Below are positions 1-46,954 of a stretch of DNA of 46,954 bases, piece by piece. Position 1 is the first letter of the stretch; each line of letters begins with the position of its first letter. The position numbers and the translations under genes are program-made. The notes under the pieces were generated by a model. The model searched no databases. It saw only the letters and a list, made by a program, of their open reading frames with translations, and was not told the DNA's origin. Origin of the DNA: a virus; IMG/VR virus record IMGVR_UViG_3300036841_000153, positions 1 to 46,954 of that record. One strand, written 5' to 3'.

Positions 1-127
1 CCAGGGCTGGGGTGCCCAGGGATAGGTCGCCATCTACCCCACCCCTGCCGCATACAGGGCCTGTTGCAAGGCCCGGGAGTAGGCATCCTGCTCGGCGGCG
101 ATGATCTGCGCCTGGGCGGCCATCTTC
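1..127. repeat. Terminal direct repeat, left copy (contig closure overlap)
   Basis: Bases 1-127 are identical to 46828-46954. The overlap length of 127 equals a common assembler k-mer size, so this most likely marks a circular or circularly permuted genome of 46,827 bp rather than a biological terminal repeat. The junction falls between two minus-strand virion genes, which are both intact once the ends are joined. Confidence 0.95.
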
Positions 128-786
128 TGAGCGATCAGGTTCTGGGAGATGGTCGCCAGCTGACCCTGGACGGCACTGGTTGCCTGACTCTTGTCCCGCA
201 GGTACTGCTCCCCGGAGAGGCCGAGCTGCCGTCCTCTCTCGGTCGAGTAGAAGAGGTTGTGCTTGTCCGAGAGGTTGCCGGTGATGTCGAAGATGTTCCG
301 CCGGTCAAGCTGGCGACTCAGCTCCTGGAAGGTGCCGAAGGTGTTCTCGGACGCCTGTTTGCGCACGTCGGAGCCGAGCTTGAGCTGATCGACCAGCTCC
401 GGATCGCCAAGGCCGATCGCCAGCCGTACCCGGTTCGCCCGCGCATCGGCGTTCGCCTGCCCGATCGACTCTTCTGCCAGTGCCTTCACCCGGGCGAGGA
501 TCGGGTCGTTCGAGTAGTCGATGTTCGAGAAGTCGATCGTCGGCCTCTGCTGCTGCGGGGGCCACTGCACCCCGCTGACATCGGCCGTCTGCGGCCGTGT
601 CGCGTTCGGGTCGATCGTCCCCGCATACGGCCCGGTCGGGTAGACCCCGCCCGTCCCATACGGTCCGGTCGTGATCGGCGGCTGACCGGTAGAAACGGTG
701 GCCGCATACGGTGCGGTCGAACCGTAGTAGGCAGGGAGCCTCTGCGGTCCTCCCCTGCCGAAGGTCGTCTCCGGGTAGTAGGCCAT
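34..786 (-). CDS. Putative internal virion / structural protein (250 aa)
   Basis: The N-terminal 90 residues are low-complexity and rich in Gly, Pro, Tyr and Thr. The C-terminal 150 residues look helical and Ala/Gln-rich (residues roughly 95-250). The composition matches the neighbouring 502-residue protein, so both may be ejection or capsid-internal proteins; this is inference from position in the late operon. Its start ATG overlaps the stop of the upstream gene (TGATG), indicating translational coupling. No specific family recognised. Confidence 0.85.
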   Translation of the reverse strand: MAYYPETTFGRGGPQRLPAYYGSTAPYAATVSTGQPPITTGPYGTGGVYPTGPYAGTIDPNATRPQTADVSGVQWPPQQQRPTIDFSNIDYSNDPILARVKALAEESIGQANADARANRVRLAIGLGDPELVDQLKLGSDVRKQASENTFGTFQELSRQLDRRNIFDITGNLSDKHNLFYSTERGRQLGLSGEQYLRDKSQATSAVQGQLATISQNLIAQKMAAQAQIIAAEQDAYSRALQQALYAAGVG

Positions 787-1496
787 CAGGCGGTTACCTC
801 CACGCGAGCAAGGACACGACGAATCAGGACGGACGTTTGGCTGGAGCTGTGCGCCGCCTGCAACTTCAAGGTCTGGCCGCCGGCCATGTTCACGGTCGTT
901 GCGACCCCGAGGAAGTTGCCCTCGATTGCGGCGTTCTGGCTGTACTGCTGCAGCGCCCCCATCCCGGTCGCGGGCGAGTTTTGCCCGGACAGCTCGAACA
1001 TCCCCATCGACTGCTGGGCGGAGACGGAGCCGTTCGCCTGGATCAGGGCCTCGAAGCTCCAGTTGCGGCGGCTGGCGGCGGTGCCGGTTCCGGGGCTGGT
1101 CACGTCCCAGATCGTTTGGGAGCCGAGCACGAGCACGATCCGCAGCGTCCGGCCTGCGGTGTCGTTGTTCAGGTACTCGCCGGCGGCTGCGATCCTGATC
1201 GCGGCGTTCGGTCCCATCCGCCCGGCCGGGATCGAGACCGAGAAGAGATCCTGGAGCGCACCCTGCAGATCACTGCCCGGGCCGAAGGTAAAGACCTGGG
1301 CCATGTCCGTGATCGGGGTTGCCCACCCGCCTGCTCCATTCAGGAACTTGTTCGCATCGGCGGGGAAGCCGACGATGTTGGCGGCAGGCATTGCGTTCAT
1401 CCCCGCCTGGACGGCGTTCAGGAAGTTGTTGAACTTGGCCGAGGACGCGGGCTTCTCTCCAGGTGCGACCTGGAAGGAGGAGAAGTCGAAGGGCAC
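786..1496 (-). CDS. Tail fibre-like / appendage protein (236 aa)
   Basis: Residues about 110-236 are clearly similar to the C-terminal end of the 812-residue collagen-like fibre encoded at 6651-9089: both carry a LG(S/G)..(I/L)W(D/E) strand, an aromatic strand and a (A/N)(N/E)GSVS.Q motif in the same order, ending in an alternating hydrophobic strand. Residues 45-60 (ADANKFLNGAGGWATP) resemble the KFLRDDG.WQ modules of that fibre. Probably a beta-rich receptor-binding or decoration protein. It lies between the nozzle-like gene and a virion protein gene and is coupled to the latter by a TGATG overlap. Confidence 0.8.
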   Translation of the reverse strand: MPFDFSSFQVAPGEKPASSAKFNNFLNAVQAGMNAMPAANIVGFPADANKFLNGAGGWATPITDMAQVFTFGPGSDLQGALQDLFSVSIPAGRMGPNAAIRIAAAGEYLNNDTAGRTLRIVLVLGSQTIWDVTSPGTGTAASRRNWSFEALIQANGSVSAQQSMGMFELSGQNSPATGMGALQQYSQNAAIEGNFLGVATTVNMAGGQTLKLQAAHSSSQTSVLIRRVLARVEVTA

Positions 1497-1504
1497 GGGG
1501 CCTC

Positions 1505-3091
1505 CTAGCCGTAGGGGTGAAGCGGGGTGATCGTCAGGTGCAGCCCGTAGGTCGCCCAGGCTCCGATCGCCTGGGCGGGGCCGCCAATCCCGAGCGGAGG
1601 GGTGGTGCCGACGTTGGTCGAGGTCTCGGTGAACTTGATCTGGAAGGCGCGGCCGAGCTGGCGCGGCCAGAAGTCATCCCAGCCTTCGACCAGATCCTCG
1701 CCCCAGCCGACCGATGGGTCGTCCCAGCCGTCCAGGTCCCACTGGAACCCGGACGCTTGCATGTCCAGCACCTTCGACTTGCCGGAGAGGGCGAAGTTGG
1801 GGAGCGTCTCGACCGTGAATGTTCCCCGGCCGAGCACGTGAATGTGCTGGAGGCGCTGCTGGTAGCCGCCGGTCGGCTCGAACACCTTGGTCGTCAGCCG
1901 GGAGGAGATCGAATGGCCGTCGTCCGCTCCGCCTACGTCATGCTGGTAGATCTGCCCGGTGATCGTCGGGGAGACTCCGAGCAGGATCCCCTCTTCCTGG
2001 CCGTGGACGACGTACACAGACGAAGCATCGCTGCGGGCAGTCCAGGCGTTGAAGCCGGGGTGGTATTCGAGGCAGAGATTGTTGACCGTCGAGCCGAGCA
2101 AGGTGATCGAGAAACGCACCCGGTCACGTGTCCGGGTGGCGATGAACTGCGGGCAGCGATGAAAGTCGATCGAGTCCGGTCGCCAGAGACGAGCGAGCTT
2201 CGCGCCCACCGGCACCAGCGCGGTCTGCCCATCGGTCTCGAAGATCCCGCTGGTCGAGATGATGTACAGCCTCCCGTACAGGGACGTGATCGAGCTCGGA
2301 CCTGCCGGCCCGACCGACTGATCCATCGTCACGTAATCGACGGTCGAGGCGTCCGTGACCCGGTGCAGCGACCCCTGGGCGCCGGAACGCTTGCCGACCA
2401 GAAGCGCGGGCTGGGCCTGCACGTCCACTCCCGAGGTTCCGTACAGACAGACGATCGGGAAGTCGTTTCCCTCCCGGAAGTAGTTGGCCTGGGAGTTTTT
2501 CGCCGGGTCCCACTGGGTTGCGTCCCCGGGGGCGGAAGCGCTGAGCAGGTTGCTGGACGAGGAGGCGATCCAGAGCCGGTTCTGCCAGGTGGCGAGGAGA
2601 TCACCGGAGGGGACCTGTCCGCCTGCGGCAGTAACCGAGCTCCATGTCGTTCCGTTCCCGGAGGAGAAGAGGCCGTCGAAGGAATGGGTCAGGTAGCACA
2701 TCCCGGCGAAGTCGGTCATCGCCACCGTGCCATTCACCCCGAAGGTGTTGACGTTGGTCAGCACTCCGCCGTCGTCTCGGTACAGCTTGCCGTCCGCCTG
2801 GCTGTACCAGAACACGCAGCCGCAGACATCCGACTCGTACCCGTAGGTCAGTTGGTTGGCAGTTCTGGCCGCGTTCCAGCGGACGTAGCCGAGCCGCTTG
2901 TGGCAGGCGCCGCGCTCGTCGAGGACGACGTTGATGCAGTCCGGCGTCTCGTTGTTGGACAGCTCGGTGAGCGCGTCGCGGATGTTCAGCCCGCCGGAGA
3001 AGTCACCGATGTAGATCTCCGAGTAGGCGAGCTTCTTCGCCTTGGTCGCCTGGCGGGTGACCAGGTTCTGGTCGCTGGTCGTGGTCGCCAT
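1505..3091 (-). CDS. Podovirus tail nozzle / beta-propeller-like tail protein (528 aa)
   Basis: Near the N-terminus, residues about 25-42, is an IGDFSGGLNIRDA motif typical of podovirus tail stabilisation or nozzle proteins. The rest shows repeated beta-rich segments with WxxRLW/LYGRLYI/.GIF.. blades, consistent with a propeller fold. Its position directly after the adaptor-like gene fits the distal part of a short tail tube. The ATG overlaps the stop of the adaptor-like gene (TGATG). Family assignment rests on motif and synteny. Confidence 0.8.
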   Translation of the reverse strand: MATTTSDQNLVTRQATKAKKLAYSEIYIGDFSGGLNIRDALTELSNNETPDCINVVLDERGACHKRLGYVRWNAARTANQLTYGYESDVCGCVFWYSQADGKLYRDDGGVLTNVNTFGVNGTVAMTDFAGMCYLTHSFDGLFSSGNGTTWSSVTAAGGQVPSGDLLATWQNRLWIASSSSNLLSASAPGDATQWDPAKNSQANYFREGNDFPIVCLYGTSGVDVQAQPALLVGKRSGAQGSLHRVTDASTVDYVTMDQSVGPAGPSSITSLYGRLYIISTSGIFETDGQTALVPVGAKLARLWRPDSIDFHRCPQFIATRTRDRVRFSITLLGSTVNNLCLEYHPGFNAWTARSDASSVYVVHGQEEGILLGVSPTITGQIYQHDVGGADDGHSISSRLTTKVFEPTGGYQQRLQHIHVLGRGTFTVETLPNFALSGKSKVLDMQASGFQWDLDGWDDPSVGWGEDLVEGWDDFWPRQLGRAFQIKFTETSTNVGTTPPLGIGGPAQAIGAWATYGLHLTITPLHPYG

Positions 3092-4014
3092 CAGCTAACC
3101 GCCAGGTAGTCGGTCGGCCACATCGCCGGCTGGCCGATCGCGTCGATCAGGTACTCGCGCTTCATCGCCTCCAGGTCGCGTTGGAACTGGTCCTCCATCA
3201 GCGAGGTCATCGGGTCGTCGGAGACGGAGAGCAGCTCGGCCCGGCCCCCGTGGACGAGCATCAGGTGGAACTCGGGCGGGAGCATCGGATACTCGGACTC
3301 GTCCACCAGCTGGGAGAGACGGCGGCGGTAGTAGCAGGTGAAGCTGCCTGTGCTCGGAGCGGGGCCGAGCAGGATCTGCCCCGCAATCACCGTCCAGCCT
3401 GCGGCCGTTCCTGTCTGGCCGGCGTAGTTGGCGGTGAACTCGTCCTCGTTCATGTAGACGAGCTGGGCGCCGTTGGCGTCCCACAGATAGACGGGGGTGC
3501 CGAAGTCCCCGACCTCGGGGGCGAGCGGACCTCCGCCCACCGGCACGTCGAGCGTGCAGGTGGCGAAGCGGAAGGTCCAGTCCTCCAGCGCCCAGACGTG
3601 GGCATAGCGCAGGTTGACGGCCCGCCCTGCTCGAGGTCTGAGGTCGGCCTCGAAGCGGAGCGGGTTGTCGAGCACGTCATCGAGGATCTGGCCGAAGGTC
3701 ATCCCGGCCGTGCCGGTGCCGACCTGGACGACAGTGGTGGTGATGACGTACAGATCCTCGGCAGCCGTGTGCTGCGGGCCGATCTGGCCATCGTCCCAGA
3801 GGATCGAGTAGTCGCCGGGGATGGCAGGGGCGTTGAGGACGACGGCGTAGCTGCCCGAGCCGGGGGCGAGCTCGGTGATGCCGGCGACGGTGCGCGGCAT
3901 CGTCGTGCCGCCGATGTTGTCCAGGATCCGAACTCCGAGTGTTCCGACCAGGCCGGAGGCGAACCCGGTTGCCGTCGCCTCGAATCGAGAGGACTTCTGG
4001 ATGTAGAGCGCCAC
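3091..4014 (-). CDS. Head-tail adaptor-like protein with N-terminal Ig-like domain (307 aa)
   Basis: Residues 1-100 look like a beta-sandwich domain (short alternating strands, a YSILWDDG segment). Residues about 120-307 carry features of podovirus adaptor or tail tubular A proteins: the NLRYAHVWALEDWTFRFA helix-strand segment near the start of the domain, and a C-terminal PPEFHLMLVHGGRAELL helical segment followed by MKREYL. Starts with GTG right after the previous stop (TAG GTG). The fusion of an extra Ig-like domain to the adaptor is unusual. Confidence 0.7.
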   Translation of the reverse strand: MALYIQKSSRFEATATGFASGLVGTLGVRILDNIGGTTMPRTVAGITELAPGSGSYAVVLNAPAIPGDYSILWDDGQIGPQHTAAEDLYVITTTVVQVGTGTAGMTFGQILDDVLDNPLRFEADLRPRAGRAVNLRYAHVWALEDWTFRFATCTLDVPVGGGPLAPEVGDFGTPVYLWDANGAQLVYMNEDEFTANYAGQTGTAAGWTVIAGQILLGPAPSTGSFTCYYRRRLSQLVDESEYPMLPPEFHLMLVHGGRAELLSVSDDPMTSLMEDQFQRDLEAMKREYLIDAIGQPAMWPTDYLAVS

Positions 4015-4488
4015 CTAGATCCGCCCCTCCCCTCGAGCTCGAGCTCGGCTCAGGTACAGGCCCCGGCTGCGGTGAACCGGGGAGAGGGTGCTCGTCCGTT
4101 TGCCGGCGGAGCGGCCGAGCGCGATCGCTTCTTCTGCTTCTTTCTCGTCGACCCGCTCGAGCAGCTCGTCCTGGGCTCGGAGCAGGTCGTCGACGTGCCG
4201 GCGGCGTGAGCCCTTGCGAAGAGCCCACGCCTCGTCGACGAGAGCGAAGGTGAGCGGCCTCGGCTGGGAGCGCGGGTCGCTCGGATCCTCCCGCCAGTCC
4301 ATCAACCAGACGGCAGGCTGGTCGCCCCGGCGGAGCAGGAGCTTCCAGACGTAACAGGACCATGCGGAATCAACGTCCTGACCGAGGATCAGGTCAGGGT
4401 CGACTCGTTTCAGTGCCTCCCGGATCTGACGGGGAGCGGCCGTTTCCTCAGCGAGGAGCAGGCCGCTCCGCGTCTCACGAACCTGCAC
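4015..4488 (-). CDS. Hypothetical late protein (157 aa)
   Basis: GTG start. No family recognised. The first 95 residues are of mixed composition with a conserved-looking WLMDWREDP segment; the C-terminal 60 residues are strongly charged (Arg/Glu-rich) and probably helical or disordered. It sits between the major capsid gene and the adaptor-like gene, a position where head-completion or decoration proteins are often found; that role is inference only. Confidence 0.75.
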   Translation of the reverse strand: MQVRETRSGLLLAEETAAPRQIREALKRVDPDLILGQDVDSAWSCYVWKLLLRRGDQPAVWLMDWREDPSDPRSQPRPLTFALVDEAWALRKGSRRRHVDDLLRAQDELLERVDEKEAEEAIALGRSAGKRTSTLSPVHRSRGLYLSRARARGEGRI

Positions 4489-4506
4489 GGGAAATCACCC
4501 CCGCGC

Positions 4507-5826
4507 TTACCCGGCCGTCGACTGAACCTGGAGGTTGTCGAAGTAGACCATCTTCGAGGGTGCGTGCCAGCCCAGCTCGAGCCGGTCCTTCAGCCAGACC
4601 TCGTAGTTGGTCACCCGGTTGAACTGCTTGAACATCGAGCCAGCCAGATCGTCGTAGTCCGGGCCGGCGGTGGAGCCGTACAGCGTGGCCGCCTGCCGGT
4701 TGAAGAACTTGATCGAGCCCGGCTTCGACTTCCGCTCCGGGACGATCGTGATGATCTGGTTGCCCAGGTCGACCTGGATCCCCGTGAAGCGGGTAGCCAC
4801 GACGCCGGTCGGGACGTTGAACCGGGTCTGGTTGACCTTCGTGTTCTTGTAGACGTTGATCGCGTTCGGGTCGCCGTAGGCGGCGTCGAACAGACCGTCG
4901 CCGGCACGCTGGGCCAGCGTCACCCCGAGGTCGATCATCGCGTCGTCGATCGCCTTCACGGTCACGTCGCCGGCGCGACCGTCGACCGCTGCGAACTGCG
5001 GATAGGTGGTCAGGTTGACGCCCTCGAAGGACGTGCCCCGGCCGGCCGCCTCGAACCCGCCCTGCAGCGCGACCTTGGTGGCCGCGCCCGAGTACGAGCC
5101 CGTGACGTACAGCGACGAGGACGCACCGGTGAAGGTGATGTTGCCCGAACCGCCGTCCGATGCCTGCTGCGCCGTGTCGAAGGTGATCGTGCCGGTGCCG
5201 ATGTTGATCGAGGCGATCCGCCGGCGCTTGCCCTGGCCGGCATCTGCCCCGGTCGCCGTGGTCAGCACGTCCACGACCTGGCCGACGTACAGCTTGTCCC
5301 AGTCCACCCCGACCCCGGCGGAGCCGTTGCCGAGCACCATCGTCAGGCCCGGCGAGGTTCCGGAGAGGATCGGCGCCAGGGCGGCGGTGCCGTCCCCACA
5401 GATCGCCGTGTTCACGGCGTCCGCCATCGCGATCCGGGCCTTCTGCAGGTTGAGGGCAAGCGCGTCGATTGCCGAGTTGGCGCCCTTCGAGTCCTCCATC
5501 GCCTCCAGCGAGATGCCGAAGGGCTGGATGAACTTTTTCAGGGTGATCGTTGCCTGCGTGATCACCGGGGCGATCGGCACGTTCACCGTTCCGCCTTCAC
5601 CGACCCAGCCGCCGCCCTGCATCTGCACGGTGTCGAGCGGCACTCGCACCGAGGAGCCGGAGAACTGGGTCGGGTTCTGGAGCGGGGTGATCCGGCCCGG
5701 CGCTCCATCCTGCCCCAACCCGGAAAGGTAGGCGAGCAGGAAGTTGCGGGTCGGATACAGCGACTGCATCGGACCGCGCATCTCGTAGAGGACGCTCTGG
5801 ATCACGCCCAGCGTTGTGTCTGCCAT
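4507..5826 (-). CDS. Major capsid protein, HK97-fold type (439 aa)
   Basis: Length, gene order (scaffold immediately upstream, adaptor downstream) and sequence features fit an HK97-fold capsid protein: an N-terminal helical arm, a strand pair around residues 75-110 (GGWVGEGG..NVPIAPV, the E-loop-to-P-domain transition), a long spine-like helix with EAMEDSKGANSAIDALAL, and a C-terminal P-domain ending in DRLELGWHAPSKMVYFDNL. It also carries an inserted beta segment near residues 160-240 (YVGQVVDVLTTATG, IASINIGTGTITFD) resembling surface insertion domains. Forms the icosahedral shell. Confidence 0.88.
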   Translation of the reverse strand: MADTTLGVIQSVLYEMRGPMQSLYPTRNFLLAYLSGLGQDGAPGRITPLQNPTQFSGSSVRVPLDTVQMQGGGWVGEGGTVNVPIAPVITQATITLKKFIQPFGISLEAMEDSKGANSAIDALALNLQKARIAMADAVNTAICGDGTAALAPILSGTSPGLTMVLGNGSAGVGVDWDKLYVGQVVDVLTTATGADAGQGKRRRIASINIGTGTITFDTAQQASDGGSGNITFTGASSSLYVTGSYSGAATKVALQGGFEAAGRGTSFEGVNLTTYPQFAAVDGRAGDVTVKAIDDAMIDLGVTLAQRAGDGLFDAAYGDPNAINVYKNTKVNQTRFNVPTGVVATRFTGIQVDLGNQIITIVPERKSKPGSIKFFNRQAATLYGSTAGPDYDDLAGSMFKQFNRVTNYEVWLKDRLELGWHAPSKMVYFDNLQVQSTAG

Positions 5827-5883
5827 AGCGAAGAGGCCCTCCCTGGCCTCGGGGGTGGAGTAGGAGAGAGGAGCGGCTAGGGG

Positions 5884-6633
5884 TTAGCCGCCCTGGGCGA
5901 GCTGCCGCTCCCGCCACATGCGGGCGACCTGCAGCTCGTCGATCCCTTCCGGGATCCCTTCCGTCCCGGCAGTGCCGGTGACGGGAGTCGGCGCCTCGGT
6001 CCGCGCCTTGAGGGCCTCATCCTGCTGAGCGCCCTGTTGCTTGAGCAGTTCGCGCTCTGCCGCCCGCTCCGCCTCCGCGAACCGCTGCAGGAACTGGTAG
6101 CCCTGGGCTGCCGCCTGCTGCGGGTGGACGAGCGGACGCCCGTAGGCGTCGAACTGTTGGAAGCCGGCGGAGGCGAAAAGCACGCCGTCACGCCAGTGGT
6201 CATCCTCGGGGACGCCGAGCCGGCCGAAGGTCTGGTCGGCCCAGTCAGTCGCCTGCTGGTTCTGGAACTGCTCGGTCATGGGCGAGACCATCTGCTGAAT
6301 CGCGCCGAGCAGCCGCTGGTCTCGAGCGTCCAGGTGCGCGACAACCGAGCCCGGATCGAACGGGTCGTACTCGGGCAGCTCCTGGTGCTGTGACTCCGGC
6401 TCCGGGTACATCGGCTGTTGAAGCTGCGCGATGAAGTCCTGATACTCCGCGAGCTGAGCCTGGGCCTGTTGCCACTCCTCCTGGGAGGGACCGGCCCATG
6501 CCTCCGGCTCCTGTGGCTCGCTGGGTTCCGGCGTCGGTTCCGGCGCTGGCTCCGCTGGCGCTGGCGGCTCCGGGGCCGGAGCGTCTTCGGTTGTCTCGTA
6601 GTCGAGCAAGCCCATGCGGGCGAGGTAGGACAT
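5884..6633 (-). CDS. Capsid scaffolding protein (249 aa)
   Basis: The first 55 residues are an acidic Pro/Glu/Ala stretch, followed by a Gln-rich predicted coiled coil (residues about 55-190) and a basic helical C-terminus (DELQVARMWRERQLAQ), the usual tripartite pattern of scaffolding proteins whose C-terminal helix docks onto capsid subunits. It is encoded immediately upstream of the major capsid gene on the same strand. No protease motif seen. Confidence 0.82.
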   Translation of the reverse strand: MSYLARMGLLDYETTEDAPAPEPPAPAEPAPEPTPEPSEPQEPEAWAGPSQEEWQQAQAQLAEYQDFIAQLQQPMYPEPESQHQELPEYDPFDPGSVVAHLDARDQRLLGAIQQMVSPMTEQFQNQQATDWADQTFGRLGVPEDDHWRDGVLFASAGFQQFDAYGRPLVHPQQAAAQGYQFLQRFAEAERAAERELLKQQGAQQDEALKARTEAPTPVTGTAGTEGIPEGIDELQVARMWRERQLAQGG

Positions 6634-6650
6634 GGCTCTCCTTTCGGGAG

Positions 6651-9089
6651 CTAGACGAAAACGAGGATCGCCACGTCCCCTTTGAGCTGGATCGTGGCGG
6701 CGGCAAACGTGTGCTGGGCGTACAGGGCCAGGGTCTGGGCGCTGCCGGTGTTGACCGTCAGGCTGCCGCCGATCGTCGGGTTGCAGAAGTCAACCGACGA
6801 CAGTCCGCCGATCCCTGCTCCGCTTGCGGTGGCGAGGGCACCGACCCGGGGAGAGCCGGACATCCGCTGGACGGAGACCGACCCCTCGTTCTGGATCTGC
6901 ATCTGCCAGTAGAGGGCACGATTCCCTGCCCCCTGGGTGATATTCCCGGACTGATCCTCCCAGAGCTTCGACCCGCCCAGAGAGACGCCGAGCAGCATCT
7001 GCCGGGACGTGCCCGAGGAGTTTGTGTAGAAGCCGTTGACGTAGATCAGGATGAAGCTGTTCGGCCCCAGAACCGGGAGCGCCTGCGAGATCAGGTTGGT
7101 GACGGCAGTGGTGTTGTTGATATCGAAGGCGGCCCGGTAGATGGTCGGCCCACCCCCGCCTCCGGCAGGCGTTTGCCAGGAGCCGTCGTCTCGGAGGAAC
7201 TTGGTGCCATCGGCCGTGCCGGAGACGGCCGCCAGCTTGGCAAGATTCGATCCGGCCAGCACCATCGAGTCGCCGACCTTGACCCAGGACATGCCCAGTG
7301 GCTGGCCCGCGTTGGCGGTGAGGACGGCGTTGTCCGCTCCGACCCCGAGCCGGTTGACCGCTCCGGCGGAGGCTCCGACGAGCAGGTCGGCCTTGGCGGT
7401 GACCGTGGACTTGTCCACCTTCGCGGCCAGGTCGGTCGGCAGGTTGAAGATGTTCGCCTGGGTCAGGTAGATCCAGTCCACACCTTCGGCGGCAACGGTG
7501 CTCGCCATCAGCACGGAGCCGTCCGGGCCGACCCCCTTGCGGACGACGGTGTTGTCGGCGGTCGCGACGAGGATGTCGCCCTTCGCGTCGAAGATCGTCG
7601 GCTGGATCCCGGTCAGGGTCTGCCAGGTTCCGTCGTCGCGGAGAAACTTGGTTCCGTCTCTCGTCCCCGAGCCGAGCGAGTCCGGGGTGACCCGGCCGAC
7701 CACGATCAGCGAGCCGTCTGTCTTCAGCACCCCTGCGGCCGAGCGGTACAGGTTTGTATCGCCCACTCCGCCGGGGCCGAACTGGAGTTGGCCCGTCCCG
7801 CTGATCCGGGCGAGGACATTGCCTCCGCTATCGACCCAGCGTTGGTAATCAACTGTCTGCGATGCAACCCCCTGCACCTGAAGGAGGCTGAAGGTCGCAG
7901 CGCCAACTCCCTGGACGACCAGCCTTCCCGCCCCAGAGCGATAGAAGACGACATCGGCCACGTTCGTCCCGTCCCCCCAGCCCAACTGACCATCGACTCG
8001 GGCGGTGAAACGAGTCTGCGCTTCGGCGGCAACCAAGGTGTCGAAAACCGTGTCGGTGCTGATACCCCCGTAGATCCGCAGCCGGGACTTCAACGATGCA
8101 GAACCGAGCGCAAGCATGTTCGCTGCGGAGCGAGCGAGCACGACATCGGCCGCAGCGTTGCCCGGCCCCCAGGACATCGCGCCCAGATTGCTGAGCTGCC
8201 AGCGGTTCTGGGTGTCGGCCGTGACCTGGGCGGCAGCGATCAGCCGACCGCTTGGGCCAGTGAAGAGGTTGCGAACGTCCGTCGCCGGAGCGAGTAATGG
8301 CACCGTCGAGAGGTCGGCAACCGGCACCTGCCAGCTTCCGTCATCGCGCAGGAACTTGCTGCCGTTCGGAGTGCCGCTCACGGCCGCGAGCTTGGCCAGG
8401 TTCGACCCGGCCAGGATCATTGCGTCCCCGACCTTCGCCCACCTCAGCCCGGTCGCCTGGGAGGAGTCGGCAACGGGAACGGTGTCGTTCGCCCCGACCG
8501 CCAGCCGGGCGGCGGTGTCCGCTCCAGTGCCGACCGCCAGGTCGCCCTTCGCGTCCCAGATCACGTCGGTCGAGACCTGGGTTCCCCCTCCGCCTGAACC
8601 GGGGGGACCCTGCGGACCCTGCGGGCCTTGCGGACCCTGCGGGCCGAGCAGGACGACCCCGGTGAACACCCAGCCCGGGGCTTGCTTCTCCCAGACCTTG
8701 CCGTTCACCCCGTCCAGGTAGAGGGTGCCGATGATGTCCGCCGAGGGAGTCGGATCCCCGGTGCCGTACAGCCAGTTGTCTCCCGGTGTTCCTGCCGGAC
8801 CAGTCGCGCCCGCCGGACCCTGGGAGCCGGTCGAGCCAGTCGGTCCGGCAGGACCTTGGGCGCCGGGTGCTCCTTGCGGACCTTGAGATCCGGCTGCTCC
8901 TGGAGATCCAGTCGCTCCTGCAGGTCCCTGCGCCCCCGTGTCCCCTTTCGGTCCCTGCGCCCCCGGGGTCCCTGGATCACCGGTCGGTCCGGTCGGCCCC
9001 TGGACCCCTTGGGTTCCTTGCGGCCCTGGAGGCCCTGTGGGTCCAGTCGGACCAGGCGGGCCTGCACCCGGAGTGACGGTCGCGGTCAT
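6651..9089 (-). CDS. Collagen-like tail fibre protein (812 aa)
   Basis: Residues about 8-105 are an almost uninterrupted Gly-X-Y collagen repeat; a second short G-P-Q run lies near 148-168. The middle contains repeated modules: three copies of (S/T)KFLRDDG(S/T)WQ, two copies of an [13 protein letters not shown] segment, and several (F/W)DAKGD(I/L) repeats, suggesting a trimeric beta-structured shaft. The last 130 residues form a beta domain shared with the 236-residue protein at 786-1496. A GGAGGGAC ribosome site precedes the ATG. Likely a receptor-binding fibre. Unusually it lies between portal and scaffold genes. Confidence 0.88.
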
Positions 9090-9096
9090 GTCCCTC

Positions 9097-9279
9097 CTAG
9101 ATCAGGATCCGAACAGCGGTGTAGGGGGGGCAGCCCTGCTCGAACAGCTCGACCGCTTCGTGCAGGTCTGCGTCAGACTGCGCCAGCCACTCGGCAGCGG
9201 TGAGCGGATAGCCCACCCCGAGCAGGACGTGTAGACGCCAGTCGAGCACGGCATCGAAGTCTGTGAGGACATCAGGCAC
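9097..9279 (-). CDS. Small conserved-looking late protein (60 aa)
   Basis: GTG start chosen because it follows the portal stop by one base and lies 8 bases from a GGGGAG ribosome site formed by the last portal codons. The product is helical, with a [20 protein letters not shown] segment and a conserved-looking [22 protein letters not shown] end. Similar small proteins occur beside portal genes in actinobacterial phages as I recall; function unknown. Confidence 0.72.
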
Positions 9280-9280
9280 G

Positions 9281-11359
9281 TCATCTCCCCTGGCCTGCTC
9301 TCTGCCCCTGGGGGGCGGCTCCGTTCTGTGGAACGGCAGCTGGCCCCGCCATCCCCGGCTGCAGCATCTGCGGAGCCGGTGCGGAGACATCGCCGGTCGG
9401 CATCGTCGGCCCGGGTGTCCCGGCTGACTGCATCGCGGTCAGCATCGCCTGGCGCTCGTGCTCCTTGCAGTGCAGCTCGCAGGCGACGAACACGTCGTTT
9501 CGGCCCTGCAGGCGCATCGTTCCCTGCATCGAGCGGCAGACCAGGATGTGCAGCTGGTGGTTGTCGAAGTAGTCGACCAGCTGCTGGGCGATCTGCGGAT
9601 CCGGGTTCTGGAAAAGGATCTCGTTCTCGTACTGGGCCTTCTCCACCTGGGCGTCCACGGGCGGCACCGGCAGCTCGAGCATCTTCCCCGCCTGCAGCGA
9701 ATCCTTCCGCCACTTGAGCCAGCGAGCCGCATCCTGGACGGCGGCCCCGGACTGGATCGCCGCGTTCCACATATCCTCGATCAGCTTCACCTGGGCGTCC
9801 TGGCCCTTCGGCAGCGGAGGCCCGGAGGCGAAGCCGATCTTGTAGTAGTCCGGCCACTGGCTCGCGTTGAACTGGACCGCCTGGATTCCCTCCTGGTCGC
9901 CGGCGAGCAGCAGTTGTTTCTCCGGGCCCCACTTCGTCTTGATGTCCCAGACCGAATCCTCGGTCAGGTGGACAACCGTCTCCTGGTTCTGGCGGACGAT
10001 CGCGGCCAGCCGTTTCGCCGCCTGGGAGTGGAGCAGGGCGAGCTGCGAGTAGGTGGTGACGTTGGTCGGGTTCTCGCCCATCGCCGCCTCCGGCATCACC
10101 GCCCGGGCGAGGTCCTCGCGGCGGGCACGCACGGCGTCGTACATCCAGGTGCCAGGAGGCATCCCCGGGTCGGTGCTGGGGCGGGGCTTTCCGACCTTGA
10201 GCCAGCCGACCGAGCCGGCCGCTCCGTCAGGCAGCTTCTTGATCGAGCCCTCCTCGATCCAGCGGAAGGGCTGGCCGTGGGCGATCGTCTGCTCGATCCT
10301 GGTCGAGTGCTCGTTGATCGCCCGCTGCGGGTCGAGCGCCATCTCCATGAACCCGCGTGACCAGAAACGGTCGGTCAGACGGATGCAGTGCAGGCAGTAC
10401 ACCCCTGCCCGCCAGGTTCCGTCCGGAGCCCTGTACGGCAGGGTGTCGAAGGTCTCGAGCGGTTCCTGGCGCTCACCGCCCAGGTAGACGACCTTGCCCT
10501 GGGGGAGTTTCCTGGTCGGAAGCTGGTAGCAGGTGTAGGCGAAGCAGTGGTCTCCAAGGTTCTCGCTCGAGGGCTCGCCGGTCTGGGGCAGGCCGGCCCC
10601 GGAGGGATCCTGCGGGCGGGAGAGGGTGGCGAGCGAACGCACCGCGTCGGCGGTCAGCTTGTCCGCCGCCTGCGGGTAGCGCTCTTTCAGGTCGGGCAGG
10701 TAGACGACCGACTTCCAGACCAGCCAGTGGAACTTGTCCTCCCGGGGAACACCGGGCGGGACGAGGAGGTTGAAGGGCAGGCCCGGCTCCCAGCAGATCT
10801 TCCCCTCGCGGACGTTCTTGATCTGCACCTTCTCGCCCTGCTCGATCAGCTGCATCGCCTGTTCGCGCTGGAGCATCTGCCCGCCCAGGAAGGGCCGCTC
10901 GCCCTGCTCTTCGCCCTGGTCGGGGTCGAAGTAGCAGCGGATCGGGGCCGTGCCCAGGTCGATCATCGTTCGCTTCGCGTCCTGGAGGACACGGGTTCCG
11001 TGCCACTCCTCCTCCCAGCCGTAAGCGAGGGCCATGTTCGCCTGGTTGGCGTAATCCTCGACCGGACGCTGGTCCTGGCGGAACTGGGCCATCGGCCGAT
11101 CGTCGTCGCCGGCGAGCTCCCCGAGGATGGTCAGCCGGTACTGGGTCAGCTCGTCGACCGTGTACCGGCGGCCGTACTTCGGCGGCGGTGTCGTGACCAG
11201 CGTCCGCGACTGCGGCCCGCTGTACTTGACCCAGTGGAAGCCCTGGCAGAAGGCGAGGATCTCCTGCCAGAGCGGGTGGTACTTGCGCTGGTCCTGTTCG
11301 GCTGAGGCGATCCGCCGTTTCCAGAGCTGGCGTTCCTCGTCAGGGAGATTCAGTGCCAT
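9281..11359 (-). CDS. Portal protein, podovirus type (692 aa)
   Basis: The N-terminus (WKRRIASAEQDQRKYHPLWQ, then FCQGFHWVKY) is the opening helix and wing region of P22-type portal proteins. Further segments (residues 60-80 VDELTQYRLTILGELAGDDD; mid-protein IRLTDRFWSRGFMEMALDPQ; later MGENPTNVTTYSQLALLHSQ) match portal stem and wing architecture. The C-terminal 90 residues are Pro/Ala/Gln-rich and low complexity. It forms the dodecameric DNA channel and docks the terminase. It overlaps the preceding small gene by 20 bases. Confidence 0.87.
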   Translation of the reverse strand: MALNLPDEERQLWKRRIASAEQDQRKYHPLWQEILAFCQGFHWVKYSGPQSRTLVTTPPPKYGRRYTVDELTQYRLTILGELAGDDDRPMAQFRQDQRPVEDYANQANMALAYGWEEEWHGTRVLQDAKRTMIDLGTAPIRCYFDPDQGEEQGERPFLGGQMLQREQAMQLIEQGEKVQIKNVREGKICWEPGLPFNLLVPPGVPREDKFHWLVWKSVVYLPDLKERYPQAADKLTADAVRSLATLSRPQDPSGAGLPQTGEPSSENLGDHCFAYTCYQLPTRKLPQGKVVYLGGERQEPLETFDTLPYRAPDGTWRAGVYCLHCIRLTDRFWSRGFMEMALDPQRAINEHSTRIEQTIAHGQPFRWIEEGSIKKLPDGAAGSVGWLKVGKPRPSTDPGMPPGTWMYDAVRARREDLARAVMPEAAMGENPTNVTTYSQLALLHSQAAKRLAAIVRQNQETVVHLTEDSVWDIKTKWGPEKQLLLAGDQEGIQAVQFNASQWPDYYKIGFASGPPLPKGQDAQVKLIEDMWNAAIQSGAAVQDAARWLKWRKDSLQAGKMLELPVPPVDAQVEKAQYENEILFQNPDPQIAQQLVDYFDNHQLHILVCRSMQGTMRLQGRNDVFVACELHCKEHERQAMLTAMQSAGTPGPTMPTGDVSAPAPQMLQPGMAGPAAVPQNGAAPQGQRAGQGR

Positions 11360-11537
11360 CCCACTCCTCGGTAGGCGGGAGGCCGTGGAAGGCCGAGTAG
11401 CTCGGCCCTTCCTCCTCCTCGATGATCTGTGGCTCCGGCTGCGGCGGAGGCGTCCAGGTCTGGCCGGCCAGATACATCAGCCGGTCGTTCTGGCTCTCGA
11501 TGATCCGCTGCTGGGACTCGATCAGCCGAAGGAGCAT
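11340..11537 (-). CDS. Small coiled-coil late protein (65 aa)
   Basis: The product begins with a leucine/isoleucine heptad helix (residues 1-25), followed by a Pro/Glu-rich acidic tail. The ATG at 11537 was chosen because longer in-frame options (GTG about 11573, ATG 11606) would overlap the upstream 44-residue gene; no good ribosome site is visible, so the start is uncertain. The 3' end overlaps the portal start by 20 bases. Confidence 0.55.
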   Translation of the reverse strand: MLLRLIESQQRIIESQNDRLMYLAGQTWTPPPQPEPQIIEEEEGPSYSAFHGLPPTEEWDGTESP

Positions 11538-11553
11538 CCGCAGCTGGGCGGAC

Positions 11554-11688
11554 TCACTTCTTCGGAACACGCTTCTTCGCTCGCTCCTTGATCGCCGCGC
11601 GAACAACGTCGAAGTGATGCCGCTTCACCCACTCCTTGCCGAAGCGGGCATACAGGTACCGTCGCTGCTTCTCGGAGACGGCAGGCAT
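11554..11688 (-). CDS. Small basic late protein (44 aa)
   Basis: ATG immediately downstream of the stop of the 137-residue gene (TAG ATG). The product is very basic, with an EKQRRYLYARFGKEWVKRHH core typical of short phage proteins of unknown function found near terminase and portal genes, and a poly-basic C-terminus (KERAKKRVPKK). It lies in a different frame from the overlapping longer ORFs, and its composition supports coding here. Confidence 0.68.
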   Translation of the reverse strand: MPAVSEKQRRYLYARFGKEWVKRHHFDVVRAAIKERAKKRVPKK

Positions 11689-12102
11689 CTAGTAGCGCCC
11701 GCCCGGCGTCCACCGATAGGGCACTCGTCTGGGGAAATCGCCCATGCCGATGCGGGCAGGCGGCACCCCCTGCTGGCGAGGCCGTGATATCACCTTTGGG
11801 GCGAGCCCCAGATAGGAGCGCTCGTTGGCGGCGGCGAGGGCGGCGCTTTGTTTCGGCCCGATCCCGAGGATATGCAGGGCCTGCCAGCCGACTCCCGGGT
11901 CGTTCGGGACCGGCGTCTGCCAGTAGCCGAAACTGCGGTCCGGCTGTCGGCCGGCAAACGGTGCCCTGCTGCCGTAGTCCTGGGGAATCGGCGGGACGGC
12001 CCGCATCCGGCGGATCAGCTCCAGGATCGCCTGTTGCTGGACCGGATCTCCGAAGAGAAGCTGCGCCGGTCCGCCGATCGGCGGGTCGGTGATCGGGGGC
12101 AT
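11689..12102 (-). CDS. Hypothetical late protein (137 aa)
   Basis: Pro/Gly/Arg-rich, with few predicted helices apart from residues 20-35 (QQQAILELIRRMRAV) and 75-92 (ALHILGIGPKQSAALAAAN). No family recognised. The composition resembles the N-terminal parts of the internal virion proteins, so a virion role is possible. It begins at the end of the 71-residue gene with a TAATG overlap. Confidence 0.72.
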   Translation of the reverse strand: MPPITDPPIGGPAQLLFGDPVQQQAILELIRRMRAVPPIPQDYGSRAPFAGRQPDRSFGYWQTPVPNDPGVGWQALHILGIGPKQSAALAAANERSYLGLAPKVISRPRQQGVPPARIGMGDFPRRVPYRWTPGGRY

Positions 12103-12317
12103 TACTTCCCCTTGCGTCGCAAGCGCAGACGACGGGCCGCCCCGAGCGGATCCTTCGAGGTGATCGTCGGATCCGCGTGCTGCTGCCAGGTCGTGCTCGT
12201 GCGCGGCATCGTCAGCGGGAACCCATGGCGACGGGCGACCGTCATCCCCGGCTGGCCCTTGCGGGCCGGATTGGTGCTCTTGAAGGTGAAGCCCGGATCC
12301 GGCTTGCGGCCTTTCAT
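12102..12317 (-). CDS. Small basic hypothetical protein (71 aa)
   Basis: Highly basic protein ending in RRLRLRRKGK. The ATG overlaps the stop of the 28-residue membrane protein gene (ATGA) and its own stop overlaps the next start, so it belongs to a coupled chain. No family recognised; a nucleic-acid or capsid-interior role would fit the charge but is only a guess. Confidence 0.7.
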   Translation of the reverse strand: MKGRKPDPGFTFKSTNPARKGQPGMTVARRHGFPLTMPRTSTTWQQHADPTITSKDPLGAARRLRLRRKGK

Positions 12318-12400
12318 CTTCGAGGCACCGCCCCGAGCAGCATCACCACGGCGATGATCCCGACCTCGACGACCAGGATCCAGCTCTGTGTGTTGGTCAC
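12314..12400 (-). CDS. Tiny single-pass membrane protein (28 aa)
   Basis: GTG start overlaps the stop of the 177-residue gene (GTGA) and the TGA stop overlaps the next ATG (ATGA). The product is MTNTQSWILVV followed by a hydrophobic segment to residue 24 and then PRR, i.e. one transmembrane helix with a positive end. The exact overlaps on both sides are the main support. Function unknown; a membrane-anchoring or lysis-modulating role is conceivable. Confidence 0.55.
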   Translation of the reverse strand: MTNTQSWILVVEVGIIAVVMLLGAVPRR

Positions 12401-12930
12401 GACGATGAGGAGCTGGAAGCCGACGAGGACGAGGACTTGCTCGAGCTGGACTGGCTCGGGGTCGAACTGGGGGTAGAGCCGCTCGCGCCCGACTCGAGCT
12501 CGGCCGCTGCCTTGTCGATGTTGTCCTTCCAGACTGCCGGCTGTCCGCCGAACGCTCCGAGCGGCCCGGAGGAGTCGCCGGTCTGCACCAGCACCGCGTC
12601 CTCGGGCGGCTCGTCCAGGATCTCGATCTTGGTCACGCCGTTCGGGGCGACCGAGAGGTTCGAGAAGGTGCCGCCCAGCATCCCCATCGTCAGCCGGGCC
12701 TCGCCCTGGAACTCGACCGCGTGCGTGCGCAGCTCCGGCTCGGGCGGAGGGTTGTCGTCGCCGTTCGAGGACGACTTCGAGCTGGACGACTTCGAGCTCG
12801 AGCTGGTCGAAGAGCTGTTGCCGGCATCCTTCGCCGCCTGCTCCTCGGCCGCTTTCTGCTGGTTGGCGGCCTCCCACTCGGCCTGCTTCTGCGGGTCGAC
12901 CTCGAGGATCTCATACTGCAACCAGGGCAT
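12397..12930 (-). CDS. Ser-rich late protein (177 aa)
   Basis: The start at 12930 is fixed by an AGGAGGAAGCAG leader. The order is: a short beta segment (PWLQYEILEVDPQ), a helical Gln/Glu/Ala segment, a Ser/Lys linker (residues about 40-57), a probable globular beta domain (residues 60-130), and a C-terminal poly-Ser/Lys tail. Serine linkers of this kind occur in virion surface or adaptor proteins. No family recognised. It overlaps the Zn-binding gene upstream by 20 bases. Confidence 0.72.
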   Translation of the reverse strand: MPWLQYEILEVDPQKQAEWEAANQQKAAEEQAAKDAGNSSSTSSSSKSSSSKSSSNGDDNPPPEPELRTHAVEFQGEARLTMGMLGGTFSNLSVAPNGVTKIEILDEPPEDAVLVQTGDSSGPLGAFGGQPAVWKDNIDKAAAELESGASGSTPSSTPSQSSSSKSSSSSASSSSSS

Positions 12931-13216
12931 CTGCTTCCTCCTTCTGGAACTTGTGGTGGGCGACGCAGACCTCGTGCCCGGGCAGGGCGTCGGCGGCGCA
13001 GGGTTGTCCGTTCGCTTTGGTGGCCGAACACTTCCGTCGTGCCTCGAGCACGCCGAGCTCTTCGGCAATGATCGGGGCGCAGAACCGGACGCAGATGTAC
13101 ATCCGTCCGTCGCCGGGGATCACAACCCCGGTGTCGATCATCTCCCCTTCGTTGCCACCGCAGATCATGCAGTGGCTAGGTGGCCACTCCGCGTGGCTGA
13201 CTTTCGTCGGACGCAT
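12911..13216 (-). CDS. Putative zinc-binding protein (101 aa)
   Basis: Cysteine pairs at CMICGG (residues about 16-21) and CVRFC (about 42-46), plus a C-terminal KCSATKANGQPCAADALPGH..CVAHH motif, which matches a short zinc-binding pattern common in phage proteins (C-x7-C-x10-C-x2-H type). DNA or protein binding is plausible. It overlaps its upstream neighbour by about 40 bases. Confidence 0.7.
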   Translation of the reverse strand: MRPTKVSHAEWPPSHCMICGGNEGEMIDTGVVIPGDGRMYICVRFCAPIIAEELGVLEARRKCSATKANGQPCAADALPGHEVCVAHHKFQKEEADALVAV

Positions 13217-13370
13217 CCGCCTCCTTTCCTTCCAGGCTCTCCAGGGCTCTCGCCATCACCGAGGCGTAGGTGCCGCCCCGCTCGTAGGAGATCCGGTCCG
13301 CTTCCTCCAGCCATTCGCGGAGGACGGCCAGAACCTCACTGCGACCAGACCGGCCAGTAGTTGAACTCAT
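13176..13370 (-). CDS. Small hypothetical late protein (64 aa)
   Basis: Helical acidic product with a VLAVLREWLEEADRISYERG core. The ATG at 13370 follows a GAGCGTGAGG leader inside the 3' end of the terminase gene (35-base overlap); a GTG two codons upstream (13376) is an alternative. No family recognised. Confidence 0.62.
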   Translation of the reverse strand: MSSTTGRSGRSEVLAVLREWLEEADRISYERGGTYASVMARALESLEGKEADASDESQPRGVAT

Positions 13371-14892
13371 CCTCACGCTCCTCCTCCTGCACCCGTTCCC
13401 GCAGGAAGGACTGGCGCAGGGCTTCGGCTCGCTCGTCGTCGAGCGGGGGTGGGGGGAGATCCCCGGAAGGCGACGGACGAGACATCAGGCCGTAGCGCAA
13501 TGCGGCGTGCGCGTGACCGTGGTCCGATTCCCACTGCTGTTCGACCGCTTCGCCCGGGAAGCGAGAGAGTGGGCTGGTCGGATCCTCGAGCGGCGCCTCC
13601 CGGAGCTGGTCGATCATCGGCCCGAGCGAGTCGATGTCGAAGATGTACAGCTGCGGCGCTCCCCGCTCGCCTGAGCGCGGGTGCCACTCCGGGAAGTAGC
13701 GCTCCTCGCGGGGGCGGAGCATCTCCTCGATCCGGGTGTAGCCGGCCCGGCGGTCGGTCTGCGCCGGCGCGAACGCGATCCCGTGGTCGGAGAACTCGGT
13801 CTCGACGGAAATCTCTCGACCCTTCGGGTCGATGAAGCCGTACTTGGAGCGGATGTCGGGTGGGCCGTAGCAGACCTGTACCTGGTCGAACGGCCACCAG
13901 CGCCGGCGGTGGACGTGGATCGCCTTCGCGTGGTCGGAGACGAGCCCGGGCGAGTAGTACATGTCGAAGACGATCACGTTGCCGTCCCCGTCGACGGCGT
14001 ACACCGGCCAGGCGGTCGGGTGGTTGCGTCCGTAGTCCATGCTCTCGAACCGGCCCCAGTGTCCGGGGATGAAGAACGGGGGGATCACGTGAACGCCGTC
14101 CTGGACGCGGTAGGCGAGCCCCTCGTCGAGTAGCAGCTCCGCCTCGAGCTCCTGTTGGCCGAGGCGGGTGCCCTCGTATTTTCGGATGATCTCCTCGTAG
14201 AACTCGGGGGCGAGGTTCTCCCGGTTCTCGTAGGTGGTGCCCTTGGTGATCACCAGGCGAGGCCGGTCGATCAGCTCGCGCAGGATCGGGCGCGGCTTCG
14301 GCGTGGTCGTGATCACCGCGCGCGGCTCGGGCGGCAGGCGCAAGCCAAGCATCGCCTGGTCCCACGCCTCCTGGTAGCGCCAGGCGGCGAGCTCGTCCGC
14401 CCACAGCCGCTGGTGCTGTTTCCCGCGCAGGCGCTCCGGCTCATCGGCGGTGAAGATCAGCGTCTTGCACCCGTTCGGCCACTCGAGCCGGCGCTTGGTC
14501 GGCAGGTACTCGGGCCGCTCCCAGGGCGCACAGACGGCGAGGATCCCCGACTCGCCCTCGACCATGATGTCGCGGGCGTCGTCGGCGGTCGCGCCGATGA
14601 TGTTCACGTAGCGAAACCGCTTGGAAGTCGCGCACTCGCGTACCCATTCGGCGCCGGAGCGTGTCTTGCCGTAGCCACGGCCGGCGAGGATCAGCCAGTA
14701 GGTCCAGTCGCCCTCGGGGGGCAGCTGCTCGGCACGGGCCCAGAACGGCCAGTACCACTTGAGCCAAGCTCTAAGCTGAGACTGATCCAGCTTCGCCTGG
14801 CTTGCCATCTGCTGGAGCAGGTTTTCCTGCTCCGCCGGCATCAGCGAGGCGAAGGACGTTGCGAGAGAACTCTTCGGCGGCCTGCCCGACAT
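13336..14892 (-). CDS. terL: Terminase large subunit (518 aa)
   Basis: The packaging motor. Walker A-like LAGRGYGKTRSG lies at residues 69-80, Walker B-like LWADELAAW near 163-171, and the coupling motif TTTPKPRP near 196-202. The RNase H-like nuclease domain starts with the FESMDYGRN strand (Asp about 286) and continues with NVIVFDMYY. Start 14892 gives MSGRPPKSS and a normal length; the open frame extends 61 residues upstream but with out-of-frame-like composition overlapping the small terminase gene. Cuts and translocates DNA through the portal. Confidence 0.92.
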   Translation of the reverse strand: MSGRPPKSSLATSFASLMPAEQENLLQQMASQAKLDQSQLRAWLKWYWPFWARAEQLPPEGDWTYWLILAGRGYGKTRSGAEWVRECATSKRFRYVNIIGATADDARDIMVEGESGILAVCAPWERPEYLPTKRRLEWPNGCKTLIFTADEPERLRGKQHQRLWADELAAWRYQEAWDQAMLGLRLPPEPRAVITTTPKPRPILRELIDRPRLVITKGTTYENRENLAPEFYEEIIRKYEGTRLGQQELEAELLLDEGLAYRVQDGVHVIPPFFIPGHWGRFESMDYGRNHPTAWPVYAVDGDGNVIVFDMYYSPGLVSDHAKAIHVHRRRWWPFDQVQVCYGPPDIRSKYGFIDPKGREISVETEFSDHGIAFAPAQTDRRAGYTRIEEMLRPREERYFPEWHPRSGERGAPQLYIFDIDSLGPMIDQLREAPLEDPTSPLSRFPGEAVEQQWESDHGHAHAALRYGLMSRPSPSGDLPPPPLDDERAEALRQSFLRERVQEEEREDEFNYWPVWSQ

Positions 14893-15154
14893 CTTCGATG
14901 CCAAGCGGGTCTCCTTCCTGCGGCGTGAACGACGCCGCCTTGCCCCAACCACGATCCGCCAACAGCCTCGAGGCTTCGAGCCGGTCAGAGTCGCGGCGCA
15001 TCGGGTCGGTGGCGATCGACCACCAGAGCTCGGCCAGGGCCATGCCGTCCTGGCCGACAAGCGCGCGGGTGGCATTGCCCAGGCCCTTCGGCCGGCGAGC
15101 GCCGGTCGTGGGTCTGCCTTTCAGGTATTCCGGGAACGGTCTGTCTGGGGGCAT
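14771..15154 (-). CDS. terS: Terminase small subunit, putative (127 aa)
   Basis: First gene of the leftward late block and directly upstream of the large terminase (122-base overlap). The start at 15154 has a GGAGG site 7 bases upstream. The central helices (NATRALVGQDGMALAELWW, then DRLEASRLLADRGWGKA) match the helix-turn-helix/oligomerisation type of small terminases. The C-terminal 45 residues are Ala/Gly/Pro-rich. The large overlap with the large subunit gene suggests tight coupling. Confidence 0.72.
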   Translation of the reverse strand: MPPDRPFPEYLKGRPTTGARRPKGLGNATRALVGQDGMALAELWWSIATDPMRRDSDRLEASRLLADRGWGKAASFTPQEGDPLGIEDVGQAAEEFSRNVLRLADAGGAGKPAPADGKPGEAGSVSA

Positions 15155-15185
15155 CGCCCAACCTCCGCCATATCGTGTTTTTCTC

Positions 15186-15214
15186 TGGACAAAGAGGCGT
15201 ACATTTCGTAATCT
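15186..15214 (+). promoter_or_regulatory. Putative sigma-70-type promoter for the rightward 15.3-19.2 kb block
   Basis: TGGACA (15186-15191, five of six to consensus) and TAATCT (15209-15214) are separated by 17 bases in an AT-richer stretch between divergent genes. It lies 36 bases upstream of the first rightward start codon with an AGGAGG site. Leftward late transcription must also begin in the same 96-base gap, but no convincing leftward hexamers were found. Confidence 0.4.
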
Positions 15215-15317
15215 CCGCCACAAATACCGGCCTTGCCGCAGGAGGCCGTGATGAGCATGAGGTCGTCAGTCGCCCAGTCTGGGGGAACAGCTCCGCAGTG
15301 CCCGTGAGGCCACAGGG

Positions 15318-15500
15318 ATGTCGGTCCGTGAGACCGCGCGCCAGATCGGCGCCAGCTACGCCACCCTGGCTGGCTACGAGCAGGACACCTTCCGGCCCAG
15401 CCTTGACCGGCTGCGCGCACTGGCGATGCTGTACGAGCGTCGCCTCTACATTGATCCGACCGATGGAAGCATCCACGTCGACTTCGAGGAGGTCGCCTGA
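15318..15500 (+). CDS. XRE-family HTH regulator, N-terminus displaced by frameshift (60 aa intact part)
   Basis: The intact frame encodes helices 2-5 of a Cro/cI-type HTH (SVRETARQIGASYATLAGYE, then RPSLDRLRALAMLY). The first helix (LGEQLRSAREATGM) is also in this frame upstream, but that stretch has no ATG/GTG/TTG start. The ribosome site AGGAGG (15240-15245) and ATG (15251) lie in another frame; losing one G from the GGGGG run at 15281-15285 would join them into an 82-residue protein. Likely a regulator of the divergent promoters. Whether it is broken, frameshift-expressed or a sequencing indel is open. Confidence 0.7.
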   Translation: MSVRETARQIGASYATLAGYEQDTFRPSLDRLRALAMLYERRLYIDPTDGSIHVDFEEVA

Positions 15501-16433
15501 ATGGCGAACAAGGAAGTCACCGAGCTAATCGGTGAGATCCGAGACGCGGGCTACAAGGTCGCGTCCTCGGGCCGAACGCACCACGTGGTCCTTGACAAAC
15601 AGGGACGCCGGCTGGTCGACGGCAACGGGCCGGTGATCATCTCGAAAACGCCGTCCGAGCATCGCTGGCGGGAAATGACCGTCCATCGCCTGATCAAGGC
15701 GGGCGTGTTCAAGCAGGACCCACGCAAGGCCGACCAGAAGGCGAACGGCCGCGAACGAGCGAACAAGGCCGGCACCTCTCGGCTGAACTCGCCGGAGGTA
15801 CAGGCGGCCAAGGTGGAGGCGATCAAGGCCAAGTCCCGCGCGCAGGCCCAGCTGACCCAGGAGTTGCGCGGCCGGCTGGAGCCGATCATCGTCAAGCTCG
15901 GAGGCTGGCACGAAGGCCGAGGCGGCGGTGGCGGTGTGCCCCCGACCGAGCTCGGCCGGGTCAACCACTACTGGCTGCAGCAGCAGGGCCAGCTGACCTG
16001 GCCGACCGGCGATGCCGCCGGCAACGCGCTCGGGGTCTTGAAGCGGGGAGGGACGCTGGGGGAGAAGGTGCGTCCGATGGTCGAGGCGTTCGTCGAGGAG
16101 CTCGAGCGCCAAGGGGAGAACGTCCGCAACTTCTACTTCGAGCTCGTGCGCGAGATGAAGGGCCTGCCGGCGTCACAGAGGATCGAGCGGGATCGCCCGC
16201 TCGCACTCGTCCCCGGAGAAGCGCGGGGTGGGGACGAGACCGAGGAGGAGCCGGCCACATCCCAGGTGGAACACGCACCGGCTCCTCCCTCGGTTGCGGT
16301 GCTGTCCGCCGGCGTGCCCATGCTGGCGATGGAAGCGGTGTATCTGATGGCCCAGGCTCCGAACGCCGATATGGCTGCCGTGCTCAGCCTGGGCGAGAAG
16401 ATCGCCCGGATGGAGATGGGAGGCACGCAATGA
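15501..16433 (+). CDS. Protein with N-terminal HicA-like domain (310 aa)
   Basis: Residues 1-70 resemble a HicA/YcfA-type double-stranded-RNA-binding-like fold: an ELIGEIRDAGYKV helix, a strand with THHVVLDKQG, and a SKTPSEHRW..MTVHRLIKAGV end. A paralogous domain starts the gene at 37049. The middle (residues 70-215) is basic then helical, with a Gly-rich linker; the C-terminus is Ala-rich and acidic. Starts right after the HTH gene stop and overlaps the next gene (ATGA). Toxin activity is not implied: the His in the expected catalytic region is present, but no HicB partner is seen. Confidence 0.72.
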   Translation: MANKEVTELIGEIRDAGYKVASSGRTHHVVLDKQGRRLVDGNGPVIISKTPSEHRWREMTVHRLIKAGVFKQDPRKADQKANGRERANKAGTSRLNSPEVQAAKVEAIKAKSRAQAQLTQELRGRLEPIIVKLGGWHEGRGGGGGVPPTELGRVNHYWLQQQGQLTWPTGDAAGNALGVLKRGGTLGEKVRPMVEAFVEELERQGENVRNFYFELVREMKGLPASQRIERDRPLALVPGEARGGDETEEEPATSQVEHAPAPPSVAVLSAGVPMLAMEAVYLMAQAPNADMAAVLSLGEKIARMEMGGTQ

Positions 16434-16813
16434 TCACCGTCATCACCAAGGGCAAGGTCGTCCAGGTCGAGCCTGACCTGCAGAACGAGAAGGACATCCT
16501 CGAGGTCGCCCAGGCGCTGATCGAGGTCTACGGCTGGAACAACACGAAGAAGGATGCCTACACCCCCTCCTCGGAGAAGCAGGGCTACACCCTGCACGAC
16601 GCGATCGGGGAGGCCGGCGTCCGAATCAGTGCCGATCCGGGCGTGGCCAACGGCACCAAGGACGCCTTCGGCTTGCGCCAGCAGGCGATCGAGCTCGTGG
16701 AGGCGCATACCCCGATGCGGCAGGGTGTGCGCCTCTCCGACCAGCAGGCGAACGACGCCGCCAGGGACGCGGCGCAGATCATCCGGATCCTGGAGAAGGC
16801 GAGGGCAGCATGA
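16430..16813 (+). CDS. Hypothetical early protein (127 aa)
   Basis: Mixed alpha/beta, acidic, with an opening strand pair (MITVITKGKVVQVEPDL) and a long C-terminal helix (LSDQQANDAARDAAQIIRIL). No family recognised. Coupled to both neighbours by ATGA overlaps, so co-translated with the HicA-like-domain protein. Confidence 0.75.
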   Translation: MITVITKGKVVQVEPDLQNEKDILEVAQALIEVYGWNNTKKDAYTPSSEKQGYTLHDAIGEAGVRISADPGVANGTKDAFGLRQQAIELVEAHTPMRQGVRLSDQQANDAARDAAQIIRILEKARAA

Positions 16814-17013
16814 ACAAGCGCGAGCTGAACGCACTGATCAAGAAGGTGAAGGCGAAGCCCCGCTCGGTGTACGGGACCGGCTCGGTGATCCTCACCTGCA
16901 CGAAGCAGGAGTGGGACGAGACGCTCGACTTTCTCGAGCAGCTGGACGGCTATCTGCCGCCGGCGCTCGAGCGCGTCCTGCAGGGCGGGAAGGTGCTGCA
17001 ATCCCGCAGCTGA
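16810..17013 (+). CDS. Small hypothetical protein (67 aa)
   Basis: Basic N-terminal helix (NKRELNALIKKVKAKP), a short strand pair, and a helix QEWDETLDFLEQLDGYLPP. No family recognised. The stop lies five bases before the tmRNA 5' end, so the tmRNA may be processed from the same transcript. Confidence 0.72.
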   Translation: MNKRELNALIKKVKAKPRSVYGTGSVILTCTKQEWDETLDFLEQLDGYLPPALERVLQGGKVLQSRS

Positions 17014-17018
17014 AACGA

Positions 17019-17341
17019 GGGGGCGAAATGGTTTCGACGCTGGCGGGGAGCCGCCAAGAGGAGCGAGCCGGGGTGGCAGCGAGGCCCCGTAAAACACGCT
17101 GCATCCGACAACTGGCACACCAACGCCAAAGTCACGGCCACGGACCGAAGGGTTCGGGGTCGACGTACTCACCGCATGACGCGCCTGCACGGCATCAGGA
17201 CCGCTGCAGTGCCGTAACGATTCCTGACTTCACCGGGTTGGAGCGCCGCTGCCGTCCCGGTCGGAGTACCAAGTGCGGCTGCGCTCGGAGAGCCTCTGGT
17301 AGGGCCGCTCGTGGACCCGGGTTCGAGTCCCGGCGCCTCCA
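17019..17341 (+). ncRNA. ssrA: Transfer-messenger RNA (tmRNA), phage-encoded
   Basis: The 5' end GGGGGCGAAATGGTTTCGACG has the conserved tmRNA D-loop-like motif. The first seven bases (17019-17025) pair with CGCCTCC at 17334-17340 (one G-U), and a canonical T-arm CCGGG-TTCGAGT-CCCGG lies at 17317-17333, followed by discriminator A at 17341; CCA is not encoded. The length of 323 bases is short for the family. The tag frame is not certain: the only nearby frame that stops early ends in ...GVDVLTA at a TGA (17177-17179), with the possible resume codon about 17147. Function: ribosome rescue and proteolysis tagging. Confidence 0.88.
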
Positions 17342-17359
17342 TCGACCGAAAGGAGAACG

Positions 17360-17776
17360 GTGATCATCGTCTACCGCTACAAGCACGCCAAGCGTCCTGA
17401 CGGGCACTTGTCGTTCGACCTGCACGCCGGCGCCTCGATCCTCCGCTACACCGAATACTGGAACTCGGACAAAGGCTGGGAGATCATCTGCGACGTTCTC
17501 TCAGACACGTCAATGTCGGTGGAGCGCCGGCACTTCTTCCTCTGTGGGACCGGCACTCGTCTGGACGCTCTCGGTGACGAAGCCTCCCTGTACTTCGTCG
17601 ACGCCTTCGAGGCCCAAGGCAAGGGATACATCTCCTACCTGTTCGAGACAACCCACCTGCCGGAGACGCTGCGGCTCGAGCTGGACGCGAAGTGGAAGCC
17701 GCGCCCGGCGCCGAAGATCGACGAGATGGGCCGCCGGCAGCGGACGTTCGCGAAGCCAAGGGCGGTGGAACAATGA
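17360..17776 (+). CDS. Hypothetical protein (138 aa)
   Basis: GTG start with AAGGAGAACG just upstream, 18 bases after the tmRNA. Beta-rich N-terminal part with several Tyr/Trp residues (IVYRYKHAKRPDGHLSFDLH), one Cys near residue 43 and one near 61, and a basic disordered C-terminus. No family recognised. Coupled by ATGA to the ParB-like gene. Confidence 0.7.
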   Translation: MIIVYRYKHAKRPDGHLSFDLHAGASILRYTEYWNSDKGWEIICDVLSDTSMSVERRHFFLCGTGTRLDALGDEASLYFVDAFEAQGKGYISYLFETTHLPETLRLELDAKWKPRPAPKIDEMGRRQRTFAKPRAVEQ

Positions 17777-18624
17777 GCTCGAACAGTGACAACGAACGGC
17801 GGCGGAAAGAGCTGGAGGGGAGCGAGTATCCGTTCACGCTGGAGATGGTCGGACTGCCCAGCCTGTTCATGGATGAGCGCTACCAGCGGCCGGTCGACGA
17901 GAGCTGGGTGCAGAAGAACATCGTCGACCAGTACGACCCCGGGCAGATCGGCGCCCTGGACGTATCAGCACGGGCGAGCGGCGAGTATGCGGTGCTCGAC
18001 GGCGGCCGGCGCTGGACCGGGCTCTCGATCATCGGCACCAAGACGGCGCCCTGCTGCGTCCACTACGGGATGAGCGTTGCCGACGAGGCCCGCTTCTTCT
18101 ACAAGAAGAACAAGGATCGCCAGAACGTCCACCCCTACTACCAGATCCGCGCCCGGATCGTGATGGGCGAGCGGAAGGCGCGCAGGATCAACAAGATCGT
18201 CTCCGAGTGCGGCTACCGGCTGTACATCGCCTCTTCGACAGAGAACGACATCCCCGCGATCGGGGCGGTGGAACGAGCGTTCGAGATGTCCTCGATCGCC
18301 CGGGAGGAGTCGCTGACCCCGACCTTGACGACGATGCGGCGTTGCTTCCTCGGCCGGGACAAAGGCACAGACGGGCAGATCATTCGCGGGCTCAGTCGCT
18401 TCTTCCAGAACTACTACGACGACGAGATCGACCTGGACACCCTGGACAAGCTGCTGACCGAGATCGGGCCTTCCTTGCTGATCGGCCGGGCTCAGGATCA
18501 GCTTGCCTCCGGCCGGGGCGGAGGCTCACACGCGGCGGCGATCGCCCGGATCCTGCTCGACCTGTACAACCGAAGCGGGGCGAAGAAGCTGTACCGGCCG
18601 CACTTCGACGGACGCAAGGAGTGA
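17773..18624 (+). CDS. ParB/Srx-like nuclease-domain protein (283 aa)
   Basis: Residues about 20-110 have the ParB N-terminal pattern: DERYQRPVDESWV, then DPGQIGALDVSARA, and the core strand-helix YAVLDGGRRWTGL, where the Gly-Arg-Arg is the usual nucleotide or DNA-contacting turn (G-x-x-R). The C-terminal 170 residues are helical. In phages such proteins (DUF6551-like as I recall) are solitary, not part of a partition pair; no ParA is present. The ATG at 17773 is set by the ATGA overlap. Confidence 0.75.
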   Translation: MSSNSDNERRRKELEGSEYPFTLEMVGLPSLFMDERYQRPVDESWVQKNIVDQYDPGQIGALDVSARASGEYAVLDGGRRWTGLSIIGTKTAPCCVHYGMSVADEARFFYKKNKDRQNVHPYYQIRARIVMGERKARRINKIVSECGYRLYIASSTENDIPAIGAVERAFEMSSIAREESLTPTLTTMRRCFLGRDKGTDGQIIRGLSRFFQNYYDDEIDLDTLDKLLTEIGPSLLIGRAQDQLASGRGGGSHAAAIARILLDLYNRSGAKKLYRPHFDGRKE

Positions 18625-18634
18625 GACGGCGAAG

Positions 18635-18754
18635 ATAACCCGACCGGTCTCGAGGATCCGGGTTGCTGTCTACCGGCTTGAGATCCTCCCCTGCCAGTGC
18701 ATCGGCAAGGTGCAGTGCCTGCGCTGCGAGCTGATCAAGATCCTGATCGGATGA
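18635..18754 (+). CDS. Possible Cys-rich small protein lacking a standard start (39 aa)
   Basis: An open frame ending with a TGA that overlaps the next ATG (ATGA). It encodes VAVYRLEILPCQCIGKVQCL then RCELIKILIG, with four cysteines that could bind zinc. No ATG/GTG/TTG exists between the upstream stop-side boundary and the Cys segment; the first codon that could work is ATA at 18635, 13 bases after AAGGAG. Supported by codon composition and coupling only. Confidence 0.3.
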   Translation: MTRPVSRIRVAVYRLEILPCQCIGKVQCLRCELIKILIG

Positions 18755-19215
18755 GCGAGCCCCCGTCCACCGAGGAGATCCTCGCCTCCGAGCAGATCCC
18801 GGACCTGCCCGATCTGCTCGGGGAGTGCTACGACAAGGAGGGGAGGCTGGTCACGCTTGGCGAGTGGTCGCTGCTGCGCAAACACCCGGAGTACGCGCGG
18901 ATCGCGGAAACGACGGTCGGGCCGTACTGGATCTCGACCGTCTGGATCGGGCTCAACCACGGCTGGGCCTCGCTGCCGCTGATCTTCGAGACGATGGTGT
19001 TCAACCGCGAGAGCGGCGAGAGCGACCTCGACTGCCGGCGCTACTCGACGCTCGAGCAGGCGAAGGCCGGCCACGAACAGATCGTCTCCGAGGTCAGCCT
19101 GTTCGAGAGCCTCGAGCTACCGCCTCAGCGAGATCAGGCTGAGGATGATCGCGCAGACGGAAAGGACGAGATCGACGACCGCCCAGACGATGAACAGGGT
19201 GTTCAGGTCGAGTAG
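18751..19215 (+). CDS. Hypothetical protein (154 aa)
   Basis: Starts at ATG 18751. Central Trp/Tyr-rich segment (VGPYWISTVWIGLNHGWASL) followed by ETMVFNRESGES, which looks like a small alpha/beta domain; the last 30 residues are acidic and disordered. No family recognised. Last gene of this rightward block; its 3' end overlaps the oppositely oriented M23-like gene by 13 bases. Confidence 0.72.
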   Translation: MSEPPSTEEILASEQIPDLPDLLGECYDKEGRLVTLGEWSLLRKHPEYARIAETTVGPYWISTVWIGLNHGWASLPLIFETMVFNRESGESDLDCRRYSTLEQAKAGHEQIVSEVSLFESLELPPQRDQAEDDRADGKDEIDDRPDDEQGVQVE

Positions 19216-19826
19216 ACGAGCCGGTCGAGCTCAGAGGCGTTGTTGCCGGAGAAGTGCAAAAGCGTCCCTGCGGTCGTCCCGATCAGATCCCCTTTCAAAG
19301 GTCGATGGGGCAGATCGTCCGGTCTGAGCACATGGGCGTAGAACCAGCGGTTGCCGGACTGGCCGTCGATCGTGAACTGCTGCGATCCCTGCACCTGCCC
19401 GCCCGGTTCGACCACCTTGTCCGGGTAGACGTGCTTGCAGGAGCAGTCCTCGACCGCGTAGATCGGCGTCCCCGGCTTGGTCGAGAAGTCATAGGCAGCG
19501 AGGAAGCCGTTGCCGTTCGGCTTGCCGTGGTCTTCGGGGCGGCCGACGATGTACTTGGCCAGCCAGCCCTCGACCTGCAAGGGGGCGTGGTAGGAGATCT
19601 CCTCCAGGTGGAGAGCGGCCCAGTAGCCCTGCGCTTCCTGGACATACGCCTGGCCGGTCGCCGTTTTCAGCTGCGGAGCCTGCCCCTCATGGTTCCAGTA
19701 GGAGCGCAGCTGATCATCCTCGCCCGGGTTGTCCCGCTGCCAGCTCTTGTACAGGTTCGCCTGCTGCCAGGTCTGCCAGGAGGTCCACAGAACCTGGGAG
19801 ACCGGCCCCGCCCACTGCTCCGCTAT
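19203..19826 (-). CDS. Degenerate M23-peptidase-like protein with Trp-rich N-terminus (207 aa, non-standard start)
   Basis: The last 125 residues follow the LytM/M23 order: AAYDFSTKPGTPIYAVEDC (metal Asp), RWFYAHV (YaHL-like strand) and GDLIGTTAGTLLHFS. The first metal-site His and the first His of HLH are missing, so activity is doubtful. The shortest start is TTG 19580 with no ribosome site. The frame stays open upstream with plausible Trp-rich residues back to ATA at 19824-19826, placed after a strong GGAGGAGG, with its AT overlapping the upstream TAG stop. I prefer the long form. Confidence 0.5.
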   Translation of the reverse strand: MAEQWAGPVSQVLWTSWQTWQQANLYKSWQRDNPGEDDQLRSYWNHEGQAPQLKTATGQAYVQEAQGYWAALHLEEISYHAPLQVEGWLAKYIVGRPEDHGKPNGNGFLAAYDFSTKPGTPIYAVEDCSCKHVYPDKVVEPGGQVQGSQQFTIDGQSGNRWFYAHVLRPDDLPHRPLKGDLIGTTAGTLLHFSGNNASELDRLVYST

Positions 19827-20140
19827 GAGTCCTCCTCCTCCTCATCCTGGGCGGAGGCAGGCTCGACCAGGGTCTGGTCGCCGTCGCCGGTGCCGCGCTC
19901 GGTCTGCGCGTTGACATCGCCGCCGGTCGGGTCGGCCGCCTCCCCCTCCATCTCCTGACCAGGAGGGTTCTGGCCGGTCGGGGAGCCGGAATGCTCCGAC
20001 TCGTCGACGACACCGGCCTTCTCCAGCTCGGTCTCCTCGCCCGGGTTCTGCTCCTCCTCCGGCTTCTGCTCAACGTTCTCCTCTTCCGTCACCTCTGCTC
20101 CTTTCCCCTGCCCGAGATCGTCATTGCGTAGGAAGTTCAT
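19823..20140 (-). CDS. Acidic disordered protein (105 aa)
   Basis: ATG at 20140 with GGGGAGAG upstream. After a short N-terminal segment (MNFLRNDDLGQGKG) the protein is almost entirely Glu/Asp/Gly/Pro/Thr, ending in DEEEED, so it is probably disordered. No family recognised. It is the fifth gene of the leftward cassette. Confidence 0.65.
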   Translation of the reverse strand: MNFLRNDDLGQGKGAEVTEEENVEQKPEEEQNPGEETELEKAGVVDESEHSGSPTGQNPPGQEMEGEAADPTGGDVNAQTERGTGDGDQTLVEPASAQDEEEEDS

Positions 20141-20181
20141 CGCTCTCCCCTTGAACCTCGACCAACTTGCCGGATACCGGA

Positions 20182-20751
20182 TCACAGCGCCTTCCAATCT
20201 TCCGGGTGGAGACCGACCGCGTACACCGAGTCCCGGCCGGAAACGTAGAAGCCCTCACTCTTGTACCTGGAGACCGGGTAGTAGACCGCCCCCTCGGACG
20301 AGCTCGAGTAACAGGCGATCGCGTTCCCGCCCACGCCGGCTCCGCTCGTTCCGTAATCAGGCAGTTGCCAGGGCATCACGTTGCGGTACAGCTCGAAGGC
20401 GAGGAGGACCTCGGTCGAAGCGATCCGGGCCTGCTGATCTTCTCGCAGCCCAGCCAGCTGGCCGATCATCCTCCTCGCCCCTTGGGCGTACCCCAAGTCG
20501 AACTCGGCAGCGTTCTCACACTGACCCCAAGCCCCGTCCAGCTGGAACTCCTCGCAGAAGGCGAGCGCCTGGGAGAACTGGGTGCCGTTACTTCGGCAGT
20601 CGCACCAGCACTCGACCGTCCCAAACTGCCGGCGCAGGTTCTCGATCACGTCATAGGTGTAGTAGTGGGCGTAGCCGACATCAGCCGTACAGACCGGAAC
20701 CATGTGACTGGGCGCCTGCAAACAGTCGAGCGGCTCCTGGGCGAGAAACAT
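20182..20751 (-). CDS. Glycoside hydrolase-like (TIM-barrel type) protein (189 aa)
   Basis: Sequence pattern of strand-helix repeats: PVCTADVGYAHYYTYDVIEN, VECWCDCRS, DGAWGQCENAAEFDLGY, VLLAFELYRNVMPW, GGNAIACYS and YVSGRDSVYAVGLHPEDW. This order of acidic strand ends resembles a TIM-barrel hydrolase, perhaps GH25/DUF1906-like, as seen in phage lysins or virion proteins. It is shorter than a full barrel. ATG 20751 has a weak ribosome site; a start at 20703 is possible. Family assignment is tentative. Confidence 0.6.
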   Translation of the reverse strand: MFLAQEPLDCLQAPSHMVPVCTADVGYAHYYTYDVIENLRRQFGTVECWCDCRSNGTQFSQALAFCEEFQLDGAWGQCENAAEFDLGYAQGARRMIGQLAGLREDQQARIASTEVLLAFELYRNVMPWQLPDYGTSGAGVGGNAIACYSSSSEGAVYYPVSRYKSEGFYVSGRDSVYAVGLHPEDWKAL

Positions 20752-20791
20752 CCGCTGCTGAACAGACTCGAGACCTCCGGGCTTGATCGGC

Positions 20792-21007
20792 TCAGGCGGA
20801 CCGAAAGCCGGCGTCGTGGTCGTTCCGCAACATCTGCAGGGTGCGCTGCAACTTGTCGTAAGCCCCCCAGGAATCCAGATCGCCAGGGAGCGTCGAGATA
20901 TCCGGCCAGCCTGAAGAGCCCTTCTTCAACTTCGTCCCCTGCGGATCGAGATCTCGAAGCCGGTTACAAGCAGCCTTGATCCCGTCCTGGGAACCAACCG
21001 CGCTCAC
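20792..21007 (-). CDS. Hypothetical protein (71 aa)
   Basis: GTG start overlapping the stop of the ribbon-helix-helix gene (GTGA). Contains an N-terminal helix DGIKAACNRLRDLD, a Gly/Pro turn region and a C-terminal helix DKLQRTLQMLRNDHDAG. No family recognised. Confidence 0.62.
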   Translation of the reverse strand: MSAVGSQDGIKAACNRLRDLDPQGTKLKKGSSGWPDISTLPGDLDSWGAYDKLQRTLQMLRNDHDAGFRSA

Positions 21008-21177
21008 CGACGAGCACCCTCAATCAACCGCAGCCGCTCCCTGGTCACTCCCTCCTGCTCCTGGAGCCAAACACGCAACACACCCTCGATCAAATGCTTC
21101 TTCGTCAACCCCCGGGCTCGAGCAGCCTCGTTCAAACGCCGATCCAGCTCCGGCTGCAGCCTCAAGGTGAAGGGCAC
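21004..21177 (-). CDS. Ribbon-helix-helix DNA-binding protein (57 aa)
   Basis: GTG start at 21177 with GGAGAAG 5-8 bases upstream; the stop overlaps the next GTG. The product has the Arc/MetJ pattern: strand PFTLRLQPEL, helix DRRLNEAARARG, turn LTKKH and helix LIEGVLRVWLQEQEG. Probably a dimeric repressor of its own cassette, binding the repeats at 21576-21609; this binding is inference. Confidence 0.75.
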   Translation of the reverse strand: MPFTLRLQPELDRRLNEAARARGLTKKHLIEGVLRVWLQEQEGVTRERLRLIEGARR

Positions 21178-21389
21178 GACAGCTTCTCCACGATCCGCCG
21201 GGCAATTGCGTCCCGCTCCGCTTTCGTCCGCGTTTCCGAAGCCGCGTACCCGTAGAAGTCGCGGATCTCCTGCTCCTCCTCCGGGGTGAGCGGCATACCC
21301 GGATCCAGATCCTGTTCTTCCCGCTGGCGCTCCCGGTATGCAGCCTGCCGATCAGCGTCAGTTTCGTAACGCCTTGGTCTACCCATCAT
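21162..21389 (-). CDS. Basic GRPR-motif protein (75 aa)
   Basis: First gene of the leftward cassette. It starts at tandem ATGATG directly after AAAGGAGG. The N-terminus GRPRRYETDADRQAAYRERQ is a motif seen in small phage and plasmid DNA-binding-like proteins (as I recall); the rest is an acidic helix and a C-terminal helix AERDAIARRIVEKL. Overlaps the RHH gene by 16 bases. Likely regulatory or DNA-associated. Confidence 0.68.
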   Translation of the reverse strand: MMGRPRRYETDADRQAAYRERQREEQDLDPGMPLTPEEEQEIRDFYGYAASETRTKAERDAIARRIVEKLSCPSP

Positions 21390-21817
21390 CCTCCTTTCGT
21401 TACGAAACCCCTGGGCCCCCGTGGAAAGTTGCGTTACTGGCTGAGGGGCTCCTCTGTACTGCGCGGGGGGGGCGCCTCTCCGGGCGGCCGATCCCCCGGG
21501 GGAGGGGGGTGTGCCTAGGAAGTCCCTAAAGAGGGGACGCGCAGGACGTTTACCCGTGCGGGATTGCGCCCCTGACGTGACTAGGGCGTGACTAGCACGT
21601 GAGCACGTGGCCGCCCCTCGACACCTCCCGGACGGCTCCGGCAGCGGCTGAGAGCACAGGGCTTTACGCCTTGCAAGCGATATTCGTATGTGTTGCAAAG
21701 ATGGGCTTGTTAGTGCGTGCTAATAGGCCGTTCGGCCCATGTATTGCCTGCCACCGTCGGCTACGTTTTGACGGTCAACAGCGCCACCATAGGCGCCGAT
21801 CCCATAGGAGGGACAAC
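21390..21817. promoter_or_regulatory. Divergent control region with operator-like repeats (428 bp)
   Basis: No convincing gene. It separates the leftward RHH cassette from the rightward micro-gene block. It holds CGTGACTAG at 21576-21584 and 21587-21595 (11-base spacing), a partial third copy, two CACGTG palindromes (21596-21601, 21604-21609), two TTGCAA palindromes (21671-21676, 21693-21698), a GGCCGttCGGCC dyad near 21726-21737 and a perfect TTGAC-G-GTCAA dyad (21768-21778) 40 bases before the first rightward start. These look like operators and promoter elements for the RHH or other regulators. Confidence 0.6.
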
Positions 21818-21994
21818 ATGCAGATGTCCGTCAAGGCCAACAAGCTGGTGATCGAGGTTCCGCTCGATGCCGAGGGCCGTCCGTCCAAGTCCGGGAAGAA
21901 CACTCTTCTCGCTACCACCGGAGGCACGTCCAAGGTCCTCACCCCCTCCGGTGAGATCTCCGTCAACCTCAACGTCTACCGGCCGCTGAGCTAG
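21818..21994 (+). CDS. Small hypothetical protein (58 aa)
   Basis: ATG 21818 is preceded by AGGAGGGACAAC, one of the best ribosome sites in the window, suggesting high expression. The product has two short strands (KANKLVIEVPLD, ISVNLNVYR) around a Gly/Lys/Thr loop. No family recognised. First gene of the micro-gene block and followed at once by a strong UUCG hairpin that may act as attenuator. Confidence 0.75.
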   Translation: MQMSVKANKLVIEVPLDAEGRPSKSGKNTLLATTGGTSKVLTPSGEISVNLNVYRPLS

Positions 21995-22001
21995 GGCCGT
22001 C

Positions 22002-22031
22002 CAGGGGGAGGGGCTTCGGCTCCTCCCCCTG
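22002..22031 (+). terminator. UUCG-capped hairpin: attenuator or terminator
   Basis: A 13-pair stem (22002-22014 with 22019-22031, one G-U pair) closed by a TTCG tetraloop follows the stop of the 58-residue gene by 7 bases. It has no U-tract downstream, so it may be a partial terminator or RNA stabiliser that leaves the first gene expressed above the rest of the block. Confidence 0.7.
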
Positions 22032-22050
22032 ACTCGATTGGAGACTCTTG

Positions 22051-22230
22051 ATGGAACACGTAACGATCCAAGTAGGGGAGCGGGTCCGGGCGTTCCACCC
22101 TCGCACGCTGGGCGTCCTGCACAACGGCACCGTGACCCGTGTCGGGCCAATGTGGACCGTGATCGACTTCGGTCCGCTTCACGGCGGCACCGTCCGCGTC
22201 CCCCGGCGGCACGTGCTCGAGGTCCTCTGA
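22051..22230 (+). CDS. Small beta-barrel-like protein (59 aa)
   Basis: ATG 22051 (TTG just upstream is in frame). Five short strands (ERVRAFHPRT, GVLHNGTVTRVG, MWTVIDFGPL, GGTVRVPRRHV) suggest a Tudor/KOW-like barrel. No catalytic motif. Coupled to the next gene by TGATG. Confidence 0.65.
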   Translation: MEHVTIQVGERVRAFHPRTLGVLHNGTVTRVGPMWTVIDFGPLHGGTVRVPRRHVLEVL

Positions 22231-22472
22231 TGCCAGACCTCCACGGATGGCACACCGTTACGACCGTGATCGAGTCGCGGGTCTATCGGTGGCATTACTG
22301 CGCCGGAGCGGACCGGGACACGCTCGTCCTGGACACCCCCGGCGAGCGGCGCCAGCACCAGCGTGCCTGCGACCAGCGGCAACAGATCGAGCGGGAGCGG
22401 GCCGAGCGGGAGCGGCTCGCAGCTGCAACGGAGCGGCTCCGGACTATCAACGCGCTGCGGAGGGCGGCGTAA
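22230..22472 (+). CDS. Small coiled-coil protein (80 aa)
   Basis: TGATG start. N-terminal part with His/Trp/Tyr/Cys (HGWHTVTTVIESRVYRWHYC) and a C-terminal charged helix (residues 45-75, QIERERAERERLAAATERL). No family recognised. Confidence 0.65.
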   Translation: MPDLHGWHTVTTVIESRVYRWHYCAGADRDTLVLDTPGERRQHQRACDQRQQIERERAERERLAAATERLRTINALRRAA

Positions 22473-22570
22473 TGCTTTGGCGCTATCAGGACGCGCGGGG
22501 AGTCACCCTGCACGGCTGGGTCGACGACTTCTGCTCAGGGTGCGGGCAGATCGGCTGCGGGTGGCATTGA
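22472..22570 (+). CDS. Very small Cys/Trp-rich protein (32 aa)
   Basis: ATG overlaps the preceding TAA (TAATG) and the stop overlaps the next ATG (TGATG). The C-terminal FCSGCGQIGCGW has three cysteines and could bind zinc. Function unknown. Confidence 0.5.
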   Translation: MLWRYQDARGVTLHGWVDDFCSGCGQIGCGWH

Positions 22571-22785
22571 TGACCACCCGCACTGTCACGGCCCTAGCGG
22601 TCTGGGTCGCCCAGGTGAAGGGAACGGCCCGCACCTATGACATTGCGGCGGAGAGCCGCACGGACGCCGAGGACCTGTTCCGCGAGTTCATCGCGGGAAC
22701 GGTCCTGGACGGCCGTGCCTTCACGGTCGCAGGCAAGGACCAGTGTCTCCTGGCCTGGTCAATCGAGAGAAGGGAGCAAGCGTGA
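22570..22785 (+). CDS. Small hypothetical protein (71 aa)
   Basis: TGATG-coupled. Alpha/beta fold likely: strand TVTALAVWVAQV, helix DAEDLFREFIAG, strand LLAWSIER. The stop overlaps the GTG of the clamp-like gene and its final codons carry that gene's AAGGGAG ribosome site. Confidence 0.65.
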   Translation: MTTRTVTALAVWVAQVKGTARTYDIAAESRTDAEDLFREFIAGTVLDGRAFTVAGKDQCLLAWSIERREQA

Positions 22786-23327
22786 GGCTTCACAGCTTCA
22801 AAGCAAAGCCGGAGGCATCCGCCTCCAAGGACCAGACCCGCCCGGTCCTCACCCATCTGTACCTGCGAATCACCGGCGAGGGTGACGCACGGATCGGACG
22901 CCTGGAGGCGACCGACTCCTACAAACTCGTTTCGATTCCGGTCGAGGTCGAGGACGGCGACACGGAGGGATTCATCCCGGTCGAGGTTCTCAAGGCCGCC
23001 CGCAAGGCATCGCGCGGGTCCAGCGCCGTCCAGATCGAAGCGAACGGCGGCCTGGTGATCGAGGACGGGACCACCTACCCACGGCCGGAGCCGGGGACCT
23101 GGCCCAAGACGGACCAGCTGATCCCGACCGACACGACCGAGTTCGAGGTCGGTCTCTCCGCCCGGTTCCTCTGGGACCTGGCGCAAGCATTCGGGGACGA
23201 CCGCGTGGTGGTCAAGTTCACGGCCGCCAAGGACGGGAGCCCTGACCCGCTCCGCCCGATCCACGTCCGCCCGATGGGATCGGCCGAGGGTGTGGCCATT
23301 CTCATGCCGGTACGGGTGGGCGGATGA
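22782..23327 (+). CDS. Sliding-clamp-like protein (short DNA polymerase III beta relative) (181 aa)
   Basis: Motif order resembles bacterial beta clamps: RLEATDSYKL (ATDGyRL-like), IPVEVLKAARK (the domain strand-helix), GTWPKTDQLIP (pre-strand WP.x.IP-like), and the C-terminal VAILMPVRV, which matches the hydrophobic MPMR(L) end of DnaN. The length of 181 aa is about half of a host clamp, so it covers perhaps two domains. No polymerase gene is present, so it likely works with host polymerase or other clamp-binding proteins. GTG start inside a GTGA overlap. Confidence 0.6.
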   Translation: MRLHSFKAKPEASASKDQTRPVLTHLYLRITGEGDARIGRLEATDSYKLVSIPVEVEDGDTEGFIPVEVLKAARKASRGSSAVQIEANGGLVIEDGTTYPRPEPGTWPKTDQLIPTDTTEFEVGLSARFLWDLAQAFGDDRVVVKFTAAKDGSPDPLRPIHVRPMGSAEGVAILMPVRVGG

Positions 23328-24097
23328 GCAAGACGGACACAACCCTGCTCACGTCTATCGTCGAGGAACACTCGACGGAGGGCGGCTTCACTGTCACCCG
23401 TTTCACGGTGGGCGGTGAGCCGTGGGCAGCTGCGAACGTCCACGCGGCTGTTGACGAGTGGCCGCGCGTCCACGGGCACCTGACCAACGTGGACGGCCTG
23501 CTCGGAGACAAGATGGGCGAGAAGGTGACCATCGTCCGCACGGGCGAGAACATGATGGGCAGCGCCATGGTCGTGGCCCAGGAGGGCAAGCTGTTTCAGG
23601 GCTCGCGCGGTCCGGCCATCCTGCCGAAGGGAGCCCGCACCAAGGGCTACGGGATCAAGCCGGAGACGGTGCTGGCCGTGATCGACGGCTACCGCACGGA
23701 CGTGGCCGTGGCCATGTGCGAGGCGGTCACCGCTCGCCTGCCGAAGCTGGTCAAGCTGACCCAGGAGCGGCTCGAAGCTCTGCCCGCACCTGCGATGAGC
23801 GAGACGGGCACGGACTGCACGCTCGCAGTGTTCGGCACCTGGCGGATGCCGGACGGCGACTGCCCCGGAGCCATCTGGCTCTGTGGCGAGTACGACAAGG
23901 AGAACGACATCGTGGACGGGTGCGTGATCTACCTGCGACCCGAACACGGCGAGTCCGAACACGGCTCTGTCTACGGGCAGCAGCTGCTGTCCGGGTACTT
24001 CGGGGAGGTGGCCGGCTTCCAGCCGATCCCATTCGGGGAAGCGGTCAAGCTCTGCAATGCCGACTACGAGGATGTCCGTGCGCGGATCCTCGCCTAG
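23324..24097 (+). CDS. Hypothetical protein (257 aa)
   Basis: Overlaps the clamp-like gene by 4 bases (ATGA). Alpha/beta protein with Gly-rich loops (EKVTIVRTGENMMGSAMVVAQ, GARTKGYGIKPETVLAVIDG), three Cys near residues 130, 164 and 174, and a beta strand VIYLRPEHGESEHGS. No family recognised. Possibly a DNA-metabolism helper given its clamp-like neighbour, which is only a hint. Confidence 0.7.
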   Translation: MSKTDTTLLTSIVEEHSTEGGFTVTRFTVGGEPWAAANVHAAVDEWPRVHGHLTNVDGLLGDKMGEKVTIVRTGENMMGSAMVVAQEGKLFQGSRGPAILPKGARTKGYGIKPETVLAVIDGYRTDVAVAMCEAVTARLPKLVKLTQERLEALPAPAMSETGTDCTLAVFGTWRMPDGDCPGAIWLCGEYDKENDIVDGCVIYLRPEHGESEHGSVYGQQLLSGYFGEVAGFQPIPFGEAVKLCNADYEDVRARILA

Positions 24098-24103
24098 CAC
24101 GGC

Positions 24104-24121
24104 CTGCCCCGGGAGGGGCAG
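24104..24121 (+). terminator. Hairpin after the 257-residue gene
   Basis: CTGCCCC-GGGA-GGGGCAG, 7 perfect pairs, 7 bases after the stop; no U-tract. A second small dyad TGACCC-tccac-GGGTCA lies at 24166-24182 before the next GTG. The gap 24098-24218 may hold a terminator or a regulated restart. Confidence 0.45.
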
Positions 24122-24218
24122 TGGCGGCCTGGGGAAGGGGATCACGTTGACCCCCGGGCCGTCACTGACCCTCCACGGGTCATCTGTCAACCGTTCACGG
24201 ATGGGAGGTCATAGAACC

Positions 24219-24419
24219 GTGACGATCAGAGTCTGGGAGACGCACGACGGAGACGGGGATCTCGTCTACTCGATCGCTCTCCAAACGCATAGCCGGACCA
24301 CTCTCGACAAGCTGGCGGCGCTGTTCGGCCGCCCGCTTGCCTGGGAGGGGCCGGACGACGACGGCGACGAGGACCTCGCAGAGGCTCTCCTCGGCCGCGT
24401 CCAGGAGGTCAGCGCATGA
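24219..24419 (+). CDS. Small acidic protein (66 aa)
   Basis: GTG at 24219, 10 bases after GGGAGG; ATG at 24201 is an alternative. Strands (TIRVWETHDG, LVYSIALQTH), helix TTLDKLAALFG and an acidic C-terminus. No family recognised. Confidence 0.65.
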   Translation: MTIRVWETHDGDGDLVYSIALQTHSRTTLDKLAALFGRPLAWEGPDDDGDEDLAEALLGRVQEVSA

Positions 24420-24667
24420 GCCTGATCGACGAGATTCAACCGGGAGACAAGCTCCCGAACGGAGCGATCCTGCTCCGGATCAACCTGCCCAAGTCATGGC
24501 GGCCCGGGCAACCGCCGCGTTTCATCGTCCTGGCACTGCACGCCGGTGCCGGAGCCGAGGACCCGTTCTGCACCTGGGAGTGCGGCGGGGACGGCGTGAC
24601 CTACTGGGGCCACTACTCCCCGGACCTCGAGGATGCCCTTGAGGACTTCAACGAGAGGATCCGATGA
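24416..24667 (+). CDS. Hypothetical protein (83 aa)
   Basis: ATGA-coupled on both sides. Contains CTWECGGDGVTYWGHYS, with two Cys and aromatic residues, and a C-terminal acidic helix (DLEDALEDFNERI). No family recognised. Confidence 0.68.
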   Translation: MSLIDEIQPGDKLPNGAILLRINLPKSWRPGQPPRFIVLALHAGAGAEDPFCTWECGGDGVTYWGHYSPDLEDALEDFNERIR

Positions 24668-24981
24668 CCACGTTCCACCTGACCATCGGCACCGACAATG
24701 CCGCCTTCGATCCGGAGCCGGAGCCGGAGCTTGCTCACCTGCTCCGCTCGATTGCCGACCGGATCGAGTACGGCTCCGACCACGGCAACCTGGCCGAGTC
24801 TCGGCCGATCTACGACAGCAACGGCAACCGGGTGGGGCAGTTCACGCTCACCGAGGAGCCGGTGCTCAACGACATCCGCCGGATCGCACGGCTACTGGCC
24901 GAGCGCACCGACGACGACAACGCACAGGACTGGGCGGCCGATCTGAACCTGGCCGCCCACACGATTGGAGGATCCGCATGA
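24664..24981 (+). CDS. Hypothetical protein (105 aa)
   Basis: ATGA overlaps at both ends. Strand-rich first 20 residues, helix ELAHLLRSIADRIEYG, then a beta hairpin (SRPIYDSNGNRVGQFTL) and a helix DIRRIARLLAERT. No family recognised. Confidence 0.68.
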   Translation: MTTFHLTIGTDNAAFDPEPEPELAHLLRSIADRIEYGSDHGNLAESRPIYDSNGNRVGQFTLTEEPVLNDIRRIARLLAERTDDDNAQDWAADLNLAAHTIGGSA

Positions 24982-25334
24982 ACAAGCTCGCATTCGGCTA
25001 CCCGCCGCCCGAGAACGTGCAGGCGGCATGGGGCGCACGCCTGATCATCACGCAACAGGGCATGACCGATCTGGTCTACAACCGGCAGGACGCCTTCGGG
25101 GAGTGGGGCAACCTCAAGGTCTGGCTGAACACGGGCACGCCCAAGTTCAGGATCCAGCAGGCACTGGGCACGCTCAGCGAGATGCTGGCGGGCTACCAGC
25201 TATCCACCCGGGAGACGAAGGAGGTTGTCCTGTACGAGGACGACCAGGGCCGAATCATCGGCAACCCGAACAGCAGCGCCGGGTACTGCTACGTCTGCGC
25301 CTGGCTGTTCGAGGACGAGGCGGTGGCAGCATGA
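24978..25334 (+). CDS. Hypothetical protein (118 aa)
   Basis: Set by an ATGA overlap with the upstream stop. Starts KLAFGYPPPENVQAAWGARL, with TDLVYNRQDAFGEW next and a helix TPKFRIQQALGTLSEMLAG; two Cys near the end (YCYVCAWLFEDE). No family recognised. Confidence 0.68.
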   Translation: MNKLAFGYPPPENVQAAWGARLIITQQGMTDLVYNRQDAFGEWGNLKVWLNTGTPKFRIQQALGTLSEMLAGYQLSTRETKEVVLYEDDQGRIIGNPNSSAGYCYVCAWLFEDEAVAA

Positions 25335-25699
25335 CGCCGCCCGCCTGGAAGATCACCAGGGACCTGATCAACGACAGCGGCGCCGGTGGCGGCGCCGACG
25401 AAATGACTCCCAGCCGCGCCGGTTGGGGACAGGGCACGTTCAACGAGGGCGAGCCCCGCTATCCGTTCCGGCTGTTCGACGACGACGGGGAGCACTACTA
25501 CTCCGGGGAGTGCAACGAGGCCGCCTACTGGGCCGACGACGTGGACGGCTCGCTCCTGCAGGCGTGGAAGTGGGGCGAGTACGACGCCGGAGCCGTCCAC
25601 TGCCGGGTCAAGCTCACGGACCTCGAGCAGCTGGACCCACGGGCCGCCGAGATCCTGGCGAAGTACGCCGTGGACGGATGGGTTGGGCTGTTCGGATGA
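25331..25699 (+). CDS. Hypothetical protein (122 aa)
   Basis: ATGA-coupled. Long acidic beta-rich region (PYPFRLFDDDGEHYYSG type, Trp-rich), then a helix LEQLDPRAAEILAKYAVDGW. No family recognised. A Gly-rich N-terminal loop (GAGGGADEM) is visible. Confidence 0.68.
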   Translation: MTPPAWKITRDLINDSGAGGGADEMTPSRAGWGQGTFNEGEPRYPFRLFDDDGEHYYSGECNEAAYWADDVDGSLLQAWKWGEYDAGAVHCRVKLTDLEQLDPRAAEILAKYAVDGWVGLFG

Positions 25700-25884
25700 C
25701 CCACGACCCGGAGTGCATCGGCTGCGACCACGACTGTCCCTGGACACGCATCCCAGGGCCGATCGGGGCACCGTTCTGCGACATCTGCGACGACCACATG
25801 GAGGCAACCGCTGCACGGCACGACGAGGGCTGTGCGATCTGGCAGAACACGCTCAGTTCCTGCACCTGCGGAGAGGAGAGCTAG
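25696..25884 (+). CDS. Putative zinc-binding small protein (62 aa)
   Basis: Nine cysteines/histidines in CIGCDHDCPW, FCDICDDHM, DEGCAIW and SCTCGEE, consistent with one or two zinc sites. ATGA overlap with the preceding gene. Role unknown; small Zn-finger proteins in such blocks often target host factors. Confidence 0.65.
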   Translation: MTHDPECIGCDHDCPWTRIPGPIGAPFCDICDDHMEATAARHDEGCAIWQNTLSSCTCGEES

Positions 25885-25925
25885 TGCTGGGGGACCACAC
25901 ACAAACCGGACGATGGAGGCAACAG

Positions 25926-26360
25926 ATGACCTACTACACGCCGCCCGACGACAAGGGCGGCACCGTGTTCGACCCGAACGACAAAACCTTCGGGCCGATC
26001 ATGGCCGCGATCCAGCGGGGAGACTTCCGCCCTGCCGCTGAGATGCTCGAGGTCCTGGCCGCACGGGACGACGACCGCTTCGATCCCTCCACCTTGGAGG
26101 ACGCGGCGCGCTTCGAGCAGCGCGTCCAGGTCGGTCTGCAGGCGATCGACCTGGGAGACGGCGAGGATCCGGAGACGGACGCCTCGGACGTGATCTCGGA
26201 CGTTCTGACCGCCCTGTACGGCCCCGCTGGGATGCGGAAGCCGTCCGGCGGCTTCCTGTACCGCAAGGACGAGTGGGGAGCGGCCGAGGCCCTGCTCGAC
26301 CGGGCGTTCCACTCCTGGCAGGGGGACGCCGAGGACTACTACCTCAAGGAGGAGTCGTGA
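25926..26360 (+). CDS. Hypothetical protein (144 aa)
   Basis: ATG 25926, after a 41-base gap holding GGAGGCAACAG. Acidic alpha-helical protein: FGPIMAAIQRGDFRPAAEML, then EQRVQVGLQAIDLGDGED, DVISDVLTALYGP and a C-terminal helix AAEALLDRAFHSW. No family recognised. Confidence 0.7.
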   Translation: MTYYTPPDDKGGTVFDPNDKTFGPIMAAIQRGDFRPAAEMLEVLAARDDDRFDPSTLEDAARFEQRVQVGLQAIDLGDGEDPETDASDVISDVLTALYGPAGMRKPSGGFLYRKDEWGAAEALLDRAFHSWQGDAEDYYLKEES

Positions 26361-26542
26361 TCGAGTTTCCTTACGACGCTGGCGCTCAGCTGGCGCTCGA
26401 CACGCTCTCCGACCGCGAGGTAGACACCCGCGAGAACCTGCAGAAGCGGATCGAGAACTACGACGGTGATCTGTGGATGGACTTCTTCGGCCCGCTCATG
26501 GACCGGCTCGAAGAAGCCCTGGGCTACGAGGAGGAATCGTGA
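26357..26542 (+). CDS. Small acidic protein (61 aa)
   Basis: GTG start in a GTGA overlap. Mostly helical (AQLALDTLSDREVDT, NLQKRIENYDGDLWMDFFGP). The final EEES codons double as the ribosome site of the next gene. No family recognised. Confidence 0.65.
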   Translation: MIEFPYDAGAQLALDTLSDREVDTRENLQKRIENYDGDLWMDFFGPLMDRLEEALGYEEES

Positions 26543-26811
26543 TGAGCACCCTGGCTGAAACCGACCGCTACCGGGGCGTGGACACCGCCACTGCCCTACG
26601 GCTACTGCAACAGCTGGACCAGGTTGGCCGCCTGAACGAGAAGGGGCTGAGGCTGCTCAGGGAAGCGCAGGACATCCTGGGCAAGCCGCTCGGCCTGCAC
26701 TGCACCGGCGTCGATGACGGCGACGGATTCTTCTCGCATGACGGGGACACCTGCCCGATCCACGAATGGCTGGTGCCGGAGGACTACGAGGCAATCGAGG
26801 AGGAGGCATGA
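26542..26811 (+). CDS. Hypothetical protein (89 aa)
   Basis: TGATG start. Helices TATALRLLQQLDQVGRLN and GLRLLREAQDILGK, followed by LHCTGVDDGDGFF..DTCPIHEW, with two Cys and His residues that might bind metal. No family recognised. Confidence 0.66.
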   Translation: MSTLAETDRYRGVDTATALRLLQQLDQVGRLNEKGLRLLREAQDILGKPLGLHCTGVDDGDGFFSHDGDTCPIHEWLVPEDYEAIEEEA

Positions 26812-27209
26812 GCGAGACGAAGCTAGGTTGCCGCAACTGCGGCGGCTCGAACATCCGCGCCTGGTATCCGGTGGACGAGGGGCAGGACATCGAGATCACC
26901 GGGCTGGACGAGGACGGGATCGTTCACTTCGACTTCACCGGGAGCACGACTTCCGGTGAGCCGGGTCCGGACGAGTCCTACTGGTGCCGCGACTGTGACG
27001 ACAACGCGATCACACTGGAGGAACTGCTCGGCCTGCCCCGCCCGAAGGGCGCTCCGCGCTACACGGACGCCGAGGCGCTCGACGAACTGAACCTGCTGCT
27101 CTCCGCGCCGGAATGGCCGGGAGCGAGCGGGATGGAGGATGTGTGCGAGATCGTCCGTGGCACCGGCCGGCTCGAGGTCAAGGACGCACCGACCTGGGAG
27201 CGACATTGA
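26808..27209 (+). CDS. Putative zinc-ribbon protein (133 aa)
   Basis: ATGA-coupled. N-terminal CRNCGGSN and, about 55 residues later, YWCRDCDDNAI form a CxxC...CxxC zinc ribbon separated by an acidic beta region. The C-terminal 50 residues are helical (ALDELNLLLSAPEW). No family recognised. The stop overlaps the next TTG. Confidence 0.68.
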   Translation: MSETKLGCRNCGGSNIRAWYPVDEGQDIEITGLDEDGIVHFDFTGSTTSGEPGPDESYWCRDCDDNAITLEELLGLPRPKGAPRYTDAEALDELNLLLSAPEWPGASGMEDVCEIVRGTGRLEVKDAPTWERH

Positions 27210-27580
27210 TCACGCTGACCCTGACCGACGACGAGGCCCGCCTGCTGGCCGAGGCGCTCGACTCGCACAGATACTGGCAGCTGTCTGACGAGAACTACCG
27301 TCGGGACGGCCAGGTGCAGGAGCCGGGGTCAGACGATCCCGGCACTGCCGGCCGGATCATGGAAGTCCGTGGACTGGTCGAGAGGCTCACCTACCAGGAC
27401 AAGGTGATGAATCACCTGCTCAACGGGCTGCAGCACGTCAGCGGCTTCGTTGCCTGGGCGAAGGAACATGACATCGACCTGGACGTGGGGGACGAGGAGG
27501 AGGGCTACTCCCTGCTCGAGTACGCCCTGGACGAGATCAACACCGCCTACAACCTACTGGAAACGAAAGGAGAAGCATGA
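27206..27580 (+). CDS. Hypothetical protein (124 aa)
   Basis: TTG start overlapping the TGA stop (TTGA), with GGGAG 6 bases upstream. Helical, acidic: EARLLAEALDSHRYWQ, EVRGLVERLTYQDKVMNHLL and a C-terminal SLLEYALDEINTAYNLLETK. No family recognised. Confidence 0.68.
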   Translation: MITLTLTDDEARLLAEALDSHRYWQLSDENYRRDGQVQEPGSDDPGTAGRIMEVRGLVERLTYQDKVMNHLLNGLQHVSGFVAWAKEHDIDLDVGDEEEGYSLLEYALDEINTAYNLLETKGEA

Positions 27581-27780
27581 TGGGAATCGCCGTACTGGAA
27601 CTGGACAACTACGACGGGAAGGACCTGTCCGGCTGGCACTGGGAAGCTCTGCTCACCGAGCCGAACGTCCGGGTCAGCACCTTCAACAGCCTGGCCGAAC
27701 TGGAGGCCATCGTCTGCCGCAAGCACGGCGTCGAGCCGATGGAAACCCGGGACGACCTGGGCATGAGAAAGGAGGCGTGA
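27577..27780 (+). CDS. Small hypothetical protein (67 aa)
   Basis: Tandem ATGATG start coupled by ATGA. Strand IAVLELDNYDG, aromatic DLSGWHWEALL, helix SLAELEAIVCRKHG. No family recognised. Confidence 0.65.
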   Translation: MMGIAVLELDNYDGKDLSGWHWEALLTEPNVRVSTFNSLAELEAIVCRKHGVEPMETRDDLGMRKEA

Positions 27781-28076
27781 TGCCGGAGATCGCAGTCGGC
27801 TACGAGATCCTCGTCGAGGTCAAAGTGGACGAGGAGACGGGGGAGGTCACCGACGTGGTGGCCTTCCCCGAGGACATGACCAGCGTCCAGCCCGTCCACG
27901 TGTACGCCTACGAGGACAGCTACCTGGACGAGGACGACCCCCGCTACAAGCGTGCAGCCAACATCGCTGGCAACGTCAAGGTCACGGACCACGACGTTCA
28001 CCTGGGCTGGACGCTGCTGGCCGAGAACGACCGGCCGCCGTTCGGCTCCGACCCGTCCGGCTTCACGAGGGTCTGA
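27780..28076 (+). CDS. Hypothetical protein (98 aa)
   Basis: TGATG start. Beta-rich and acidic: EIAVGYEILVEVKVDEETG, DVVAFPEDMTSVQPVHV, then a turn rich in Asp and a C-terminal strand WTLLAENDRPPFG. No family recognised. Confidence 0.66.
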   Translation: MPEIAVGYEILVEVKVDEETGEVTDVVAFPEDMTSVQPVHVYAYEDSYLDEDDPRYKRAANIAGNVKVTDHDVHLGWTLLAENDRPPFGSDPSGFTRV

Positions 28077-28077
28077 C

Positions 28078-28236
28078 GTGATCACCGTCGAGTGCATCCG
28101 CGACGGAGTGAACCCACCCGTCTGGATCATCCCCGAGGGAGTGGCCGTCGCCTTCACCGGGCCGGACTGGGACGACAACCTGACAATCGAGGGCCCGCAC
28201 GACGGGCCGCTGCCCGAGCCGGAGGAGGAGGAATGA
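28078..28236 (+). CDS. Small hypothetical protein (52 aa)
   Basis: GTG one base after the previous stop. Strands TVECIRDGVNPPVWIIPEG and VAVAFTGPDW, then an acidic tail ending EPEEEE. No family recognised. Confidence 0.6.
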   Translation: MITVECIRDGVNPPVWIIPEGVAVAFTGPDWDDNLTIEGPHDGPLPEPEEEE

Positions 28237-28331
28237 TCGCCGTCGCCGCCCAGTCGTGGGCGTCCTTCGGGCTCGGCATCTTCGTCGGCCTGGTGATCGC
28301 CATGCTGATCAACTACTGGGATCGACGATGA
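28233..28331 (+). CDS. Tiny single-pass membrane protein (32 aa)
   Basis: ATGA overlap on both sides. SWASFGLGIFVGLVIAMLIN forms one transmembrane helix, followed by YWDRR, a positive inside-facing end. Function unknown; it is coupled to the HTH gene behind it. Confidence 0.58.
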   Translation: MIAVAAQSWASFGLGIFVGLVIAMLINYWDRR

Positions 28332-28594
28332 CCCAGCCACTGTGTCCGCGCTGCCGGCGGCACTACACGCGGCTGCACATCACCGAGGCGAACGAGCTGA
28401 TCCTCTACGGCCTAGCGGAGGCGGCGGAGTACCTCGAGGTCAGCCGGGTCAACCTACGGACAATCCGTTCTCGAGGTCAGATGATCGCGCCGGCGGCCGA
28501 ACTGAAGTGCGGACCGATCTGGTCGCAGTCACAGCTGGACGAGCAGCTGTATCTGTGGCAGCGGAAGCCGAAGAAGAAGCGAACGGCTGACTAG
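28328..28594 (+). CDS. Zn-knuckle plus HTH protein (88 aa)
   Basis: CPRCRRHYTRLH opens the protein, followed by a winged or MerR/excisionase-like HTH: LAEAAEYLEVSRVNLRTIRS, then a wing-like GPIWSQSQLDEQL segment. The basic C-terminus is KPKKKRTAD. It could be an excisionase-type or regulatory DNA-binding protein. Last gene of the rightward block. Confidence 0.62.
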   Translation: MTQPLCPRCRRHYTRLHITEANELILYGLAEAAEYLEVSRVNLRTIRSRGQMIAPAAELKCGPIWSQSQLDEQLYLWQRKPKKKRTAD

Positions 28595-28601
28595 GACAGA
28601 A

Positions 28602-28658
28602 GAGAGGGCGGGGCTCAGCCCAGCGGGTTTGGGGTTTCAAGGCAGGCTCCGCCCTCTC
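28602..28658. terminator. Long hairpin between convergent genes (bidirectional terminator candidate)
   Basis: GAGAGGGCGG (28602-28611) pairs with CCGCCCTCTC (28649-28658), plus a few further pairs inside, around a GC-rich loop. It lies between the rightward HTH gene stop and the leftward gene stop at 28681. There is no U-tract, so termination is inferred from position and stem only. Confidence 0.55.
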
Positions 28659-28680
28659 CACTACCCGGCCATGTACGGAC

Positions 28681-29523
28681 CTAAGCCGACTCACCGGGGG
28701 CCGAAGCCGTCAAGATCGTAACGCTGGCATCGGACGCAAGCGTTGCTCGCAGCTGCTTCTGCACCGACCGCTTCGGCATCCGCAGCACGCGGGCGATCTC
28801 GCCGGCGGTCAAACCCTCGGCCGCCAACTCTTTCACGCTGCGCTGCCGGCGCTGGCTGTCATGGTCGGCAAGCCAGGGCGGCACCCGGATCGGCCCGCGC
28901 ATGTCGCGGGCGATCCACTCCTCGGCCGCCTCCAGGTAGGTGCGCTCGAGCGGGCCGAGCAAAACATCGACACCCAAGAAGTAGCGGCGACGGATCTCGG
29001 CATAGCCGGCCGGCCAGACCTTCTCCAACTTTTTCAGCGCACGGCGAAGCTCCTGGTAGGAGCCCTTGCGGTCGTAGACGATCCGCTCCCGCTCCCAGCC
29101 GTAGCGTTCGCTCGAGGTCTCGCCGGCACGCAGGGCGGCCAGGCGGGCGAGCGTCTCCAGCTGGCGGTCGAGCATCCTCAGCGGGGTCGGCTCCGGGTTC
29201 GGGCTGGCCGACTCCTTGATCGGCTCGCCCGTGTATTCGTCGTAGGGCTCCTCGTAGCGAGGGTGGGAGGGATTGGACGGGCCTCGCCTCGGCCTCCAGC
29301 CCAGCCCGTCGCAGAGCGGACAGATCCTCATCCTCGTCCGCTCGCGCATCTTGCCGGTGCGTCGGCAGGCACCGCAAGGGACACGGCGACCGGGAGCGGG
29401 CCCGGGCAGCGAGCTCTGCGCGATCAGCCCGCTCGAGGTCGGAGGGTCAGGCAGGTAGTCGTACAGGGAGGCGAGCAGGATCCTGACGGCAGGGATCCTC
29501 TCTTCGATCGACTGACGGGCCAC
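28681..29523 (-). CDS. Zinc-finger and C-terminal HTH protein (280 aa)
   Basis: GTG start. CGACRRTG and CPLCDGLG form a DnaJ-like CxxC..CxxC zinc module (residues about 50-75). The middle is helical; the C-terminus (SVKELAAEGLTAGEIARVLR then MPKRSVQKQLRA) is a clear HTH like sigma region 4 or ArpU-type activators. It may be an activator of the leftward late promoter, but this is inference from domain order and divergent orientation. Transcribed leftward from the 29.9-30.4 kb control region. Confidence 0.68.
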   Translation of the reverse strand: MARQSIEERIPAVRILLASLYDYLPDPPTSSGLIAQSSLPGPAPGRRVPCGACRRTGKMRERTRMRICPLCDGLGWRPRRGPSNPSHPRYEEPYDEYTGEPIKESASPNPEPTPLRMLDRQLETLARLAALRAGETSSERYGWERERIVYDRKGSYQELRRALKKLEKVWPAGYAEIRRRYFLGVDVLLGPLERTYLEAAEEWIARDMRGPIRVPPWLADHDSQRRQRSVKELAAEGLTAGEIARVLRMPKRSVQKQLRATLASDASVTILTASAPGESA

Positions 29524-29563
29524 GGCGGATCTCCAGTCCGCAGCCCCGAGGCTCGCAGCGAGT

Positions 29564-29899
29564 CTAGCTGTCCTCGCTCGCCCGCAGGAAGGCTTCTTCG
29601 TCGAGCTGCTCGAGCGGCGTCAGCATCAGCGGCACCGGCGGCTCGTAGTGCGGACTGGTGATCAGCATCGGCTTGCCGTTGATGATCGCGGTGAACGGAT
29701 ACTTGGTCCGCAAGACGATCTCCTGCGGCGCCGGCCGAACAGCGTCCGGGTTCTGCCTGTACCACTTCGACTCCAGCGCCCGCTTCCATCCCCTCGGCGG
29801 CGGCCAGGGCACGCCCCACTCGGCCAGCTGCCTGCGCGTCCAGGCGCCTCGGCTGGTGCGGCAGGCAAGGATCTCGTCCGGGCTGGGTAAATGGGCCAT
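29564..29899 (-). CDS. Hypothetical protein with HNH/GIY-adjacent look, unknown (111 aa)
   Basis: ATG 29899. Starts MAHLPSPDEILACRTSRGAW, with a LAEWGVPWPPPRGWKRALES segment (Trp/Pro-rich, possibly winged helix) and a strand pair AIINGKPMLITSP. No family recognised. First gene of the leftward pair from the control region. Confidence 0.62.
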   Translation of the reverse strand: MAHLPSPDEILACRTSRGAWTRRQLAEWGVPWPPPRGWKRALESKWYRQNPDAVRPAPQEIVLRTKYPFTAIINGKPMLITSPHYEPPVPLMLTPLEQLDEEAFLRASEDS

Positions 29900-30407
29900 A
29901 ATTCGTCTATCCCTGATTTGGGAGGAGGGGCCGGCCCGCGCAAGCTAAGCCGGTTGTATAGCAACCGAGTTTGAGATTCACGGATTTCCCAGTCTTGCCT
30001 GCCCTGCGGCCCCTCTGTCGTCTGCTCTATTTCGATTCGCGGGAGTCTCTCGGTGCGAGCCCACGGTCGGAATCGAAAGAGTCAGCTGCCGGCAAGGAGT
30101 AGAACTCCCAGAACTACCGGCCCCCCGCCGTAGAGCATCCGCTGCTCAACTCTCTCGGCTGTTTCCCCTGGATCTACGCTCGTCTGCCTCCTTGGTCGGG
30201 AGCTCGAGCTTCGCAGGTATGAGCATCCCGGTCAAGAAGAAAAAGCCCGCTATTACCGACTTCTGATCACTATCTGTGGATAAATCGGGGGCGGAAATAA
30301 CCACCTGATATGCAGGGGTATGTTATATCTCTACCAAATAACTACTGCATAAGTACATGGTAAACGCTCTTCCCTATTCGGGGGTGCGGTCATACCCTCG
30401 GGCACAC
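29900..30407. promoter_or_regulatory. Noncoding control region between leftward pair and XRE repressor (508 bp)
   Basis: More AT-rich than the rest, with no convincing gene. Contents: a long inverted repeat TTTCGATTC (30030-30038) / GAATCGAAA (30070-30078) that would form a stem around about 31 bases; an AT-rich stretch 30270-30356 with TATATC- and TTATAT-like -10 candidates and dyads; and the 11-mer TGCATAAGTAC ending at 30354, repeated near attP. A possible 15-codon ORF exists at 30220-30267. Likely holds promoters for both directions and repressor operators. Confidence 0.6.
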
Positions 30408-30683
30408 ATGGTCACTGAGGAAGAGCGGTTGCACGAGGCGGGACGGCGTTTGAGGCGCACCCGCAAGAACATGACCCTGACCCAGGCGGACGTAGCCCAA
30501 GCGTGTGGCGTCGCCGTCTCCACGGTCGGGGCCTGGGAGTCGGGCCGACACGAGCCCAACCCTCGGTCGCTCAGGCTGCTGTCCGAGCTGTACGGCCAGG
30601 CCGCCGCTTACCTCCGTGCCTCAGATCTCGAGGAGGGCATGAATGGAAGTGGCGGAGCAGATCCGGAACGTTTCGACCCGTAG
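30408..30683 (+). CDS. XRE-family repressor-like regulator (91 aa)
   Basis: Cro/cI HTH: RLRRTRKNMTLTQADVAQAC then VAVSTVGAWESGRHEPNP (recognition helix VSTVGAWE) and LRLLSELYGQAAAYL. ATG 30408 was chosen because the longer start (30357) adds a linker-like segment; neither has a clear ribosome site, so leaderless translation is possible. A small prophage repressor or Cro-type regulator. Overlaps the next gene in a different frame by 41 bases. Confidence 0.75.
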   Translation: MVTEEERLHEAGRRLRRTRKNMTLTQADVAQACGVAVSTVGAWESGRHEPNPRSLRLLSELYGQAAAYLRASDLEEGMNGSGGADPERFDP

Positions 30684-31095
30684 CCTGCCGACCGGCGTCG
30701 AGATCTTCGTCGTCGAGCTGTCGAACGGACACCAGTACACGACCCGTGACCGCTCGCTCGGTCAGCTGGCCGGGTCGAACATCGGGCAGACGGCCCACAT
30801 CGAGTTCGACCAGCAGCAGAAGGGTCAGTACACGAATCGCTACATCAACACGCTGACGGTCCTCGAGTCGAGCCCGCCCGAGGCGAAGCCGGCCGGCCTG
30901 TTCGACAACGCCGAGCCCGAGCCTGCCGCCGGCGGTGTGGTCGCCACCGACAAGGACCTGCAGATCGCCAAGTCGGTCGCGCTCAAGGCCGGCGTCGACA
31001 TCCTCGAGTTCCTGCCGGCGGAGCAGCGCACGGTCGCCAACGTGGTCATCGCCGCCGAGTTCTTCACCCAGTGGCTGGTCAGCTGGAGGCCGTGA
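30643..31095 (+). CDS. Putative OB-fold-like ssDNA-binding protein (150 aa)
   Basis: ATG 30643, about 7 bases after GAGGAGGG. Residues 5-70 are five strands (EIFVVELSNGHQYTT, QTAHIEFDQQQ, YINTLTVLES), similar to an OB-fold; the acidic linker PAAGG... and a helical C-terminal half follow. This arrangement is like short phage ssDNA-binding proteins, but no diagnostic motif exists, so the call is tentative. Confidence 0.55.
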   Translation: MEVAEQIRNVSTRSLPTGVEIFVVELSNGHQYTTRDRSLGQLAGSNIGQTAHIEFDQQQKGQYTNRYINTLTVLESSPPEAKPAGLFDNAEPEPAAGGVVATDKDLQIAKSVALKAGVDILEFLPAEQRTVANVVIAAEFFTQWLVSWRP

Positions 31096-31259
31096 TGGTC
31101 AACCACTCGCTGACGATCACGCTCGAGGCGATCGAGGACCAGCACCAGACCGATCCGGTCGAGCTGACCCTCTCCGTCGACGAGGCGATCGAGCTCTACA
31201 ACACGCTCTCCGTCATCCTCGAGGGCAAGGTCAAGGACGCGGGGAGGGATCCCTCGTGA
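31095..31259 (+). CDS. Small hypothetical protein (54 aa)
   Basis: TGATG start. HSLTITLEAIEDQHQTDPVE and a helix EAIELYNTLSVILEGK. No family recognised. Coupled to the next gene by GTGA. Confidence 0.6.
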   Translation: MVNHSLTITLEAIEDQHQTDPVELTLSVDEAIELYNTLSVILEGKVKDAGRDPS

Positions 31260-31690
31260 GACAGCTCCTCGTCTTCGGAGACAAGACCTTCAAGATCGAG
31301 ATCCCGGACGACGCCAAGATCACCTTCGGCCCCTGGTCTCCGCCGACACGGAGTAGCAACAACCCCTCCGGCGCAGACATGTTCGGAGGGCCGCGCTACT
31401 CCCCGACTGGGACCTTGCGCGTCTACCAGGGCTCGAAGGAGAACATCGTGGCTCTCTTCGCCGGGGTTACCGGCTTCCGGGATCTCTCCCTCTCCTACGC
31501 CGAGCAGGTCGCAGTCGAGGAGGGCGCCTCGATCTGGCGGGATGACCAGGAGGGCTACGTCCGCGAGGACAAGGTTTCCCGCACCCGCACCTGGGGGCCT
31601 GGTGACAGCGGCCCGCCACAGATCGAGGAGGGCATCCCTTTTGAGGAGGAGCCTCCGCCTCCGAAGCGGCGCTCGAGGAAGGCGCCGTGA
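31256..31690 (+). CDS. Hypothetical protein (144 aa)
   Basis: GTG start in a GTGA overlap. Beta strands FGDKTFKIEIPDDAKITFG, a Gly/Pro/Ser loop, then TLRVYQGSKENIVALFAGV and SLSYAEQVAVEEG; the C-terminus is acidic Pro/Lys/Arg-rich. Probably a beta-sandwich-like small protein. No family recognised. Confidence 0.65.
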   Translation: MRQLLVFGDKTFKIEIPDDAKITFGPWSPPTRSSNNPSGADMFGGPRYSPTGTLRVYQGSKENIVALFAGVTGFRDLSLSYAEQVAVEEGASIWRDDQEGYVREDKVSRTRTWGPGDSGPPQIEEGIPFEEEPPPPKRRSRKAP

Positions 31691-31786
31691 GTGCCATGGT
31701 GGGGGTTCATCGTCGCCGTCGTGATCTGGCTGTTCCTGGCGCTGATGCTCGGCCTGCTGCTCGGACGATGGCTGTCGAGGCGCTGA
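31691..31786 (+). CDS. Tiny single-pass membrane protein (31 aa)
   Basis: GTG immediately after the previous TGA, with GAGGAAGG about 9 bases upstream. MPWWGFIVAVVIWLFLALML then GLLLGRWLSRR is one long transmembrane helix with a basic end. The alternative overlapping frame is Arg-rich and unlike a protein, so this frame is preferred. Function unknown. Confidence 0.55.
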   Translation: MPWWGFIVAVVIWLFLALMLGLLLGRWLSRR

Positions 31787-31790
31787 ACCG

Positions 31791-32708
31791 GTGAGAATCG
31801 AGGACTTCGCCGCCACCCGGGTGGGCGACTCGGCCGTAACGAGCACTGCCCTGGAGAACAGCTTCGGTGTCTCGGGTGATCTCGTGCCCGGACTGGCGGC
31901 GGAGGAGCTGTCCTGGCAGCTGCCGATCGACCACTTCTCCTTCTCCGGCCTGCAGATGCTCGAGATCTGCCCGCGCCAGTGGCAGCAGCGCTACATCCTC
32001 GGACGCAAGGAGCCGCCGGCGCAGGCGCTCGTCCTCGGCCAGGCGACCCACGGCGGGATCGAGTTCGGCCTGGACGTGAAGCTGCTGACCGAGGCGGAGC
32101 CCGTGCTCGAGGACGTGGTGACCTACTTCCACGATGCGGTCTGGCCGACCGTGCTCGACCGCCACGGCGGGCCCGAGGAGATCATCTGGGACGACAAGCC
32201 AGACGAGGTTCGGGCGAAGGGCGAGCTGATGGTCTCCGCCTACCACCCGGTGATCGGCCGGCTGGAGCCGGAGAAGATCGAGCACGAGTTCACGATCGAC
32301 ATCGGCGCCCAGGTTCCGGTGAGCGGCTGGATCGACCTGGTGCAGAAGAACGGCCGGCCGACGATCGACTTCAAGACATCCGCCCGCAAGCTCACGGAGG
32401 TGAAGCCGGGATGGCGTCTACAGGGACGTGTCTACCAGCTGGTCGTACCTCGGCCGGTGGACTTCCACGTGATCACCAAGGCGAAGTTCCCGCAGGTATT
32501 CACCGGCCTGGACTCGGAGGGCCTGGTCGAGAGCTTCGACGAGGCGAAGGTGTACGAGATGAAGCGGCGGATCCAGCAGGCGCTGGCCGACGCCAACCGC
32601 TACTACGCCACCTACGGCCCGGACGAGGACTGGCCGGCGCGCGGCATCGTTCACGACTGGCGCTGCTCGTGGTGTGCCTATCAGGCGGGGTGTCCGGCAT
32701 GGCCGTAG
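31791..32708 (+). CDS. PD-(D/E)XK (RecB/Cas4-like) nuclease (305 aa)
   Basis: GTG start after a short gap. Residues about 45-90: FSFSGLQMLEICPRQWQQRY and the His at GQATHGGIEFG; core GWIDLVQKNGRPTIDFKTSA with D182, D193 and K195, the catalytic D...D-x-K. C-terminal cysteines (CSWCAYQAGC) could hold an iron-sulphur cluster with Cys 60, as in Cas4/AddB-type nucleases. Likely a DNA end-processing nuclease for recombination or replication. Confidence 0.85.
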   Translation: MRIEDFAATRVGDSAVTSTALENSFGVSGDLVPGLAAEELSWQLPIDHFSFSGLQMLEICPRQWQQRYILGRKEPPAQALVLGQATHGGIEFGLDVKLLTEAEPVLEDVVTYFHDAVWPTVLDRHGGPEEIIWDDKPDEVRAKGELMVSAYHPVIGRLEPEKIEHEFTIDIGAQVPVSGWIDLVQKNGRPTIDFKTSARKLTEVKPGWRLQGRVYQLVVPRPVDFHVITKAKFPQVFTGLDSEGLVESFDEAKVYEMKRRIQQALADANRYYATYGPDEDWPARGIVHDWRCSWCAYQAGCPAWP

Positions 32709-32995
32709 ACCTGAGCGAGGCGGCGAACCCGCACTGGCTGGTCAAGCAGTTCAAGTGCATCTACCGCTACGAGAACGGAGGCTACGGGTGGAAAGCCAAC
32801 ACCGGCAACGGGTATTTCGGGGGGCTGCAGATGGACCGGGATTTCCAGCGGACCTGGGGGCCGGAGTTCTACCGGGCCTGGGGCACGGCGGACCGCTGGC
32901 CGAAGGAGATCCAGATCGCGGTCGCGATCCGGGCCTGGATGCACCGGGGCTGGAATCCCTGGCCGACCACGGCAAGGCGATGCGGGCTCCTGTAG
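32699..32995 (+). CDS. RPF-like transglycosylase/lysozyme-like protein (98 aa)
   Basis: Resembles the catalytic domain of actinobacterial resuscitation-promoting factors: a FKCIYRYENGGYGWKANTGN core with the Glu in the YEN position, then FGGLQMDRDFQRTWG, EIQIAVAIRAWMHRGWNPWP and a final Cys pairing with the first. No signal peptide. It begins inside the nuclease gene (10-base overlap). It is unusual to have it in the early or integrase-side block rather than in the late genes. Confidence 0.72.
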   Translation: MAVDLSEAANPHWLVKQFKCIYRYENGGYGWKANTGNGYFGGLQMDRDFQRTWGPEFYRAWGTADRWPKEIQIAVAIRAWMHRGWNPWPTTARRCGLL

Positions 32996-33216
32996 AGGCA
33001 CTGAACATCACCCGCGACCAGGTGGCGCTGCGGGCACTCGAGCGTGCGGTCGAGCGTGTCCGTCAGCTCGAGCGCCAGATCGAGGCCACCTTCAAGGAGC
33101 TGGACACCGCCCTCGCCGGCTGCCGGGAGAACGGAATCGACGCTGCCGTTCGCTTCACCAAGCCGGTCGACGCGGCCTGGGCCGGCTGGCGCAACAAGGG
33201 ATACGCCGACTCGTGA
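32980..33216 (+). CDS. Small coiled-coil protein (78 aa)
   Basis: ATG 32980 overlaps the RPF-like gene by 16 bases. Long helix ALRALERAVERVRQLERQIE then EATFKELDTALAG. No family recognised; weak ribosome site. Confidence 0.55.
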   Translation: MRAPVEALNITRDQVALRALERAVERVRQLERQIEATFKELDTALAGCRENGIDAAVRFTKPVDAAWAGWRNKGYADS

Positions 33217-33452
33217 GCGGTTATCTCCAGGAGCGGCTCGAAGAGATCATCGCTCGCCCAACCCGGAACCGACCGCACTGGAACCAGTACGACCTGATCC
33301 ATGTCGCCATGCTCCTGCACGGCAAGTCGCCCGAGCACGAAGCCCTGGCCCGAATCGAGGGACTCGCCACCTTCGAGCCGCTCGGCTCGAACGCGGAGCA
33401 CCGCAAGCAGATCTGGCGAATCGCCCGCCGGGGGCTGGGACTGCCGACGTGA
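33213..33452 (+). CDS. Small hypothetical protein (79 aa)
   Basis: GTG start in a GTGA overlap. Helical: QERLEEIIARPTRNRPHW, LIHVAMLLHGKSPEHEALAR. Basic. No family recognised. Confidence 0.6.
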   Translation: MSGYLQERLEEIIARPTRNRPHWNQYDLIHVAMLLHGKSPEHEALARIEGLATFEPLGSNAEHRKQIWRIARRGLGLPT

Positions 33453-33694
33453 GCGGACTACTCGACCAGTTCGCCGGCATGGACCTCGGGGAGAGCGGCT
33501 TCATCGACATCTACGCAGGCGGTCTCGGCCGGGAGCAGTACGAGCTCCGGCTTCGTGTTCTGACCGAGATGCTCGGTGAGGGCGAGCTGGAGATCGGGGA
33601 GTGCGGCGACGAGGACTGTGACTGCCAGATCGAAGCCACGTCCTGGCATCTGGATCGGCTTCACGTCTGCATCTCGACCCGGGCGGACGAATGA
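33449..33694 (+). CDS. Small Cys-containing acidic protein (81 aa)
   Basis: GTG start in a GTGA overlap. LLDQFAGMDLGESGFIDIYA then LRLRVLTEMLGEG; C-terminal CGDEDCDCQIEATSW with clustered cysteines (possible zinc site). No family recognised. Confidence 0.6.
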   Translation: MSGLLDQFAGMDLGESGFIDIYAGGLGREQYELRLRVLTEMLGEGELEIGECGDEDCDCQIEATSWHLDRLHVCISTRADE

Positions 33695-33873
33695 GCCTGC
33701 TCCGGAATGAAGAGGGCGACATTCGGTGGCCGGCCTACGTGGACGGACGGACGGATCTCGATCGCTGGGGGGTGGGCTTGCTGTTCGACTGGACAGACAC
33801 CACGCCGGCGATCTGTGTCCAGCTCGGCCCGGTCTTCGGGCGCCTGATCTTCTACTGGCCGAGGCGCGTATGA
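33691..33873 (+). CDS. Small beta-rich protein (60 aa)
   Basis: ATGA-coupled. IRWPAYVDGRTDLDRWGVGL and FGRLIFYWPRRV form short strands with many Trp residues. No family recognised. Confidence 0.58.
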   Translation: MSLLRNEEGDIRWPAYVDGRTDLDRWGVGLLFDWTDTTPAICVQLGPVFGRLIFYWPRRV

Positions 33874-34556
33874 CCCTGCTCCCGATCGATGACTGGAGCG
33901 TGAAGGGGGTCGACGGCGACACCTACAAGGTCGGCCCCTACTGCGCCGCCCCCGGCTGCAAGAAGCCGGTCGACCACAAGCATCATCTCTGGCGGCGCTC
34001 CTACCTGGCCGGCAACTTCTGGTGGGTCAAGGTGCCCTTCCAGAACGCAGAGGCGTTCGGTCTGACCACGATCCGGAACGTCGTCGGGCTCTGCTGGCGC
34101 CACCACGAGGACGTGACCGGCCAGGGCGGAGGACACGCCGCCTGGATCCGCTGGGACCCGCAGCGGCAGAACTTCCACTGGCTGGAGCGCACGCCGGACG
34201 ACAAGTTCATCTCGATCGGGACGTTCAGCCTCCCGGCTGCTCCACCCGCCGACGCGGCCCCGAGCTCACCGGAGGGCCGGGAGGCTGAGCGCTGCCCGAC
34301 CTGTGGAAAACGTCAGGGTCACCCTCACCCTGAGCATGAGCCTGGTCCGAAGCGGCCGGCGAAGAGCTGGACGATCAAAGTCCCTGCAGATGACGAGGAT
34401 GGGGCGGTGATCCTGAACGAGTTGGTCGAGGGCTGCGCCGAGATCTTCGGCCACGACGAGTACACCTCAAGGCTCAAGCGCTACTACACGGTTGTGCAGG
34501 CGCTCTCCGTCGTCCTCCAGAACCGGGAGCGGATCGCTGCCGAGGTCGACGCATGA
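33870..34556 (+). CDS. HNH-like zinc endonuclease-type protein with C-terminal domain (228 aa)
   Basis: ATGA-coupled. CAAPGCKKPVDHKHHLWRRS then NVVGLCWRHHEDVTGQGGGH resembles an HNH motif with surrounding zinc ligands (C..C..H..C..H). A second CPTCGKRQGHPHP lies near residue 145. The C-terminal 75 residues are helical (ILNELVEGCAEIFGH). May be a nicking endonuclease or DNA-processing protein. The HNH assignment is moderate. Confidence 0.62.
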   Translation: MTLLPIDDWSVKGVDGDTYKVGPYCAAPGCKKPVDHKHHLWRRSYLAGNFWWVKVPFQNAEAFGLTTIRNVVGLCWRHHEDVTGQGGGHAAWIRWDPQRQNFHWLERTPDDKFISIGTFSLPAAPPADAAPSSPEGREAERCPTCGKRQGHPHPEHEPGPKRPAKSWTIKVPADDEDGAVILNELVEGCAEIFGHDEYTSRLKRYYTVVQALSVVLQNRERIAAEVDA

Positions 34557-34882
34557 GCCAGCCCACCCTGTTCGACTCGCTCGCCGCCGAGATCGCTGCC
34601 GAGAAGGGCAAGGGGCAGGCGCTCGAGGCGACCCGGGTGCAGGCGTGGAAGCTGACCGCCGCGATGTGGCTGAACGAGACCGAGACCGGCACCGAGTTCA
34701 CCGCCGACGACCTGATCCGGGACATCGGCCTGCCCGACCAGGGCGTCTACCGCAACAACGTGGTCGGGGCGATCTTCTCCGCCGCCGCCCGCCGGGGGGC
34801 GATTCGCTTCACCGGCCGCTTCCGGCGCAGCGAGCGCGTGATCGGCCACGGCAACCTGCAGCGGGTCTGGGTGAAGGCATGA
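34553..34882 (+). CDS. Putative winged-helix protein (109 aa)
   Basis: ATGA-coupled. Helix-rich with NETETGTEFTADDLIRDIGL then NNVVGAIFSAAARRGAIRF and a two-strand wing GRFRRSERVIGH, suggesting a winged helix-turn-helix. No more specific family recognised. Confidence 0.6.
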   Translation: MSQPTLFDSLAAEIAAEKGKGQALEATRVQAWKLTAAMWLNETETGTEFTADDLIRDIGLPDQGVYRNNVVGAIFSAAARRGAIRFTGRFRRSERVIGHGNLQRVWVKA

Positions 34883-35118
34883 GCCCGGAGGAGGCGGTGC
34901 GCGCGTGCGAGTTCTGGACGACCAGCGTCGCCGGCAACATCGCGATCGGCTCGACCCGCAACCCCCGGGTCGGGATCGCGCTGCACGGCAAAGAGTTCCA
35001 GCCGGAGGCATGGTCAGCCCCCGAGAAGCGAGGCTGGACGATCCAGATCTCGAGGTCGGAAGAGACGCTGTTCAGGCTGATCGAGGAGGAGCTTGAGCGT
35101 CGTGGCCAGGGTCAGTAA
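34879..35118 (+). CDS. Hypothetical protein (79 aa)
   Basis: ATGA-coupled. EAVRACEFWTTSVAGNIAIG and a helix ETLFRLIEEELERRG. No family recognised. Its 3' end overlaps the resolvase-like gene by about 17 bases. Confidence 0.6.
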   Translation: MSPEEAVRACEFWTTSVAGNIAIGSTRNPRVGIALHGKEFQPEAWSAPEKRGWTIQISRSEETLFRLIEEELERRGQGQ

Positions 35119-35452
35119 GGATCTGGAGAGGAGAATATGCCGCGCTTTCGGAGGCGAACGTCGAGGTCCGCTACCAGGATCGGACTGTTCTGGCACCCCG
35201 TTCAGTATCGAGGTGAAGAGGACGAAGGGAAGGGTCCCGGAGGGGGCGATGATTGCCCAGGCGGAACGGCAGGGCAGGGCGGAGGGGAAGGACTGGCTGC
35301 TGGTGGTGGCCGGCCACGGGGACAGAAGGCCGATCGTCACGCTCGAGCTCGGCGTGCTCTTGCAGATGTGGCGCAAGGCAAGGCTCCTGGAAGAGTCACT
35401 TGCTACAGCGCCACCTGCCACGAGTGCGGACGAGTCTGGCTCTCCGCTGTGA
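35102..35452 (+). CDS. Holliday junction resolvase-like / PD-(D/E)XK nuclease (116 aa)
   Basis: GTG 35102 chosen (TTG 35093 three codons upstream, spacing too short to its ribosome site). Pattern: helix SKDLERRICRAFGGERRGPL, Asp in PGSDC, then PFSIEVKRTKGRVPEG with the E-x-K catalytic pair, and helix GAMIAQAERQGRAEGKDW followed by the strand LLVVAG. This order fits Hjc/RusA-like or VRR-type nucleases. Likely resolves branched DNA with the RecB-like nuclease. Confidence 0.65.
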   Translation: MARVSKDLERRICRAFGGERRGPLPGSDCSGTPFSIEVKRTKGRVPEGAMIAQAERQGRAEGKDWLLVVAGHGDRRPIVTLELGVLLQMWRKARLLEESLATAPPATSADESGSPL

Positions 35453-35550
35453 AGCCGATCAGGATGAACAGCGCGATCAAGCTCGACGATGGCCGCCAGC
35501 GCTTGGTCTATCGCTGCGTCGGCGGCTGTCGTCCGACGCTCGATGTATAA
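35368..35550 (+). CDS. Zinc-ribbon-like small protein, start uncertain (60 aa)
   Basis: CHECGRVW and, 30 residues later, RCVGGCRP are a CxxC..CxxxC pair. GTG 35368 would start it but overlaps the resolvase-like gene by 85 bases; the shorter GTG at about 35449 would lose the first pair. Supported only by the cysteine pattern. Confidence 0.35.
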   Translation: MAQGKAPGRVTCYSATCHECGRVWLSAVKPIRMNSAIKLDDGRQRLVYRCVGGCRPTLDV

Positions 35551-35626
35551 CTCGTCGTCAACAAAAGCCGACGCGCCGGCGGCGGAGTGGCCGCCGCCGA
35601 GCGCAGGCACCGGAAAGGTGGTTCCG

Positions 35627-36775
35627 ATGCAAGATCAGGGTAACTCACGCTCCCGTCAGCAGTGGACGGGGGTATACGACGCCGGCAGCCAGTGGTGGTT
35701 CCGCATCACGCCTGAGCCTGGAGCCCCACAACAGCGGGTCTACGTCTCGAAGGCGGACTACCCGACCCAGAAAGATGTCTGGCTCTACAAGGAGGAGCTC
35801 TCGGGACGGGCCCCGGGAGAGGTTCTGAACGTCCACAGCAACATCCGCTTCCGGGAGTTCGCCCAGGACGTGATCGAGAACCGGCGCCCGAAGGCGAACA
35901 TCCGCACGCGGGGCCACTACCACGGCCTGATCGAGCGGTATGTCGAGACTCCGCTTCTGCGAATGAAGGTGCGGGATGTCCGGGCAGAACACGTCCGCAA
36001 GTACGTCCTGCTCTCGATGCGGAAGCGGGGCTTGGCCGGCAAGACGATCGGGCAGACGATCGACCTGGTGAAGGCAGTCTTTGATGAGGCGGAGCGGGAC
36101 GGAATCCGACGCGACAACCCGGTGCGGAGGCTGAGCCCGAACGAGAAGGACTCACGTCAGCCGCAGAACAAGCAGCGGATGCTAACCGAGAACGAGCGTG
36201 GCAACTACCTGAACGAGGCGATCGAGAAGTACCAGGCCGTGATCGCGGTCATGCTCCTTGCCGGTCTCAGGATCAGCGAGGCGCTCGGCCTCCAGTGGGG
36301 AGACATCGACTGGGAGGCGCACGAGCTCCACGTTGCCCGGCAGGTGGACCCGATCAAGAGACGGACCGGGGTTGTGACCTTCACCGACACCAAGACGGAG
36401 CAGGCGGTGCGGAGCGTGCCGATGTCGGACGAGCTCGAGCAGATCCTGCGCCGGCACATGAAGGCGGTCCGGGTTCCGTTCGGCAAGGCTCGTCTGTTCG
36501 AGCTCTCCCACAATGCGATCCAGCAGTACGTGGTCGCCCATGCCCGCAGGCAGGGACTCGTCCGTGAAGGGGAGGCAGAGAAGCTGACGCCCCATACCCT
36601 GCGCCACAACTACGGGAGCGACCTCTTGCACCGTGGCGTGCCGCTGACGATCGTCTCCAAGTACATGGGGCACGCCAACGTGAAGATCACCGCCGAGGTC
36701 TACTCGCACGTGACCGACGACTCGGCGGCGAAGGCGCTCGTACTGCGCGCGGTCAACGGCAGTAGTCAAGGTTAG
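35627..36775 (+). CDS. int: Tyrosine integrase (382 aa)
   Basis: Site-specific recombinase. ATG 35627 follows GGAAAGGTGG. N-terminal arm-binding-like domain (residues 1-60) and SAM-like core-binding domain (about 70-165). Catalytic residues: R215 (LLAGLRISEALG), K256, H323 and R326 (TPHTLRHNYG), H349 (MGHANVKIT), nucleophile Y359. Drives integration and, with an accessory protein, excision. Its last codons contain two of the repeats proposed as arm sites, so attP follows directly. Confidence 0.93.
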   Translation: MQDQGNSRSRQQWTGVYDAGSQWWFRITPEPGAPQQRVYVSKADYPTQKDVWLYKEELSGRAPGEVLNVHSNIRFREFAQDVIENRRPKANIRTRGHYHGLIERYVETPLLRMKVRDVRAEHVRKYVLLSMRKRGLAGKTIGQTIDLVKAVFDEAERDGIRRDNPVRRLSPNEKDSRQPQNKQRMLTENERGNYLNEAIEKYQAVIAVMLLAGLRISEALGLQWGDIDWEAHELHVARQVDPIKRRTGVVTFTDTKTEQAVRSVPMSDELEQILRRHMKAVRVPFGKARLFELSHNAIQQYVVAHARRQGLVREGEAEKLTPHTLRHNYGSDLLHRGVPLTIVSKYMGHANVKITAEVYSHVTDDSAAKALVLRAVNGSSQG

Positions 36776-37038
36776 TCAAGAAAGCCAATCTATTCGTAGT
36801 CAAAACCGCATGGATAAGCCTAAAAAGGGGGCCACACACAATATCCAACAGCACGAGCTATTTTGGCCCAGAAGGCGGCTGTTTGCAGGGGTTTCTGGTT
36901 TGCGACCTAGAAAACCGCCTGAGCAGGGGAACATTGCATAAGTACGACCTGCAAGCCGCATAAGTTCGGCAAAAAGAAGGATCGCTGGCGGGCTTTCTGC
37001 TCGGCCCGCCAGCGATCCGTTAGTCAGCGTTAGTCAAG
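36763..37038. other. attP: Probable attP region with phased integrase arm-type repeats
   Basis: Repeats of (T)TAGTCAA(G): 36763-36770, 36773-36780 (10-base spacing), 36797-36803, then GTTAGTCAG at 37019-37027 and GTTAGTCAAG at 37029-37038 (10-base spacing). Copies one helical turn apart on both flanks of about 230 noncoding bases match lambdoid-type arm-site geometry. The core crossover site, probably a tRNA or other gene fragment, was not recognised. Close to the integrase 3' end. Confidence 0.65.
36979..37018 (-). terminator. Strong leftward rho-independent terminator-like hairpin
   Basis: A perfect 15-pair stem (36979-36993 with 37004-37018), loop TTTCTGCTCG. On the minus strand it is followed by a U-rich stretch (complement of GGCAAAAAGAAGG), so it works for leftward transcripts. 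It may protect the integrase region from the late operon or act with attP. Sits inside the arm-repeat region. Confidence 0.75.
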
Positions 37039-37048
37039 GAGAAATCGC

Positions 37049-37435
37049 ATGAACGCCGAGGTTGCAGAGCTACTGCGCGAAGTTCGGAGCTACGGCTTCG
37101 CCACCGTGATGAAGCCGAGCGGGCACTACCACTTGTACCACGGGGCCGATCACGTCGTCGACGCCAACGGGCCGATCACGATCCCTTCCACGCCGTCTGA
37201 CAACCGCTGGGAGCCGAACACTCGCGCGCGCCTGCGTAGAGCAAAGGTATTGCCGGCGGCGAAGCTCGAGCGGCCCGAGCGCGAGCGCCGGCCGAAGCCG
37301 GCCAAGGTCGCCTTCACGATCGACGACGCGGTTGCCTTGTGGTCAGCGAAGGAGGCGATGGTCGAAGCGACCGGGTTCGACTTCCCCCTGGTCGATGATC
37401 TGCTCGAGAAGATCAAGCTGGCCGCCGGCGTCTAA
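37049..37435 (+). CDS. HicA-like-domain protein (128 aa)
   Basis: ATG 37049, preceded by GGAG. Residues 1-70 align with the N-terminus of the 310-residue protein at 15501: AELLREVRSYGF, the His in SGHYHLYHG, and ANGPITIPSTPSDNRWEPNT..LRRA. This is a HicA/YcfA-like fold. The C-terminus is basic and helical (KVAFTIDDAVALWSAKEAMV). No HicB partner adjacent. Its start lies 11 bases after the last arm repeat, so integration could alter its expression. Confidence 0.72.
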   Translation: MNAEVAELLREVRSYGFATVMKPSGHYHLYHGADHVVDANGPITIPSTPSDNRWEPNTRARLRRAKVLPAAKLERPERERRPKPAKVAFTIDDAVALWSAKEAMVEATGFDFPLVDDLLEKIKLAAGV

Positions 37436-37449
37436 AGACACGAAAACGC

Positions 37450-37473
37450 CGAGGCCGCCGAACGGCGGCCTCG
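37450..37473. terminator. Hairpin between HicA-like gene and holin (bidirectional candidate)
   Basis: CGAGGCCGCC-GAAC-GGCGGCCTCG, 10 perfect pairs. Leftward it is followed by GGCGTTTTC, giving a short U-run, so it can end the late leftward transcript after the holin-like gene. It lies 15 bases after the rightward HicA-like stop. Two further small dyads TTGCC...GGCAA (37493-37507, 37545-37558) are nearby. Confidence 0.6.
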
Positions 37474-37562
37474 ATCGTAGGCACCTATCTGATTGCCACA
37501 AGGGCAACCAGAACCCTTTGGGTTGGCTGAGTATCTCTCCACTGTTGCCGAATGGCAAACGA

Positions 37563-37838
37563 CTACTGGTCGAGCTGCGGGTACTCGGCCGTATCCTGCT
37601 CGCTTTCCGGCGGGCGGTTCTTCTGCTCGCCCGCCCGGTAGCCGACCAGCGCTCCAATGATCCCGATGATCCCTCCGCCCCAGCCGGTCAGCACCTGGGT
37701 CGCGTTCTCGGACAGACCGCCGCTCGGCTTCGAGAAGAGGGCGTCGTAGAGGACGGCGATGGTGATGATGTTCAGGGCGGTGCAGATCCCCACAGTGAGG
37801 AGGATCGCTACCCAGTCCTTACTCTTCACCGTCCCCAC
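37563..37838 (-). CDS. Holin-like protein, two transmembrane segments (91 aa)
   Basis: GTG 37838 (GTG 37829 is an alternative). Segments DWVAILLTVGICTALNIITI (residues about 8-30) and GGGIIGIIGALVGYR (about 53-67), then a charged hydrophilic C-terminus (EQKNRPPESEQD). Two-helix topology with a polar tail fits class II holins. It is last in the leftward lysis cassette behind the endolysin and overlaps the 52-residue gene by 20 bases. Confidence 0.7.
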   Translation of the reverse strand: MGTVKSKDWVAILLTVGICTALNIITIAVLYDALFSKPSGGLSENATQVLTGWGGGIIGIIGALVGYRAGEQKNRPPESEQDTAEYPQLDQ

Positions 37839-37977
37839 GTCTCTCTGTCAGCCGGACCCACTCCTCCAGCTTGCCCAGGCGCTCGCGCATCTCGGAGATC
37901 CGCAGGGTGAGGATCACGATCATGGTCACGATCGCCCCGAGGATCGAGCCGAGGATCGCTACCGACTCTCCGCTCAT
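37819..37977 (-). CDS. Small membrane protein of the lysis cassette (52 aa)
   Basis: ATG 37977 overlaps the endolysin stop (ATGA). SVAILGSILGAIVTMIVILT is one transmembrane helix near the N-terminus, followed by a charged helix RISEMRERLGKLEEWVRL. Could be a second holin, an antiholin or a spanin-like helper; position supports a lysis role. Confidence 0.62.
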   Translation of the reverse strand: MSGESVAILGSILGAIVTMIVILTLRISEMRERLGKLEEWVRLTERRGDGEE

Positions 37978-38891
37978 GACGGCTCAGCGACCCGGACGAA
38001 ACAGGTGGCCTGCCCGGAGACCGAGCGCGAACGGCGCATCACTTCTCCCCCGTTACTGTCGTTCGAGAGAGAGGTGTTCCCCTCGATCGCCTGGAACTGG
38101 CTGGTCCCGCTCGTCCACTTCTCGAAGATTCCCACATGGTCGTACTCGCCGTTCCACTGCCAGTCGTAGACGACGACATCGCCGGGGATCACCTGGTCCG
38201 GGTCGAGTGTTTTCAGCCCGTTCTTTCCGGCTCGAGCGTCGGAGACGATGTACGGGCAGTAGCTGTAGCTGCGGCCGGCGGAGAAGCTTGGCGAGTCGAG
38301 GCCGAGGTCGAACGAGCCCTGCTCGAATGACCAGCTGACGAAGATCGCGCACCAGGGGACGCCGTTCATTCCGTACCACTGGCCGTACTTCTGGTTGTTC
38401 GACTCGGCCGGCGACTCCTTTATGCCCAGCTGTGTTATGGCCTTGGACAGAGCGGCGGCGCGGACCGTGCCCTGCGGTGAGGGGGCGGGTTCGTGCCCTT
38501 TGAACAGGGCGTATGCCTTGTTGACCAGCTCGACCGAATAGGAATCCATCGCCGGCTCGCCGGCATGGGGGAGGCCGTCCGGGATCCGGATCGAGCGGAA
38601 CAGGTTGAACGTCTTTTCTCCAAGCCAGCCGGTGTCGTCGAGCTTGCCCTGGCGCTGCACTCCGGCCACTCCTGAGTCCCCGACGTTCCCTCCTGCCTTG
38701 CCGTGTGAGAAGCCGTTCGAGAAGGAGTCGTCGAAGCCAGGGTCTCCCTGGTCGGGCCAGGGCCATCTGCCTGCCCGGGAGACCAGCCGCTTGTACGCCA
38801 CCACGTCCGGACCGTCCGCGCTCGGCGTCTTGCCGTGCTGCTTCGCATCGGGCGGATACAGGGGGCGGGGAAAGCCGTCCACCTTGACCAT
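37974..38891 (-). CDS. Endolysin with PG-binding-like and CHAP domains (305 aa)
   Basis: Residues about 75-100 look like a peptidoglycan-binding repeat (VQRQGKLDDTGWLGEKTFNL). The catalytic CHAP domain has C181 (PWCAIFVSWS) and H252 (EYDHVGIFEKW), preceded by IPGDVVVYDW, the usual order for CHAP amidases/endopeptidases. No signal peptide, so release needs a holin; holin-like genes follow immediately. Cleaves host cell wall at the end of infection. Confidence 0.85.
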   Translation of the reverse strand: MVKVDGFPRPLYPPDAKQHGKTPSADGPDVVAYKRLVSRAGRWPWPDQGDPGFDDSFSNGFSHGKAGGNVGDSGVAGVQRQGKLDDTGWLGEKTFNLFRSIRIPDGLPHAGEPAMDSYSVELVNKAYALFKGHEPAPSPQGTVRAAALSKAITQLGIKESPAESNNQKYGQWYGMNGVPWCAIFVSWSFEQGSFDLGLDSPSFSAGRSYSYCPYIVSDARAGKNGLKTLDPDQVIPGDVVVYDWQWNGEYDHVGIFEKWTSGTSQFQAIEGNTSLSNDSNGGEVMRRSRSVSGQATCFVRVAEPS

Positions 38892-38968
38892 CGGGCTTCA
38901 ACCGCCCGGGTAGCCAACCTGCCACCACTCGGACACACGAACCACCCCCTTTTGGAAGGATCCGGCCC

Positions 38969-39379
38969 GTGCCGATCGTTAACCGTGGTTCGAACGGCCG
39001 AGCGCAGGCGATCTATCCGTCAGTCGAAGCGCGAGAGCTTGCGAAGAACGCGCGGCGTCGTGCTCGTCGTGACAGGCAGCTCCCGCGCATGTGGATGGAT
39101 TGGCTTGTTATCGGCCCGCCCGACACCTGCTGGGAATGGACAGGCTCGCTCGGGACTACCGGCTATCCGCAGGCCAAGGTCGGCGGACGAGCCGGAAAGG
39201 TCGTCAGGCCCCATCGTCTTGTGGCAGCCATGTTCGGAGAAGTCACCGGCCCCGTTCATCACGTCTGCCGCAACCCGCTCTGCCTGAACCCGGAGCACCT
39301 GCTGCCGACCGATTCGATAGCCGAGCATCTCCTGATTCATGCACGCGAGCAGAGCGGCCCCTGGAAGAAGAAGATCTAA
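38969..39379 (+). CDS. HNH endonuclease, antisense inside the late operon (136 aa)
   Basis: GTG 38969 with GGAAGG upstream. CWEWTGSLGTTGYPQAKVGG then RPHRLVAAMFGEV, VHHVCRNPLCLNPEHL and DSIAEHL form the HNH_3 pattern (H..N..H with Zn-like cysteines). Transcribed opposite to the surrounding genes, which is typical of a free-standing homing endonuclease. Its 3' end overlaps the next leftward gene by 4 bases. Confidence 0.8.
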   Translation: MPIVNRGSNGRAQAIYPSVEARELAKNARRRARRDRQLPRMWMDWLVIGPPDTCWEWTGSLGTTGYPQAKVGGRAGKVVRPHRLVAAMFGEVTGPVHHVCRNPLCLNPEHLLPTDSIAEHLLIHAREQSGPWKKKI

Positions 39380-40374
39380 CGGATCAGGTGATAGGGGTCG
39401 CCGTACTTGAGCGCCTCATGCAGGTGGGCCACGCCGGAGGCGGAGCCGGAGTAACCGACGATCTGCCCGGGCCGCACCCTCACCCCCGGCTTGATCCCGG
39501 GGGCGAAGCGAGAGAGATGGGCGCCGTACCACTCGTTCGTCGGGTTGGCGACGTGCAGGCGCAGGCCGGCGAAGCGCGATCCGGAGCTCGCCCCGAGCGA
39601 GCCGAACTGGGAGCCGATCGTGCCGGCGAAGGGCGAGCGGACCGGGGTGCCGATCGGCACCGCTACGTCCAGGGCCCGATCCGATTCCCAGTTACCCAGG
39701 GTGTGCGTGCCGTGATACGGAGTGCCGATCACCTTCCCGGTCGCCGGGTCGACCCAGTTACCTGTTTTTGGATCGTTGACCGGGCCGGCGTCACGGTTTC
39801 CGGGGTTGCTAGGCGCCGTGGCCGCGGCCTGCTGCTGGGCGCGGACCAGGGAGAGCCAGTCAACTGCCTTGCCCTGACGACGGTTGAACAGCTGCTGGAG
39901 CAGGGCGGCACGGTAGGCGTCGTTCTGCTGCGGGCCTGGGGCCGCCGGCCCGGGTTGCCTCGAGGGGGGCGCAACCGGGCCGGCGGCCCCAGGCGCAAGC
40001 CCTCCCACCAGCGAGAGAGGGTTGGCGTAGAAAGAGGCTCCTTCGCCAGAGCGTTCCACGTCCCGGCCCGCCTCTCCGGCACCAGCGTTCGGGTGCTGAC
40101 GCCAGTAGTTCACGTAGTCGTTGATGATCGCCAACGTGTTCGCACGTGGGTTGTAGAGCCCGCCGAGCTGCTGCGCCCGGTCGCGGTAGCCGGAGCTGAG
40201 CAGCTGGAAGAGACCGGCCGCACCGCTTGACTTGTTGACCGAGCGCGGGTTCAGGCCAGACTCGGCATAGGCGGCGGCGGCGAGCTCGCGCTGGCGGGCA
40301 GTGCTCAGCCCGCGTCGAGCTCCGATCCCCATGATCAGCTGGGCCATCCGCTGCTGGTCGGCGGTCAGTGCCAA
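39376..40374 (-). CDS. Virion lytic transglycosylase plus M23 endopeptidase (332 aa)
   Basis: TTG start with AGGAGG 6 bases upstream. The N-terminal SLT-like domain has the catalytic-type Glu at AAAAYAESGLNP (E38) with VNKSSGAAGLFQL and the Asn/Tyr helix. A Pro/Gly/Ala linker follows (residues 120-200). The C-terminal M23 domain has RALDVAVPIGTPV, then WYGAHLSRF and GVAHLHEAL, retaining an Asp and HLH-type His residues. It likely opens the cell wall during DNA entry. Confidence 0.82.
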   Translation of the reverse strand: MALTADQQRMAQLIMGIGARRGLSTARQRELAAAAYAESGLNPRSVNKSSGAAGLFQLLSSGYRDRAQQLGGLYNPRANTLAIINDYVNYWRQHPNAGAGEAGRDVERSGEGASFYANPLSLVGGLAPGAAGPVAPPSRQPGPAAPGPQQNDAYRAALLQQLFNRRQGKAVDWLSLVRAQQQAAATAPSNPGNRDAGPVNDPKTGNWVDPATGKVIGTPYHGTHTLGNWESDRALDVAVPIGTPVRSPFAGTIGSQFGSLGASSGSRFAGLRLHVANPTNEWYGAHLSRFAPGIKPGVRVRPGQIVGYSGSASGVAHLHEALKYGDPYHLIR

Positions 40375-40386
40375 GTGAGAGCCTCC

Positions 40387-43300
40387 TTACGGGGCTGAGG
40401 GAGCGTCCGGCACATCGACCGGATCGAGACCGTACTTCTGGGTCATCGCTCCGATCGCGGCGACAACCTCCTTGCGGGTCTGCGCTCCGTGCATCCAGTT
40501 GATCGCGGCCAGCGCCTCTTGCCGGTTCATCTTCTTGCTCTCGAACAGCTGCCGGGTGACCGACTCGAAGGCGCGCTGGGCAAGACCGATCCCGATCTGG
40601 GAGCGGGCGGTAGAGATCGTGTCCCCGCCGAAGAACTGATCCCCGAGTGTCCTCCGCCAACCCTCGAGCTGGTCGCTTGAGGCTGACTCCGCCTGCCTGA
40701 TCCCGGCGTCGTGCTGGGCCTTGGTGATCTTCCCGTTCTTGTACAGCCAGTCCGTGTCCGCCTTGAACGCCTCACGCTGGTAGTCGGAGTCGCGCTCCTT
40801 GATCCCCTTGTTCGCGTAGTTGGCGTAGCGCTTCGTGCGCAGGGTGATCGCGTCCTTGAGCTCCTTCGGCTGCGAGGTTGCCGTGCCCTTGAGCAGGCCG
40901 GACTGCTGGGCCGCCTCGAACATCGCCTTGCGGAAATCGCCATGCCCGCTGACGGCCCGCTGCCCCGGGCTCATCATCGCCCGCTGCTCCTTGATTCCCC
41001 GAGCCTGGATCCCTGGCCAGTTGACCTTGCCCGGGTACATGCCGCCCAGGGAGAAGCGGCCGAAGGCGTTCTCGGCCCCACCTGGGTAGACGCCCCGCTC
41101 TTCCGGGCTCTTGTCTGCCTGGGCGTCCTGGGTGAGGCGGTTGAACAGCACCGCCTCCGGCAGGGAACGGCCCATCTCCCGGAGCATTCCTTCCACCCGG
41201 CTCTGGCCGGCAGGGATGTCGTAGCCGAGGCTTGTCTTGCCGGAGCCAAGGGTCAGCAGAGCGGAGGCGGCAGGCGAGAACTGCTGGGCGAGCTCGCCGG
41301 CGGAGGCCCAGCCGGAAGGCTGGAACAGGCCGGCCATGCCCTGGGCTGCCTCGATCGGGGTGAGGGCGGTGTTGATGTTCTGCGGGTCGATCGCCCGGTT
41401 CTTGCCGATCCGGACGATCCCCTCCAGGTAACGGGGCACCGGGCCGGTCTGCTCGTGAACCTTCGGAGCGCCGTAGGCGACCGTGTTGGCGATCGCGGCG
41501 GTGGTGACCGGATGCTCCTTCGGGAAGCGGAGCGTGTACAGGGTCGAGCCTCGGAGCCAGCCGTAGAAGAAGATCGCCCGCTTGAGCACGTTGCGCTCGA
41601 GCGGGGTCATCTGCCCGTACTCGACCGCCTCTTTGTTCGCCCGGCGGGTGATCTCGGTCAGGTCGTCACTTAGCCGCGTGTCGTTCAACAGCTGATGCAT
41701 CTTCGGGCCGGTGTTGTAGCCCATCGCCCGGGCCTCGTGGATCCATGCTGCCGCCCGAGGGTAGCGGTCGACCACCTTGTTCCACCACTCGCCGGCGCCC
41801 TGGATCACGGTGTGCCCGATCCCGGACTCCGCCTCGAGGGAGCGGCTCAGTCCCTCACCGACCAGGGAGAGGATCCGGGCCTGGTCCTCCGTGCCCATCG
41901 TCTTGCCCAGGCGCAGGGCCTTGACGATGTTGTCGGGGGTGAACACCCCCTGGCGGATCGCGTTGGTGCCCAGGTTCTGGAGCAGGTTCAACGCGTAGGC
42001 GGGCTTCGTGTACAGCACCGAAGCGCGGAAGGGGGCGTTGATCGACTCGACCGCCCGGCCGAGCTTGCCGCCGAAGTCAAACTCGGAGGCCATCCCGGAA
42101 GCGACTCGGCCGTCGATCCAGCGCACGTTGCGGAGCTGGTCGGCGGTGATCTTCCGCTCGTCCGGAAACAGCTCTTTCATCCATGCCTGGAGGTCGACCG
42201 AGTTCATGTTCTTGAGGTCGGCCTTGGTCAGGTCGCCGGCGTCGGCCTTGAGGATTACCCGGCGCAGATCCTCGGGGACCGCGTACTTGGTGCGGATCGG
42301 AATCGCGTAGGGGCCGGCTGCTTCCTTGGTCGCATGGGAGACGCCGAGCAGCTGGTCGAAGCCGCGTTTGACAGCGGCGTAGCGTTGGGCTCGGCGGTAG
42401 GCGGTGCCGACCAGGCCGGGCACGTCGAAGCGGGCGTTGCCGGTGCGCTCGAGCGCGCCCGTGTACGGGTGGCTGAGCTCGGGGAGCTTGCGCGGAGGGG
42501 AGATGCCGTAGTCGGAGATCGCCCTGCCGCCCCCGACCGGCACCTTGCGCAGGTCGCGCAGCGACTTGGAAGGCACGTAGAAGGCCCCATCTCCCCGACT
42601 GAGCCTGCCTCCGGTGGAAACGAAGCTCTCGTGGATCGCGTCGATTTCCTGCTGGATCGCGTCCGCCTGGATGTTCCAGCGGGCGTGCTCCTGCGGCGTC
42701 TGCGCCCGATCCGCCTTCTCTTGCACTTGCTGCAACAGCTTCTCCCGCTGTTGCAGGCGCAGGAGTGGGGACTGGCGGCCGGCCGCGACTTCACCGATCT
42801 CTTCCGCTCGGGCGCCGATTCGGTGGGCGGCGGCCCGGGGCGACATCCCCAGGATCTGCTCGCGGCCACGGGAGACCTGACGGGACTCCCTGAGCGCCTG
42901 GGTCAGTTGCGGGCGGGGGTTCTCGAGCTCGCGCTGGGCGGCACGGGTGGCGGCGATCTGCACACTGTGGGCCTGCTCGCGCTTGCGCAGCCGGCGCTCG
43001 AGGGCGACCTTGTGGAAGAGAGAGAAGTAGTCCTGAGGGCGGGGCTCGGTGCTGGCCCGGAGCGCGGCCACGTCTGCCAGCCCCCGCTCGTGGTAGGCGA
43101 TGTGCTCCTCCGGCGTGACACCGGATGCCTTGATGTCGACCGCTTTGTTCTCGGCGGCGGTCAGCCGCTCGTTTCGTCGCCGGCGAATGATCGCGCCCTG
43201 GTCCCAGCGTCCACGGGTGACGAACTGGGCGAGCCGGGCCGGCTGTGTCTTGCCGAACCGCTCGAGCTGGGCGACCTGGGCGATCTCGAGCGCGTCTCTG

Positions 43301-45351
43301 ACTCGGCGGGCAGCTCGAGCCTCGCGCCCGATCTTCGTCTCCGGGCTGAGCTGTTGGCGGCGGAGCTCGCCCAGCCGGCCGCCCGGTTCGATCGCTCGGT
43401 CGGTCGGGGAGGATCCGCCCCGGTCACGCCAGCCCAACCGGCCGAACGCCTGGTCGAATGCCTCCGCCACCGGAGCGAAGTCCTCTTCGGTCCAGTGAAT
43501 CGGATGCCCGCCCCGGTTGACCTCGAACGCGTCGCGCCGCTGCAGCGAGTCGAGGATGTCCTTGTTGCCGGAGCGGGTGCCGATGTACTGGGCGTAGGCG
43601 CGGGCCCAGAGCTCCCTCAGGTCGGTGATGTATCGCTTGTACGAGCCGGTCGGCATGTTCGCGTGCAGGTTGCGGAAGGCGTCCGTCCGTGCGATCGCAG
43701 CCAACACCTGGTTGTCCTCGCCCTTTACCATGTGCTGGAGGGCATGGCCGGCCTCGTGGACAGTTGTGGCAGTGACATCCCCAGGAACCCAGCCCTCTCC
43801 ACGCACCGGGTTGGTCTGGATCAGGTAGGGCTCCCAGCCTCCCCGGAGGTTGGGAACGGAGTAATGGACGCCGAAGCGGCCTCGTCCCATCCGGGGCTCG
43901 GAGATCATCGTCACCCGCCGCTCGAGCGGCTCAGCGGAATGAACGCGGTTGATCGCGTGCAGGCCCTGCTGAACCTCCGGCCCCATCAGCTCGGCGGGGA
44001 TCTGCAGCTGCTCCGCGATCGCCTGGGCGCCAGGCAGCTTGAGGTTCGCCGCCTTGTCCAGCTGGCGCTGGGTGCGGGCGTCGAGTCCGCGCTGGATCAG
44101 GTTGGTGAAGTAGTCGCGGGAGCCGAGAGGGTGGACGGTCATCGACCCGCCCGGGCCGGAGAAGGTGAGAGTGCGGCGCTTCGGCTTCGGTGTCCGGATC
44201 GCCTCCTGCACCGTCTTGCCCACCCGCCCGGAGACCGCCTCCCGTACCGGCTGGCGGATCGCCTGGCTGACCGAGGTCGGGCTCGGGCGCAGGTTGCCAA
44301 ACCTGGCCCGGCGCATGATGTTCGAGCGGATCGTGCTGGCCTCGGGGTCCTGAGCAAGCAGATCGGACAGCGGCCCGGAGGGGTTCTGGATCCGGTCGAG
44401 GGTCATCTCGTCCAGGTTCTGGAGATGCCGCTCCGGGTTGGTGAGGACGGCGTAGGCGCGGCGGTCAGCGATCGGGATCGCCCGTACCGCCTCGCCCAGG
44501 CTGGTCGGCCGGCCTCCTCGAGCTGCGGCGACGGCGGCCTCGGTGCGCCCTGCGAGGCCGCCGATCGCAGCCTTGCCGCCGAGCAGGTTGGCGAAGAACA
44601 CGGCCGGCTCTTCTTTGAACTGACGGACCGGGTGGCGGCCGGTCTCGTAGATCGAGCCGGCCATCGCCTTGGCCGCCGGGATCGGATGCTGGGCGGCATA
44701 GGCCAGGCTCGAGGGGGTCTCCACTCCCATCTCGATCGCACCGCCGGCAAGTCTGTCCAGCCATTTGTTCAGCCCGTGTGGCGCCGTCAACCCGGCTTGC
44801 TGCACCTGCCACTGGCGAAGCGCGCTCGCCTTCTGTGTCGGCGTCAGCCGCTTGTCGGTCTGCAATGACTTGACCGCAGCCGCCTGATCCTGGGCGAGAT
44901 AGATGTCGCTGATCCCCTGGTAGCTGTGCTTGGCCACCTGGTAGGGGAGGGCGAGCGGTGAGGCGTACTCGGCGTATGCCTTCGCCGCTTGTTTCACGTC
45001 TTTCAGCCCGAGGGTGGTGCCCCGGTTGCGGTTGTAGAGCTTGACCCGGGCGGTCGCCGCCTTCACGTCCGCCCGATTCGGATCGGTCTGCCCGCTGTTC
45101 GCCGCCTGGGCGAGCGCGTAGTCGAGCCGACTTGGCTGCCGGAGCGGGATCGCCTTCGCCGGCACCGGCTTCATCACCAGCGATGGCCTGCCGTCGACCG
45201 TCTGCGGACGGGTGATGTGCCCGTCCTCGCTGACCCGCCCCTGGTGGTAGTGGTGCTCCCAGTAGGCCGAGCCTGCCGGCGTCAGCCGGCGGCCGTCGCG
45301 AGTCGCCCAGACTCCGGGGGCGATCCGGTGCGGGGCGGTGCCGTAAGCCAC
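40387..45351 (-). CDS. Giant internal virion/ejection protein with HEAGH metalloprotease motif (1654 aa)
   Basis: GTG 45351. The largest gene. Residues about 530-535 contain VHEAGHALQHM, a gluzincin-type HExxH, with a Glu about 33 residues later (DLRELWARAYAQYI). The middle is long helical, basic and Gln/Ala/Arg-rich coiled coil; near residue 1250 ERNVLKRAIFFYGWLRGSTL resembles a large polyvalent protein associated domain. Related in style to ejection proteins that enter the host with DNA. The N-terminal 45 residues match a C-terminal motif of the upstream 502-residue protein. Confidence 0.8.
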   Translation of the reverse strand: MAYGTAPHRIAPGVWATRDGRRLTPAGSAYWEHHYHQGRVSEDGHITRPQTVDGRPSLVMKPVPAKAIPLRQPSRLDYALAQAANSGQTDPNRADVKAATARVKLYNRNRGTTLGLKDVKQAAKAYAEYASPLALPYQVAKHSYQGISDIYLAQDQAAAVKSLQTDKRLTPTQKASALRQWQVQQAGLTAPHGLNKWLDRLAGGAIEMGVETPSSLAYAAQHPIPAAKAMAGSIYETGRHPVRQFKEEPAVFFANLLGGKAAIGGLAGRTEAAVAAARGGRPTSLGEAVRAIPIADRRAYAVLTNPERHLQNLDEMTLDRIQNPSGPLSDLLAQDPEASTIRSNIMRRARFGNLRPSPTSVSQAIRQPVREAVSGRVGKTVQEAIRTPKPKRRTLTFSGPGGSMTVHPLGSRDYFTNLIQRGLDARTQRQLDKAANLKLPGAQAIAEQLQIPAELMGPEVQQGLHAINRVHSAEPLERRVTMISEPRMGRGRFGVHYSVPNLRGGWEPYLIQTNPVRGEGWVPGDVTATTVHEAGHALQHMVKGEDNQVLAAIARTDAFRNLHANMPTGSYKRYITDLRELWARAYAQYIGTRSGNKDILDSLQRRDAFEVNRGGHPIHWTEEDFAPVAEAFDQAFGRLGWRDRGGSSPTDRAIEPGGRLGELRRQQLSPETKIGREARAARRVRDALEIAQVAQLERFGKTQPARLAQFVTRGRWDQGAIIRRRRNERLTAAENKAVDIKASGVTPEEHIAYHERGLADVAALRASTEPRPQDYFSLFHKVALERRLRKREQAHSVQIAATRAAQRELENPRPQLTQALRESRQVSRGREQILGMSPRAAAHRIGARAEEIGEVAAGRQSPLLRLQQREKLLQQVQEKADRAQTPQEHARWNIQADAIQQEIDAIHESFVSTGGRLSRGDGAFYVPSKSLRDLRKVPVGGGRAISDYGISPPRKLPELSHPYTGALERTGNARFDVPGLVGTAYRRAQRYAAVKRGFDQLLGVSHATKEAAGPYAIPIRTKYAVPEDLRRVILKADAGDLTKADLKNMNSVDLQAWMKELFPDERKITADQLRNVRWIDGRVASGMASEFDFGGKLGRAVESINAPFRASVLYTKPAYALNLLQNLGTNAIRQGVFTPDNIVKALRLGKTMGTEDQARILSLVGEGLSRSLEAESGIGHTVIQGAGEWWNKVVDRYPRAAAWIHEARAMGYNTGPKMHQLLNDTRLSDDLTEITRRANKEAVEYGQMTPLERNVLKRAIFFYGWLRGSTLYTLRFPKEHPVTTAAIANTVAYGAPKVHEQTGPVPRYLEGIVRIGKNRAIDPQNINTALTPIEAAQGMAGLFQPSGWASAGELAQQFSPAASALLTLGSGKTSLGYDIPAGQSRVEGMLREMGRSLPEAVLFNRLTQDAQADKSPEERGVYPGGAENAFGRFSLGGMYPGKVNWPGIQARGIKEQRAMMSPGQRAVSGHGDFRKAMFEAAQQSGLLKGTATSQPKELKDAITLRTKRYANYANKGIKERDSDYQREAFKADTDWLYKNGKITKAQHDAGIRQAESASSDQLEGWRRTLGDQFFGGDTISTARSQIGIGLAQRAFESVTRQLFESKKMNRQEALAAINWMHGAQTRKEVVAAIGAMTQKYGLDPVDVPDAPSAP

Positions 45352-46860
45352 CTACTGACCTTCCCAGGGGAGCTTGCCGCTGGTCGTGGTGCCCGACTGG
45401 TCATAGACGCTCGTGCTCGAGCCCTTCCGGTTCGAGTCGGAGCGGCGCTTGCGCTCCTTGCCCTGCTCGGTCATATGCCCTCTGCCGTCCGTCTTGTAGG
45501 AACCGTAGACGTTCTCCCAGTAGGTCTGGCCGTCCTTGCCGAGCGGCTTGCCGGTGACGGAGTTGACCCAGACCACCCGCCCGCTCTCAACGGTGCGAAG
45601 CGGTGCGGAGCCGTACTTGCTCGTGCCAGTCGTTCCCGGTTGCTTCTTCGGGTTGGCGCCGCCGGCGACCGTCACCTGGTTGTTGGCCGGATTCCAGGAG
45701 GCGATCCGGCCGTCCCCGAGCACCACCTTCACCGGCTTGGTCGGAGTCGGCGCCGCTGCCCCGGTCAGCCTCACCCGATCGCCGGTCAGCTTGTCGACCA
45801 GATAACGGCCCGTCTTGTCGGAGCCGACAACGATCATCCGGGCTGCCTTCGCCTTCGTCGCATCGTCGGTCGCCTTCTGCTGTTTGATCAGTCCTTCCTG
45901 GACCGCCGCCGTGTAGGCGGGGTCGACGATCGGTTTGCCGGTTTTCTTGTCCGTGACCGGATGGATCCCGGTGGTGGTGCCTTCGTAGACGTAGCCGTGC
46001 GGGTCGTACTTCGTCCGCTGCTCGGCCACGCTCTGCCAGTAGGCGAGCCGGCCTTGCGTCGTCGGCGCGTTCGGCCCGACGATCTTCGCCTGGTTGGAGC
46101 GGATCGTGTCGGAGCGGTTCAGGTTGTACTCGCGCACCTGCTCGTTGTAGGTGCGGTCGGCCTGAGCCTTGTCGTCGGCGCGGCCCTGGAGATCGAGCAG
46201 AAGCTGGGGGATCGTCGCCATGATCGAGCTCTGCTGGTCGGCCAGCTGGCGGGCGAGCTGGGCGCCGAGCATTGACTGCTGCTGCTGGCCGGTCATCGAG
46301 GCGAAGGTCGGCTCCAGCGCGGCCCGGGTCTGGGCTGCAGCCCGAGAGGCGATCAGGTTGTCCAGGTAGGAGATCCCGGTGCCGTAGGCGGCTCCGCCTG
46401 CGCCCTTGCCCTGCTGGGTCAGGTTCAGATCGGAGGAGGTCGGCAGTGGCCCGGCGCTCTTCATCTGGCTGGCCACGCTCGCGGCCTGCTGCTGGCCGGA
46501 TTGGGTCAGGCCGGTGCCGGCCCAGTTGGCGATGTTCTTCGCGGACTTGACCTCCGGCCCGTAGGCGTTGCCGACCATCCCCGAGATCCCGCCCATCTCC
46601 TGGGCGTAGAAGTTGGTCAGCCCGCTGATGTAGCCACTGCCCATCTGGGAGCGGCGGTTGATGATGTCGGCCGCGCTCTGCAGCTGGGGGTTGATCACTC
46701 CCCACGCCTGCTGCAGGGTGGTCGGGCTGATCCCGGGGATGTTCAGTCCCTGAGGCAAGACGGAGGCGAACGGGTTGCCGCCAACGTTTGCCCCGACCGG
46801 TGCTGCGGGTTGTTTCGGCGGAAGCGTCCAGGGCTGGGGTGCCCAGGGATAGGTCGCCAT
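45352..46860 (-). CDS. Internal virion / DNA ejection protein (502 aa)
   Basis: ATG 46860. N-terminus Pro/Gly-rich (MATYPWAPQPWTLPPKQPAA), a helical Gln/Ser-rich domain (ADIINRRSQMGSGYISGLTN onward, residues 60-230), then beta/helix segments with a VVWVNSVTGKPLGKDGQTY element and a Ser/Thr-rich basic end. Its own stop abuts the 1654-residue gene start (TAG GTG), so the two are coupled. Both ends of the contig cut just after its start. Sequence family not recognised beyond internal virion style. Confidence 0.75.
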   Translation of the reverse strand: MATYPWAPQPWTLPPKQPAAPVGANVGGNPFASVLPQGLNIPGISPTTLQQAWGVINPQLQSAADIINRRSQMGSGYISGLTNFYAQEMGGISGMVGNAYGPEVKSAKNIANWAGTGLTQSGQQQAASVASQMKSAGPLPTSSDLNLTQQGKGAGGAAYGTGISYLDNLIASRAAAQTRAALEPTFASMTGQQQQSMLGAQLARQLADQQSSIMATIPQLLLDLQGRADDKAQADRTYNEQVREYNLNRSDTIRSNQAKIVGPNAPTTQGRLAYWQSVAEQRTKYDPHGYVYEGTTTGIHPVTDKKTGKPIVDPAYTAAVQEGLIKQQKATDDATKAKAARMIVVGSDKTGRYLVDKLTGDRVRLTGAAAPTPTKPVKVVLGDGRIASWNPANNQVTVAGGANPKKQPGTTGTSKYGSAPLRTVESGRVVWVNSVTGKPLGKDGQTYWENVYGSYKTDGRGHMTEQGKERKRRSDSNRKGSSTSVYDQSGTTTSGKLPWEGQ

Positions 46861-46954
46861 CTACCCCACCCCTGCCGCATACAGGGCCTGTTGCAAGGCC
46901 CGGGAGTAGGCATCCTGCTCGGCGGCGATGATCTGCGCCTGGGCGGCCATCTTC
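46828..46954. repeat. Terminal direct repeat, right copy (contig closure overlap)
   Basis: Exact second copy of bases 1-127. It contains the start of the 502-residue virion gene and the 3' end of the next gene, the complete copy of which lies at 34-786. Remove one copy when counting genes. Confidence 0.95.

Follow-up and report, generated by a model that had tools for sequence, protein, structure and literature searches.

The window, by which we mean the whole 46,954-base IMG/VR viral record that was analyzed, contains a single RNA gene according to ARAGORN and Rfam, namely a tmRNA gene. When the window was scanned, Rfam RF00023 matched positions 17019-17344 (+) over the full model (1-374) with 95.1 bits (E 6.3e-36), against a gathering score of 47 bits, and the ARAGORN tmRNA prediction at 17019-17341 agrees with this locus. 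These whole-length matches confirm that 17019-17341 is a real one-piece tmRNA gene; a first-pass annotation had proposed a complete phage-encoded tmRNA here, and the covariance-model score bears it out. That annotation had also called the gene reduced in length, which is correct relative to most bacterial tmRNAs (roughly 350-360 nt) but not relative to predicted viral tmRNAs, which span 271-489 nt (including some permuted genes) and among which 323 nt is unexceptional for a phage. The features of the locus, together with the integrase gene, are as follows.

16810-17013, plus strand: 67-aa reading frame upstream of the tmRNA gene (gene calling), ending 5 nt before it
17019-17341, plus strand: one-piece tmRNA (ssrA) gene, 323 nt without an encoded CCA (Rfam RF00023, ARAGORN)
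17019-17025, plus strand: 5' strand of the acceptor stem, GGGGGCG, with its partner CGCCUCC at 17334-17340
17069-17102, plus strand: PK1, pairing CGGGG (17069-17073) with CCCCG (17085-17089) and GCAGCG (17076-17081) with CGCUGC (17097-17102)
17114-17179, plus strand: tag reading frame GTPTPKSRPRTEGFGVDVLTA, from the GGC resume codon to the stop TGA at 17177-17179 (ARAGORN)
17138-17159, plus strand: H5-like hairpin CCACGGACC-GAAG-GGUUCGGGG, 8 of 9 pairs (read from the sequence)
17189-17227, plus strand: probable pseudoknot, ACGGCA (17189-17194) with UGCCGU (17210-17215) and UCAGGA (17195-17200) with UCCUGA (17222-17227)
17232-17279, plus strand: probable pseudoknot, ACCGGG (17232-17237) with CCCGGU (17256-17261) and GCCGC (17245-17249) with GCGGC (17275-17279)
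17317-17333, plus strand: T-arm, CCGGG-UUCGAGU-CCCGG (ARAGORN and sequence inspection)
17360-17776, plus strand: 138-aa downstream reading frame, with a GTG start 18 nt past the tmRNA gene and a ribosome-binding site, AAAGGAG, ahead of it
35543-36775, plus strand: tyrosine integrase (Pfam PF00589, E 1.2e-24; phrog_1), 18 kb from the tmRNA gene

The tmRNA gene as phage cargo

Bases 1-127 of the window are identical to bases 46828-46954, and the first and last 127 bases of its relative G006 (46,861 bases) are likewise identical; each assembly therefore appears complete and circular, at about 46.8 kb. Because the repeat measures 127 bases in both, it is more likely an assembler overlap than a repeat of biological origin. 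The IMG/VR record of the window is not described as complete, despite this terminal repeat. The minus strand carries terminase, portal, head and tail-fibre genes, and this structural gene set, together with the tyrosine integrase, indicates a temperate tailed phage. The tail-fibre gene (6651-9089, minus strand) has several collagen-like tail protein matches and is much longer than its G006 counterpart.

The tmRNA gene is tightly packed among genes of the same strand in an operon-like array. The 67-aa upstream frame has no Pfam or PHROG match. One gene past the tmRNA, at 17773-18624 (plus strand), lies a ParB-like/DUF6551 protein with 25-32% identity to Gordonia, Mycobacterium and Staphylococcus phage proteins. 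A consensus promoter search of the tmRNA region found none, and terminator-like matches in the region occur at chance level, with none adjoining the gene; the tmRNA is therefore probably cut from a polycistronic transcript. Phages and islands integrate at ssrA (PMC3146451; PMC9004378), and the locus might accordingly be read as an attachment-site remnant derived from host ssrA. We consider this extremely improbable, since both ends of the gene are present between closely spaced phage genes, 18 kb from the integrase, and the phage holds no second, partial copy. A partial 3' fragment beside the integrase is what a remnant would look like, and what we found is a complete gene. The first-pass description of a carried gene far from the integrase is thus upheld.

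G006 is collinear with the window, with 78% (tblastn), 83% and 81% identity in terminase, portal and capsid, respectively, and it lacks a tmRNA; for the five genes nearest the tmRNA, it has at most one weak homologue (31% over 84 residues). The absence from G006 and the variable surroundings together mark the tmRNA as accessory cargo. Other relatives also lack a tmRNA, but all of these are fragments in which the equivalent place was not shown to be covered. G006 carries a tRNA-Gln(CTG) gene (L018:3542-3614), about 3.6 kb from its terminase, in a region that corresponds to 19.2-19.4 kb of the window, which has no tRNA gene. Comparison of the neighboring proteins with viral contigs yielded no relatives and no tmRNA-bearing orthologue, and searches of phage records with the tmRNA region, portal, capsid and one upstream protein gave no useful relatives. 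Scans with the portal protein for a host, across genome contigs and across 296 genomes from the phylum (Actinomycetota) to which a Gaiellales bacterium belongs, found nothing. Only at its conserved tRNA-like ends does the tmRNA resemble cellular genomes. There the similarity is about 80-82% across 65 nt for the phylum just named (Actinomycetota) and 92-97% across about 30 nt for the phylum that includes a Kofleriaceae bacterium; diverse anaerobes have its 5' 21-mer in common. As judged from these alignments, such end similarities mark no host lineage.

The tRNA-like domain, PK1 and the tag

The tRNA-like ends are the best-conserved portion of the gene. All seven pairs of the acceptor stem form, among them G3:U70, the alanine identity pair; with the discriminator A at 17341, the stem is of the alanine type, and a D-loop is present. 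The acceptor stem and T-arm are intact, as had been noted from the outset. The discriminator is followed by TCG, so that CCA, which is not encoded, must be added post-transcriptionally. These conserved ends invite the idea that the phage RNA is a decoy or inhibitor, which would bind host SmpB or alanyl-tRNA synthetase and thereby block host tmRNA. Mycobacteriophage DS6A carries a sequence consisting of little more than the tRNA-like domain, and a molecule of a similar kind is a strong tmRNA inhibitor that may act by titrating SmpB (PMC4131195). The gene described here shares a phage-borne tRNA-like domain with the DS6A type; unlike it, our gene retains an mRNA-like domain and pseudoknots, and PK1, the resume codon and the tag would all be needless in a decoy. 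We therefore regard this role as unlikely.

PK1 lies 5' of the resume codon, as expected of a member of RF00023; its pairs are identical in the Rfam alignment, and a comparable stability was reached in none of 1500 dinucleotide-preserving shuffles. ARAGORN places the resume codon GGC at 17114, 11 nt past PK1 and with an A at position -4; the spacing is that of E. coli tmRNA. The resulting tag has 21 codons, and its hydrophobic and small C-terminal residues, -VLTA, followed by a stop, fit RF00023, although the ending is atypical; an ending of this kind has a chance probability of about 0.002 per frame. The frame is further supported by a viral tmRNA that is identical over 29 nt at the 3' end and whose ordinary tag, GTTSYALAA, has the same Gly-Thr start (GGC-ACA). 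Downstream of the resume point, the other two frames, one without any stop up to the gene end and one of 33 codons ending in -AAVP and a stop, were rejected as tags. The first-pass annotation gave the same stop and the same C-terminus, GVDVLTA, but called the tag unclear; with the resume codon placed, it is less so.

An H5-like hairpin lies entirely within the tag frame and is contained, with one internal mismatch, in the minimum free energy (MFE) fold. Standard tmRNAs have their stop codon within or close to the H5 loop, and the hairpin inside the tag sets our gene apart from them.

The downstream region and its folding

The RF00023 alignment is poor between the tag and the closing helix, where about 100 nt of the gene occupy the position that PK2-PK4 normally take. 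This segment can form two tandem pseudoknots, which in our model probably stand in for PK2-PK4. An equally stable tandem pair occurred in 12 of 1500 shuffles and in 9 of 794 random windows of the phage genome, and against this background the downstream pseudoknots are suggestive rather than proven. The plain MFE fold showed no excess stability (z -0.39), which we count neither for nor against the structure because MFE folding is blind to pseudoknots. The search for pseudoknots and a resume codon thus returned PK1, the resume codon and two probable downstream pseudoknots, and does not refute the proposed tmRNA.

The G3:U70 tRNA-like domain, PK1, the 11-nt spacer, the resume codon and the tag frame make the gene similar to one-piece bacterial tmRNAs (RF00023), and the two downstream pseudoknots, if they form, would be a further likeness, while the short downstream region and the missing CCA distinguish it from the standard form. 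The shortened 3' half, the long and atypical tag, the poor fit of the middle to the model and the absence from G006 would also be consistent with a captured host ssrA gene in decay, carried as neutral cargo nearing loss, with the long tag and short pseudoknot region as signs of that decay. However, not one pair is broken in the acceptor stem, T-arm or PK1, and the tag end -VLTA is still degron-like, which makes decay very unlikely.

Comparison with known tmRNAs and proposed function

A minority of phages are known to carry tmRNAs: one survey found them in 402 of 18,146 phage genomes (PMC9004378), mycobacteriophages and Bacillus phage G carry them (PMC4131195), and they are known from huge phages (PMC7162821). 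Tag length and ending differ among viral tmRNAs, and the rarity implied by the first-pass annotation was overstated. Our phage resembles mycobacteriophages Bxz1 and Wildcat, Bacillus phage G and methylophage Melnitz in carrying a complete ssrA gene as cargo; unlike these phages, it is temperate, about 47 kb in size and from an uncultivated group, and we detected no sequence kinship with their tmRNAs beyond the conserved ends. In 74 cellular tmRNAs with the same 5' 21-mer, all predicted tags have 8-16 aa and end in AA, unlike the 21-aa tag ending in -LTA. Among 57 tmRNA predictions from viral contigs, tags have 8-24 aa and end in AA in 49, in another residue plus A in four (AVA, ANA, AYA, MVA) and otherwise in four. 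These contigs were selected for end motifs that they have in common, and near-duplicates are among them, which makes the counts no more than a guide. By these predictions, the tag appears to lie at the edge of the viral range and has parallels; it is not unprecedented.

We consider it likely that the gene is an intact accessory phage one-piece tmRNA that is used with host SmpB in trans-translation and bears a tag ending in -VLTA. We found no SmpB encoded in the phage, and since CCA is also missing, the tmRNA must rely on host enzymes and host SmpB. From these absences and established tmRNA biology, we infer the following course: the tmRNA would be transcribed together with the neighboring genes and excised by host RNase P and 3' nucleases, host enzymes would add CCA and charge it with alanine, and host SmpB would bind it. 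Trans-translation would then free ribosomes stalled in infection and append the tag.

Clp-type proteases probably still degrade proteins that bear this tag, though perhaps with lower efficiency than for -LAA, and Thr in place of Ala at the second-last position may weaken recognition by ClpXP. With the engineered endings LVA, AAV and ASV, degradation still takes place but becomes progressively less efficient (PMC11003136; see also PMC9382460). It is doubtful, yet conceivable, that ribosome rescue is uncoupled from destruction because ClpXP reads the long -VLTA tag poorly; if so, truncated phage proteins would be spared or the targets of degradation changed. As the first-pass annotation suggested, the tmRNA could plausibly rescue ribosomes or tag proteins on its own terms; similar speculation on the function of phage tmRNAs has already been published (PMC9004378). 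Should the tag prove a weak degron, such phages would offer a natural test of what a phage gains from ssrA, ribosome rescue or protein destruction. The locus adds a complete and structurally convincing tmRNA from a mid-sized temperate phage whose group is uncultivated, and its tag lies at the limit of the observed range.

Non-AA tag endings were also predicted in viral contigs L178 and L166, which may be misframed predictions. In viral contigs L141 and L181, the predicted tag is GNSLAHNVHIRAG, with a Gly ending unlike a Clp degron.
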